From the NCBI GenBank assembly GCA_031763025.1, contig JASSKH010000037.1:3038001-3102000 (forward strand): a stretch of 64,000 nucleotides of DNA, given 5' to 3'. The notes beneath the pieces are model-generated. The model searched no databases. It worked only from the letters and a program-made list of their open reading frames with translations, and had not been told where the DNA came from. Position numbers and translations under genes: made by a program. Of the stretch, positions 1 to 64,000 are shown piece by piece (position 1 is the stretch's first letter; the number at the start of each line of letters is the position of its first letter). This DNA comes from Macrocystis pyrifera. Lineage: Eukaryota > Sar > Phaeophyceae > Laminariales > Laminariaceae.

Positions 1-1160
1 GCTATTGATCGTTAGTCGTGTGTCTTCTGTCTTGCTTCCTGTGTGTTGGTAGCGGAGGGGGTCTCTTGCACCTTGTGCGGTGAAGATGGCTTGCGTCCTG
101 TGTGGCGAGGGGGGGGGCTTGTGGCCCTTTCGGCTTGTAAGTAATATTGATCGTTGTGTGTGTTGTGTATTGCATTGTGTGCTTCTGTGTTTTTTTTCTC
201 CATCCCACTCCTTACTCTCGCCCTACACACTCTCCAGCTTACTCCCAGTAGCCACATAAATCCGGGTTCACATAGCGGGCGCTCCTCCCCCACCCCTCTA
301 CGGTACGTGCCGTAATTTTTTATCGTCGACTTCATTCAGCATTTCCTTCCCTCGTCGACTCGCGTCGTATTTTGCAAACTCACGCTGGCCCTTTCTACAT
401 TTGTTTGGACTCGAAAGCATGACCTTAGCGGGAATAGGCACGAGGTCTAGCCACTGTACCACCGGGGCGCGGCCGTGAGGGGAGGGGCTCTTTCGTCGTT
501 TTTCTTGTGCTGTCTTTGTCCTTGCCAGTATCGTGCGTGCTGTGTGGTGAGGGGGAAGAGGGGGCGGAAAGAGGAGTTGCTCTTGACTCGTTTGCTCTGA
601 GGATATTTGAGATCGCTACTCTTGTGTCTTCTGTCTTGCACCCAGTGTGGTAGGGGGGATCTTGAGAGTTGTGTCTTTTCTGTATGATGATCGTGAGTAG
701 TATAGTCCGTCCTGTGTAGTGGGCGGTGGGGGGGAAGGGAAAGGGGTGGTCTTGGCCCTTGTGCCTTGTGGGTACTATTGACAGTTATAGTTAATCGTGT
801 GCCTTTTGTCTTTCGTCATGTGTGGCGGGGGCTGGGGTGGGGAGTTATCTTGGCCCGTGTGGATCGCAGTTATCATTAATGATTGTGTGTCTTGTGTTTT
901 GCACCTTGTGTGTTTGGGGAGTGTTTGAGTATGGTGTCTTGGGTTTTTGCGACCGTTAGTTAAATCTTGCTTACAGTGTGGTAGGGGCAGGGGCGGGGGG
1001 GGGGGAAGGAGCTCTTGACCGCTGTACCGTTTAGATATTATATATTGTTACTTGTGTGTCTTGTGGTGGAGGGCGGTGGTATTGACACTTGTGCCTTGTA
1101 CACAGTTTTGATCGATACTTGTGTGTCTTGTGTCTTGCATAGTGTGTGTGGGAGGTGTTC
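1..1160. repeat. Degenerate G-rich minisatellite
   Basis: The stretch is made of diverged repeats of about 100-150 bases. Each combines a segment like ATTGATCGTTAGT, a GTGTCTTCTGTCTTGCA-like segment, a CCTGTGTGGTAGGGGG-like G-run and a CTTGTGCCTTGTG-like segment. The clearest copies are near 1-130, 150-200, 610-800, 830-1000 and 1080-1150. The part at about 230-600 is less repetitive. Reading frames here are short and follow the repeat, so I call no gene. The array runs off the left edge of the window. Confidence 0.6.
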
Positions 1161-1352
1161 TCATGATAATGCGTGGCTGTAGACGCATGGATGTAGACCC
1201 TCGCATCCCTACCATACCTTGACGGAGCATGTCGGGTTTCACAAACCAGGCAAACAATGGTTGTGCCTTGATACGGTGCCTTAAGTTGCGGAGGGGGGGA
1301 TTGGAGATCTGGATATATATGTTTTTGCTGTTGTTTCGTCAGCTTCATACCA

Positions 1353-1627
1353 TTGCCTTTGTTCTCGTTCACAGCGCTCGAGCCCCGTGTCGCTCGTATA
1401 CGATTGCAGGTCATCAGGCCCGTGGCTGCCGTGCTGTTTAGCAACGGCCTGGCACACCCTCAGGAGAAGAAAAAGGCACACAAGGACAACGCCAGGACGA
1501 CGGCGCCCTCGGTGACTCGGACAGCGAGCCTGACGACGTCTGCACAACACGTGCGGAAGTTCTTCCGGTCGACTGGTGTATGCCCCGCGGGGGCTGACAA
1601 CAAGGCCGATCTTCTCGGCCAAGTAAG
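1353..1627 (+). CDS. Possible exon, unknown product
   Basis: The stretch from about 1420 is GC-richer and more gene-like than its surroundings. One open frame runs through it and reaches a good splice donor (GGCCAA|GTAAGT) at about 1622-1627, followed by a T-rich tract that suits an intron. The encoded piece is basic, with a Lys/Ala/His stretch (QEKKKAHKDNAR) and a Ser/Thr-rich middle. An alternative frame gives an acidic stretch (GDSDSEPDD), so the frame is not certain. I do not recognise a family. The upstream limit is also uncertain: an ATG lies at 1353 and a TTGCAG acceptor-like site near 1400-1406. It may equally be a chance open frame. Confidence 0.25.
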
Positions 1628-1995
1628 TCGCTGATTTTTTTTTTCCGGTATGTGTTTACCAGGGCTTTGCACAGTGTCCAAGCGCTCCGCGTTGTCGCTT
1701 CTACACTGTTTGGACTTGGACGATGCCGCACGGTGCGGAATTGTATATTGAAGGTTCTTGGAATCCGTTGCAGTTTTTTTTTAATATATGTAAATATATA
1801 TACAAGGCTTTCCTTCGGAGTGGGTATTCCGTCGTTTCGTATACATATAGCTGCAATTAATTGGCGACATAGCCGAAAGCCAACCAAACTAAATGTGTTT
1901 GTGTAAGAAACGGTGAAGGATGTAATATTTGCGTTTATTTATTAATGTAATGTGAAACGTAAGATCGGGTGACGCAAGAGTAAGAATGCCATTCG
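1628..1995. other. No gene recognised
   Basis: AT-rich sequence with T-tracts and TATATA runs near 1775-1805. It could be intronic or intergenic. I see no conserved coding signal, RNA gene or mobile-element end. Confidence 0.5.
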
Positions 1996-2375
1996 TCAAA
2001 TAATAAGAATAACATCTTTCATCAGTGTGGGGGAGAGAGTGGAGTAGTGCTTGGCATGTGGGTGATATACAACATACAGGCTGTTGTTTAAAGGAAGGTT
2101 TGGGACAGGAGAGAAAGCAGCAGTGCCGGCAACGACAACGGTTATGGAAATGTTGTATAGTTGCTGGGCGGCCGCGATTTCGATGTAGCCAGCATAGGAG
2201 TTTGGATGAGACATGATTTGTAAATAGTCTTCCAGGATGCTGTAGTAACGAGGCGGGAGGCCCAGAATGTGGATCTGTTCGCTGTGGAACCCGTTGGATG
2301 TGTGTAGGAAGAAATAAGCGTGCTTTTGGGAAATGTGGGAAACAATTTGTTTCCTTTCGTTCGTCCTGGATGACG
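1996..2375 (-). pseudogene. OTU-like cysteine protease, C-terminal half
   Basis: The minus-strand frame ending in a stop at 1996 encodes about 125 residues that resemble the second half of an OTU deubiquitinase domain. It has R-K-Q-I-V-S-H-I, then Y-L-Q-I-M-S-H-P-N-S-Y, then the G-x-IEIAAAQQLYNISITVV core, and finally a Y-H-P-H-A-K-H-Y segment. The last His would match the catalytic His in that family's usual H-Y pair. The N-terminal D-G-N-C-L/F-F catalytic cysteine segment is not seen upstream in any frame, so this is either the last exon of a split gene or a fragment. It follows, on the same strand, a PARP-finger-like piece at 2421-2516 that lies in a different frame. OTU proteases remove ubiquitin. 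Whether this copy is functional cannot be told. OTU domains also occur in mobile elements, so a transposon origin is possible. Confidence 0.45.
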
Positions 2376-2406
2376 ACAATCTGCTTGGCGTACTGCTTCG
2401 GAATTC

Positions 2407-2525
2407 CGCGAAGCCCTGGAGCAGGCGAAATGGAAGGGAGTCTTTTTGCGCTTGACGATGATGTCTCCGTCTTTGATGGTGGACTCCGTCAGGCGGCAGT
2501 TGTAGCACTTGCCACAGACCTGGCC
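2407..2525 (-). CDS. Possible exon with PARP-type-like zinc finger
   Basis: The minus-strand translation contains VCGKCYNC, then I-K-D-G-D-I-I-V-K, then F-H-F-A-C. The spacing is C-x2-C-x24-H-x2-C, with a CxxC...IxxG feature in between. This is close to the C-x2-C...H-x2-C pattern of PARP-type zinc fingers, which bind nicked DNA, but residues outside the ligands are too few to be sure. A plausible 3' splice site (TACTTCGGCCAG) lies just upstream of the finger on the minus strand. The piece lies between the Cys-rich exon candidate at 4409-4790 and the OTU-like piece at 1996-2375, all on one strand and in order. This suggests one split gene. A LIM- or treble-clef-like finger is the alternative. 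Confidence 0.35.
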
Positions 2526-2569
2526 GAAGTAAACATATAGGGTGCGCGGGGCGGGAGTGGCGTGCAGGG

Positions 2570-2605
2570 AATGGCGGGGGAGGGGGAGGGGGGGGGGGGG
2601 GGGCA
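2570..2605 (+). other. Long poly-G tract
   Basis: A G-run of about 17 follows shorter G-runs (GGCGGGGGAGGGGGAGGGG...). It has strong G-quadruplex potential on the plus strand and encodes only a poly-Pro artefact on the minus strand. Confidence 0.8.
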
Positions 2606-2624
2606 GAGTTCATTATTTGTACTA

Positions 2625-2983
2625 CTCTACAGCGGCACAACAGCAGCAGTACGTAATCGCTTGCTATACGACGGCAGCAGCAGCAGAAGCAGCAAGTACG
2701 TAATTTCATTGACGATACAGAAGTATGTACACACAAAAGTGTAGTACAGTACACACACAAATCACGTCCAGCATGATGTACGGCAACAACGCAGCAGCAG
2801 CACCAAAAAACTCATCGACGATACAGAAATATGTACACACGCACAAGTTTAAGTGTAATAGACACACAAATCATGTCCAGCATGATGTACGGCAACAACG
2901 CAGCAGCGCCACAAAACGACCAGGAAACACACTTATCCGAGTACATACAAACATTCAGTGAATATTGCGGCATCACTAAAAGC

Positions 2984-3022
<39 letters not shown>

Positions 3023-4075
3023 CGGATCGCCACAGCGTTGGCAGCAGCAGCATAGCAACGATATGAAAAGAATGGAGAAAAAAAAGTATATACCCCGAGG
3101 CCGTCCGAAAAGTATTTTTGGTACCTCACTATAGACCCACCTCCGCATGCTGTACGGCAACAACGCAGCAGCAGCATAGCAACAATACGAAATACAAGAA
3201 AAAGTAGTACGTACGCAAAATGCAGGAGCAAAACGACCAAAATATTTTTTTTTTCGTATAAAAAAAGCCATTTGGGTACAAAAATGGCCAATAAAAACAA
3301 TAATCCGCGTTGGCAGCAGCAGCATCGTAGCAACGATATGAACATAAAGAAGAAGAAATATATATACCCTGGTATGCAGCAATCGCAAAATCTACGGAAT
3401 TTCATTGACGATACCGCAATATGTACACACACAAGTGCAGCATGATGTACGGCAACAACGCAGCAGCACCACAGCAGCAGCATAGCAACGATATATATGA
3501 AAATAACCAAGCCAAAAACGAGAAATTGCAGTACGCACGCAAAATGCAGGAGCAAAACGACCAAAATATTTTTTCACGTATCAAAAGGAACCATTTGGGT
3601 ACAAAAACGACCAAGAAAAACAGTAACCCGAGTACATACGAACATTCAGTGGATATTGCGGCAGCATTAGCAGCAGCAGCAGCAGCAGCAGCTATAGCAT
3701 TGGCAGCAGTAGAAGCTGCAACGAATCGCCGCAGCGTTGGCAGCAGCAGCAGCAGCAGCATATCAACGATATGAAAATAAGGAAGAAAAAAAGCGTGACA
3801 TGTACCCTGGTATGCCGCCAACGCAAAACCTACGGAATTGACGATCCGAAAATATGTACGCTTCCAGCATGATGCACGGCAACAACGCAGCAGCGCTACA
3901 TACAGCAGCAGCAATTGCAAAGGAGCAGCAGGTGCACAGCACGGCAACAACGCAGCAGCACTACAGCAGCAGCGAGTGCACAGGAGAAGCAGGTGCACAG
4001 CAGCAGCAGCACTCATGGCGTTGCGCTGACAGCAGCAGCACCAGCAGCAGCGGCAGCCGAAAACGAGCAAAATGA
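2625..4075. repeat. CAG composite tandem repeat
   Basis: The block repeats several modules. GATGTACGGCAACAACGCAG occurs near 2773, 2884, 3149, 3445 and, slightly changed, near 3870 and 3943. GACGATACAGAAATATGTAC-like occurs near 2708, 2818, 3408 and 3840. A GCAAAATGCAGGAGCAAAAC module occurs near 3218 and 3540, and an ATATGAAAATAAGGAAGAAA-like module near 3060, 3340 and 3770. The modules are joined by (CAG)n tracts, the longest about 12 units at 2987-3021. Open frames made of Ala, Gln, Cys or Leu runs on either strand are products of the CAG tracts and are not called as genes. The block lies where introns of the putative minus-strand gene would be. Confidence 0.75.
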
Positions 4076-5050
4076 GTAGGTGGGGTCACCAAAACATGTA
4101 CACACAGAAATCGTGTGCATGCACCGAAAATGCACCACAGTAGCAGCAGCACTCACGTCGTTCGGTGCAGCGGTGTCGGCGACAGCTGAATCCTCCGTTC
4201 CTTCGTTCACGTCCCGCAAACAGTTGTGCATGTGCGCGTTCGCGTGCACTGTGTGTAAGAGGAGCCGACGCAACGCACGAAGGGGAAAGAACGAGCATGG
4301 ATGAGTCAAAAAAAATAAACGCTTTGACGTAGGTTTGTATGCCAAAAGGCAATTGAAAACCCCAAAAAAACGTACTGGCAACATACAGCATGCACAATAG
4401 ACATAAGACACTCACCACTGTCAGCAGTCTCGAGGGAGTACGAGACAGTCCCTTCCTTGATCGGGCGAGCACATAACTCGCAGTCGGTTGCCCTGTCAGG
4501 ATGATCCCGCCACCACGCACGTGAGATCCTTGCAGGTGGCGAAGGCCACGTTTTTGCCACCAGGCGCGGAGTTCTTGACCAAGTGCTGGTCCGTGCACTG
4601 GTCGCAAACAACAGCCGGCACCAGGTCGGTCTTTGTCGTTGCCGCTCTCTTGCCAGAGGGCGAGGACCACGCGCCTCTCGACGAGGGGGAGGTGGTGTGG
4701 AGAAGGGAGAGGCGGGGGTTGCAGCACCAGCAGGTTCGCCACCGACAGCAGCAGCTTGGCCGCCGACAGCTGCACCTATCTATGCCGTTCGTCGAAGGCG
4801 AGACGCCTCTTTTAGGCGTCGTGCGAAGAGCTGTCTATTGGTTGGCAGTTTGCGGAAGAAGAAAGAAGAAAGGTTGTTTGGCTGTTTGGCGAAGAAGAAA
4901 GAAGAAAGGTTGTTTGTTGTTTGGCTGTTCGGCTGTTTCAAAGAAGAAGGGCTGTTTGCGAAGAGCTGTCTATCAGTCGGTCTGTCTGCCAAGAGCTAGC
5001 AAGTGACAACGACCCCAAAAATCGTAATTATAGTTGTGTTTATATATTGA
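3950..5050 (-). repeat. Inverted duplication, left copy
   Basis: This segment matches 62950-64000 in the opposite orientation over its whole length, to the window edge. The match includes the Cys-rich exon candidate, its donor site and the VNTR of a C/T-rich unit (GCCAAACAACCTTTCTTC-like on the minus strand, about 36 bases) at about 4850-4935. This copy has about two VNTR units and the other has about three. It also holds some 75 bases near 4140-4215 that the other copy lacks. Identity is high by eye. Homology fades at about 5050, where the sequence becomes AT-rich. The partner runs off the right edge, so the true length is unknown. Confidence 0.85.
4409..4790 (-). pseudogene. Cys-rich finger exon candidate, left copy
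   Basis: On the minus strand this GC-rich segment has an Ala/Gly/Pro-rich lead followed by paired cysteines: C-D-Q-C-T, A-T-C-x4-C and, in another frame, D-C-E-L-C-A-R-P-I-K-E-G-T. It ends at a strong donor (GACAGTG|GTGAGT) at about 4409. The CxxC-x2-IKEG part resembles the start of the finger at 2421-2516, so it may be an upstream exon of the same gene. The cysteine pairs are not in one uninterrupted frame here. The inverted copy at 63.25-63.63 kb also changes frame at this point, with a different length. Either there is an unrecognised small intron or both copies have decayed. I do not recognise a named family. Confidence 0.4.
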
Positions 5051-5521
5051 TCATATGGTTCGGTGTTGATTGTTTTTTTTTTTCAATTTCTAGCGTTGCG
5101 GTAAGGATCTCCAAATTTGAATACTCGGTGCGTGCGGTTTGGTTTATAATGGACTACAACCACCGCCGCACGTAACCGTCATGTCCATCAAAAGCTACTA
5201 CCTTATGTAGTTTACGCATTGCTACTCGAGGTTATTCTATCCCTTCCATGTGGTTCTATCCCCGGTGTTCTCATGCATGAGAGAACCGAACAATATACTT
5301 GTGTCATAGTATAAACATAGATTGCGCTATTTCTCCCGTGGATGCTCCAGTAGGTGACCCCCTCGTGCCAAACAATGCACCACTTAACCCACGTCCACCT
5401 GTAAACGCGCAGACCCTTCGAAAGGACCCACGTGTTCGCCGATAATGGCTTGGACCTACGCCCGTGTCCTGTCAAGTCACATCCGCGGACCAACAACTTA
5501 CCTGAAACCCTACCTCCGTGA
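5051..5521. other. No gene recognised
   Basis: A mostly AT-rich start gives way to more balanced sequence from about 5160. There is no recognisable domain in six frames, no mobile-element end and no RNA gene. It may be the upstream part of the gene whose acidic tail lies at 5522-5725. Confidence 0.4.
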
Positions 5522-5725
5522 GAAACATCGCCGGAGGAGGAGGAGGACTTCAAGTACTCAGAGGAGGAGGAAGAGGAAGAAGAGGGTAGCTCCGATGCCG
5601 AGGCAGAATACTTCTTCAGTGGTCGTGCGGCGCAGGACCGCGACGCCTACATGTCTATGAGGGATCCGCGTACTCCACCGAGCAAGACAACCCTGTCTCT
5701 GCTACAACACACCCGTAGGCACTAG
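5522..5725 (+). CDS. Possible terminal exon, acidic protein
   Basis: One plus-strand frame, which follows a TGA at 5519-5521 and ends at TAG 5723-5725, encodes an acidic, coding-looking tail. It starts ETSPEEEEDFKYS, has a run of eight Glu, then GSSDAEAEYFFSGRAAQDRD, and closes with a short basic end. Codon use favours G/C at third positions, unlike the flanks. With no in-frame ATG upstream, it would have to be a last exon joined at an AG within GCCGGAG at about 5531-5537. No polypyrimidine tract supports that acceptor. No family can be assigned, because Glu-rich tails occur in many nuclear proteins. A fragment carried by a repeat is the alternative. Confidence 0.3.
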   Translation, partial: ETSPEEEEDFKYSEEEEEEEEGSSDAEAEYFFSGRAAQDRDAYMSMRDPRTPPSKTTLSLLQHTRRH

Positions 5726-5906
5726 TACTAACAGCGGGTTATTCTGGGCACTAATAGTAGATGTTGTGTTTGGTTGTGATGGAGGCGGGTGGGGTGGGTT
5801 TTTAGGGGGGGGGGGGGGTCGGGAAGCGATTTTTTTTGTTTTGTCTGATAAAATTCTGTAGTTCACCCCTCCCTTTCGAACATTCGTTCCGTGTTGCAGA
5901 TATATA

Positions 5907-7289
5907 TATAGTGGACACATACTTCTATGTCACCTCGGCATGCAGAAGCTGTGTGGCGATGCGTGGGTTTTCAGCCGATATGTGTTGTGCGTTCGTGGAG
6001 GCGGGGGTGGACGGTTACGGAGCGCCTTTTGCTTTCGGCTTGGCTAAACGCATAGACCGGCCCCCCTTTCCGCACAAATCAGTTCGCCTGTAGGTAATGG
6101 ACTCAGGGTTCCTTGTCACCATGGCATACAGAGGCCATGTGGCGATGCGCGGCTTCACGCATAGTGGGTACGGTTAACTGACTTTGTATTCTGCTTGCGT
6201 GCAGTACTAGGGGGGAGGGGGGGGGTGTTGTGATTGACGGCTTCACGCCTTTTATTGCCATCCCACGTTTAACTCACGGGGGAGGGGGTAGGGGGGACGG
6301 ATACTCCTCCCCCCCTTCCCAAATTGACTACTTGTTGTAAATATATAGACATAAACTTGAAAGTGTCATCTGGCTTGCAGAAGGTGTCTGGGGATGTGCG
6401 ACCTCACTTGTTTTGAGCATTGCTAAGTGTTGTGGTATTATTTTCTCTTCCAGTCGCGCGGGGGCGGGGGAGGGACTGTGTGGCGATATATGTCTTCACG
6501 CTTTTGAATACCATTTCACCTCTCGCTCACATAGGGGAATACCATCGAGTAGTTGGAGGCCTTTTTGCTGCCAATCGTTCTATCTCTGTTGGAACGCAGT
6601 CGGTGTGTTGCTTATCTGACTTTTATCTTGTCTTCGAGAGGAGAACGGTAAATAGGTGTAGGTTTTTTAATTTAGTGCGGAGGATTAATAGTAGATTGTC
6701 TCCTGTGTCGGGCCAGTATATCATTTACGAGTGTTGAAGGAGATGCGTCCATGTATTTCCTTGGCACGACTGAACGAATCCCAACGTGTTGGCCTAGTCT
6801 AATCTTGTATCACCCAAAAGAAGTCATGATTGTTTCGTACGAATGAAATTGCGCTGGGTGACGGCAAAATCGGGGGTGACTGCTCGAATTAATGAATACC
6901 AGGTGTATACTAAAATAGTTATGTACCCACACACGACCTCTCCCTGCGCCACATTGTCAACCAAAGGGCATTGTACATTCACGTTGTTGAAACAAGGAAA
7001 TCTGTGCCTGGTACGTTTCCAAACGAGGGTACGTTGTGACGCGAACATTGGACAATCCGGGGACGTTAGAAACAAGGAACTCTGTGCCTGGTACGTTTCC
7101 AAACGTGGGTACGTTGTGACGCGTACATTGGACAATCCGGGGACGTTGTGTCGCGTACTTTGGACGATCTGCGGATGTTGTGAACATTTTACGTTGGCCC
7201 ATGACTGACCTTGAGATTTGTGGCTCAAGGTGTTTTTGGTTCAGGTCAACCAGAGTACACTCTCAAGGTATCCCGGTGGCTACCTGTGC
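5907..7289 (-). repeat. Repeat R1, copy without LINE
   Basis: This matches, in inverted orientation, 26195-29731 on both sides of the LINE fragment at 27226-29402. Positions 5907-6225 match 29731-29403 and 6226-7289 match 27225-26195. R1 contains diverged internal repeats of a module (a TGTCACC..GGCATGCAGA-like core followed by TGTGGCGATGCG) near 5911, 6097 and 6343, each followed by a G-run. Its 3' third contains about 80-base tandem units (see 6988-7148). No open frame in R1 itself looks coding. The strand is set to match the LINE-bearing copy as plus. R1 may be a non-autonomous element or a dispersed satellite. Its ends show no obvious terminal inverted repeats. Confidence 0.75.
6988..7148. 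repeat. 80-base tandem duplication in R1
   Basis: Two near-identical 80-base units (core CTGTGCCTGGTACGTTTCC followed by GTTGTGACGCG) lie side by side, with a third partial unit to about 7180. The R1 copy at 26.2 kb has only one full and one partial unit, so the number varies between copies. Confidence 0.8.
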
Positions 7290-8474
7290 CACGAAAACGC
7301 ACGGGATAGCAGCATTGTGGAAAATGTTGCGCGTAATTTCGTCTACTATGAACGAATATCCGTCCTTACCACCCTGAGAACGAAAACGCCGTATCTCCGG
7401 TCAAATGTCTAGTAGCGCGGGAACTCCGTTTGGCCTGTATAATGTCGTTGTGCTTGTAATTATCGATAGTGTTTTGGCTGCCACCAGTGCATGTGCAGGG
7501 CGGTGCACCGAAGCAGCAGTTCGTCATGCAGGCATTGTGTTTAATGAGTCCTGTCCATATGTGGATTGCGTGCCCCCTTTCGGTGTCTTTTTGCAAGTAC
7601 GGGGTACGGGAGCAGATGTAAAGACGCAAAAAAAAAACAGTTACGGCCGTTTGTGTTTCGTTTACACGAAATGTCAGGGGCCGTGTAAGATGGCTGCCTT
7701 GCCTTTGAGGGCTGCTGTGGGATGTGTGTCTTATTGACAGCATTTCAGGGGCAGCAGAACAACACCTTCTTCTACTCTGGGATCCTGGGTGAAACCATGA
7801 TGACACCACAGCGGTGTTGTGCTTAGCCATGCTGCTGCGCTGCTGCTGATGGCGTTGTACTGCTGCTGTACTGCGCGGGCGCTTTTGAAATTCAGGGAAG
7901 GTGCGAGCTGAAATCGTCCAGGTCGTTGTGTGAGGATGGCACTCTCGCAAAACCCCACACACGCGCACACACACGGAAGCACCGTTCGTTGCTGTGTCAC
8001 AAAAATACGATCATGAAGTACAACTCGTACGCCAGATGCGGCCTGCGCCACGGATACCACAACGTTAAACGCTATATAGCTCATAGCGGCAGCATGTTGC
8101 CTGCGAAGACAGGTACACAACAGGGAAAAAGGCAGATAGTGCTGCAATGCTGTAGCATCATGTGTAACAAAACAAAGAGAAATACCTAAAAGTGCACCTA
8201 TTCCCCCCGATTGCTACTGCTGTACACAATAAACACAGCAACACACACATGCTCCCACACCCGCAGCAATACGGTTCGTGGCTGTCACAAAGGTATAAGC
8301 TTGAAGCGCGGCTGCTGCAGCCTGACTGCGCGGGCTGCTTGCTGTGGAAGTTGAGAAACACCACCCAGCAGCACAGGGGAAAAAAATAGACAAATTGAAT
8401 CAATCACAGCTCGGGGTTTCTCATGGGCCTGCTTGGCTCTAGCAGGTCGGGAACACCTCCCCGTAGGTATTATA
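7290..8474. other. No gene recognised
   Basis: Mixed-composition sequence with short TGCTGCTG tracts near 7825-7870. A 138-codon open frame on the minus strand (7731-8147) is the longest. It has a low-complexity composition, no recognisable domain and overlaps other frames of similar quality, so I do not call it. Confidence 0.4.
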
Positions 8475-9863
8475 GGGTTTCCCCGCATTTTTTACAAAAC
8501 GCCGTGAAAGAACGTCGCGGAGAACGTCGTCTCAGTTTCTAAAATATCGTCGTGAAATTCGCCGTGACGTTTGAAGGACAGTTTGGCGAGTAGTCTGCGA
8601 AAGTTATGGAGATCTCGCCGCTCGTGCCTTTTCGTGAACAACGAAGGCCCGGTTTTTGCTAACAGCTGCTCAAAACTGGCGCTACTGCCATTTTTATAAA
8701 TTTTGAAATACGTCAGCTGTGAGTTCGACTGATTAAATAGTTGATACTCAACTTTGCAAGCTGCGCTTCCATTGTACACCCCTTCCGTTCGTGGGTCCAA
8801 TCACGTGTGTGTTGTTTACTGGATGCCTGAAGATCGTACAGCAGCAGTTGCCGCACGTACGAGTACATACAGCAAACAGCACTTCCTACCAGGTGTCATA
8901 CCTGGTGTAAAACACTCGTACCTGGTCATTACAGCACAGCAGTAGTACATCTTAAAAAACGCAAAATCACGTAGGCAGCGATGCAGCGATCCTCCGTGCA
9001 TGTAGCTTCGTACATCATACGAAGGCCATATGCTCCGAATGACCCGCTACATACAACCCCAAGCATATATATCCTGCTGCGGTACCGCCGCCTGTGTTAT
9101 TCCCCCCCTGCTCATCCTCGTCCTTGTGTGATCTGCCTCCTCCACCCCGCTCGAACCTCCAACCACTGTGACAGCAGCAGCTCCCCCACCCCTCGTGCTC
9201 ACAAATTACAACTCCGGTGAGAGTCCCAGCGAGCCAATTTGAAAACAATCACCCATACGCACAGAAGAGCCGTTGCTCCCGGTCGCCCTCACTGGCCCAA
9301 CGCCACCCCCCTCCACCCCCAGTCCGGCATGCTGCGACTCTCCATACCCTTCGCGACGGCCTAGGCTCTGCGGGGTGCGAGTGCGAAGGGGATGTCTTGC
9401 GCTCGTTGTTGGTGTGGTTGCATGCCCCTTGCTGCGTGCACCCGAGGACATGTTACCGTCGACAAGAAACTCAACTGGCGATCAGCGCAGAGCTGTAGAT
9501 GGGTCGCACCCAAACAGAAAGCAGTATCTCCTGCGGTGCCGGCCGGCCCCACGTTGAAGCGGTATTGTCGTCGTGGTTTACACTGCTGCTGTGGATTGCT
9601 TTCAGCGACCCAGATGAGGGATGCCAAGGTTGGGATATATATATGGAGCAGGTGCGGATGGGCTGGGTGCGGTCTGTTCGCAGCTGTTCATCCTCACGAC
9701 GAAAAAAAACAGGCCGTAAAAGTACCTCTCGTGAGATTTTTTCGTCGTGGTAAAATTCCCAGATTTTCGTATTTTTACGGATAATAAAGCGGCGTAACCT
9801 CGAGATGTCTTTTTTTTTCTGAGACGACGATCTTCGCGACGTTTTTTTTTCATGGGGAAACCC
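8475..9863. mobile_element. Candidate TIR DNA element, 1.39 kb
   Basis: The left end (GGGTTTCCCC... with AACGTCGCGGAGAACGTCGTCTCAG about 45 bases in) recurs in inverted form at the right end, where GGGGAAACCC at 9854-9863 is preceded by the complement of AACGTCGCGAAGATCGTCGTCTCAG. The inverted arms are about 80-90 bases, imperfect, with length differences. TA dinucleotides flank both ends (8473-8474 and 9864-9865), as after insertion by a TA-targeting transposase. The interior shows no transposase motif. A 102-codon minus-strand frame (8492-8800) is not recognised. It would be a non-autonomous, MITE-like element, and Tc1/mariner affinity is only suggested by the TA. Other copies were not seen in this window. 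Confidence 0.5.
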
Positions 9864-11639
9864 TATATTTAGCAGATTTCGCGACTATGAATGTCTAGAG
9901 CACTCACCACGGAGCCGGGTCTGGGTTAAAGCTTGCACTGTAAGGTCCAAACCGCCTTCCTGCGGGCCCCACAGAAGGAAGCACGAGAAAAGACTCGCGG
10001 CCAAACGAGAAAAGTGAATTACTCCGGAAAAAAAAAAGTCAATTTGATAAGAAGTATTTATACGCATGTACTGTCTTGCGCGAGTCAGGATATGAGTTTG
10101 GCCGTGGCCCGGCTCATACCTTACATGGCCGGGCCCACGTAATGAGTGGGCGGGGACATAGGCAGCCTGTACCCCGTGGTCTTCTGTGTAATTGTTTTGG
10201 GCAGGTCCGGAGGTCCGGTAAGGCTAAGAAGTGTGAAGTATTGATAGGCCGGGAAAAGTTAATGGTCAAATCTTACAATTCGTACAGGCTAAAGCGGGCC
10301 GCGGCTCATTCGCGATAAATCTTGTGGGCCGGATCGAGCCGTCTGGCAGTGCAATTATCACAGTCAGTCGAGAGGACAACAGTACGCAAGCCCACTGGCG
10401 TCAGCCCGTGACAAGGCGTCATGCTGTGTGTTTTGGTAATTGGAGTTTTGTTTATGCTCGTCGAGAGCTAATGACCCTAGCGTCGCTTACAGCACCTTAG
10501 CACACAGAGCACTCAGGAGGAAAGTCCCAGAAGGGCTGGGAAGACGTGAGTTCCGCATCCCTGGATCCCCGCAGATAGGCATAGTAGTGTTCTGTGGTGT
10601 TAGAAATATATTGCTTGGACAACTGCTCGTGCTCTCACTTTTTTTAAACTTATCATGCAAAATTTCCGTCCATGGACGGATTTCCATCACGAAACCATGG
10701 ACTTTGCATTTTGTTAAATATTCAGGGCTATTCGCGGGTCATCGACAAGAGTTGGACGCTGGCCTCGTATTTCGGAGCCGAGTACCCGACAAGGTAGGGG
10801 GGGGGTTGAGCCGGAACCGGAACCGGGTAAGTGGTAGGCGGAACGTGGGAGGGCACGACTTCATTTCGTCTCTCTCGATAAACCATGCTAGAAAGAAGGC
10901 AGACGGTAGATGAGGGTTATACCTTCCAACCTCACTTCGCTGGTCAAGTCATCAGGAAAATCAATCAAGTACATATATGTTTTTGCATCGAATATATCGC
11001 GCGACAAAGGCCCACGCCCAAGAACAGCGATACAGATAGCCGCGAAACTAACAAAGGCTGGAGAAACCTTCGTCAAGCATTCTGCGGCAACAAAAGGCAC
11101 CCCAATACGAAACACAATCTCGGTGTGAGGAACACAATCGAAACATAACAATCCGGACAAATGGCCGTCCGCTCATCTTATCGAACGTCCAATATCATCC
11201 CCGCGGGAAACAATGATGTTCGATCGCATTTATTTTCGTAATATTATCCGTCTCTCTGCGAACAGAAATATTCAAAGGTTAGGACATATTAACGCCGAGC
11301 GATTGTCCGAGCACAACAAAAAACATATACCAGACCGCATGTATAAGAGCGCATACCCTGCTAGACAATAATATAGTGTTTTTTGTTCCATTATAGCCTA
11401 GCAACCGCAAAAAACCCTAATCCTTCTTGTCTAAAACCTCAATCAATGCAACCTTCACCTTTTCACACAACCACACAAGTATCGTTTTCATCCAGAGCAA
11501 ACAACAAAAGTATCAATGAATAAGGAAGCTGACACGTCTTGGTAGTTGTGAATGACGTCGGACGCCTTTGTAGTCTGTAGGGGCGAGGCGCGGCAGTCTA
11601 GGCGCACAGTTTTTTGTTGTATTAACGTATACCCCAGTC
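9864..11639. other. No gene recognised; one long palindrome
   Basis: No domain is recognisable in any frame. An inverted repeat at about 10655-10713 has arms around ATGCAAA and CCATGG and contains the perfect 16-base palindrome TCCGTCCATGGACGGA. A GGGTAAGT donor-like site lies near 10825. Two opposing open frames of 70-90 codons at 10885-11160 cannot both be genes, and I see no evidence for either. Confidence 0.4.
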
Positions 11640-13640
11640 TCGGTAGTTCCGTATGGCACAATTAATGGGTCCCAGGGTACGCTGGTACCCGGGGTAAACC
11701 TACGCGCGATTCCGTGATGTAAACCGGTGCAGGGTTCGGCGCCGACGATTCCGGGTACCCGCCATCTGGTACCCGGTTCTCAATCAAACAGGGTGTAACC
11801 GTATCCAACAATCCGATCCATGGAACCTGCTAAACGATCCACCAAACATTGATGAATTTCGAACCACGTCTGTTCCCTTTTCCGAAATTTCACATGAATA
11901 TAAAGGTAAGGCAGATATGAGCTCCTTGGTGCACTGCCGCTAGTCTGTCGACGCCACAAGACTTATCATGTACTTCCTCGATGTGGACCTCGTCACGTTT
12001 GTTTGGAAATGTGATTCAAGGCACTTGAGTTGTAGGTTTCTCGTACTGTAGGCAACAAGTATTGTTGTGCGGTGTTTGACGAGAAGGAAGAACGAAGAAG
12101 CTACTTACAATGTGCTGTACCCAATTCGACTCGCGTGCTTGCTTGTGCCAGTGAAAACATACCACAGAACTCTGTTTTTTCTACCAATGTCTACACAGAC
12201 AACACCTAGTCCATCGGCGATGCCATTATTAATTGGTTGTGTTCTTGGAAAGAGCAGCGCGCGAACAACGGTACAATCTGTTTCCACATTCGTACGTACG
12301 AGTCTAAACAGTAGCAGCCCTACCGTCGTTGCCTTTTCTCGTTCAACAGCACGAACAGATGCTTAGCTACAGTACACAAACATATCAAGCGCCTAGAATC
12401 ATATTTTCAAACTGCACCGACAAAGGCCGCCTCGAAGGAGGGCACCGCAAGCGCTGTCACTTCGGCACACTCACGAAGGTACACAAGGAAGTATTCTGCC
12501 TTCACAAATCTCACGGGTCGACTCGGGTGGAGCCACGTATTTTCTAGACTCTCGCGGGTCGGGTCGAGTTAGGTGAAAACATCTAAACCAATTTGGGTGT
12601 CAGCCAGTTGACTGGACCCAACCGGGTCTGACCCGTTAGATTCTACGTAAATCTCGAACAGCCCTCAAATCATTCCATGTGTTTTACGTTGTTGCTGATT
12701 TGAATACCGATATCTTGTCGTTCACGCTGGACGTGTTCCCCATTCGTCTACCACCTTGTAACCGGCGGCATACACCCACACCCGTTTCGGAACGAGCAGA
12801 ATATATTAACCGCCTGGTATATGCATCCGGGTACCCAAGTGCCCGATACTAACGTATAATCGGGTACCCGGGTGTCCGATCTGAACGGGTACTCGGGTAG
12901 CCGGTGATTAACGTGTTCCCGTTGCGATATCTCTCACCCAATCAATCAGTAACAATCTCAAAAATCACAATAATCGTTGTCAAGGTTTCTGACACGCACA
13001 CCCCATTGAGGTATGGTGAAAGATTTCACATCCAAGACACGTAAATCATCAGGTACCCGTGTACCCGTTGATGCCGGGTACCCACGTACCCGTTCAACAT
13101 AAACTGTACGTGTTGGAGACCCTGAGACGTTTTCTGACGTATTTGATGGGGTGCCTAGGAGATATGGTGTGGGATGTCGCACAGAAAACACTTACACCAG
13201 CGGGTCCGAATACCCGGCGCAAAACGTTATCACCGCATATTTGATGGGACGATATTGATAAGACGTATCGTACGTATCCTGCAGTACACCTAACCAGCAG
13301 GACAGACTACATGACGAGAAGCCATCGATGAACAGTATTAGTGAGGGGGAAGAGAAACGAGCGAACACAAAACACATGAAGATCGTCTCATCGTCGACAC
13401 AGTATTCATACTACTGCATTCATTGCGTTTCTATTCGCCCTTTTCTGTTTGAATGTCCGCAATAAGGCCCGTAAACAGCTCTATGGCAAGGATTATATTA
13501 TCCGAGTACCCTTGTATCCGGGTACCCGCTCTGTTTAGGTATGTGTGATCGACATAGCGAATACCCGGCCGCGGGTACGCGTACTGGAGTTGATCTCATG
13601 ATGCGCAGGTATCCATTTGCGACGGGTACCCGACGCGAAA
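11640..13640. repeat. Cluster of GGGTACCC palindromes
   Basis: CGGGTACCCG and close variants (GGTACCCG, GGGTACTCGGG, GGGTATCC) recur near 11690, 11753, 11770, 12825, 12868, 12890, 13052, 13073, 13089, 13502, 13518, 13567 and 13625. Related GGGTCGGGTC / GACCCG motifs lie near 12500-12640. Spacing is irregular, so this is a motif cluster and not a simple tandem array. No gene is recognised within it. Confidence 0.55.
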
Positions 13641-15479
13641 TATCTCAGGTCCCAGTGACGCTTCTTCGAGTTTGTCCACGGTGATAGGGCATCTTTGACT
13701 CGCAAACGGGGCTTGCCGGGGGGGCAGGGCTCGAGTAGGGATAGCTCGGAGCCCCGTGGCCGTGGCCATGGCTGATACAAAAGCGGAGAGGTAGACACAT
13801 CCACAGCAGTCGCGAAAACAGCAAGACTGTGGCCAAACGCAATATCGACAGACGTCAGCTGTTAGTGCGAAGAATTGGTGAGTGCGTCGGCTGAGCGTGT
13901 ACCACAGCTGTGCCGCACGGTTGGACCATACGACCAGAGAGCCGCATCCATACGCGCCGGTAACAACACGTGTCACATGCTCGTACCGGCACGGGTATAG
14001 TGCTCTTGACGACGCGGCCACCCGTAAAGCGTGGGGCGTGCGAAGAGACCGATGCTAGTCTAAAAAACAGAGAAGCCAATAGAAAAAAAACAATTGAAAC
14101 ATCCAATGTGAGCGTGAAAAGCGATATATTGTTCGAATACCGGTTGAAGGAGAACCCTGTCGCACATGCACGTTTAATTTTGAGCTTCAGCTTCGGACCA
14201 AATCGAAATTTCAGTTGTGCAGTTCGTATACTTCGAAGTATCGAAACAGTCTTAACCATGCCCACAAACGTACTTGATGTTCGTGCAGAGATTCGATCAA
14301 ACGCCGATACCCACTGCTGCTGGTGTGGTCTGATGTCGCGCCAAGTGCGCTGCTCCCAAAGGCCAGAGGACACGTCGACTGCCTCTGGTCTACCCTCGAA
14401 GAGACGTGAGGAGTGCGCTCGAGTGTGCCTGTCAGACTATTTTGTATCTTGGCACAATGAAGCATGGGTAGCCATGAGTGACTGACTGACTGCTGCTGCT
14501 GTGCCTTTTACGAGTACATACCGACGGAGTGGTGCATGCCGAGTGCGCTATCCTCCGTCTCTACGCCCGATCTCACGCCACCCGACTGTATTTTGGCCAC
14601 GAAGAGATGCGCCGACCGCCGATTGCGCGTCGGGCACGAGGCAACGTCGCTACACAGTCGTGTCAATATCCGAGTCATCAATCGTTCTGCTACTGCATGC
14701 TTGAGTGGATGACATCTTGAATTTAGAAACCATGTCATTTATCGATTTGAAAATTTGACGGCCCAAGTTGTTGGAATTGGGCCAAACCTTGACGGCTTAT
14801 TCTGTCGGGTACTCAAATCGCAACAAATACAGTCTTTCACATATTCTGACTGCTTATATTTTTTGTATTTATATTAACAAATTTCAAGCTCGAAATCAAA
14901 CCGCACGGAAAATAGGTCCAGGTCTTACACACGGTATCAGCTATGTCAGATCAACTACGGAATTGATGGCCGACTAGCAACATACCCATATTTTTCTCGA
15001 AGTAAGCTTCACTCAGATTTCGGTATGGAGGGGATTGTAAAACAATTTTGAAATTTGATGATGAAATATAATTGAAACGTAAGCAATGTAACCGTCGCGG
15101 CACAGCCCGGCAAGCAGTGTCGCTGGAAATAGGTAGAGCTGTATTAGGCCAATTTTTGCAAACCCGGCATCTGCCGAAGCGGCGTAGCTTAGGCTTTGGC
15201 GTGGAAATGTGTTAGGGACACCCCGTCACCAGATTGTCGCGGTCGTTTGGTGGCAGTGCGTGCATTAGTGTGTTCTGAGTGCGCGGGAATTTCTTGGGGG
15301 GGGAGGGTCGTTTTGGTTGTTAACATATGAAGCATGCTGCGAGTACGAAGCGGCCTTGCCTCATTGACCTCTCTTCTAGTATAGGGCTTGTTTTTGCCAT
15401 GCAGGCGAAAAACACTCACAAGGACGAGGAAAGCAGTGTTCCGGCTGGTCGACACACCCAAGCATAGTGTAGAGACGCC
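13641..15479. other. No gene recognised
   Basis: Several open frames of 140-172 codons overlap on opposite strands at 13.6-14.5 kb, for example plus 13970-14485 and minus 13855-14373. None has a recognisable domain or a clear compositional advantage. A short GACTGACTGACTGCTGCTGCTG stretch lies at about 14480-14501. The rest is AT-rich and featureless. Confidence 0.35.
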
Positions 15480-16075
15480 CCCCTTACTTGCTGATTCTTG
15501 ATGAACTGACGTTCGTGGTGTCAGCACCACCCGAGGAGGATAGGGTCTCACAGGCACATTATTCAATCGTTCAAGGAATACACAATTCTACACCAGGTAA
15601 CAAACCAGTACCTCGCTTGGCGGATACAGCTCTGTCCCGCGTGGAAAGCAAACATAACCGTATTGTTGCTGACTAGCTGTGTTTCGCTGTGCCAGCGACA
15701 CACGAAGGGGTCAAGTTCGTATCAACGAATCAGAAATCCTTGCACGCATCTGCAACTCCAAGCCACCGGAGACAAGACGGTCCCATGGTTCAATACCCCC
15801 TAGTACAGTGTGGAACCCTCAACCACACTGGCTGATTACTGATAGGCTGGGGTTCGTGAAGACAGCGCCACCCTTCCAAGATAGGTCATATGTCCACATC
15901 AGAAATATTTCCATACATTTTCAACTCCAACACAGCACCGGCGAAACAGTGGTCCGCCGGGTCGATACTGGCCATCACGGTGTGGAACCCTGGACTCATT
16001 CATTGATTTCCTGATTGCTTGATGATCGTGGCGCGAGCGCCGCCTGGAAAATGAACGGTTTCATCCCGGATCATA
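15480..16075. repeat. Satellite A, left block
   Basis: Three to four monomers of about 165-190 bases are recognised by a shared core of GATTGGCTGGGGTTCGTG-like sequence, then GCGCCACCC, then a CATCCC...GGATCA-like box. The cores sit near 15513, 15853 and 16022, with a degenerate one between. The same monomer forms the block at 20250-21560. Monomers are well diverged, which points to an old array. Confidence 0.6.
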
Positions 16076-16079
16076 AATG

Positions 16080-16440
16080 GTAAGGCTGTCTTCGGCACAA
16101 AATGCTGATACGGTAGACCATGGCATTGTGACTCACGATTACGGTATTTTTAACAGCACGCTTCCGCTGTGACCGCGAACCACCGTGACAGTCGCGGTAT
16201 CAAAACCGGAGATCACGGCTTTTGCACGGCATGCTTCCACAGTAAGCTGAGACCACCGTAGTCGCTGAACAGGGATCCGAAATCAACAGTATTGTGGGGT
16301 TAAGTACTGGCCTTTGCACGACACGTGTCTCCGGTTGTCGGCCACTACGTTTAGCCTGGTAAAGTAGTCAGTAACAACGGTGTTTCAATCGTTGCATCTG
16401 CGTTAATCAACAGCCACGGCAGCATCGGCGTAACCTAAGT
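16080..16440. repeat. Repeat B, left block
   Basis: Diverged repeats of about 100 bases share a GATCACGGCTTTTGCACG core followed by CATGCTTCCGCGGTAAGC-like sequence and GACCACCG. They recur at 19920-20240. The left block follows satellite A and the right block precedes it. Confidence 0.5.
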
Positions 16441-17110
16441 ACGGTGACCAGCCGCACTGTATCTCACGGAAAATGTCAAACGAAATGCTCACAACGGATA
16501 GATTCTGATGATCCCACTCTTAATAGCTATAATGTATATCATTATCGTTGTGCTTGCCATCCGTCCATGTGCATCATGAGCGTTGAAGTTAACAATAAAA
16601 AAAACAGTCTAGAACGATGGAGAAAACACCAAACAGCAATGCCTGTTTTCGTCGTTGCATTCACCAAAGCTCGGATTCCCGCAGCAAGACAAGCTGACGC
16701 GTCCCGGATTCAAACGACGCACGAAAACAGGAAAAGGAAATAACCCAACTAAATGATATTACTGCATTATCAGATTTCAAGTAAACGCTACCAACACAAC
16801 ATATGCTAACTCCATCAGTGCACGAGGTGCGAAAGATGTATACAAGCTCTCTATTAGTACACGAGGTTGTAAAGATAACCGTAGACAACGAAATGAAATC
16901 CACACAAAAAAACGAGTATACTACCAGTATATTAGACGTTAAAAATATCAATACACAAGCACAACACCCGAAGAATTGCCGCTCCTAAGACCACGCGATT
17001 GACTATTGGTAGGTCACGCTTCTAGGTGCTATCAGTGACGACGAGATAATAATACTTACAGTATTGATTTCTAATTGATTTCGGCCAGTTCCATCTCGTG
17101 CACTGAAACA
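16441..17110. other. No gene recognised
   Basis: AT-rich sequence. A stretch near 16525-16590 (TATCATTATCGTTGTGCTTGCCATCC-like) recurs near 19215-19265 on the far side of the LINE fragment, so it may belong to the inserted block or to a repeat around it. Confidence 0.4.
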
Positions 17111-17119
17111 GAACTCTGC

Positions 17120-18390
17120 ACGTGAGGGCCGGGGATGCTGAAAGACCTGGGCGACGAAGGAAACTCGGACTCTTTGTCAAAGTTCTGCAAGATCATCTTC
17201 GCTGTTTGGAAGGGAGAGATCGTGCCGCAGCAGTGGAAGGATGCAAAGGTGTTCCACAGGAAGAAGACAGGACGGAGTGTTGTAACCAACGTGGCATTTC
17301 CCTTGTCGTGCATGCCGGCAAAGTACTCCTCAAACTCATCAAGAGCCGCCTCAAGCGACTACTGCGAACGGGAAGGCATCCTGCCAGAGGAGCGCGGTTT
17401 GGCGCTAGGCCCAAACGTTCGACGGTCGACATGCTGTTTGTGGTGCGACGCTTGCAGGAATTTTGCAGGATGGAGGGCACCAAGCTGTTCATGTGCTTTG
17501 TCGACCTCATCCAAGCCTATGACTCCGTCGACAAAACCCTCTTGTGGACTGTCTAGGCACACGTTGGCGTGCTACTTAGAATGCGTGCCGTTATCCCCCA
17601 GTTCCACCACGACATGTGAGCATGCGTCCATCTGGATGATGGTGAGTGCTCACATATGTCCGACGTGGAAAAGGGTGTTCGGCTAGAGGGTGTCTCGCGC
17701 CATGGCCGTTCAACATATTTTTTTCAGCTGTGCTGCGTATGACCGACAGGCGCTTCGTCGCTAACAAAGCCATAACAGACAGCACGGTGCAATTCCAACG
17801 AACGAAGGAGAATGGGAAAAACAAGAAGGGAAAGGCACGGAACGGACAAGCCAACAAAGAGGGGGAGGATGACGAGGCCCGGACATTGTGGGCAATGATG
17901 TATGTTGACGATGCGGGCATTGTATCACGATCACTCAACGGCCCAGAGATGATGACGATCGTGACCGGGACTGCGTCATGTGTCGCGTTCGGGCTGACGG
18001 TCTCGGACGCCAGGCCGCAGAAAATAAATCTGAAACCGAGTGAAGGAGGGATGATGCCGTTCACCGTCACCACAATCGGATAAATATTTACTCGAGTCTG
18101 TGCATTTCAGCGAGGCTATCAGCGCAGACTGGACGAGCAGAAGTGTTTAGGTCGGGCGTCGACTCTAGAGGGCATAGGCGTGTTTCGAGCGGCATCAGGT
18201 TGAAATCTATGACCGCCTAGCTGAACGCCGAGGGGATCAAAACGTTGCTCTACGGATGCGTTACCCGGAGCCATGCTCGAAGGGTGGCGCGAGGCAGCAA
18301 CGAAAGCCGACAGATGGTTCCGACGGGTCGAGGAAGGGGCGGAGGTTTTCATTCGGAAAATACGCAAGGATGCGAATGAGGCATCGGCAG
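17120..18390 (+). mobile_element. LINE-type reverse transcriptase relic
   Basis: Successive plus-strand frames carry non-LTR reverse transcriptase blocks in the right order. They are PQQWKDAKVFHRKK with an adjacent R-G-I-S-L-V segment, ARFGARPKRSTVDMLF, LFMCFVDLIQAYDSVDKT, the catalytic MMYVDDAGIVSRS at about 17895-17933, and V-A-F-G-L-T-V-S-D-A. A trace of the C-terminal region (F-E-R-H-Q-V-E-I-Y-D-R-L-A) lies near 18180-18225. A TAG at about 17554 and several frame changes break the protein. No endonuclease domain precedes it, so the copy is 5'-truncated as LINE copies often are. No poly-A tail is seen. The copy interrupts a satellite array (15.5-21.6 kb). The family cannot be fixed without a search. 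Confidence 0.8.
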
Positions 18391-19919
18391 AACGGCACAG
18401 GATGGCTGCAACCGCGACTACGACCGTTAACGCCAATGCACGTCCATAAAATGACAGAGGTGAAAGGGGTGCGAGGGGGGAGGGGGGGAAGGGGGGGGGG
18501 GGGGGAATGGTGGTCCAGATAACAGAATGAGGCCTGGGTATGGCGATCATAGCCATGATGCGCTCCCTTTTTTGGGACCCGTGTAACTAGCATGGTATCA
18601 CCCGGGCAACTTCGCGTATCTGGTGGCGGCAGTACAGGTCTTTCCTACTTTCTGTCCCCCTCGCCCCCTTTTGTCCCTTTTTCTCCCCTTTCCTCCTTTT
18701 TTTCCTTCTTTTTTTTTTAATTTACGTTTGCCCCGATTTGCGTCTCTGTTTGTATCATTATTCTCTCTTGTCTATCTTCTTATTTGTTTAGGTTTCTTTG
18801 TCGTCAGCGTGTATTCTATTAGTCTACTTGTTTTGCTTCTTTGGTGTTTGTAATAGGGAATTATGCATGTTTTATTTCCTGTTTTATCTACGTTCTACAC
18901 CCCTCGCATAGCTTGCGAGCCTGCAATCTGGGAAGGTATGGGTATTATTATGTTTGCTTTATTTCTTGCTTTCTTGCTTGAATTGATATTTTTTCTTCTA
19001 TCTCTTCCCTTTTGGGTTTTTGATTATTTCGACTTCTGTTTCGTTTTTTCGACGTCAAGTTGCTTTTTTTCAGCCTGTCTATTTCCGTCTGGGTAGTATG
19101 CGTTCTTTTCGGTTTCTTAAGCGATTTGTACCGCGTACCGCATGTACCTGATACGTACGTGCTCGGACTTCACTTTTATTTGTGACTGATGCGTGGATAG
19201 ATGTGCTTCAGATATCATGTGTATTATTATTGTTATGCTTGCCATCCGACGATGTGTAGTGTTGTTCTCAAAAAGGCTAACAGAAAGTCAAGAACTCTCC
19301 ACAACACTAGCGCGGCATTGTCATACGACAGATCGAAACTAATGTGACGCTCATGAAGACTACTACAACCAACACCCCTGCATATCATCCATCAAAACAC
19401 GACCGCTCCCCTCCTTAAGCACCCCATAAGACGCATCTACCAAAAACCCGCTCGAACCGGTGCACGAAAACTTGAGAAATATGTGTGGACAGGGGTTTCC
19501 TCTCGCTCTCCGGGGCATTCAAAAACATCAAAAACAAAAACAAATACCCGCTGTCCACCGAAATGGTTGGTATATAACTGCTACGCGCATGGTTATTATT
19601 ACTCGTTTGTTCTTCTTTCATGAGGTATTCTCCCACTATAGAGGTTTTGGAGCCTGTCCTGATCACAATGTGACGATGAGCTAATGTGAGAGCAACAACA
19701 ACACAAGACAATCGAAAGTTGTGTTTACAGCACTTCACACGTGAGGACCAGGGGACACGATACGCTGGAAAACTGGAATGACGTATGCACTTCATACTGT
19801 TGTAGTGAAATAAATAAATTGTACCAGGTATTTTATTTCACGAATATGCCTGAAAACCCTTGGTAGAAACGTATACAGGAAATTTCTGCAGGCGGGGGAT
19901 TCCATTCCTCCTTTGAGTG
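18391..19919. other. G-run, pyrimidine tract, no gene
   Basis: A G-rich run (about 15 G at its longest) lies at 18475-18507. From 18640 to about 19100 the plus strand is strongly pyrimidine-rich (CCCCTTTTGTCCC..., TTTCTTGCTTTCTTGC), which gives hydrophobic open frames by composition only. The remainder to 19919 is unremarkable, and I see no gene. Confidence 0.5.
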
Positions 19920-20240
19920 TCCGCCGGTCCGAAATCTGCACTTATATTGTCGGCATCAAGTTCTGATACCGCATATCATGGCCCGGTAACTCGTGATCAC
20001 GGCATTTGCACGACATTCTTCCGCGGTACGCGAATACCACGGCAGTATGGGCACAGTAGCCAGGAGTTTCGACGTTTACAAGGGACGCTTCTGGGGTAAG
20101 CGTAAACGCCGCTGATTCTCGGCATCGCGGCTTTATTATCAAACGTGGTTTTGAATGGCAGATTATTTGCCACGGTAAAATTGCCGAGAGCACAGCCCCG
20201 AAAAATACCTCCACAAGTATAAGGCGCTTCCCCGGATCAG
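19920..20240. repeat. Repeat B, right block
   Basis: Same family as 16080-16440. The clearest shared core is GATCACGGCATTTGCACGAC followed by CTTCCGCGGTACGC and a CCACGG box at about 19996-20045. The order relative to satellite A is mirrored with respect to the left side (A-B, then B-A). Confidence 0.5.
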
Positions 20241-20249
20241 TTTTGCCCC

Positions 20250-21560
20250 GCACACTGTGAAAACCTCAAACTCGTTGGTTCATTGCCGACTGGCGAGGAT
20301 TCGTGGAGCCAGCGCCTCCCGGAAGGGATGGGATATCATCCCTGGATAATATACACATCCACATCTCCAACAAGCCCAGGACAAAACGCCGATCTCCCGA
20401 GTGGAAACCGCATCGGGCGGGCGAGGCAATCTTAACCCCACTGGTCGATTGGTGATTGGCTTGTGTTCGTGGACCAACGCCGCGCGAAGGAGATAGGATT
20501 TCACCTTCTGAAAATAAATCCTTCCATTCATCAACAAATTTAACGCACACGGGACGACACCGGGTCGCTGTCGACGGACACGACAGCGGGATCCTATTCC
20601 CTCTGCCTCCTCGCCTATTTATTGCAGTCTATGTAGCCAGAGACACCCAGGAAAGAAATAGTCCCATTCCCGGATAATATTTTTTTATATTAAAGCAACT
20701 CTGGCACAACGTGGACGAAAGCGGAATACCCCCGGGTTCGCACCGCCTCGCACTATGTGGAGGATCGAACCCCGTTGTTTCTTTTTCTGATTGGCTGCGG
20801 TTCGTGGACCTGGCGCCAACAAGGGGAGACAAGGTTTCATCCCCATATCATAAACCCAACGCATGTGTGAATAATAAATTCTTGTGCCCACAGTAAAGCT
20901 CGAATGCACGGGAGACGAATACGGCGGTCCCCCGCGTCTCTACTTCTAGACACGGTGTCGACCCCAACCCTACCTGCTGGTTGACGATTGGCTCGATTTC
21001 ATGGAACAACACCACCCAGGGAGAATGCAATCCCATCTCCGGATCAGTAATCCTTTCATACATCTACATGTTCAACACACCGGGGACCAAACCGGTCACC
21101 CCCCAGGTTGATATCGACGCGTGCGGGTGAAAACATCAACCCGTCTTGCTGATCGCACGTTGGCTGAGTTTGTCGGAGCCATCGCTACGCTAAGAGAGCC
21201 AACGCTACGCTAAGAGATAAGAGATCATCCCTGGATCAGAGATTATTCCATATAGGTAAAACGTCAGCGCATCGGGAACGAAAGCGGTTACCCCTAGGCA
21301 CGACACCGACCCGCAAGGTGTAGAAACCCTGTCTCCAGGAACAAAATTGGTGACTGAGGTTCGTGAAGCGAGTGGCACCCGGGTACGGTCCCACCCCTCA
21401 GACAAAAGGTCGTTCCCGATATCTATATCTCCAATGACGAGGAGACGAAAGCGAGCATCTACCGGGATGATACCGGCCTGCATGGTGAGGAAACCCCAAC
21501 TCCGGGTAGAACGTTGTTGACTGGGGTTCGTAAACCGGCCGTCCTGACCCTATGGGGGTG
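20250..21560. repeat. Satellite A, right block
   Basis: About eight monomers with the GGTTCGTGGA-like core lie near 20303, 20467, 20635, 20803, 20992, 21163, 21358 and 21523, so spacing runs from 164 to 195 bases. Each core is followed by GCGCC-rich sequence and a CATCCC[TC]GGATCA-like box. A separate 20-base duplication (AGCCAACGCTACGCTAAGAG) is seen near 21178-21215. A lone inverted monomer-like piece lies near 23390-23470. No transcript signal or gene is seen. Confidence 0.7.
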
Positions 21561-22346
21561 AGAACATTGAGCAAGATCCATAACCATGATGTATAATGCG
21601 AAGACCTATACCAGATTGTCAAGTAGGTGTACATTTCAGATGGATCACTATGTACGATCTTAGCTCGGTGCAGCCCGACAGCAATACACTCCCTTGCAGT
21701 AAATCCAGCAGAAGTCGCAATAACCAATTGCTTCTGAGTGGGTATAGGTAAATCAATCACGAGCTTATACTCTAGCTGGGGCCAGGTATACGCGTTGGTG
21801 GGTAGGCACGGGAGTAGCTGCAGAAGGTACGTACGTACATACGTGCATGTGTCAGCATCAGCTTTTACACGTAGGTACGGAGCCGTGGTTGAGGGAAAAA
21901 GTCAATTACTACTATCGACTCCTCAACGTGGTATATTTTCGAGGGAACGGAACGGCTGGAATTGTTCGCGGTATTCAACTCTACTCACCGGGTGTTGTCG
22001 GACGTGTCGAACACGGTTGGATCGCGTCGATGTTTGTTGGAGTATGCATTCTAATTCGAAGTACACTTGATACTTGGTAGTCCGAGCTGGATCACGAGTG
22101 AGTTCGGTGATGTACACGGCTTTTAGCGACAGCACAGAGGGTATCTGGGCAATATATATCCCTGGTACACGAACGGAGGCGTTTCATCGTATGTTTGTGT
22201 GATACTTGGGGGATTTTCATCAGATCCGGCCACCTGCTTTCATTAGCACGACACTACTTACGCTTGGTGTAGGACATCGCGTTGGAGCCGATGAGTTTCT
22301 TGAATGTGTTTGCCGCCGCAACCCATGCGCTTTGTTTTGTATCCTG
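21561..22346. other. No gene recognised
   Basis: Contains a GTACGTACGTACATACGTGCATG tract near 21828-21850 and otherwise nothing recognisable in six frames. Confidence 0.4.
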
Positions 22347-22552
22347 CCACCTTTTCACGAGCTTTCGTCTTTTATAGATATATACGCGTTGCTGTCGAAT
22401 CAAACAGAGAGACAACTGTAGGTACGGAACAAGATAGACTCACTCTCGACCACCCTTTCACGAGCTTTCGGCTCTTATAGATATATACGCGTTGCTGTCG
22501 AATCAAACCGAGAGACAACTGTAGGTACGGAACAAGATAGACTCACTCTCGA
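22347..22552. repeat. 102-base tandem duplication
   Basis: Two adjacent copies of a roughly 102-base unit (TTTCACGAGCTTTCG... to ...GACTCACTCTCGA) differ at only a few positions. This is a recent local duplication. Confidence 0.9.
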
Positions 22553-25500
22553 GTGCCCTATCTGCTATGCCTGATCCAGACGATCGCTGCTCACCCTCTC
22601 TGCATCCACTCGGCGTTGGATCATGTCGTATCTACCACGCAACAAACCCAACCTTCTTCGTCGCGGGTGATCCCCGCACAAAGTATGTGCCGTACGTGCT
22701 GCTGTATATGCACGAACCAACAACGGCGTCGGAATCGGCGGCGTTGCCACACACAAATTAAGTATCCAAAACAAGGTGCGATTGGTGAAGGGTGACAATA
22801 ACTCGCGAAACCGACACAAACGCAGAAATCCTGCAGCCTGCAATGAACGCAAGTAAGTGGTAAACGTGGGGAACTTACTGCAGTACAAGTACTGTGATTG
22901 AGTATGTCGTGATAATTATTTTTTCGGGATTGTACACACCTACTACTGTACTCGTGACGGTTGCCTCGTACAAGTAGTGACCGGTAATGCCGGAATAACG
23001 CTACGTATGGCTGATGGGTCATGACGACACTGTGACCAGCCATGCAATAAAAACGCGTACTGAGTGTTGGTGAATAGACTCGCACGTGTAGCCGCTCCCG
23101 GCTATTCGTTTGATGGTCCGCAGGTGTGTTGTTTCAGAACACCTTTACCTGTTATTTTTGCAGCTGGTATACATGGTACACTGGCGGTACGGCCACAGCT
23201 CTGTCCGGGGGGCTTCGGGCCCGCATGGCCCATTGCTGTTGTGATGTACCCGGTATATAAAAAAAGGCTGTGCTGTATGGTGTTCGGTGTAGTGGTGCAA
23301 GTTTCACACCAGAATATACCAGAGCATGATATGTGCTTTATGTAGGCGTGGCGTGTCCATGGTGAATTTACAACCCATCAACCGTTGATAACAGGTCGAT
23401 ACTACTGGCTGAAGGTTCTTGCCCCCATCGAACGGGGACCGTCGGCTTCACGAACTCCAACCAAGAACTGTGTACCTGCCAATGGGAATGACTGGGATTG
23501 AGGACTCGCTCAAGAATTTCATTAAGGAATGTTTGACGACACGTACGTGTCGAAAAGTTTTAGAACTTACCGCCTCTGGTAATATGTGAAACCCCAGATT
23601 CCGGCACACATATGATTCCGGAGGCAGCGCAGCAGGACACCACAGAACCCACAAAGGGTCAGGAATTATCCAGCACCACGGAGGCGACGTCGTGCACGAA
23701 GAAGTTTTGGAAATCATTCGAGTTGAGCGGAGATAATTGATAAAAACTACGTCGGCCTCGAAAGCGGGGATGCGGCATGGCTTGGACGTCAGACCACTGC
23801 CGTCGTCCCTTTGAGGTTTCCATTCGCCGTTTCTTCGTAGATATGACAGGCGCCTTACTGCTGAATGTGCTCCAACCATGTTTTCGGCGAATGACTGCAA
23901 CCAAGACGTGGATGCTGTCCGAAATGTAGCAAGAATGTTCAAATTTTAGACTTTCCGCATGTTCAACTACTACAACACCAGTACAATATCAGCACCGAGT
24001 ACTCATAAGTCGTGCGAGTGCAGTGTGGACCACTTCTGCAGTACCAAGTATGTACGTACTGATGAGATGCAGGCTGTCATCCTCGTGTCTACAGAATAGA
24101 TACAACCGCAACAGCAGCTTCAAGGCGCTTCGAGGTTGTGGTTGGCGCGATAATGTGCATCGCGACGTTGCAGTGTCAGTGTTAACCGTCAGTGTGTCGA
24201 ACCACGACTCGACTGGCAAATAGTATGTGGATGTCACAGATATCTTACATACCGGGCTGGCCATAACTTGGGCGCGAGACGACGGAGTGACCATCGAAGG
24301 TTTGGATGAGTGAGACGAATCATGCAGAGACTTGAGCTCGATGCGACCACACGGGGGGAAGGCAAAGAAGGGGGGTCGGCTTTCCGTTCTGGTGACGTGC
24401 GTTTAGAGACGGTGAGTGTCGTGTGTATCGATAGGTCGCCTGCAACTTTTCACACCTCGGACATATCATGATCTATCTACAGCAATAGATCGTCTATCTA
24501 CAGTTTATAGTTCCTCATCTTCCGTCGTGATAGGTTTTGCAGGATCTTCGTTGCACAGACCCAACCCACGAAACATGTGCTGCTTCGTTCAGATGTTTTG
24601 GTTCGGGTCCAGCTACGTGAGGTAAATATTACAAGATCGAGAATAGATCTGCCTTGAAAGAACTAGAGTATACCATCAACTGGGATTTCATGATCTGTCC
24701 GAGTTGTGCAAGGTTTCGTTTATGATGGAGTCAAGACCCACTGATCCGCGCCTGAACAAAATGTTGCCAAGACATTTTGTCAAGTTAAGATAAATTACTT
24801 CAATATCGCTCACGCTGTGATCACAGGACGCCGGAGAAACCGACGAAGCGAAGTGCATGGTTCAACAGGACGGCGGAGACGACGGTGTCAGCGAGGACGA
24901 CGGTGTCAACGAGGACAACAGGGTCAGAGATTAGTTGTGATACACAGTCTGTTATCCGAGAAGAGATTTGACCATCGCAGGACTGCGCTCGACGTCGTAG
25001 GTTACAAAGTCTTAACATCACGGGGGCATGCCAACCGTGACATAAACGACTGACCAACGTAGGTTGAAATGCCCCTATATTCTCATTGGCTGAGATGCGA
25101 CTCCTCCGTTACTTTTTGATGTTATTCCATGCAGATAGTACTATTATCGACGACGATGAACAAATATAAGAGAGAGAAGAGTACCTGCAGCCCCTGCCGA
25201 ACTGCAAGGCGCCCCTTCGGATGGTTGGGAACGGTAGACGGAGGCGAAAGCGTCGGACGGGGGTCCGAATGATTGAGAGGGGAAGGCGCCCACGAAGGTA
25301 CCGTAGTACGCTAGTGGACGCCCTACCGGGCGTGAATTTCTTTCGAGCTTGTGATATTCCGAGCCTGAAAAGGCGGCCCAGGGCGTTTACCATGCGGTGG
25401 GGAGGTAGTTTGGAAGCACTTCGCGTAGCGGTATGCTGCATGATGCCAACGGGCGCGGTATAGTGGCAGCACATCTATCGGACGACGCACAACTACAAAA

Positions 25501-26194
25501 TATTAATATGGCCGCCACCCATATCCACGAAGCTACATACTCCTATACGAACCCAGTCACCCAGTCACCCACCAACGAACTCGTCGACCTACCCACCCAT
25601 CAAATTATTATCCCACCCGCCATGTACTACAGCAGTACAGCAGTAGGTGCAGCAGTAGATGAGTGCCTAGTTTGTACGTAGCAGCTCCATGGTCCAGTGG
25701 TTGAAGCACAAGCGGATTAAACGAAAAAGTCAAAACACGGCAACTACCCACAGCCACGAACCCACTCGCGCACATACTTGACTGCCCACACACACCCACG
25801 CACCAACTCACCCACCATATACTACATCATTAAACGTGTTAGTTCATATCACGCTTGTTGACGCTTTGCACTGTGAATCCCATTTACGTTTCCATACTCT
25901 GCCATGCCGAGGAGAGCAGCCCACCTCCGGGAGGGTGCCTTTCCCCGCCCCCCGTTCGCCAACTCCTTCGGCGAGGACTGCCAATTGGAGTGGCCGCGGC
26001 ACGGTCGCGGTGCTGCGAGCGATCGGGAGACGCACGATGAAGCCACTGCCCCGCGTTCAAGAAGCCGGCATAGCTGTGACGTCCGAAACGATGTCACTTC
26101 TCCTACCACTACTAGCGAGCAGTAGTGATGACCACTCAAACCCGTCTGTTGCCATTACTTTGGAGATGGTTGAAACACATATAGGCATGTATCA
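22553..26194. other. No gene recognised
   Basis: Six-frame reading shows open frames up to 164 codons (minus 23448-23942) with no recognisable domain. A short GACGACGGTGTCA-type tandem repeat (18-base period) lies at about 24860-24930. An Arg-rich 80-codon frame lies at 25221-25463 and a CCCACC-rich stretch at about 25550-25810. None is good enough to call as a gene. A lone satellite A-like monomer in inverted orientation lies near 23390-23470. Confidence 0.35.
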
Positions 26195-27225
26195 GCACAG
26201 GTGGCCACTGGGATACCTTGAGAGTGTACTCTGGTTGACCTGAACCAAAACCACGTTGAGCCACAAATCTCAAGGTCAGTCATTGGCCAACGTAAAATGT
26301 TCACAACGTCCGCAGATCGTCCAAGGTACGCGTCACAACGTCCTCGGATCGTCCGCTGTACGCGTCACAACGAAACCACGATTGCAAACGTACCAGGCAC
26401 AGAGTCCCTTGTTTCGACAACGTGAATGTACAAGGCGTTTTGGTTGGATAATGCCTAGACCCTTACTCTTTAGTTCATAGTGACAATATGGAGCGGGGAG
26501 AGGTCGTGTGGGGGTACATAACTATTTTTAGTATACACCTGGTATTGATCAATTCGAGCAGTCACCGCCAATTTTGCAGTCACCCAGCGCCATTTCTTTC
26601 GCACGAAATATTAATGATATTTCCGGTTTTTACAAGATTAGACTAGACCATCACCTTGGAATTCCTTCAGCCGTGCCAAGAAAATACATAGACGCATCCC
26701 CTCCAACACCCGTACATGATATACTTGCCCGACAGAGGAGACAATCTAAAAAGAATCCTCAGCACTAATTAAAAAAAAACTACACCTATATACCGTTCTG
26801 CTCTCGAAGACCAGATAAAAGTCAGATAAGCAACACACCGACTGCGCTCCAACAGAGATACGAACGCCTGGCAGCAGCAAGGCCCCCAACTACTCGATGG
26901 TAAACCTCTATGTGAGCGAGAAGTGAGATGGTATTCAAAAACGTTAAGCCACCCATCGCCACACAGTCCCTCCGCCCTCCCCACCCCCCGCGCGCGCCTA
27001 GAAGAGAAAATATGACCACAAGACTTCGCAATGCCCAAACAACGTGAGGTCGCACATCCCCAGACACCTTCTGCATGCCAGTTGACACTTCAAAGTTTGT
27101 GTCCATACATCTACAAGTAGTCAATTTGGGAAGGGGGGGAGGGGTATCCGTCCCCCCTACCCCCGTCCCCGCGAGTTAAACGTGGGATGACAACAAAAGG
27201 CGTACAGCCGTCCATCACCCCCCCC

Positions 27226-29402
27226 GACAGCCAACGAAACGTTCGATGCAGAATTCGAGAAGGAAATCAACGCGTGGGCAGAGGCGAACGTAGATACATC
27301 GGAAAGGGAAGAAGTAAAGAAGTGTGTAGCTAAACGTAAGAATAGAAAGGCAGCAGGGGCAGACCAAATAGTGAATGAATTCATGAAGTACGGGGGAGAA
27401 GGAATGCTTACGATGATGGTTATGTTGTATAACTGGATATGGAAAAACGATTACGCACCTAGGAGGTGAAGAGAAGGAGTAGTAGTAAATTTATTCAAGA
27501 AAGGAGATAAGGCTGACCCGGGGAACTATAGAGGGATAACGCTACTACGCACAGTAGGCAAAACATTTTGTAAGATTTTCAACGATAGAATGGGAACAAT
27601 GATGGAGAAGGAAGACAAAATAAGCAAGGGACAAGCAGGGTTTAGGCCAAACCGTAGCTGCGTAGACCATGTGTACACCTTAGGTACGATTATTCAAGGT
27701 AGGAAAGACGCGGGACAAGGTAGGAAAGACGCGGGACTAACAACGCACTGTTTGTTTCTAGATGTGCAGAAAGCCCACGGCACAGTATGGAGAAATGGAT
27801 TGTGGAAAAAACTGTGGGAAATAGGAATCAGAGGAAAGATGTGGAGAATGATGGAAAAGATGACGGAATGTGCGAGAAGTGCTGTGATACTGGACGGGGA
27901 AATATCGAAGTATGGTGATATTTTACAAGGTGTTGCACAGGGATGTACGTTGTCACCTAAATTATTCAAGATATATATCAACGACCTGATAGTAGCAGTC
28001 GAGGGAGCAAGGCAGGGAGTCACGGTAGGGGAAGATACGGTGTCGGGATTGATGTTTGCGGATGACTTCGTGGGGATATCAGAAACAGCCGAAGGATTGC
28101 AGAAACAAATAGAGAAGGCGATAGAATACACCAGGAAATGGAGGGTGGCAGCGAACGTCGAGAAATGCGCAGTAGTTGTTTGCAACGAAGATAAGGTAAA
28201 CCCGGTAAATTTCAGTTGGAAGTGGGGAGAAGATGAATTGCCGATCGTTGACCAGTATACGTACCTTGGCGTAGAGATTTCAAAGGACTGCTCTTGGGAT
28301 ACACATATAGCAAATGAAATGGGAAAGGGAAAGGCACAAGTAGGCAAGATGGATGCGTTTCAAACAGACCCGAACCTTGACACTAGGATTCAGAGATGTA
28401 TCTTGATGAATGTGATAGTACCAATGCTAGAATATGCAGGAGAAGTATGGGAAGGGAACGCGAAACTCGTAAAACAGTTGGAAACACTACAAATGACAGC
28501 AGCTAAAAAAATCCGAAGATGCTCAAGTACGACTAGTAGTACAGTATTAAGAGCAGAACTGGGAATGCGCCCACTCAAGACAAATAGAGACATGAGAAAG
28601 TTGAACTGGCAATATAAAGTGAGGAACATGCCAAAGAAGAGTTTGCCAGCCATAGTTGATAGAGCTGTATGGGGAGAAAGTAACAAAAGGACGAGCTGGA
28701 ATAAGGTGGGATGGCGTAATTGAGAAAGTATGGAAGGACCTAGAGGGAAACCAAGTAGAGATGATGTCCGCCGGGAAGTTTGGGAGGTACAAGGCAGAAG
28801 TAGAAGATCGGATAGAAAGAAGGGAAAGGCTAGCGCTAAGAAACAAGGTGGAATCGGAAAAAACACTTAGAGATATACGGGGGATTGAGGGAAGGAATAG
28901 GAATGAAAAAGTATTTGCATGGCCCAATGGACTTCGCGAAAACGCTGAAACTGCGCTTTCGTATAGGGGACCTGGACCTGCCAGAAAGAAGGAAGAGGTA
29001 AACCAGTAGCCGGGAAGAGGAGGAAGTAGGCGCACAGATGTGCCCGTGTGGCAAAGCAATAGAGAGTAGAACTCACATAGTAGGAGAATGTGAAATATAC
29101 AAGGAGGAACGGGATGTGTCAGAAGAGCAGATGAGGAAAATAGACGAATGTGACATGGAGGAGTTTGATACAATGAATAGCAGCGTGAAAACAATCGCTA
29201 TCCTAGGAGATAGATGGTGGCCACAGGAGGCCAAACAAGAAGGGGATAAGATTAACAAAAAAATTCTATGTAATTTGTGGAAACAACGTAATGAGCGCCC
29301 AATTGATGGAGGTGTCTCTATTAGGAGTAGGGACGGTGCTCCGTCTCGAAAGGGATGCGTGGTCAATGGTCAAATGACTAAGGCAAGCAACAAATGAGTA
29401 CG
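27226..29402 (+). mobile_element. LINE reverse transcriptase fragment in R1
   Basis: A non-LTR retrotransposon pol fragment. It opens within the fingers of the reverse transcriptase (REEVKKCVAKRKNRKAAGAD), with no endonuclease or start codon before it. It runs through GNYRGITLL, QAGFRPNRSCVDHVYTL, LFLDVQKAHGTVWRNGL, QGVAQGCTLSPKLFKIYIND and the catalytic LMFADDFVGIS (28049-28081). It ends with a zinc-knuckle-like CPCG...ESRTHIVGEC near 29041-29094 and W-K-Q-R-N-E-R-P. One TGA (27467-27469) and two frame changes (about 28.68 and 29.01 kb) break it. A direct 18-base duplication near 27700-27735 repeats GRKDAGQ. Only five bases separate the last stop (29395-29397) from the C-run, and there is no poly-A tail. 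The fragment lies inside R1. Confidence 0.9.
27590..28723 (+). CDS. LINE reverse transcriptase, main open frame
   Basis: The longest uninterrupted frame of the LINE fragment, 377 codons from an internal Met. It covers the palm and thumb of a non-LTR reverse transcriptase, which would copy the element's own RNA at the target site. F-A-D-D is the catalytic pair of Asp. The GQAGFRPNRS box and the VQKAHGTVWR box (usually AYD/AFD, here AHG) are present. The A-H-G variant removes the first catalytic Asp of the usual F-x-D-L-x-x-A-F/Y-D pattern's second position only; the upstream L-D-V Asp is kept. The true frame begins further upstream, before the TGA at 27467. The product is unlikely to be active as it stands. 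Confidence 0.75.
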   Translation: MGTMMEKEDKISKGQAGFRPNRSCVDHVYTLGTIIQGRKDAGQGRKDAGLTTHCLFLDVQKAHGTVWRNGLWKKLWEIGIRGKMWRMMEKMTECARSAVILDGEISKYGDILQGVAQGCTLSPKLFKIYINDLIVAVEGARQGVTVGEDTVSGLMFADDFVGISETAEGLQKQIEKAIEYTRKWRVAANVEKCAVVVCNEDKVNPVNFSWKWGEDELPIVDQYTYLGVEISKDCSWDTHIANEMGKGKAQVGKMDAFQTDPNLDTRIQRCILMNVIVPMLEYAGEVWEGNAKLVKQLETLQMTAAKKIRRCSSTTSSTVLRAELGMRPLKTNRDMRKLNWQYKVRNMPKKSLPAIVDRAVWGESNKRTSWNKVGWRN

Positions 29403-29726
29403 CCCCCCCCCCTCCCGCCCCATTACTCCACGTAAGCAGAATACTAAGTCAGCAAACCGCACCCACTACGCGTGAAGCCGCGCATCGTCACATGGCCTCT
29501 GCATGCCATGGTGACAAAGAACCCTGAGTCCATTACCTGCACGAGAACTGATGTGTGCGGAAATGGGGGCCGGTCTATGCGTTTAGCCAAGCCGAAAGCA
29601 AAAGACGCTCCGTGACCGTCCACTCCCGCCTCCACGAACGCACAACACATATCGGCTGACAACACACGCATCGCCACACATTTTCTGTATGCCAAGGTGA
29701 CATAGAAATTGAAGTATGTGTCCACT

Positions 29727-30138
29727 ATATGTATACGTATATTTGTCAAATTTTCGTACTTTAGCCAACTTTTCTCTTCGTACAAGCACTTTTCGGGTTA
29801 ACACCAAATGCTCGGACACAGGAATCCCGGCCGGACACATTAGTCGAGGTCTCGGTGCGATCCGTGCACTCTGGAGTACGTGGCGGGCGCCCAATGTTTT
29901 GTTTCCGGCAGGAGTGGATAAGACGATTTCCCTGGTTTCAGTACGAGAGGGCTTATTTTGTACGTACGTATCAGTACATGCTCTCTGTTTTCTCCCCCCG
30001 GCTCTCATGAGCTGTGAGCACACAGCCCAGGCATATACCAGGTACACAACAGACAACATTCACAGATCCCATCGTTCCAACGCTGCCGCCTACACGCCGT
30101 GCGTGTTCGGCACACCCACATGGGCAGTGTTGATGTGG
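29727..30138. repeat. 465-base tandem unit, first copy (split)
   Basis: The first unit begins at ATATGTATACGTAT (29727) and is interrupted at 30138 by the LTR element. It resumes at about 38393 and ends near 38440. The second, uninterrupted unit is 38441-38908. The two agree closely, including GGACACAGGAA.CCCGGCCGGACACATT and TCTCATGAGCTGTGAGCACACAG boxes. No gene is recognised within it. Confidence 0.85.
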
Positions 30139-30699
30139 TGTTACAGCGGGTGGCGCCAGGGAGGCAGGTTCATAGCGCTGTGACTGTCGTGACCAGCGCT
30201 ATGGGGAGGATAATACGGCGCGAGACCGTCCTGATCAGGGTCACGCGTTGGGTCTATTCGATAGGCAGAGGGCAAGATTTGGTTAGCATCCTCTGGGCGG
30301 ATCTTATAGGAGCAGGGAGGATCCCCGGTGTGGGAACGCCTTCGGTCTCGGGTACAGAGCCAGTAACGAGGTTCCGGGACCACCCGGTGTTTACAAAACA
30401 CCACCAAGAGTGAAGAAAGAAAGTCAAAGCCAAGTGATCTGTGATGCCTGTCCTATCGGCCCCCAGTCCCTTGGACCCTGCCGTGCCCGTCGTGCCCGTC
30501 ATAGTGTCTGTGGTGCTTCGTTGAGTGTTCACGCTGACTGCTTGCATCTATAGCATTGCATCGATCCACGTTCTGCATGACCCGATCATTACTGCTTGAA
30601 GGCACTTCCTCGAACTCCCAAACAACAGGTGAGCCGGCCTCAGAGATCTAACCAGCGCAGGTCCTTTTTTCGGTCTGAGAGCTGTACCCTGTTGTAACA
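30139..30699. repeat. 5' LTR of the 8.25 kb element
   Basis: 561 bases, TGTTACAG...TGTAACA, with short inverted ends. It contains an inverted motif pair around AGCGCTGTGACTGTCGTGACCAGCGCT. It matches 37826-38388 closely. Which LTR is 5' follows from the primer-site-like and purine-tract positions. Confidence 0.85.
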
Positions 30700-30714
30700 T
30701 GGTGAACCTAGGGA
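30700..30714 (+). other. Putative primer-binding site
   Basis: TGGTGAACCTAGGG starts directly after the LTR. TGG pairs with the CCA end of a tRNA. The tRNA species is not assigned. Confidence 0.45.
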
Positions 30715-32697
30715 GATCGAAGTGCATTGCAGGAGATCGGAGTGTTCGCAAAACGTTTGCAAGAGATCGGAGCGTTTGCAAACGTGTGAAATAATGTCAT
30801 CGTGTTCTTTGTATAATCCCACGTTTGATCTTGCATAATGCTTTATTTGCATACCAGTTACTTGGTATATGCATACATCCACATGTTTTCGTTGTTGCTT
30901 GCCTTGTATGATGGTGATACGTGCAATATGCTGTTATGTATTCACGCTGCCAATGGTGCTCTGCTTGTTTGCTTCGTGAGGATTTGAAGATTCTTATCTG
31001 GTCAATGCATGCAGGCATACTCGTTGCTCGTGCTCCGTTTGCCTGTTGCTCGTGCTCGTCTGTTCGCTCGTTGTTCATGATCGCACACACATGCATGTTC
31101 GTTAATAAATGACTGCATGCTATTGACCACATATTGTCTTCAAAACCGAATGCAATCGACAGGTATCGATACAAGCCAAAGGTGCCGTAAGTACAAATGC
31201 ACGCATGCTCTCGTGTACCGTTTGCCTGGTTAGGTGATACCGGAAACTAACAACGTCGAGCCTTACGCCGTTTGGGCGTAGGTAACCCCTTGACAACACC
31301 GTGCATTGTCGGCTGGCAAACATAGAACTTTCAAGAAAACCACGTATATTTTGGTGACTAGTATTCTTGCCGCGATGCTTGTAGACTACAGTAGTAATAG
31401 ATCAATCGTCATACTATGCACACCAAATGGAAAGTCCGATGCACGTTTGACCCTCTTCGATGTCTCCGGTCGTACCATTTTCTGTGTTGTATACCAACCG
31501 AGCGTTGCGCTCGAGTATCAGGTACAACACCTGGAGGACTGAAAGCCAAGTTCAAGAGGAAAGGACAAAAAAAACTTGAGCAGATAAAGATCGCCTACGC
31601 AAGCCCTCGGGGGGCACGGGTCACACGGGGTGACATAGTTTCAGCTGGACGATGATGAGCTTGCACACAACGGAGGAAGGTGTGGCTTGCTGTATCCAGA
31701 GGGCTCGGGCTAGATGTATCGATGCAGCCCAACCTGAGTAGTACCAGGGCAACAGGTATGGAGCGGGTGAAACACAACCGTGGTGATCCTTCTCTTTTTC
31801 TGATGTCGTATCCACAGTCGAAAATGCTATATTATTCTTGCTGTATGTTTTTCCTCGAGCGCAAAAAAATAATAATAATAATAATCGGGGGGGGTAGGCT
31901 GCTGTGTCGCCCTGATTGACTTAGACTTCAAGTCACGCACCAAAGCTAGAAAACTCGCGCAGCGCATGCCGTAATATGCGGGACCACCGATGTAAGACCA
32001 GGGACATGGACCCAATGAGATGCCGGTAGCAAGCATGACATAGCGCATACCAGTGACGAGCTGCCCGGTGTGTTCGGAAAGGCATGGTATCCGAGTAGTA
32101 AATTGATGTGCTGTATTCATTTAGACTACCATGGAAAGTTTTGCTGTGGGCTGTCAATATATGTACGACTCAATTGGTCAGCCCAACCTGATCAACCGTC
32201 AGTATTTTCGTTGTCACATATCACAGGTACTGGTGTTGAAGAATGTCTCGCTGCTGGTATCGAAAAAGCAGTGGTAGGGAGTACTTTTGAATATGATTGC
32301 GGGATGAGCGCCTCCCATAGATGGTTCTAAGTGTGAAGCTGGACGTAGCTAGTGATGAGCCTACCATGCCACGAAACCTTGCCTACCGCCGCCCGGAGCA
32401 AAGGCGCCTTAACTCGGAATTACACAGAAGAGCTGTATCTCCGTCTCTACAGTGCTATCAGTAGTCTAAACACTACGCACGATGCTCAAAAAGATTAAAA
32501 GAGTATTGCTGACGACCTGCACTGCCGTACACTGTTGGTATTAATATCAGTCTAAGTGCATGTAATTTGGAAGAAAATACAGGAACCATACTGCTGCTGT
32601 ACGCTGTACCTGCAGTTTTTGTTTATTTATTTCCCGAACAAGGTTGCTTTATCGATATACGGGGTTGGTGAATACTAAGCCACAAGCGTACAGAAGG

Positions 32698-33003
32698 GTG
32701 GCTCGCAGTATGCTTTTTACACATACGTACATAAAGGACGAATACAATATACCCATAGTACAAAAACTGTACGGCAAGATCCCGAAGGACCCTTTGGCTC
32801 GCAGGTGGCTCGCAGCACGCTTTTGACACATACGTACATAGAGGACGTATACAATATGTCCATAATACTAAAACTGCTGTACGTCAAGATCCCGAGGGAC
32901 CCTTTGGCTCGCAGTACATCTGCTTTTTGCCCAAACGTACATAGAGGACGTATACAATATATCCATGATACTAAAATTGTATGGCAAGATCCCGAGGGAC
33001 CCT
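32698..33003. repeat. Three 105-base tandem units
   Basis: Three units begin at GGTGGCTCGCAG-like sequence (32698, 32805, 32907), each holding ACGTACATAGAGGACG and ending CGGCAAGATCCCGAGGGACC. They lie inside the interior of the 8.25 kb LTR element. Confidence 0.85.
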
Positions 33004-33305
33004 AGAGCCTATCTCTCTTCCTATCTTGACGAGTTATCATGTTGACTCGTTGAAACAGCACATACACAGTACTCGTACTACATAACACCCTTATGTATAT
33101 ATGTAGGGTGAAGAATCAGCACGGACACTATTGCTGAATGTCGACGAGTAGAAGAACGGTATAATGTGAAGAACACACACATACACCATATTCACACGGG
33201 GCATACTTGAAGCTGGATGAACAGAGTGAAGCTGGGTAGAAGACGTTGGTCTAAAAAAACTCAAGACAACAAACAACCTGGAGGATGTATATAAATATGT
33301 GGGTA

Positions 33306-33590
33306 ATACTATTGGTCGTACGGCAAGATCTCCCTCTATCCTTGGGCCTTACGATAGTTGTCCCTTACTACCGCAGCAAAGCATCAACATCACTGCCTCT
33401 CGGCATAAAGTACTGTTGTGAAGCCGTTCTATATGGTATTCATACTACTCTAAAGATATTAACTGTTGATACTATAGGTCGTACGGCAAGATCTCCCTCG
33501 ATCCTGGGCCCTAAAATAGTGTCCCATACTGCCGCATCAAATTATCAACACTGCTGCCTCCCGGCATGAAGTACTGCAGTGAAACCGGTC
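33306..33590. repeat. Two 164-base tandem units
   Basis: GGTCGTACGGCAAGATCTCC begins each unit (33313 and 33477) and a CCTCTCGGCATAAAGTACTG-like box follows. The CGGCAAGATC core is shared with the units at 32698-33003, so the two arrays may have a common source. Confidence 0.8.
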
Positions 33591-36557
33591 CGCTGTCCAG
33601 TATAGCAATCAGGTTTTTATTCGGGTAAAAGCACCGCATGAAAGCTACGTTGAAACTGAGAACTATACAACAACTCATATGTTCACAACATAGCTGGTGT
33701 TGTGGTCTTCTCGTACCCGGTACGTTGGCGTTTCACTTGTTCTACCCGTTACGGTATTCTCGTACCCGGTACGTTGGCAATTCACTTGCTTTACCCGGTA
33801 TTCACCGGTACGCTGGCATTTCCCTTGCTTTCTTGCTTTACTCATTGCTTTGTCTGCAAATAATAATAAATCAGAACGGACACTGGGTTGGACTGATGTA
33901 GTCGGGTATATAGAACGGTATGGCATACACAGGGGAAGCACGAACCCCTGCGACTCATATCCGTGGGGTCTTTACACATTCTACACCCAGTAGTATTACA
34001 AAAAGGTTCTTACATCCGTACGATCGCTCATTATTCATGCTGACAGCAAAGTATGTTGTCTTCATCTCAGTATCTTCAGGTATCACACAGCCTCAGTTTA
34101 CTCTTGGCAGATACCCCGTATAATTCTGTTCACTACGGCGAGGAAGTGAGCAATGAGATAATTGCTGCTGTGCATGAGCTTCGTACGATACTATTAATGT
34201 TGTACTTCTCCGTCCATGGCCGAAGATTCGATTGAAGCATTATTATCTGCTGTACATTACGTTAATAATGTCCGCACAGAAACAAAGATTATACCATGGT
34301 ATTTATTAGGGTTCGACCTTCTATATACGTATGCCCGATCGAGGTCGTGCCCTGAAAGAGTTTCGTTGGTTTTGATATGGTTGGCCTATTCTTTTCATCT
34401 AAAGGCTCGCGTGGTTCAGTGTATCGCTTCTGTTTTTAGCGTGGAACCATGGAGCTCGAATCTCAAGATGGATGAGGCGGGGATTCACGCAATATATACA
34501 ACAAAAAAGTGTGGAATCAACTGCTGAGATCGCCTAACGAGTGTAGGCGCAACGAAGAACTCAAGTACTTCCGCAATAAAACCCAAGGCACAGACGACAT
34601 CGGGGAGAGGAATAAAGAGCTTGCTGTGTGACACCGGATGTCTATACGTAGGAGGGATAGAGAAAAAAGGGCGAAGATAACAAATGGGATGGAAATCAAT
34701 GACATATCTGTATCGTACATACATAACTACGTACGAAAAAAAATAAAAGGTACCTGGTGTGAAAAATCATCAAACGCGTACGAAGAAACACTACATGGTC
34801 GGTGGGCGTAGAGGGGTTTCAAGATCGGTTTGGTTCGAAGAATACACTGCCTGTTGTTAGGTCCACCCCTTGCGTAAGTATCATCTGAAGATTGGGTTGT
34901 CCGAGAACGAATCTGGCCAGCAGGTAAACGCTTTAAACTCCGAGAGTGCGGGGTGGCAAATACATACTACCAGGTATTGTAGTACGCATGTTCTGACACT
35001 ATCAACAATAGCTCGAAGTCCTGAAATCCCGCCCGTGGTCACTAAACAGGCTGTAAAAACTAAAATGCGTCGCGGCTGGAGAAAACTAACAAGTACGAAA
35101 TAGTGCCGAACCGGTAGGTGAGAGAAACGGTATTAACGACCTGTCCGATATGGTATGTACATCCCGCATCAATTGCAAATGAATAACACCATGAACGAGT
35201 CCATACTATTACATGTACACCCAGCATAGAGCATATAACGAGCAAGAACTTTGGACATCGTGCCGAAAGGACCCCGGATCGTCGGCTCCTATCATGAGTG
35301 CTTTGCCTGCAGGAATTGCGACTGCTCTCCCAGAACTGATGCATGCATCCTAAGCGGTGGATTCGAGATGCACTATTCAAACCAAACTGAGCAGAGAATA
35401 CCTGGCCTTCTCCGATAGTAAAAACCATTCCCAGGACACGTATACTCATTGACCGCCTTACTCACTAGCGCGGTGAACAGACAGTCAATCGATTTTCACG
35501 CTGTTTTAAGTATCTGACACGGTTCCCAATGTCGACTGGGCACCTTAGTCTTCTGAGTACTGCATGTACATGTACCGAGGTTTGACCCTAATTCCAAGTG
35601 TTTGGTCCGCGCAATGGAAGGGCAGTTCTAAAGGCCACATGTCCAATGCCCAAACGAGAGGTTCCCTGAATGCCAAAAACAAAACGCTAACGGCGCCCGA
35701 GTTTACGAACACGACCGTGTAGGTGTTGAGCGTACCACGCATCCCTGTTTTATTTGTCCGTATCCGAGTAGCGGATGATCCGCCTGATGAGACAGGAATG
35801 CTTGAAGAGACACTAAATTGCATGGCACCTAATACCGAGAAACATGTTGGGATCATACTGCTGCTCTCCACGTGACTATCTTTGATCGCAACCATGGCAC
35901 AATAACAGTAGTGACAGTCGAATAAGAGGCAAGTCGACACAGAACCCCTGCTACAAGAAGGGTATGGCTGGAGGCGCCCAAGCATCTAATACGACCGACC
36001 AGGCTCCTTAACCCAATATCAGGGGGATACAGACCATCAGTGTTTCGCTACACGTTTTCGTGATGATACCTAGGCTTTGGGATTGTTCACACAGATTCAG
36101 TTTATATACAGATACTCGACGTCACGCGCACAGGAGGTACAAGAGAAGGCGTATACCAGGTATCATAACGTTTAGATACCCACATGTAGGAAGGAACGAG
36201 CGCATGTGCAAGTCGCCACACCACGCACAGGTACACATTTGTGAGACGCTAAACCGAGATGGAACGTGACGAGCTTTGGTATGATCTGCGCAACCTAACA
36301 GGATACTGTTGGTCGCTCCAAGCATAGTGGTCGAGGATTGAAGGAACGAATCGACAGGTGTGATTGGAATGCGAGTAGGTGGTAGGCAGTTTCTGTTCTG
36401 GGGGGGGTGTTTGTCTCCACCTTGCTGCAACTACTTCCACAAAAAGCGTTATACGAGGGGTACGATTTGGAAGTAGGTCTGGACGACAGCCGTTTTAAGA
36501 CGCGTGATTGATTTTAGCGCGAACAAGTTGCACGAGTGGACAGTGTCCGTGCTGGGG

Positions 36558-36803
36558 GGGTGGCGTAAACGTCAGTACCTTCAAACACTTTTTAACTCGG
36601 AATCAAATATTTACCTTGGCTAGCGCCGGTAAGTCGATGTGGAGTACCTTGAAACGAGCTAGGTCACTCGAATAAAGGTGGCGCAAACGCCAGTAGCTTC
36701 AAAAACTTACTTAACTCGGAATCAAATATTTACCTTGGCTAGTGCCAGCAAGTCGATGTGGCGTGAACGTCAGTACCTTGAAACGACCTAAGTCACTCGA
36801 ATA
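36558..36803. repeat. Two 118-base tandem units
   Basis: Two copies share GTGGCG.AAACG.CAGTA and AACTCGGAATCAAATATTTACC, with spacing of about 118 bases (36595 and 36713 for the second box). They lie inside the LTR element interior. Confidence 0.85.
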
Positions 36804-37307
36804 ATAATTTTGGCCCGGAGTAGAAAGAACTCATAAACTTCCTACAGCCCGTGATGAACGTATACATAGAACGACCTCCACATTCGCAAGGAAACGTGAA
36901 GTTTTGCAACATTGATACAAACAAGTACGTGAGAATATTGGAATACTGATAGGTGAACCGTTATAACAGGTTTGACAAGTCAAGCCCGCAGATATATATA
37001 TAGAGGGGCAAGGTGGACAGCCACCGCAGCGTCTCGGTAGTGTGGCCACGTATAGCCATACGACAAAAGACTGGCAGAATTATCTGAAGTCTCAGTTAAA
37101 GGTTAGGTGGTGGGGTAGGACGATGGTCGCTTTGAGTGGAATCTATGTCTGGCCAAAGGCTTAAACGTGTAGGTTATTGTCAAAGTGCAGACGTAGGCCT
37201 TCGAGAGGAACCCCAACTTAGATGCAGGTAAGCCAGGAAGAAAACATGTTTTTTCGCAGATGAGTACATGCTCCGAGCGTGTTAGATGTGGCGCAAGCAG
37301 TTGCAAG

Positions 37308-37650
37308 TGAAGACTGTTCGAGGGTCAGGTCCGCCGCTCTTCTCGGCACCGTCCAAGGTCAGCACCGCGGGAACAAGAGGCGCTGCAACATTGTGCCGAC
37401 GGCGATAGACGGGGGAGGAAGGCTGAAGAATATCTGGACGAGGGTCAGACCGCCGTTCTTCTTACCACCGTCCAAGGGTAACACCGCGGAAAGGAAGGGC
37501 GCTGCAACATCGGGCCGACGGCGATGGATGGAAGAGGAATGCTGAAGAACGTCAGGACGAAGGTCAGGACCGCCGCTCTTCTTACCACCGTCAGAGGGCA
37601 GCACTAAGTGAAGGAGAGGAGCTGCAACATCGAGCCGACGGTGAGGTGCG
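37308..37650. repeat. Three 121-base GC-rich tandem units
   Basis: Three units start near 37322, 37443 and 37563 (GGGTCAGGTCCGCCGCTCTTCT core) and continue with CACCGTCC and GCTGCAACAT..GCCGACGG boxes. They lie just before the 3' LTR. The open frames here run on both strands and follow the repeat, so no gene is called. Confidence 0.85.
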
Positions 37651-37812
37651 GAGGTGCAAGGCGCAGGCGCTGCAGCGGTCCATGATCGTAATACCCGCCG
37701 GGCACCGTCGCTCATATGCGCCTGTCTGGCGGGGTGTCCGAGGAGGAAAGCGCACACGCTGTCGCCGGGCTAGCACCGGGGCGCCGGCTTTGTGCCGACA
37801 ATGGTTATGTGT

Positions 37813-37825
37813 CGGGCAGGGGGGG
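37813..37825 (+). other. Polypurine-like tract
   Basis: GGGCAGGGGGG directly precedes the 3' LTR start. This is the expected place for the plus-strand primer of an LTR element. Confidence 0.6.
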
Positions 37826-38388
37826 TGTTACAGCGGGTGGCGCCAGGGAGGGAGGTTCATAGCGCTGTGACTGTCGTGACCAGCGCTATGGGGGAGGATA
37901 ATACGGCGCGAGACCAGTCCTGATCAGGGTCACGCGTCGGGTCTATTCGATAGGCAGAGGGCAAGATTTGGTTAGCATCCTCTGGGCGGATCTTATAGGG
38001 GCAGGGAGGATCCCCAGTGTGGGAACGCCTTCGGTCTCGGGTACAGAGCCAGTAACGAGGTTCCGGGACCACCCGGTGTTTACAAAACACCACCAAGAGT
38101 GAAGAAAGAAAGTCAAAGCCAAGTGATCTGTGATGCCTGTCCTATCGACCCCCAGTCCCTTAGACCCTGCCGTGCCCGTCGTGCCCGTCATAGTGTCTGT
38201 GGTGCTTCGTTGAGTGTTCACACTGACTGCTTGCATCTATAGCATTGCATCGATCCACGTTCTGCATGACCCGATCATTACTGCTTGAAGGCACTTCCTC
38301 GAACTCCCAAACAACAGGTGAGCCGGCCTCAGAGATCTAACCAGCGCAGGTCCTTTTTTCGGTCTGAGAGCTGTACCCTGTCGTAACA
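37826..38388. repeat. 3' LTR of the 8.25 kb element
   Basis: 563 bases, near-identical to 30139-30699. It is followed by GTGA and then the resumed tandem unit. Confidence 0.85.
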
Positions 38389-38440
38389 GTGATTGGTTGT
38401 GTTTGTCGGAGCCTGCCGTCCGCATTCCACGGTCTGCCAT

Positions 38441-38908
38441 ATATGTATACGTATGTTTGTCAAATTTCGTACTTTAGTCAACTTTTCTCTTCGTACAAAG
38501 CACTTTTCGGCATAAACATAAATGCTCGGACACAGGAAGCCCGGCCGGACACATTGATCGAGGTCTCGGCCCGATCCGTGCACTCTGGAGCACGTGGTGG
38601 GCGCCCAAAGTGTTTTTTCCGGCGGGAGTGGATAAGACGATTTCCCTGGTTTCAGTACGAGAGGCCTTATTTTGTACGTACGCGTCGGTACATACATGCT
38701 GTCTGTTTTTTCCCCCAGGCTCTCATGAGCTGTGAGCACACAGCTCAGGCATATACCAGGTACACAACAGACAACATGCCATGCACAGATCCCATCGTTC
38801 CAACGCTGCCGCCCACATGCCGTGCGTGTTTGACACATCTCTATGGGCGGTGTTGCGGTGGTTGGTTGCGTTTGTCGGAGCCTGCCGTCCGCATTCCATC
38901 GTCTACCA
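38441..38908. repeat. 465-base tandem unit, second copy
   Basis: An uninterrupted unit that preserves the empty insertion site of the LTR element. The tail (TTGTCGGAGCCTGCCGTCCG) matches the resumed part of the first unit at about 38404-38422. Confidence 0.85.
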
Positions 38909-39329
38909 TATATTTGTGTATCCGTTTGTACCCAGAATGACGTATTATATCCCTGTACATTGTTTTTAGGTTGTTGCACGGAGCACGGACCACCGTCTAC
39001 ATAACAACACCCACAGCAGTGCACAGACCGTGCTTACCTCCAGCTTCCTACAACACCACAACCCTGCTGCCCAGAAAGAGCAGTGTTAGCACACCTTGCG
39101 CGTATGGATGATCGTACTGCGGGAATCAAAGTTGGTTTATCGGAGAATTCGATCGATCACTTGACCCCGCCAAGACCACACCACCAGCATCACCTCTCTC
39201 CCTGCTTCTTCTGCTTAGTATGATACAATACAAGTTCCTTGTGTGTGTTTTTACCCAAGGTAATGAGTTTGGGCGCGCTTAGGTGTGGCGTGCGTCCATA
39301 CCTCAACATTTCACAGCTACTCCCAATAC
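38909..39329. other. No gene recognised
   Basis: Unique-looking sequence without a recognisable frame, RNA gene or repeat. Confidence 0.4.
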
Positions 39330-40150
39330 TTGGGAGTAAAGCAAAGAATATTCGAGAAAATACTGCTATTATAGGTACTTCGTACACTCGCAGTATTTCA
39401 GGGGTGTGTACTCAAGATACTGCGAGTACTCGCAGAATTTTGAGGTTCTGTATAATACTACTTCAGATACTCCTTCGTATACTTTCGGGCTCGCACTAAT
39501 GCGGGTTTCGCTCGCTGCTACTGCTGCTGTGCCGTGGATACCCCCTGTTGTGCTTCAAGTATCTCGGGGTTCTGTACTGCGGGTACTACGAGTATACTAG
39601 TCCTAGCAGTATTTCGTCCGCTGGTAGTGTTCGTACTACTGCTTCTATGAGACGCGGTACTCGCAGTACCGAAATACCCTCAATATATGATATGCCCACA
39701 ACATACTTCGAGTATGAAGTATACTTCAACCGTTACCGTGTCGACAATTCTCAGGCCCAGCGTTCGGCACAAAACACTCCCAGACAGTCCCACACGAGTG
39801 GGAGTTGGAGCAAACTACTTTTGCTGGAGACAACAACTCGAGTACTGAATGCAGTCTGGCAGTATTTTGAGATATGTATTCGCGAGGAATATATATGAAC
39901 GTACTGCGAATATTCTTATTTATAGTGTCTCGAGGTTCTGTACCGCGCATATTGTTTTTACTCCAAGTATTTCGTGTTTCGATACTATACTGCGGGTACA
40001 TACTTATACCTGTGTTCTCGGAGTTCGTTACTGCTCATGCTCTCATTACTCTAAGTATTTGGGCCTTCTCAGTACTCGCAATATTTTTGCCGCCAGTACT
40101 CCAATACTCTCAGTACTATGACTACTATACGATTTGTTCTCGAGCATTTA
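39330..40150. repeat. AGTACT/CGCAGTATTT-rich degenerate array
   Basis: TACTCGCAGTA, AGTACT, GTACTGCGGGTACT and CAAGTATTTCG.G variants recur every 20-50 bases without a fixed period. Open frames are Thr/Ser/Tyr-rich by composition and are not called. Confidence 0.55.
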
Positions 40151-40397
40151 CCTGTGATAGCTTGATGTTACCCTGAGCTCCAAGAAACATTCATTTCGGG
40201 GGAATATGTATATATACATTGTACCAGTATGTATGTGCTGTACCTTACTCAGCCGGTCACAAAGTATTATGTGGCGCAACCTCGACCTCACGCAATTTGT
40301 TGTACTTACGTTTACGCCGCATACATTGATTTGATCGCCGCGAGTCATCGGGATCAATATATCCACTTGCCGATACCCTATATTATATTATTGTAGT
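40151..40397. other. No gene recognised
   Basis: Short spacer with a TATATACA tract. Nothing is recognised. Confidence 0.4.
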
Positions 40398-40590
40398 AAT
40401 GACCCCACACTAATTCCGCAAACAGCAGTGTAATAGTATGTCCCCAAAAATATGTGTGTTCTTCACGTTAAAAAGATGGGTGAATGCAGGTATACTACTT
40501 CTAAACATGTGTGCAGGATTTCATACGAGTATTATTTCGCTCTTGCACCACTTCCCTAGGCACCTCCCGGAGGGGAACCTTGTATTTATT
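40398..40590. repeat. 190-base dispersed repeat, copy 1
   Basis: Matches 62765-62953 in the same orientation, from CCACACTAATTCCGC to ACCTCCCGGAGGGGAACCTTG. No coding signal is seen. It may be a small non-autonomous element, although no clear ends or target duplications are visible. Confidence 0.75.
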
Positions 40591-40617
40591 TATCCATATG
40601 TACCCAGGATGGCGTAC

Positions 40618-42220
40618 AATATGTATTACTATGATTATGTTGCGGCTCACCACAGGCGAGTATTTGTTTCCCTCCAGTCTTACTTCCAGTCATGCTCTGC
40701 TCAGCGCAGGCGAGTATTTTCTTGCCTCCAGTCTTACTTCCAGTGATTTCGGCTCACCACAGGCGAGTATTCTTTATGAATTTCGGTCGTGCGTGTCGTT
40801 GCGTGTCACATGCGTGATGCTGATTCCTCCGATATTTCGGTGTGATGCTGTTGTCGTCACAGAATCATTTTCACGTACCATTACTGAAATTCATTTTCGC
40901 GCACCATTACTGAAATTCTCCAACGAGCTAAACATATATATTCTTTATCGCACTGCCTGGCCAACAGCGGAGTTTTTTTTTCTCGAATGTACGTGACAAC
41001 AAGCCAAGCGTCATAACTCTGTCTCATGGCCATTGCTATTAATATTCTATACGAATTTCGGTCGTGCGTGTCGTCGCTTGTCACATGCGTGATGCTGATT
41101 CCTCCGACCTCTCGGTGTGATGCTGTTGTCACAGAATCATTTTCGCGTACCATTACTGAATTCTCCAACGAGCTAAACATATACATACCAGGTATATTCT
41201 TCATCGCACTGTTGTTGTTGTTGTTGTTTTCTTCGCATTAAACCGTTCTTTCTATATGTAACATTGTTATTATTCAATATATATATGTATTGTTAATATG
41301 ATATAATAGTATTTTAATAGAGTGTTGTGTGATTCTCGGGTACTCTGTTTTCTTCATTTCGTCTCGCCGAGTTCAGCAAATGTACGTACCGGGTATAGTA
41401 TGTATGTGTGTATACCCATGAAGAGTACTATTAATACATACAGCAGGAGTACACGGTCTTCTTCCTCAATGTTTCAACCCTTTCAAGTCTCTGTCTTATA
41501 ACCTTGATCCGGGGTGGTCGTATAGAGCAAGCTCTTCTCCTCGCTCACCACTACTATGCTGTCGAGCATGCGGTCCTTTCTTTGATGCCTGCGTGTTGCT
41601 TTGGGAGAGTAATATACATATTATTTTATTAGAGTGTATAGTGTGTATTCCGTGTTTCTCGGCTATTTGTGTTCTTGATTCCGTCTCCCCGGAATCAGCA
41701 ATTTTACGTACCACCAAGGATGTATGTATACCGATGAAGAGCACTACATACAGCAGTAATAAGTATTAATAGTAGTAGTTGTGGTCTTCTTCCTCACAAT
41801 AACTACTGTTTCAACCCTTTCAAGCCTCTCTCTGTCTTCTAACCTAGATCCGGGGTGGCCGCAGAGGAAGCTCTTCTCCGTCCTCACAATAACATTGTCA
41901 AGCGTCATCACTCTCATGGCCATTGCTGTTAATAAATAACATTGTTACCATTCAATATATATATGTATTATTAAAAGTATTTTAATATATTGTTGTGTGA
42001 TTCTCGGGTACTCTGTTTTCTTCATTTCGTCTCACCGAGTTCAGCAAATGTACGTATGTACCGGGTATAGTATATATGTGTGTATACCCATGAAGGGTAC
42101 CATATATACATACAGCAGGAGTACACGGTCTTCTTCTTCAATGTTTCAACCCTTTCAAGCCTTTCTCTGTCTTATAACCTAGATCCGGGGTCGGTCATAG
42201 AGCAGGTTTCTCCCCCGCCT
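40618..42220. repeat. Long direct repeat D1
   Basis: About 1.6 kb that recurs as D2 (44216-45820) in the same orientation. Sub-blocks in order are: short units with GGCTCACCACAGGCGAGTAT (40637, 40705, 40750); two units with AATTTCGGTCGTGCGTGTCG (40783, 41055); and three units of 300-350 bases with a TCTCGGGTACTCTG-like box, a TGTATACCCATGAAGAG-like box and TTTCAACCCTTTCAAG (about 41316, 41640, 41990). Small open frames within the units repeat with them and do not look coding. Confidence 0.8.
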
Positions 42221-42977
42221 CCTCGCTGTTGTGAAGTTTGCAAACGTCGGATAACGTAACACTTAACGTTTTATGTTGATGTTAGGCGTCAGCGAAAACA
42301 AAACGGAATATTACGTTACTACGATAACTACTTTCTGGATTTTGTGATAATATGGTGTTAGTGTGTTAAGATATTGGCGGGCGATCGCGTAACGTTTAGA
42401 GTGTCACCTTGACCTTGTACTGACCACAGTATATGTTACCGCGTTACGGTATGCAGCCCATAGCGAGTAACACTATGTTAGCGTGTTGGAGGAATTCCTG
42501 GTGGCTATCGTAGCACACGTTGAAGGGATAACTTTCATAATCACCAAAACGTTAACAGTATGTTACCGTGTTAGCGGCATCAGCCCGTAACGAGTAACTT
42601 TACGTTAGTGTGCCAGCGGGATTCTTCGTGCTACCGGCGTGGCACCCTTTCGACGGCCAACGTACACGGCCAAATAAACGCGTACATAACACTATGTTAG
42701 TGTGTTGGTGAAATTCCTAGGGGCTCCAAAAAGTGATGCGTTTTTAGGGGGGATCCCTCCAAAATATCCCCTGTTTCGGGGTTTTAAAATATGGAGTTGA
42801 TTTTTTGCGGGGAAGCCATGCTATCCTCCCCCCCCGGGGGATACGTTGTAGGTATCCCCTACTGGGATGTCGGCGAAATTGTATAATACGGCTACGCTAT
42901 GTTACTCCCACACGTCCGCTTTACCACTAACACAGTTAACACATGTTAGATCTCGGGAAGATCCAAAGGGTAACCTA

Positions 42978-43084
42978 TTACGGGGGGGTACATAGTTAAT
43001 AGGACCTATGGTGCACATAAAAAGCAATATATTTCCCTGTTTTTACTAACAAAATTTGGTCCCGTTAACTATGGACCCCCGTAA
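42978..43084 (+). mobile_element. 107-base MITE, copy 1
   Basis: Terminal inverted repeats of about 27 bases begin TTACGGGGG and end CCCCCGTAA, with CATAGTTAA / TTAACTATG inside. TA flanks both ends. The interior is AT-rich. A second, inverted copy lies at 43551-43655. No coding capacity is present. Confidence 0.8.
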
Positions 43085-43550
43085 TAGTAACATTACGTTA
43101 GAACGACTTCGGGCCCAACGGTAACTCAGTAACCCGGGTTGGTTTTTATGATAACACGGTAACGGAATGATACCATCATCAGATCTTCACTGACGGTAAC
43201 ACCGTAACACAATGTTACAGAGACTTCCGCATTAAGACTATCATCCTAACATAATGTTACGTATGGGCCGGCGAAGACTGTAACGCATCTAACGTACGTT
43301 AAAAGTGTTACGTTTTCCGACCCTGAAGCAATCAGATGGGGGGTCCAGATAACGTAGTGTTAGTAGTGCTGGTCATTGCGTTAGGCCACGTTGGTGTGTT
43401 ATCTGCAACACGATGTGATGGGTTAGTAGTGCTGGAGAACATGGTAACGTTATGTTAGGGTGTTACGTATACCACTCCTCCTAAGGGTAACATAATGTTA
43501 GTGTGTTACGAATAACGCTGCATCGACAATAACATTATGTTATTGTGTTA

Positions 43551-43655
43551 TTGCGGGGGGGCATAGTAGTTAGCACCAAATTTTGTTAGTATAAATATAG
43601 AAATATAAGGGTGTTTGTGTTTACCGTAAGTCCTATTAACTATGGTCCCCCATAA
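43551..43655 (-). mobile_element. 105-base MITE, copy 2
   Basis: Reverse complement of copy 1 with about 80 percent agreement by eye, including CATAGTTAATAGGAC and ACTAACAAAATTTGGT. Its left terminal repeat is more diverged. Confidence 0.8.
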
Positions 43656-44215
43656 TTGTAAATATGTGGATAACGATCTGGGCATGTTAGAGTGATAACG
43701 TACGTGTTTGGTCACAAGGACTGATCACAGCATAACATACTGTTACTGTATAAGAGCTGGACGAGACCGAGAAGTAACATAACGTCAAGGCAGGTGCACG
43801 TTCGTGGGTTTCCAGTTAACGCTGTGTTACCGCTCCACCGTGATCGCTCCTCTAGTGCTAAGACTATGTTAGTACGTTACCACGTTCCTGTGTTAGGCCC
43901 CATAAAGTAGATAAGTGTTATCCGAGTGTTACGTTATCCGAGGTGTGGAAGTTTGATCACTCATCAAGTGTGTCAGCGATAACAATATGAGTGCAATAAT
44001 TGGTATCGATGTCCATCAGCCGAGCCCTGGGTCACCAGGCGTCTTTCGTTCATCGTTGTCGCTCATTATTCTTCCCTCTGACTATTACTCATTGCCGTCG
44101 GGGATTCGTCCAACATGTGTTACGGGCCCTTGGCATCGAAAACTGCCATTATATTTGGAGTGTGGGGCCTTAAGCGTCGACGGCAGCCATCACGCCGCCG
44201 GCGAAAGCCCCCTTG

Positions 44216-45820
44216 TATGTAATACTATGATTATGTTGCGGCTCACCACAGGCGACTATTTCTTTCTCCAATCTTACTTCCAGTCATCCGCGGCTCAGCA
44301 CAGGCGAGTATTCTATATGAATTTCGGTCGTGCGTGTCGTTGCGTGTCACATGGGTGATGCTGATTCCTCCGACATCTCGGTGTGATGCTGTTGTCGTCA
44401 CAGAATCATTTTCGCGTACCACTACTGAAATTCTCCAACGAGCTAAACATATATATTCTTTATCGCACTGCCTGGCCAACACCGGAGTTTTTTTTTCGTA
44501 CGTACGTGACAACAAGCCAAGCGTCACAACTCTGTCTCGTGGCCATTGCTATTAATATTCTATACGAATTTCGGTCGTTCGTGTCGTCGCCTGTCACATG
44601 CGTGATGCTGCTTCCTCCGACTTCTCGGTGTGATGCTGTTGTCGTCACAGAATCATTTTCGCGTACCATTACTGAAATTCTCCAACGAGGTAACCATATA
44701 TATATACGTATTATCGCACTGTTGTTGTCGTTGTTGTTTTCTTCACATTAAACCGTTCTTTCTACCCGTCGACATCCAACACAACAAGTGTCCGTGCGGA
44801 TTCTTCAATCCTAGAGAGATACAAGTTCGGTGGTCACAAACTGCCTGGCCAACACCGGCGATTTGTTTTTCGTATGTACGTGGCAACAAGCGTCATCACT
44901 CTCATGGCTATTGCTATTAATATATAACATTGTTACTATTCATTATATATATGCACTATTAACATGATAGTATTTTAATAGAGTGTTGTGTGATTCTCGG
45001 GTACTCTGTTTTCTTCATTTCGTCTCCCCGAGTTCAGCAAATGTACTTACCGGGTATAGTATGTATGTGTGTATACCCATGAAGAGTACTATTAATACAT
45101 ACAGTAGGAGTACACGGTCTTCTTCATCAATGTTTCAACCCTTTCAAGTCTCTTATAACCTTGATCCGGGGTGGTCGTATAGAGCAAACTCTTCTCCTCC
45201 CTCACCACTACTATGCTGTCGGACATGCGGTCCCTTCTTTGATGCCTGCGTGTTGCTTTGGGAGAGTAATACGTATTATTTAAATAGAGTGTATATAGAG
45301 TAAGCTCTTCTCCTCCCTCCCCACTACTATGCTGTCGAGCATGCGGTACTTTCTTTGATGCCTGCGTGTTGCTTTGGGAGAGTATTACATATTATTTTGT
45401 TCGAGTGTATAGTGTGTATTCTGTGTTTCTCGGCTATTTGTGTTCTTGATTCCGTCTCCCCGGAATCAGCAATTTTACGTACCACCAAGTATGTATGTAT
45501 ACCCATGAATAGCACCACATACAGCAGTAATAGCATTAATAGTAGTAGTTGTGGTCTTCTTCCTCACACTACTGTTTCAACCCTTTCAAGCCTCTCTCTG
45601 TCTTCTAACCTAGATCCGGGGTGGCCGCAGAGGAAGCTCTTCTCCTCCCTCCTCACAATACCATTGTCAAGCGTCATCACTCTCATGGCCATTGCTGTTA
45701 ATAAATAACCTTGTTACCATTCATTATTTGTATGTATAATCAAAAGTATTTTAATAGATTGTTGTGGGATTCTCAGGTACTCTGTTTTCTTCATTTCGTC
45801 TCACCGAGTTCAGCTAATGT
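44216..45820. repeat. Long direct repeat D2
   Basis: Second copy of D1 with the same order of sub-blocks (44233-44320, then AATTTCGGTCG units at 44320 and 44567, then long units from 44970). An extra segment (about 44765-44880) is absent from D1. The last long unit is cut short at about 45820, where an LTR-like start (TATTAGGGATG) begins. Confidence 0.8.
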
Positions 45821-46007
45821 TATTAGGGATGACACCTATTACATCAAAAGCCAGTATCATCTAGTCGCTGCTGCATATCACAAGGCTACCAGGTACTCCT
45901 GTAGCAACCATAATTTAGGAACACACCCATCACATACAAGCAGGTGTTACAACAGTAGAAGAACAGAACGATTCTATGTTCGGTTATTTTGTTGTCCTGT
46001 ACGTACT
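45821..46007. repeat. Older LTR-like fragment
   Basis: TATTAGGGATGACACC... resembles the start of the Copia LTR at 46013 (TATTGGAGATG) and a third sequence at 52334 (TATTAGGGATGATACTTG). It may be a remnant of a related, older LTR into which the Copia element inserted. Confidence 0.3.
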
Positions 46008-46012
46008 GAATT

Positions 46013-46567
46013 TATTGGAGATGTTACTTGACAGTAGCTATCATTTTGTCGTCACTGGATACCACGGAATATCTGGTAGTATACGGTACAAGGGATCCAT
46101 AATAGATCGATTTTGGGTGTGTCACCACCTGACGAACGTTGTCATAGACCGTAGTCGGGTACGGGTGTGCCATCACCTGACGAACGTTATCATAGGCCGT
46201 AATCGGATTCGGGTGTGTCATCACCTGACGAACGTCGTCGTAGGAGGTATATGTATCTGTTATGTATCTGTTAAAGATCATCAAGATCGGAAACAGCCAA
46301 GAGGAGCGTTTGCACGCCCACTTGTTCACTCTACTTTTGCTCATCATCATCAGCTTGTCTGCTGAGCTTAATAACTAATCAACCTTGGCCTGGAGTCGCC
46401 AACATCATCATCTTTCTTCTATTCGAAGATTTCACGCGAGTCTGCCTAACAGCAACTCAAGCGTTTGCACCTCGATCAGTTCTGTGTCTTGACCGGTCAT
46501 CGGCAAGCGAGACTAAGCGTACACCAGCTTCGAGCTGATACACGCTACTTCACACCAACCCTCAATA
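46013..46567 (+). repeat. 5' LTR of the Copia element
   Basis: 555 bases. It holds three diverged internal repeats of CATCACCTGACGAACGTTGT (46128, 46170, 46212), probably a U3-region feature. The same three are in the 3' LTR. Confidence 0.9.
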
Positions 46568-46581
46568 GGTTATGAGCCTCG
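46568..46581 (+). other. Half-tRNA primer-binding site
   Basis: GGTTATGAGCCTCG directly follows the 5' LTR. Its complement contains GGCTCATAACC, the anticodon arm (CAU) of initiator methionine tRNA. Copia of Drosophila and yeast Ty5 prime from a cleaved initiator tRNA half in this way. Confidence 0.75.
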
Positions 46582-47108
46582 AAACGCGTGCAAACGCAAC
46601 CAATCAGCCACGGGGGGTACTTCAGTGCGGCTACGACCACGTTATCCCAAGAGCTTCAGTTCCTCCTGGCTTCAGCGGGGCAGAGATTTCAAGATCATAA
46701 GAACGTCTGCTGTTGCCTGAGGAGCTTTTGACGACGAGTATTTCGTTTGTTGAAATCTACGTACCAACCTGCTGTACGCTGTTACAAAAACAACCCCACA
46801 GACAATCCCAGTACTTCTGTGTGATTAGGGGCCCTGCCTGGCGTAGTCCGCACCGTGGATAGTAAGCCTCGGAAGATTCCGAGCGACAGCTGAGTGGAAG
46901 CAACTCCCGGCAGCATTGCTGTCTGTTTAAAGGAGCTCTGACTTCCTACGTGCTTCTAGGGGACGGTTACTCTACCAAGGACCCCAAAGCAAGGGTTGAA
47001 GTTTTTACCGGGTAGCGTTTTGATCGTGTCTGAGATCATCATCTACACCGACGATTCTACGCCTACAGCAGTAGGCTATTTATACGAGTAGAAGTTTGTT
47101 ACTGCAGC

Positions 47109-47666
47109 ATGGACGACACCAGCAGCAACAACCTCACCAATGCTGTCAAGGGGCTAAGGAAGTTTGACGGACGGAACCCCAGCCTCTTTCGAGATTGGCA
47201 CAAGAAACTTGCTGTGGTCCTCGGCGTTACACGACGAGATACTGCAAACTTGATCAAAGGACGGGCCCGACCAAATGAAGAATCGGCGGCCACGGCACTA
47301 GATGGGACGCAATAAGCTCAGGACACTCTCCAGCAAAGCACAGCATCCTTTGACAGAGCGAACGAGGACTTATACGCCATTCTGTTCTTGCTAACAGAGA
47401 AACCAGCAGCTAATCTCGTACTGAAGCATGAGCACCCAGACGGAATGAGCGGCAACGGACAACAAGCTCTGGAGGAGCTTGTACAGAAGTACAACAAGGT
47501 TACAGATGAGGTCGTTCGCGCAGCCATGGACAAGCTGGTCAACACCGCCATGACATACAACCAGGACCCCGACGATTTTTTCATGGAAAAACACCTCGCC
47601 CGCACCGAGCTAGCCAGGATGGGAGAGCCCATCACCGACCGGAGATTCAAGGATATCTGCGTCTAA
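47109..47666 (+). pseudogene. Copia gag region
   Basis: Copia-type Gag coat protein, which would package element RNA. It starts MDDTSSNNLTN with a YDG-like K-F-D-G-R-N segment and a hydrophobic W-H-K-K-L stretch near the N-terminus. Helical segments typical of the Gag core follow. Its zinc knuckle is in the next part (47.84 kb). As a fossil it is broken. Confidence 0.75.
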
Positions 47667-47699
47667 GGTTTCACATCTGACTACAAGGACATCAAGCTG

Positions 47700-49841
47700 A
47701 TGATGTATCGTGATCCTACCTTCGACATCGAACAGATGCAAAGTACGATGCGACACTTATACCTTGACGATCTTTCTCGCAACAGCGGAGCGAAGGGAAA
47801 CATCGCTGGCCAAGGTGTCGCCATGTCGGCGGAAACATCCATCTGCAACTACTGTGGAAAGGAAGGGCAACACGCTCGCACCTGCCGGAAGAAGCGGGAT
47901 GAAGCCAACAAATCCAAAAGAACCAAAGGAGCCGCTGGACAGAAGTGGTGTTCCGTCCACAAAACCACTTCGCACAGCGATGCGGAATGCTATGAACAGG
48001 GTGCCACTCGATCGGAACAATCGGGGGCTCACCTCGCTTCTGCTGCATCAGGTACAAGATCCTCTCCAGCACACGACGAGAAGAGACCATCTTTAAACTT
48101 CGACGATGATTTTGATCAAGGATTCGCCTTCTCCGGACTAACGACGGGAGATGGCGGCGGAATCTCAGCGTCCAACTCGGACAGGTTCATCATGTTGGTG
48201 GATAGCGGCGCATCGGATCACTTCGTGGACGACGAGCTGATCCCAGGGCTGCGGCAACGCATGACAGAGTACGAGAAGCTGGACCAGCCGAAGCCCATTA
48301 AAACCGCCGGTAACGAGAAGATGTTCGCGACGGCAACAGGCACCATCCGCGGGCACATCATCAACCATTCAGGTCGGCCGATCCCAGTTCGCATCTTCGT
48401 GCTGATCGTTCCCGGAATGGGACGCCACCTCTTCTCCTCCGCAAGGGCAATGAAATCAGGGGTAAGCACCATCCTCGAGACGGGAAACCCCCGCCTCCAG
48501 TTCGACACCACGACTTCTCTCCCTTCGAATGAACACCAGAAAGACGCGGGCATGTGCTCTTTCGAAGTGTCGCTGCGTGCCCTGGACGGCGTAACCTACG
48601 GAAAACCCAAGACGCGACCAACACCCTCGATGGGTCTGACGGCACTGCTAAGCGCCGATCCCTGGCACAGACGACTGGGGCACATGAACCCCCGTGATAT
48701 GGAGCTTCTTCGGGAGGTGGACGGCAATGGTGTCGACTACACCGGCACTGTGTCAGGCTGCGATATCTGCGAAGTGTGCAAGAGCACGCGAAAGGCGCAC
48801 CCGAAAAAGGACAACCACAAGACTAACGGACCAATGGAACTGGTTTACACGGACCTTTTGGGACCCGTCACGCCAGCAGCAAGGGGAGGATTCAAGTACG
48901 TCAGCAAGTTTACTGATGATTACTCTCGCATGAAGGAAATCTTCCTTCTTAAGTCCAAGACGGAGGCCGCCCACTCGCTCCACCTTTACAACAAAACGAT
49001 GGCTGTTCCACTGGGGCTGCGCATTCAGCGATTGAGATGCGACAAGGGAGGGGAGTACACCTCCAGAGAGTTTAAGGAGCTCTGCGTCAACTCCAGATTT
49101 ACCATGGAATACACGGCCACAGCAACGCCTCAACAAAACGGCGTATCCGAGAGCGATGGGAGGACACTTGCAGCAATGACAAGATGCCTTCTTAAGGACG
49201 GCAACTTCTACCGCACCATGTGGGGTGAGCTATTTTTTACAGCAGTCTACCTGTGCAACAGGTCGCCACATTCGGCATTGAGAGGACAAACGCCTTTTTT
49301 GAAGATGCCCGACAAAGAAGCAGATCTTTCAGGCTTGCGGGCTATCGGATCTAGGGCCTTTGTGCATATCGAGACCTATACGACGAAGCTCGGCGACAAA
49401 GCATGGGAAGGAAAGCTCTGTGGATTTAGCCAAGACACCAGAGCCCACCGCATCTACAATCCCGAAAAAGGGACTGTTGTGGAAAGCAGAAATGTCACTT
49501 TCCTGGAGACACCACCATACTCCGTGCCACCCGTGGGAATCAACAAGGACTACGAAGATGACGTCTTCGATCTCACCTCCTTCCTGGATTTCTCGATTCT
49601 AGATTCACCTGAGAAAGAGCTGGAGCACCTCCGAGCGAAGATGAGGGGTATGCTACAAGAGAACGCGAAAACATTCCTGCACCAGGAAACATCATCTCTA
49701 CCAGAGGAGCCCGCAGGAGGAACAGTCGCAAGAAGCTGGAGCCTCGCCCGAGGTCGTACCTGCTGCATCAGCCGAAGAACCGGTTGTACAGCAGCCTCGG
49801 GTAACTCGAGCCAGTACGAGATCCAGTCCAAACACGGATGA
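47700..49841 (+). pseudogene. Copia gag end, protease and integrase region
   Basis: A 713-codon open stretch. The order is a zinc knuckle C-N-Y-C-G-K-E-G-Q-H-A-R-T-C at about residues 49-62, a Lys-rich linker and an aspartic protease L-V-D-S-G-A-S-D-H-F near residue 168. The gag-pre-integrase zinc motif (WHRRLGHM ... CDICEVCKS, 48663-48790) follows. Then comes the integrase core with Y-T-D-L-L-G-P, C-D-K-G-G-E-Y-T and Q-Q-N-G-V-S-E, the three acidic sites. The C-terminal integrase part (K-A-W-E-G-K-L-C-G-F) is present. This order (integrase before reverse transcriptase) identifies Copia. The end is Pro/Glu-rich. Confidence 0.9.
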
Positions 49842-49911
49842 TACTTTCGACAGCTCACTCACCCCCAGTCAACTGCTCTACTTCGCCAAGGGAACACCAC
49901 GGATCAAGACC

Positions 49912-50334
49912 ATGGGCATGCGTGAGGACTTTGCTCACATGGACGGAAGTCCCTTCCTGTCCTACAAGGCCTTTACATATGCTACTTCAACCCCCGAAGA
50001 CAAGCGGTTTTCGGAGAAGGAGAAACGAGTACTTCAAACTCCTCGTACGCATACTGATGCCATCAACTCACCAGAGCACATGGAATGGAAAGAGGCCATC
50101 AACAAAGAGATGGACAACGTTAAGGAACATCAAGTCTACGAGCTGGTCCCAATCACCAGCGTGCCCAAGGAGCAACATCTTCTTTTTCACCCTGGGATGC
50201 ATCTATCTGCTGCTTCGCCCGGGGTTGAATCTTCCACTCTGGGTGAAGTCACACTGGATGCATCGCATCACGAGACCGCCCATACGGTACACAATCCAAG
50301 CGTCGAGGAGACCTTCGACAGCATGCACGCCTAG
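49912..50334 (+). pseudogene. Copia reverse transcriptase, N-terminal part
   Basis: The segment contains INSPEHMEWKEAINKEMDNV followed by E-L-V-P-I, the typical opening of a Copia reverse transcriptase. It is part of the broken fossil. Confidence 0.7.
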
Positions 50335-50469
50335 AGGGCATCGGGGGAAGACCCCCCGGACACGTGTGTGGATTTTGCCTACACAAATAGAGACCCTTTT
50401 CGAGTCTCGGAGGAGGAAAACTGGGTGATCGAATCCCCACCAAAACACTACGATGCCATTCATTCCCGG

Positions 50470-50660
50470 AGCAGCATCACCCGGGATCATCAGATCAACG
50501 ACATCTGGGGTCATCAGAGCATCAGTATCTATCTATCATCTGGGATCACCGGAGCATGAACGTCTGGGATCACTGGGTCAACATCATCTGGGATCACCAG
50601 ATCATCATCTGAATCATCATCGTCTGGCATCACCGAAGTACCAGCTGAGACATCACCGCC
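50470..50660. repeat. ATCTGGGATCACCAG minisatellite
   Basis: Six or more diverged units of 24-33 bases with an ATCTGGGATCAC core lie inside the Copia element. Confidence 0.8.
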
Positions 50661-50849
50661 TGCTTCACCAGGGGTCGTGTCAGCTGATCGAGAGCTGTGT
50701 CTGACTCGTACCTCCACACGAGCCGAGCCCAAAACAGAGAACACAGAAACAAACCGTCAGCTGAAGGAGGTCTACACGCTCACGATAGCGGAGGGACAAC
50801 CACGGGCAAACCCCGGACAGGATTTGCGGCATCGACACAGGACGATAAA

Positions 50850-51071
50850 GAGCCACTGGCGACTACGGCCTTCGTGTACAACTGCAAGCCAACTTCAGGA
50901 ATCCTCTTCTTGCTGGACGGAGAGCCCATCATTATCGGGACCAAGACGCAAACACTGACTGCTGAATTAACGGTGGAGGCAGAGCTGAGACGACAATCAG
51001 TTTTGAGGGAAAGGAAAAGACTACCTCTCCAACTTCAACATAAGTTGAGCCTCCAGCCACTGGAAGCGTGA
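50850..51071 (+). pseudogene. Copia RNase H-like segment
   Basis: SGILFLLDGEPIIIGTKTQT followed by T-A-E-L-T-V-E-A-E-L resembles the Copia RNase H G-Y-L-F-x-L...S-x-K-Q...S-S-T-E-A-E-Y pattern. It is part of the same broken fossil. Confidence 0.6.
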
Positions 51072-51583
51072 ACTGCGTTGTCTCCCTTACCGAAGCTGTG
51101 GGTTGTCGCATGTTCAATTTGCACGGGGCGGATATGAAATTATTTTCCTTGGGTCAGCGAACTAATCACTGGATTTTTTTGCATTCACTGGTAGCGTATC
51201 CCGTCAATCTTCCTTGTTGCGGAATATGAACAAATTCACTGTTTTAGACTACTACACACATTTAGTATTCCTTAGTCGTTTAACGGACTGGAATGTAGTT
51301 CACGGTTTCGTGATTCTTGGACTGATAGCTAAGCTTGCATAACATGTGCAGAAAAGTAGCAGAGCTGGATATTTTACATTGGCTTGTTTTGTGTAACCCC
51401 TCGGGTATTCTAGCAGAATGAGTTTTAGCTCTCAGAAGTTCAAGTTGAATACTTTCACCACAACAATTATGCCCTTGTTGCGTGCATTTTTTTCAAGTAT
51501 GGCATGTGGCGCAGAGGTCGTACTAATTGTTTTGTTTGCCTGGGACTACCAGCATTGAAACGAGTTATCGTAACGAGAGGTCG

Positions 51584-52139
51584 TATTGGAGATGTTACTT
51601 GACAGTAGCTATCATTTTTGTCGTCACTGGATACCACGGAATATCTGGTAGTATACGGTACAAGGGATCCATAATAGATCGATTTTGGGTGTGTCATCAC
51701 CTGACGAACGTTGTCATAGACCGTAGTCGGGTACGGGTGTGCCATCACCTGACGAATGTTGTCATAGGCCGTAATCGGATTCGGGTGTGTCATCACCTGA
51801 CGAACGTCGTCGTAGGAGGTATATGTATCTGTTACGTATCTGTTAAAGATCATCAAGATCGGAAACAGCCAAGAGGAGCGTTTGCACGCCCACTTGTTCA
51901 CTCTACTTTTGCTCATCATCATCAGCTTATCTGCTGAGCTTAATAACAAATCAACCTTGGCCTGGAGTCGCCAACATCATCATCTTTCTTCTATTCGAAG
52001 ATTTCACGCGAGTCTGCCTAACAGCAACTCAAGCGTTTGCACCTCGATCAGTTCTGTGTCTTGACCGGTCATCGGCAGGCGAGACTAACCGTACACCAGC
52101 TTCGAGCTGATACACGCTACTTCACACCAATCCTCAAAA
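51584..52139 (+). repeat. 3' LTR of the Copia element
   Basis: 556 bases, about 98 percent like the 5' LTR. Its right tip is followed by GAATT at 52140-52144. Confidence 0.9.
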
Positions 52140-52333
52140 GAATTCACTCCTTGGATCTCATGCGGTAGGTACATCATGTACAACTGATTATCCTTGGAAC
52201 TCATGTAAGTACATTACGTACACAAGTGTTTGTTCCCAATAGCAACATCACCACTTGATGTTGCATGTGTTTCTTTTGGAGAAATTTTAGCATGTAACGC
52301 AGAGTAAGAAAGTGTATGCTTAACGGCAGGAGG

Positions 52334-52640
52334 TATTAGGGATGATACTTGTCAGTAGCCATCATAGTCGTTCCTCGATAACACTTGCGTCATCTGGTAT
52401 ACATTTACGCATTTCTAAGTACCACGGACAGTTTTCCAATTCTGTTCAGCTACTAAATAGTGCCAGCATGCTGCATTTTTTTTTTCCCGACTCGACCTGC
52501 ACATTTTCTTTACGGGTACTCTTATTTGTATCCCAACGAAAGGTCTTGCACTGCCCACGCTCTGTAATCGTCACGCCCTGCTATCATTACGAACATTGGG
52601 CATTTCAGACGGAGTTCTGTTCAATTCTGTTCAACTGATA
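52334..52640. repeat. LTR-like fragment near the gypsy element
   Basis: It starts TATTAGGGATGATACTTGTCAGTAGCCATCAT, which tracks the first 35 bases of the Copia LTR, then departs. It may be a related LTR or solo-LTR remnant. I could not link it to an LTR on the far side of the element at 52.9-60.6 kb. Confidence 0.3.
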
Positions 52641-52925
52641 TCACTTGAGTGACCCCGGCGCGACTACCGTCAATCAAACGCGAGGCGCCTGACGCTAGAT
52701 AGATGCCCTCAACTATAAAAATATCCTTCGACGGGCAATAAAATCGAGGCACGCACAACCTCAACACCCCCTATCGTACGTCTTTACCGTCACTCCTTTC
52801 TCTCTCCTAGATCGGTTTGTTGGTATTGTAGCCGCCTACCCTGATCCAAGCCTGGATCCACCCACCCTCTCCATCTTCCACCAAACCTTTTCCCGTCCCA
52901 GTACAAGCGTTCCACCCGCCTAAAC

Positions 52926-54073
52926 ATGGCCGAGAAGGCTTCCTCCATCAACATTCCCGGCGCCCACTCCCCCGAGGCCACCAACCCCCGCGAGGCGAGG
53001 TATGCCGCAAGGGCCTTTCGCGCTACCGACGACGACACCCCTGGCTTCGAAACCATTCTGAACGACTTCACGATACACCCCACCACACCGGGATCTTCTC
53101 CAATGGGAGCAGGCACGACCAGTGCCGGGCCTACCATCAACCCGGAGGTCTCTGCACAGGAAACCTCCACCCTGGCTCTCAATCCGGGGCGTTACCAAGG
53201 CGATCCCACGGCCCTCCGTAAGCGCCGTGCGGCCCTCAAAACCCACCACGAGCAGCTCCTCCTTATCGCGAAAGAGGGCGCTGACCTCCTACTCGTGTTA
53301 CCACCGTCCCCCTCCCCTTCCTCGAACCCTTTCGACTCCACCTATGGGACTACAGCTGCGACCGCGGCCACCACGGCCCAATCGCAGCCGTTCGCTCCTC
53401 ACCATGGGCACCCTATACGTCCGCCGCGATGTCTAGGACCACCACCTCCCAGCCTCCCAAAAACCAAACTGGGACCACAATGTCCCAGGCACCACTACCG
53501 GCCCAACCCTTGCCAGCCCCCATACCCACTGGGCACCGGCACCCGCAGACGTTCGGCTTTGAGCCCAATGACTGGGTCTTCCTCGACGCTAAGCTCCGCT
53601 GGATGCAGAGTACACGCGACGCGACGGCCTCGGATGTCTCGCTAGAAGCACACCGTGTATGGCGGCTGTTCACACCTGACTGTAACCCGTCGATCACCTT
53701 CGTTCTGGCCCGCGCCGCCACTGAGGGTGTTTCTTCCGAGCTCATCGGGGCCGCCCATACCCGTTTACTCGAGCCACGGTATTTTCACTCGAACGCCGGC
53801 CGCGGCTACGTGTGGAACCCAACCGTCTCGATCCGCTCCCCCGACACCCCCAACCACCCACCCCACGACGGACACGCCATCGCCGGCGACACCGCTCCTT
53901 CCCACCTCGACAGCGCCCCCTACGACGACAGCGCCCCGCTCCTCACGAGCGCGCAGCCTGATGACGAAAGCCAACACGGAGCCCACGACGGAGGTGGAAC
54001 GTCGTGGTGTCCCACGCCCAAGCCCTACGAGCTCACGGTGCCCACTGCCCCAACTGCAATGGCACGGACATAG
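52926..54073 (+). pseudogene. Gypsy-like gag region
   Basis: The first part starts MAEKASSINIPGAHSPEA and is Pro/Thr/Ser-rich, with a helical stretch around LRKRRAALKTHHEQLLLI. A more conserved-looking block follows (FGFEPNDWVFLDAKLRWM ... EAHRVWRLF ... LEPRYFHSNAGRGYVW). A C-P-N-C zinc-knuckle trace lies near 54050. The region is assigned to gag by position and composition. I do not recognise a named Gag family. Confidence 0.55.
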
Positions 54074-54129
54074 TATCAAGACCTGCCCCCTGCGCTTCGC
54101 AACACGTTCGGCATCCTCAGCCCGGTAGT

Positions 54130-54440
54130 CGGACACGCCTACCGCCAATGGCAGCAGATGATGCTCTTATATCGCCGTGGACACTACGAGCACAACCTGG
54201 AGCGAAACTCCAACCGCTACGACAACGACAACCGTCGAGGCAACAACAACAACCGCAGCGCAAACTACAACAGCAACCGCTCCAACTAGAACCACTCCCG
54301 CAACTACCGCGGAAACAACGGGCGCTCCGACAACTGGCGCCACAACAACGGCCGGTCATACGACAACGGCAACCGACAGTCGCCAGGGCAACAGTTACAT
54401 CGACAACGCACCGAGCCTGCCCCCTCGTCTTCAGCATTGA
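54130..54440 (+). pseudogene. Asn/Arg-rich tail of gag
   Basis: The plus strand encodes an Asn/Arg/Tyr/Gly-rich, low-complexity stretch (NRYDNDNRRGNNNNRS and similar), as in RNA-binding tails of Gag proteins. The Gln-rich and Thr-rich reads in the other frames are composition shadows. Confidence 0.5.
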
Positions 54441-55218
54441 CGGTGCATAGCCCCACGACCAATACTTCCGCACCTGCCGCCCCCGCGAACATGCGGATGG
54501 GCAGCACCAACTCGAAGTACCCAGCCGAACCAACGGCAGCCGGGCACCTTCCGCACCAACGGACAAGCCGATGGTGGAGCAACTGTCGCATCTCCACCAA
54601 CAGCATCTACTGCGAGCACCCGAGGTTCCCAGGGCGCACGAGTAAATCACGTGCACCACGCCTACCCGACCCCTGCCCCCCAATGCCCCCCCCCCCCTAC
54701 CCCAGCCCATTTCACAGCCACTTGTTCAAGCACTGATCATCTTGCCCAAGTGATTGCCTTGAGGTGTGGGCGGGAGGAGGCCAAGACGCCGAGCCCCACC
54801 GGGATGCTCCACTCGACGTCTTCAGGTGGTGAGCAACGCTGCTTGCCGACTATTGCCGAGACCCCAGACATTGCTACCCTGGGAAACGTCTCGACGATTA
54901 CGGCTACCAGCGGTTCCGGTTCACACGAAACTGCTGTTTCGTCTACCGGGCCATCGCCCCCTGAGCCTGCCTCATATTGGCCGCTCCATACGCGCATGTT
55001 CCAGCATGCGCGCATTTCTTGTGACAGCGTTGAACCCGCGAACGACGGGCTTCCTCCAGCTGCCACGGTGTTGACACCACCGCTGTCCCTGAGCCTCGAG
55101 GGACAGTCCCGTTTTAAATACGGAAGACTCGCGACCAACGTCGACCGGGGTCTGCCCTGAGCCCCCTGACCCGTCCTCCTCGCCAGCTTCGCGCAAAGCG
55201 TGGACACGGACCCCAGGT
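54441..55218 (+). other. Element interior, part not recognised
   Basis: C-rich sequence inside the gypsy-like element, between the gag tail and the long 795-codon frame. Pro/Ser/Thr-rich reads run in more than one frame. No domain is recognised. Confidence 0.45.
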
Positions 55219-57606
55219 GTGGCATCCCCTAGCGAGTATGCCCCTGTTCTCCAAAAGTTGGACGATAGGGCGCTTGAGGGTCGTCCCGCCCGGCTTATAA
55301 GCCCCGGCGACGACTGCCCCGGTACCTCGGCTTTTGCCGAGCAATTCCGCGCGAACACGAGGGTTCCGGTCAGCACCGCTCGATCGTTGCTGACTCTACC
55401 TCCGTCGACGCCCGGCGGCGATAGGAAAGATTATCGTCGCCCCCCACCCCCAACACAAAAGACGCCATCAACTGCACACGTCACCGCAGAGGCCGCCTCA
55501 TCGCAATTCCCCGGAAACACGAGGGTTCCGGTCAGCACCGCTCGATCGTTGCTGACTCTACCTCCGTCGACGCCAGGCGGCGATAGGAAAGATTATCGTC
55601 GCCCCCCACCCCCAACACAAAAGACGCCATCAACTGCACACGTCACCGCAGAGGCCGCCTCATCGCAATTCCCCGGAAACACGAGGGTTCCGGTCAGCAC
55701 CGCTCGATCGTTGCTGACTCTACCTCCGTCGACGCCAGGCGGCGATAGGAAAGATTATCGTCGCCCCCCACCCCCAACACAAAAGACGCCATCAACTGCA
55801 CACGTCACCGCAGAGGCCGCCTCATCTTTCCACTTCTTCTGGGACTCCTCTTCGGTCTTTTCGCAGTGTTACCTGTGCGACATCGAACACGATGGCGTCA
55901 CATACAACTGTACTGAGCAGATGATGATGGCGCAGAAGGCCGCGCTCTTCGGGGACATCACAACTGAGCGCCGCATCAAAGCGACCCGCGACCCGGCCCA
56001 CCAAAAAGCACTTGGGCGAACCGTTTCCGACTTCGACGAAATGGTCTGGGAGCGACACCGCTACACCATCGTCCTCTACATTAACTTCTCAAAGTTCCGC
56101 CAACACCCGGAGTTACGGGAGGAGCTAATAGCAACCGGCGACAAGCACATCGCCGAGGCCAGCCCACACGACCTCATCTGGGGCATAGGCTTCAAGGCCG
56201 ACCATCCGGACGCCTGTGACCCGACGCGTTGGCGTGGTCGGAATCTGCTGGGCAGGATACTGATGGACGTTCGAGAAAACCTCGGCGCCAATCGCTCCGC
56301 CCAGCCTCCATTTCCTCCCTATCTTCACGACCAGGAGCCAACACCCGCCCCCACCGACTCCACCCGGGTCTCCCCCACAGCCGACGGCATCCACGAAACA
56401 AGCCCAACCCCTCCATGGCAACCGCCTACCTCTCCACTTGGGCCACTCCTACCGCCGTCTACCCCCGACGCCTACCCGAGCAGCCACTTTGCCCAAGGGT
56501 CCACCATCAACACCGCAGCCCACAGCCACCTCCCTACCCGCCGCCCGCCGATACCGGAACACGGACCATGCGGCATCATTACCGTCGACGACGCGTCGTT
56601 CACGACGAAAGTACCCGTGCACAGCGGCCCCACCGCCACTACGCGCCGCGAACTCGTGGCACTGCTCGATACCGGCTCGCCCCAGTCGTTTATCACCGCA
56701 ACCGCGGTGGAACAACTGAAGGCTTCCCAGGCAGCCACCGATGCGTGCGAACGACACAATTCCCCCCGTTCATGGGGAGGTTTCGGCACTTCAGCCCCCC
56801 TCTCCACCTCCGTCTCCATCCGCTTAAGCATCCAGTTTATGCGCCTCCAGTCCCCCACCGCTGCCCTGGCAGTATGGGCCTGCGTAGTTCCTGCAGGAAC
56901 CATGCAGCACCCCATCCTTCTGGGACGAGACAGCTGGATGCGCTTCGAGCAACGCTCGTATACCACGCTCCAGCAACAGCCCACCCCCCCCTACCAACCT
57001 CCCCGGCGAACCCGCGGTGAGCTCTCCTTGAACCACCATGACCCCAACGGAGCCTCAGCATTCATTCCCGACGATCGTTCCACTGACGACGTATACCCCC
57101 TCCGATTCGCCGGCAAAAAAGCTATTTCGCTTTCCTCCACCCTGCAAGCTCGTCAAGGTCAACCTGGCGCGTCAGTCAGGCGCTCCAGCATTTACCGGGA
57201 ACTACATGGTGAACATGCTCCCCCCCGAGAACCCCCTTTCCGACCCGGCCATTTTCGTCTCCGACGAATACCAAACGGTCCCACTATCTGGATCTACCGA
57301 TCTCGAGCCGGGCGACTTCCTCGGAACCTCCTGCTCCCCACTGGTACAGGTACCACGTTCCACCCTTGGTCACCCTTCCTTGGCCCCTCCCCATCCTCCT
57401 CCGATTCCGGATGTACATGCCCTCCACGACAACATCCCCGTGGCCGACCAGAGCCCATCGACAGACGACTCTCCTACCGCACCAACAGCCCCGTGCCCAC
57501 AACTTCTTGCACGCCCCAACGCCGACCAACGGGAAAGCTTCCTCGACCTCTGGGAACGTCTGCCGACACACCTATGCGACGTCAACTTCGACCTGCACGG
57601 TTCTAG
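55219..57606 (+). pseudogene. Polyprotein part: repeats, NADAR, protease
   Basis: A 795-codon open stretch. Residues 46-203 hold three near-identical Pro-rich repeats. Residues 204-356 form a NADAR (YbiA-like, former DUF1768) domain, with C-T-E-Q-M-M-M-A-Q-K-A-A-L-F-G-D, then LIWGIGF, then WRGRNLLGRILMDVR. A Pro-rich linker follows, then an aspartic protease with L-V-A-L-L-D-T-G-S-P-Q-S-F at about residues 480-491 and a second flap/core region (L-L-G-R-D-S-W-M). NADAR proteins hydrolyse N-glycosidic bonds in riboflavin-pathway intermediates or remove ADP-ribose from DNA guanine. Its role in an LTR element is unknown. Confidence 0.8.
55354..55827 (+). repeat. Three 162-base in-frame repeats
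   Basis: Units start at 55354, 55516 and 55678 (AACACGAGGGTTCCGGTCAG), 162 bases or 54 residues each. The third is cut short where the NADAR domain begins. The units are almost identical, so the expansion is recent compared with the age implied by the rest of the element. The protein repeat is Thr/Pro-rich (STARSLLTLPPSTPGGDRKD). Confidence 0.95.
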
Positions 57607-57619
57607 ATGAACCCCGTCG

Positions 57620-58876
57620 ATGATCAACAACCTGGGAGACGTCCTCTGCGAATTCCAGGACGTCTTCTCCACAACCAAGACTGACTTCGGCTCGTGCCCG
57701 CTCATGCCGTCCAAGATCACCGTACCCCCGGACAGCCCAACGGCTCGAGCTCCTTTCAGCGTACACCTACACGTTGGAGTACCGGAAGGGCACGGCCAAC
57801 GGCAATGCCGACTTCCTCTCCCGGCTTCCCCAACCAACCACCGACGCCGACCGCACCGGACGCAACCGCCGCACTGGCCCCGACACCGTCGGCATCTACC
57901 TCATCCGCCCCTGCAGCTTCGCGCCGAACGACCCTTCCACTCCGGGTATCGGCTTGGGTGGGCTCGTGTCCCCCCCTTCCAGACCCATCCCCACCGTCCA
58001 GCCGCCCCCCTTCACCGACGACGACTTCCGCGACTTTCGCCTACTCGGACCACGTATGGAGCACCACACCCTTTCCCCCGCAACCCAAACCTTCATCGGG
58101 CCTATTGCGACCCGCGACTCCACCACCGTACAGCTTGCCGGCACCGAGAATGCCGCCGTGAACACCGGAGCTCCTCCAGGCTCGGCTTCCATGCCGTCCG
58201 TCGTCTCTCCGCCGCCCACCATTGGCGCCACGACACCAGCCCTTCCAGGTCTGATATCTTCTCGGACCCGCCATCGCGTCGCCGCTGCCGCGGGAACCCC
58301 CGGCCTACAGCCGACTACCGGTTTGGACGCCGACCGCCACCCAAGCCATTGGCGCCCACTACGCAAAGATCGACCCCCCTCAACAACGCCCTCTCCGCCG
58401 GCACCAACACCGCCGGTAGTGCCCCTTCTTGAGCCCGTCGTCGAATCCGATGACAACCCCTACCTCCTCGCCTACGTCGAGCACTACACCTACAAAGCCT
58501 GGGCGCGAGAAAACCGCGCGGAGCCCCTGTGCTGCGCCACCATCCGCCGCCTGTCGTTGGACTCCCCCAGCCCCACGCCGCACGACCTCCTGGACTTCAT
58601 CCCCCCGGCCCGGCGCCCACAACTTTCAGACGTCCTCACTCTTGCCTCCAAAAGCAAGCTACACCGACGACGAAACCACCCTCCTGGTCCAACGACCACC
58701 CACAACCTCATCCGGGAACAGCCTACCACCTCCCGCCCCCTCTACCCCACGCGTCTACGTGCCAATGTTAATGCGCCCTTGGGTGCTGAACACATGCTAC
58801 ACCTGGGAGTGACCCGAACGGTCCGCATGTTGGCACGTTTCTTTTGGTGGATTGACATGGACGCTTCCGTCCGCTG
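57620..58876 (+). pseudogene. Gypsy pol: RT-start and RNase H-end parts
   Basis: The region opens with L-C-E-F-Q-D-V-F-S-T-T-K-T-D-F-G, the typical segment before a Ty3/gypsy reverse transcriptase. It includes LEYRKGTANGNADFLSRLP, the characteristic end of the RNase H domain (x-Y-x-x-G-x-x-N-x-x-A-D-x-L-S-R). Beyond it lies a Pro-rich connection to the integrase zinc-binding part (H-M-L-H-L-G-V-T-R-T ... F-F-W-W-I-D-M, then C-x2-C near 58890). The fossil is broken and not all expected parts are recognised. Confidence 0.7.
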
Positions 58877-60628
58877 GTGGGTCTGCGGTTGCCTTCAATG
58901 CCAGGTGCGGAAGACCTCTCGGCACACCATTCGTTGGCCCATCCTTTCTCTTCCTTCGCCCAACGGGCCTGGCATCACCGTCAGCGTCGACTACGTCGGG
59001 CCCCTGCCGTCCACATCCTCCTCTTCACAGACCGCTTCAGCCGCCGCGCCGATATGTATGCCGTTTCAGCGGCGCAGCTCACGGCCGCCGGCACTGCCGA
59101 CATCTTTCTGAACGAGTACATCCCTCTCTGGGGGTGCCCGGTTACACTTCTCTCCGACAACGGAATACACTTCACCTACAAACTTGTGAACATCGTCTAC
59201 GAATGCCTTGACGTTCACAAGGTCAACACCAGCTCCTACCACCCCTGCACCAACGGCGGCGTCGAGCGCGTCAACCACGTGCTGGCCCACATGCTCTCTA
59301 TAGTTGGCAACGAACAGCAGACCGACTGGGACGTGCTGCTCCCACACGTGTCGTCGGCCTACAACAATTCCGTGAACGCCGCCACAGGGCTTGCACCTAA
59401 CGAAATCCACATGGGCCGCCTTCCTCGCCTCCCGCTCTCGGTCTTCGAACCCGACAACATCGGCGGTCACCAACGCTTGGACCGCGATCACCTGGTTTAC
59501 ATCAACCTCGCCACCGATCGACAACGACGCGCCTATTCCCTCGTCCGCGAACTACACCGACTCACCGTCTCGCGTCTTCAGCGCCGCAATGCGCCCATCA
59601 TGGCCGCCCTCCTAGCACCCCCCCCCTTCACCGTAGGCGGCTGGGTTTGGGTCTACAACTCCGCCTCAACCATCAACCAAGGCGTCAAAAAGGGCACCGA
59701 CGCAACCGTCCTCAAGACGAAGCTTTCCCTGAACTGGAATGGCCCCTTCAAGGTCCTCGCCGCAGGGCCGACGCCCGCCTCAAACACCCCCGACAATCGC
59801 CCCCTTCACGACAAGCTACTTTTCCTCGACCTTCCATCCGACCTCCCGGGACGGGACTCCAAGCCACGCGTCTCTGTCCAACGATGCAAACTTTGCCGGA
59901 ACCCCGACGACACAGCGACATCCCCAAGCATCTGCCTGCGGACCTTACTACATACGTGCTCACAGCTTCTGCCGCCAAGTCCCCACCTTACCACGTCACC
60001 GTCGACGACGTCACTCTTCCACCGGAACGCCTCGAGGTCGAGCAGATCACTGGCCATCAACTCGTACGCGGCCGCGGCGGGGTCATCGCCGTTCTGTACG
60101 AGACTCACTGGACTGGACTTCTCAGCCCCTCTTGGGAACGCGAGCTGGACCTTCAACACTTCCGGCGCCACATCCTACTGTACTGGTCACGATCACCAAC
60201 CCAACACCGCCAGACGAACCGCCTCTACCGCCAGATGCGCATCGGCGCCGCTCACCGCGAACTGGCACGATCTGAAGGACAAATCTTCCTCGCCCCAGGC
60301 TACGCCTTGGTCTCCCGCCGCCTTTGGCTCCACAACTTCAGTACCACCATCCTGCCCTCCGGAGCACACATATGGTACAAGGCGCGCGACGGCCTTTGGT
60401 GGCTGGGCAAGGTCGCTCACAGCTCACCCCCTGACGCCTCTTCGGGAACTCCGCCGGAGCCTTCACCGGGAAGCTCCTACATCGTCCGGTTCCTGGACGA
60501 CCCCGGCCCGATCAAGATCGACCTCCAGCCCGCGCGCTACACTACAGCATGGAACGCCGTATACGGATCGTGGTGTCTTCAACGCCTGGGAATGGAACCC
60601 TAGCACGTGGGGTGCTGTGGAACTCTGA
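58877..60628 (+). pseudogene. Gypsy integrase core region
   Basis: DDE integrase core of Ty3/gypsy type. It shows F-T-D-R-F-S-R-R-A-D-M-Y at about 59023, V-T-L-L-S-D-N-G-I-H-F-T at about 59146-59181 and Y-H-P-C-T-N-G-G-V-E-R-V-N at about 59240-59278. These carry the three acidic sites. The downstream T-G-L-A-P-N-E-I-H-M-G segment is typical of gypsy integrases. The integrase would insert element DNA into the host genome. Confidence 0.85.
59647..60603 (+). pseudogene. Chromodomain-like and Tudor-like integrase tail
   Basis: The frame ending at 60603 contains R-L-E-V-E-Q-I-T-G-H-Q-L and Y-E-T-H-W-T-G-L-L-S-P-S-W-E-R-E-L, which fits a chromodomain (x-V-E-x-I-L ... Y-x-V-x-W-x-G ... W-E). Chromoviruses use such a domain to target insertion to marked chromatin. 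Further on, IWYKARDGLWWLGKV and YIVRFLDDPGPIKI look like an SH3/Tudor-fold reader. Both are inferred from pattern only. Confidence 0.55.
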
Positions 60629-60640
60629 TGTGTCCCGCGG

Positions 60641-62529
60641 AACCCCCACCGTTTCCACTCCCCCCCCAGGTTAGCCTTAGTTTAGTATTTTGTTGGTTCT
60701 GGGTATTTGGTTCTGGTTATTCTGCAATATCTTAAGCGTAGTTCTTCAGGGTTAGTCTTCAATAGTCGTCAGCAGTCATCTTCTTGGGAGTGTTTGTTTC
60801 CATCTACCGCCACCGGTATCGCTTGACCGACCCCGTGTTGGCTACCGATCCGAGGCCGTGTATGTTTGTTTTTTGGGTGTGTTTGGGAGTATCATCGTCC
60901 CCCCCCCCCCCCGTTTGTTTTTCTTCTTATCGCCCACGGCTCCGTGTAACCTCCTTACGTTCAGGTCACTGACTCGTAGCGATACCTTCATTTGCATTTA
61001 TGTTTGTACTCCACTAGCCTACAGCCCATTATCGGCGATATCACGCCGAGGCAAAATCGTGTTGAAGCCTGAGCTGTACTCTGACCTTAGTCGACTTCCG
61101 CCGACCTGTGTTTCAGACGGTCCTCGAGCTAAGACTATATCGAGCTTCCAGCTCACCCGTGTTTCTTCCATGTTTGACAAGTAGGGTCCCGATAGCATTG
61201 GCGCCCCGGAAGGTCGCTGAGTTATCGGCCATACATAAGCGGTTCGGACATGATCGATTTCTCCTGACCTGTGTCCAGCTTTTTGTCTGTTTTCTGGTCC
61301 CGATGGTACTTCGTTTCTCTTTCCCTTTTCTTCCTCTTTTCTTCTTGTTCGGTATTCCGCACACCCCTCTGTCCTCTGGCAAACGACACTACGTTTGATC
61401 TGTCGCCCCGGTTGACCGAGTTGCACACGCTAGTGTTTGGGCCCCGCGCTATCTACTAATTCGAACTGCACGCATTAGGTCGATTTTCTTGCGGATTTTC
61501 TTGCCGCCACCGTCTTTGAGTTTGTTTTTGTTGAGTTGGCTACGTTGCTACGTTTGCTGGTTTTGTTCACACCACGAACAGGTCTCCGAGACGCCGCGTT
61601 GTTTGTTGCGTCTCTCGGTTTTAGTAGTCCCTAGTGCACGCAGCCCTCATAGCACTCTAGCTGTGTCTCTTCTGTCTCGCGTGATGTCTACCTTGTTAGG
61701 ACCTTCGCCACAAGACAAAGCATGGAACCTAGCGGATATATAAATATATGTCTTTGAATTGTGATCACTGTCTCCTTTTTAGAGTTTCCTCGTTCGCCAA
61801 CCCGGTTCAGCGAACAACCCTTTCGTACCTCCTTGGGCCCCAGACAATGACCCCAGTACTACGCTTGTACGTCCTTCTTTTTCCTTCACTTCGGTCTTCG
61901 TTTTCTTCTTCAGCCTTCGCTTCGGTTTCTGTCTCCTTTTGCGTTCTTCTTTCTTTGTTTTCATTTTGGGTGATTTTTCCTTTCGCCTTTGCTTTGAGTT
62001 CTGTCTCTCTCTCTCCTTGAGTCTCCTTTTCAGTGGTTGTTCTCAGCGAACACCCCCTCGTCGTAGTATTTGGGTCTTATTACGAGGTGTGGGGGGATCT
62101 ATAGCCTCATTTCGTTTGTTTCGAATAGCCGCATCTTAGACCACCTTTTTCCTTGCCGTTTGGGATGAACTTTGTCATCACCCTCCGACCATCTTGTGGT
62201 CTGCATATACGACTATTCAGGGTGGGCTAGTGTGATATGGTTGGATTATTCATGAGCTATAGATATAGATAATACGTTGCAGTCTTGTAGTCTCACGAAT
62301 ACGAGAATAGTCCAAAGAATGGATTAACCCAGCGGATATTCCGTTAGTCGAGAGTAACGTTCTCTTAGGAATGTTCCTAGAGCGGAAAACCCCTTAGATG
62401 AGAGTAATGTTCCTTGACGCAGATAGGACTACCAAGTGAGAAGTTCTTATATTAGCAGAGGAACGACCGGTAGCCATAGGAAAGTTCTGTAGGCGTACAT
62501 CAGACAAGAGGAATTTAGGAGAGCTTGTG
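60641..62529. other. T-rich region, no gene recognised
   Basis: The plus strand is T-rich with CTTC/TTTC runs (61300-61360, 61870-62030) and a 14-base C-run at 60899-60912. It may contain the 3' untranslated end or LTR of the preceding element, but I could not match it to anything upstream. Two related boxes (TTCAGCGAACAACCC near 61806 and CTCAGCGAACACCCC near 62043) may mark an internal duplication. A GAGAGTAACGTTC / GAGAGTAATGTTCC pair lies near 62350 and 62400. Confidence 0.35.
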
Positions 62530-62533
62530 GCGT

Positions 62534-62575
62534 GGGGTGGGACGAGTATATCTGGGCGACGAGTCCCACCCCCCC
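62534..62575. other. Short perfect-arm hairpin
   Basis: GGGGTGGGACGAG...GACGAGTCCCACCCC gives a hairpin with a 10-base stem around a loop of about 18 bases. The function is unknown. Confidence 0.6.
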
Positions 62576-62764
62576 TACCTCTCACTTCTCTACCAGAGCA
62601 CCTCCTCAGCTCTCGCCATCAATAAGAAGATCTAAATCAGAAGAAGCGAAGCGCTGTTTTCCAGCTGCCAGAACCACCTGCGTCCCTTACCACTACCCTT
62701 ACCACTACCCTAGAGCGGCCTCCGCTTCATAGTACCCTATTATATACCTGGTATTTGTTTTTAC

Positions 62765-62953
62765 TAATGATCCCACACTAATTCCGCGAACAGTATTATA
62801 GTTTGTGCTCAAAAATATGTTGTGTGTGTTCTTCACGTTAAAATGATGGGTGGATGCAGGTGCTACTTCTAAACAAGTGTGCAGGGTTTCGTACGAGTAT
62901 TATTTCGCTCTTGCGCTACTCCGGCACCTCCCGGAGGGGAACCTTGTATATAT
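62765..62953. repeat. 190-base dispersed repeat, copy 2
   Basis: Same family and orientation as 40398-40590. It abuts the inverted duplication that begins at about 62950. Confidence 0.75.
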
Positions 62954-64000
62954 AATAAATACAACTATAATTACGTTTTTTGAGGTCGTTGTCACTTGCT
63001 AGCTCTTGGCAGACAGACCGACTGATAGACAGCTCTTCGCAAACAGCCCTTCTTCTTTGAAACAGCCGAACAGCCAAACAACCTTTCTTCCTTCTTTGAA
63101 ACAGCCGAACAGCCAAACAACCTTTCTTTCTTCTTTCTTCTTCGCCAAACAGCCAAACAACCTTTCTTCTTTCTTCTTCCGCAAACTGCCAACCAATAGA
63201 CAGCTCTTCGCACGACGCCTAAATAAGGCGTCTCGCCTTCGACGAACGGCATAGATAGGTGCAGCTGTCGGCGGCCAAGCTGCTGCCGTCGGTGGCGAAC
63301 CTGCTGGTGCTGCAACCCCCGCTTCTCCCTTCTCCACGCCCCCTAAGCTCACCTCCCCCTCGTCGAGAGGCGCGTGGTCCTCTCCCTCTGGCAAGAGAGC
63401 GGCAACGACAAAGACCGACCTGGTGCCGGCTGGTGTTTGCGACCAGTGCACGGACCAGCACTTGGTCAAGAACTCCGCGCCTGGTGGCAAAAACGTGGCC
63501 TTCGCCACCTGCGAGGATCTCACGTGCGCTGGTGGCGGGATCATCCTGACAGGGCAACCGACTGCGAGTTCTGTGCTCGCCAGATCAAGGAAGGGACTGT
63601 CTCGTACCCCCTCGAGACTGCTGACAGTGGTGAGTGTCTTATGTCTATTGTGCATGCTGTATGTTGCCAGTACGTTTTTTCGGGGTTTTCAATTGCCTTT
63701 TTGCATACAAACCTACGTCAAAGCGTTTATTTTCTTTTTTTACTCATCCATGCTCGTTCTTTCCCCTTCGTGCGTTGGGTCGGCTCCTCTTACACACAAT
63801 GCACGCGAACGCGAACATGTACAACTGTTTGCGGGATGTGAAGCACACGATTTCTGTGTGTACATGTTTTGGTGAACCCACGTACCCATTTTGCTCGTTT
63901 TCGGCTGACGCTGCTGCTGGTGCTGTCAGCGCCACGCCATGAGTGCTACTGCTGCTGCTGTGCACCTGCTTCTCCTGTGCACTCGCTGCTGCTGTAGTGC
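62950..64000 (+). repeat. Inverted duplication, right copy
   Basis: Reverse complement of about 3950-5050. The VNTR at 63060-63190 has about three units (two on the left side). The end of the window matches the (CAG)-rich stretch at 3955-4010, so the homology probably goes on outside the window. Confidence 0.85.
63250..63630 (+). pseudogene. Cys-rich finger exon candidate, right copy
   Basis: The paralogue of 4409-4790. One frame reads an Ala/Gly/Pro-rich lead, then SSPSGKRAATTKTDLV and C-D-Q-C-T-D-Q-H-L-V, then A-T-C-E-D-L-T-C. The D-C-E-F-C-A-R-Q-I-K-E-G-T-V part is in another frame and runs to the donor GACAGTG|GTGAGT at about 63622-63636. The CDQC pair, ATC..C pair and CEFC pair could bind two zinc ions. 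The family is not recognised. Any further exons lie outside the window. Confidence 0.4.

What the first reader, a model, noticed from the sequence alone, without database searches (positions are those of the whole stretch)
55828..56285. NADAR domain inside a Ty3/gypsy-like polyprotein
A well-preserved NADAR (YbiA-like) domain lies in one open frame between gag-like sequence and an aspartic protease. Seen: the C-T-E-Q-M-M-M-A-Q-K-A core, LIWGIGF and WRGRNLLGRILMDVR. Known: NADAR proteins are N-glycosidases acting on riboflavin intermediates or removing ADP-ribose from guanine in DNA, where they counter DarT-type toxins. Inferred: the element captured it, possibly to undo host ADP-ribosylation of its nucleic acid or to affect the NAD/ADP-ribose response to infection. 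I know of no established function for NADAR in LTR elements.
Basis: partly seen in the sequence, partly recalled or inferred. Interest (0 to 1): 0.87.

Follow-up and report, generated by a model that had tools for sequence, protein, structure and literature searches.

The report
NADAR-carrying Ty3/gypsy retrotransposon family
A jumping gene in what is probably a brown alga carries an enzyme domain that in other proteins removes ADP-ribose from DNA and RNA; the same kind of element was already described in 2025 in the alga Ectocarpus.

Summary
Window 55828-56285 encodes a complete YbiA-type NADAR (Pfam E 1.2e-47) in one 837-aa frame before an aspartic-protease-like region. Its model matches the ADP-ribose-bound NADAR 8bau, and eight pocket residues are all present. 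It is no one-off: 150 of 150 scored matches in the same 537-Mb genome pass the cut-off (1264 candidates). All 20 loci fetched have NADAR then protease, 19 of 20 also RT. There are two NADAR types, about 50% identical. The window copy is type B and belongs to an amplified subfamily sharing one RT deletion (11 of 20 close copies tested; 9 of 20 have RT). Constraint is clear between types (pN 0.34, pS 0.73), weaker within them.

Such a Gypsy lineage is already in print for Ectocarpus (PMC12477816), so this is a new member of a known kind. Added here: the RT-less subfamily, pocket and selection data, and a tree hinting at two NADAR origins (single-clade AU p 0.037). Best reading, inferred: a Pol-borne hydrolase that removes ADP-ribose from element RNA or cDNA. 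The host as a brown alga is inferred.

The parts
52439..62729 (+). Extent of the element as shared with other genomic copies; 3' end shared by several copies, 5' end possibly a truncation; no LTR pair found
53285..54073 (+). gag-like stretch, one of several overlapping frames (52845-54736)
   Evidence: 91% over 178 aa to L023; no Pfam hit; called gag by position and by the knuckle motif
54040..54095 (+). Two halves of a CX2CX4HX4C zinc-knuckle-like motif, lying in two frames in this copy
   Evidence: my reading; the motif is in one frame in 11 of 20 fetched loci and not in one frame in the window
55093..57606 (+). Open frame of 837 aa: linker, triple repeat, NADAR, linker, aspartic-protease-like region
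55341..55826 (+). Three in-frame tandem copies of 162 bp (98%) just before NADAR
55828..56285 (+). NADAR (YbiA-type) domain
56560..57030 (+). Aspartic-protease-like region (DTGSPQSF, ILLGRD)
   Evidence: motifs; 46-64% aa pieces in type A loci, 92.5% in L023; Pfam sub-threshold
57743..57759 (+). Joint of the deletion that removed RT and most of RNase H
57759..57836 (+). Remaining RNase H C-terminal tail
58794..58916 (+). Integrase zinc-binding H2C2 domain
   Evidence: E 1.3e-11
59009..59188 (+). Integrase core (rve), sub-threshold, in another frame
   Evidence: E 0.011; L023 E 4.8e-5, also below cut-off
60034..60189 (+). Weak chromodomain-like stretch at the C-terminus
   Evidence: E 0.084 (below cut-off); L028 E 0.01 (below cut-off)

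Best explanation
The feature is the NADAR domain at the N-terminus of Pol of a Ty3/gypsy retrotransposon family with two NADAR types, A and B; the window holds a decayed, RT-less type B copy (shown). The domain is most likely a working ADP-ribosyl hydrolase: fold, all eight ADP-ribose-contacting or catalytic residues and long-term purifying selection are kept (shown); activity is inferred. Most likely mechanism (inferred): it is made as part of Gag-Pol, freed or left attached by the protease, carried in the particle with the RNA, RT and integrase, and removes ADP-ribose from guanine in the element's RNA and/or cDNA, so that a host or microbial ADP-ribosyltransferase cannot block reverse transcription or integration. 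The RT-less subfamily would spread with RT supplied by RT-bearing copies (inferred).
For: Domain and fold. Residues E43, K50, R79, W89, R93, E125, D130, W133 of P. nicotianae NADAR (named in PMC11543638 passages) map to identical letters in the window. All eight are kept in 56 of 61 genomic copies (42 B, 19 A), while L028 and the window are identical at 76 of 150 positions. Selection: A-B pN 0.344, pS 0.733, 798 pairs; within A pooled pN/pS 0.42 against PR 0.52, RT 0.39, RH 0.44; B 0.545 over 41 copies. Order: 20 of 20 loci NADAR-protease; one 1696-aa open frame in L028 holds NADAR, RVT_1 and RNase H. The type A copy in L025 has 279-bp LTRs, 98.6% alike, with CATA on both sides. Spread: 16 of the 239 collected database proteins run from NADAR into A- or B-type polyprotein flanks. 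Activity in the family: all NADARs tested in PMC11833690 reversed guanosine-ADPr on RNA (passages), and NADARs do so on DNA (PMC11543638, PMC11125620, passages).
Against: No assay, expression, particle data or known guanine ADP-ribosyltransferase in the host. The substrate cannot be read from sequence: TIGR02464 names the riboflavin-intermediate activity. Constraint on changes shared by two or more A copies is weaker in NADAR (w 0.41) than in PR (0.35), RT (0.24) or RH (0.16), on small counts; in 21 DNA-picked B copies the shared changes are 2 synonymous and 5 nonsynonymous. RT-bearing B copies give pN/pS 0.87, at pS 0.009 only. All 19 A copies were chosen by NADAR score, which favours conserved NADARs and probably explains the low singleton ratio there (0.47 against PR 0.90, RH 1.01). 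Five of 61 copies lost a key residue. The open frame in L028 belongs to a copy that matches L025 only from 2110 on, and no terminal repeat pair was found for it.
Confidence: 0.45

Rival explanations
1. The domain acts on soluble NAD/ADP-ribose derivatives (host alarm signals or by-products of RNA processing) rather than on the element's nucleic acid.
For: Proposed for viral, above all phage, NADARs in PMC9503650 (passages); the ADP-ribose pocket is conserved.
Against: The same paper favours macromolecular targets for polyprotein NADARs of eukaryotic RNA viruses; a fusion to Pol would deliver the domain to the particle rather than the cytosol (inference).
Confidence: 0.2
2. The domain is kept for a structural or nucleic-acid-binding role in Gag-Pol, with the catalytic pocket no longer used.
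For: Constraint within types is modest; position next to Gag.
Against: Eight of eight pocket residues are kept in both types although the domain is only about 50% identical.
Confidence: 0.17
3. It is a riboflavin-intermediate N-glycosidase carried along for a metabolic benefit.
For: TIGR02464 passes its cut-off in both types.
Against: No riboflavin-pathway domain was hit in the seven window ORFs scanned; NADARs also act on G-ADPr, E. coli YbiA among them.
Confidence: 0.06
4. Neutral passenger that merely has not decayed yet.
For: Within-type pN/pS of 0.4-0.9; in 21 DNA-picked B copies the shared changes are 2 synonymous, 5 nonsynonymous.
Against: A-B pN 0.34 against saturated pS, eight of eight pocket residues kept; both types and other sources keep it.
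Confidence: 0.08
5. Chance juxtaposition of a NADAR gene and a separate gypsy insertion.
For: None found.
Against: NADAR-protease order in 20 of 20 fetched loci, 19 of 20 with RT.
Confidence: 0.01

Closest known systems
NADAR-bearing Gypsy lineage of Ectocarpus (e.g. Gypsy-12_Ec32), PMC12477816
   Different: Another, 537-Mb genome (the paper's is 200.2 Mb); two NADAR types; an RT-less amplified subfamily, which the passages I read do not mention.
Tx1 LINE ORF1 of Crassostrea gigas with NADAR (PMC12477816)
   Same: NADAR in a retrotransposon protein
   Different: LINE, ORF1 rather than Pol; known to me only from that paper's sentence
Polyprotein NADARs of positive-strand RNA viruses (PMC9503650, passages)
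   Same: Domain embedded in a polyprotein with the polymerase
   Different: Viruses, not LTR elements; sequences not compared here
P. nicotianae NADAR (8bau) and E. coli YbiA (2b3w)
   Same: Fold; pocket residues (checked against 8bau)
   Different: Stand-alone proteins; 31% and 29% identity
NADAR proteins of brown algae without a matched polyprotein flank (P0136, P0170 Ectocarpus; P0188 Pylaiella; P0201 Scytosiphon; P0163 eukprot, unnamed species)
   Same: 55-61% identity to type A NADAR; grouped with it (90/69)
   Different: No polyprotein flank matched; four of the five (not P0163) have a Cys/His-rich N-terminus
dUTPase of betaretroviruses (recalled, no call)
   Same: A nucleic-acid-sanitising enzyme in the slot just before protease
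   Different: Unrelated enzyme; works-like comparison only

Membership tests
NADAR superfamily, YbiA type | Match to PF08719 over its length | tested here: met
   162.6 bits, positions 1-162 of 163
NADAR superfamily, YbiA type | YbiA fold | tested here: met
   TM 0.88 and 0.80 (by query length) to 8bau and 2b3w
NADAR superfamily, YbiA type | Glutamate (not Asp/His) at the last-strand catalytic position, plus E43, K50 | tested here: met
   E114, E34, K41 in the 157-aa numbering; criterion
NADAR superfamily, YbiA type | ADP-ribosyl-guanine hydrolysis | not testable with these tools
   bench assay
DarT-NADAR toxin-antitoxin | Asp-type (BC4488) NADAR next to DarT | tested here: not met
   Glu at that position; no DarT among the Pfam hits of the seven window ORFs scanned
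Ty3/gypsy LTR retrotransposon | PR-RT-RH-IN order | tested here: met
   Family level: 19 of 20 loci have PR, RT and RH in that order, and an rve-region match follows in 15 of those 19. The window copy itself has no RT
Ty3/gypsy LTR retrotransposon | LTRs with short target duplication | tested here: inconclusive
   Met in one of two type A copies examined; no LTR pair found for type B or the window copy
Ectocarpus NADAR-Gypsy lineage | RT phylogeny within that lineage | not tested
   Ectocarpus consensus sequences not held
Ectocarpus NADAR-Gypsy lineage | NADAR at N-terminus of Pol and chromodomain at its C-terminus | tested here: inconclusive
   NADAR position met; chromodomain only E 0.084 and 0.01, below cut-off

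The most novel reading that the evidence does not exclude
The slot before the protease in this gypsy family was filled with a NADAR at least twice, or its NADAR was replaced: type A has one allied to brown-algal proteins and to a myxobacterial/planctomycete-like set, type B one from a different, presumably bacterial, group. The repeated filling means that removing ADP-ribose from retroelement RNA or cDNA is a recurring need, which would point to an undiscovered ADP-ribosyltransferase-based restriction of retroelements in brown algae. The RT-less subfamily is a parasite of the family that still carries the hydrolase.
Probability: 0.25. Interest if true: 0.78.

Novelty: new member of a known kind. 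Interest (0 to 1): 0.5.

Why it matters
If the domain works, it would be, as far as I know, the first demonstrated case of an LTR retrotransposon carrying its own nucleic-acid de-ADP-ribosylase. That would imply that ADP-ribosylation of nucleic acid limits retrotransposons in these hosts. The first part is directly testable with a purified domain and the published G-ADPr oligo assays.

Tried and rejected
Rejected: a separate-insertion chimera; a one-copy curiosity; the reading that the window copy lost RT on its own, since the joint is shared. Led nowhere: relatives in viral contigs with the window domain alone (none confirmed of 3 stretches); with alignment A1 541 stretches encode relatives, 80 kept, not used further; long proteins with the domain (2 hits, neither with retroelement domains); LTR pair for type B. 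An early reading that 52439 is the true 5' end was shaken: L171 and L177 match each other upstream of it, but both are on contig C200 and may be a local duplication. Not answered: whether the genome has a stand-alone NADAR gene (query P0136). An earlier count gave 12 of 20 for the knuckle motif; on recount it is 11 of 20.

Full report
What is there. The ORF 55093-57606 (837 aa) holds a complete NADAR domain (PF08719, E 1.2e-47) after three in-frame 162-bp repeats and before an aspartic-protease-like region. The domain as it stands folds with pLDDT 97.9; its two significant matches among solved structures are the ADP-ribose complex 8bau (TM 0.88 by query length) and E. coli YbiA 2b3w (0.80). 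The eight residues that PMC11543638 names as contacting ADP-ribose or catalytic (passages) all fall on the same letter in the window. The catalytic position holds Glu, which marks the YbiA type.

State of this copy. After the protease the sequence jumps to the last part of RNase H (57759-57836); no RT was found. The H2C2 domain is significant (E 1.3e-11); the integrase core and chromodomain are below cut-off and lie in other frames. The gag region is in several frames, with the halves of a zinc-knuckle motif in two of them (my reading). The window copy matches other copies from 52439 to 62729. No LTR pair was found.

The family. The genome is 537 Mb in 223 contigs; 150 of 150 scored NADAR matches pass the cut-off, out of 1264 first-look candidates. 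I fetched 20 of the 150, about 9.8 kb each (L015 8.75 kb), nearly all from the top of the score list. All 20 have NADAR then protease. In 19 of 20 (type A, NADAR about 50% identical to the window) RT and RNase H matches follow; they are displaced or broken in L020, L022, L024 and L027, RT is shorter in L019, and some RNase H matches are partial. A match to the rve-region query is present in 16 of 20, L023 among them; L019, L020, L021 and L022 show none within the stretch fetched. L028 has one 1696-aa frame with NADAR, RVT_1 (4.3e-25) and RNase H (8e-31), but matches L025 only from 2110 on. Of two type A copies examined for ends, one has 279-bp LTRs, 98.6% identical, beginning TGTTAAGAT and ending ATCTTAACA, flanked by CATA on both sides; in the other no terminal repeat pair was found. 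A CX2CX4HX4C knuckle lies in one frame in 11 of 20 loci.

The RT-less subfamily. The window NADAR has 40 scored nucleotide matches including itself, the other 39 shown at 98% (233 candidates). I fetched the stretch about 1.7-2.3 kb beyond the start of NADAR in 20 such copies; for 19 of them the NADAR was fetched too. In 11 of 20 the sequence runs across the window's deletion joint; in 9 of 20 it stops at 57725-57743 and continues into RT, with main matches of 75-83% to the type A RT and two short pieces at 56% and 66%. L023 also has the deletion. A 301-bp query across the joint matched over its full length in 40 of 40 scored places, the window included (605 candidates). So the deletion is inherited and amplified, while RT-bearing type B copies coexist.

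Selection. Between types A and B, NADAR pN is 0.344 and pS 0.733, which is saturated (798 pairs). Within type A (19 copies, all chosen by NADAR score) pooled pN/pS is 0.42 for NADAR, 0.52 for PR, 0.39 for RT, 0.44 for RH (17 copies). For type B: 0.53 in 12 RT-less copies, 0.87 in 9 RT-bearing copies where pS is only 0.009, 0.52 in 20 score-picked copies, 0.545 in all 41 counted (L122, which has a frame break, was left out). Of 42 B copies read, L150 and L155 have a stop and L122 a frame break. Changes shared by two or more A copies give w 0.41 for NADAR, 0.35 PR, 0.24 RT, 0.16 RH; singletons 0.47, 0.90, 0.59 and 1.01. For all 42 B copies: shared 0.41, singletons 0.58; for the 21 DNA-picked B copies shared 0.71 on 7 changes, singletons 0.32 on 19. 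Constraint is thus clear over the long term, weak and noisy within recent bursts, and weaker than on RT and RH. All eight pocket residues are kept in 56 of 61 copies; the exceptions are four B copies at E43 and one A copy at K50.

Relatives and origin. The protein search with the window domain gave 317 hits (120 listed), with type A 3202 (120 listed). Eukaryotic hits among those listed for type A are Ectocarpus, Pylaiella and Scytosiphon proteins and one from eukprot. Of the 239 collected proteins 16 extend into A- or B-type polyprotein flanks; all 16 are from the source 'ena' and unnamed, so that they come from other species is an inference from their divergence. Of my 45 'bacterial' rows 16 bear a bacterial name; the rest are unnamed as to organism. 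Holding all element and 'ena' rows together is rejected weakly (AU p 0.037); adding the brown-algal rows it is not (p 0.090); holding brown-algal and type B rows together gives p 0.035. Without eight rows (four long-branched, four decayed-looking 'ena' rows) type B lies in a starred set with 20 'bacterial' rows (100/98), and the first two tests give p 0.0365 and 0.075. The groups were partly named after seeing the tree, so the p-values are soft. The host as a brown alga is an inference from these hits and from the Ectocarpus paper; the stand-alone gene could not be sought in this genome because the genome search did not complete.

Literature. PMC12477816 (passages; [quoted passage not shown] it guesses at processing of the RNA intermediate. 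Searches 'NADAR + retrotransposon' (104 papers, 25 listed), 'DUF1768 + gypsy' (9, none), 'NADAR domain + LTR' (10, that paper only), 'YbiA + retrotransposon' (37, that paper only), 'NADAR + transposable element + polyprotein' (38, 2), 'NADAR + brown alga' (103, 80 papers, 8 listed) and 'NADAR + LINE + Tx1' (104, 2) listed no other paper whose title or abstract start bears on it.

How it most likely works. Fold, pocket and long-term constraint point to an active hydrolase (shown to the extent of sequence and model). NADARs tested so far remove ADP-ribose from guanosine in RNA (PMC11833690, passages) and guanine in DNA. A Pol-borne copy would be packaged with the RNA and act before or during reverse transcription (inferred). 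This is like the recalled placement of dUTPase before protease in betaretroviruses. Against: no assay, and the same fold also serves riboflavin-intermediate cleavage (TIGR02464).

Noticed in passing
window 46013-46568 and 51584-52140: Direct repeats of about 557 bp, 98% identical, 5.6 kb apart: probably LTRs of a second element just upstream (copia-like by my ORF reading, not tested).
   Followed up: no
window 62690-62729; L170, L172, L178, L180: The type B 3' end lies at the same place in several copies and ends in one or two units of TACCACTACCCT in the window, L170 and L172, where I read it; no LTR pair could be found for type B. Odd for a gypsy element and unexplained.
   Followed up: partly
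window 62950-64000 against 3958-5047: Inverted repeat pair of about 1 kb, 91-92% identical, at the two sides of the window.
   Followed up: no
P0136, P0170, P0188, P0201, P0163: NADAR proteins of brown algae without a polyprotein flank (one, P0163, from eukprot, species not named); four of five have a Cys/His-rich N-terminus, for which Pfam gave no hit. Possible source or kin of the type A domain.
   Followed up: partly
P0001, P0002: NADAR together with PF10021 in an unnamed protein, and with ferric-reductase domains in a Grifola frondosa protein.
   Followed up: no
window 55341-55826: Three 98% identical in-frame 162-bp repeats directly before NADAR; L023 has one unit there, so the number varies between copies.
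   Followed up: partly
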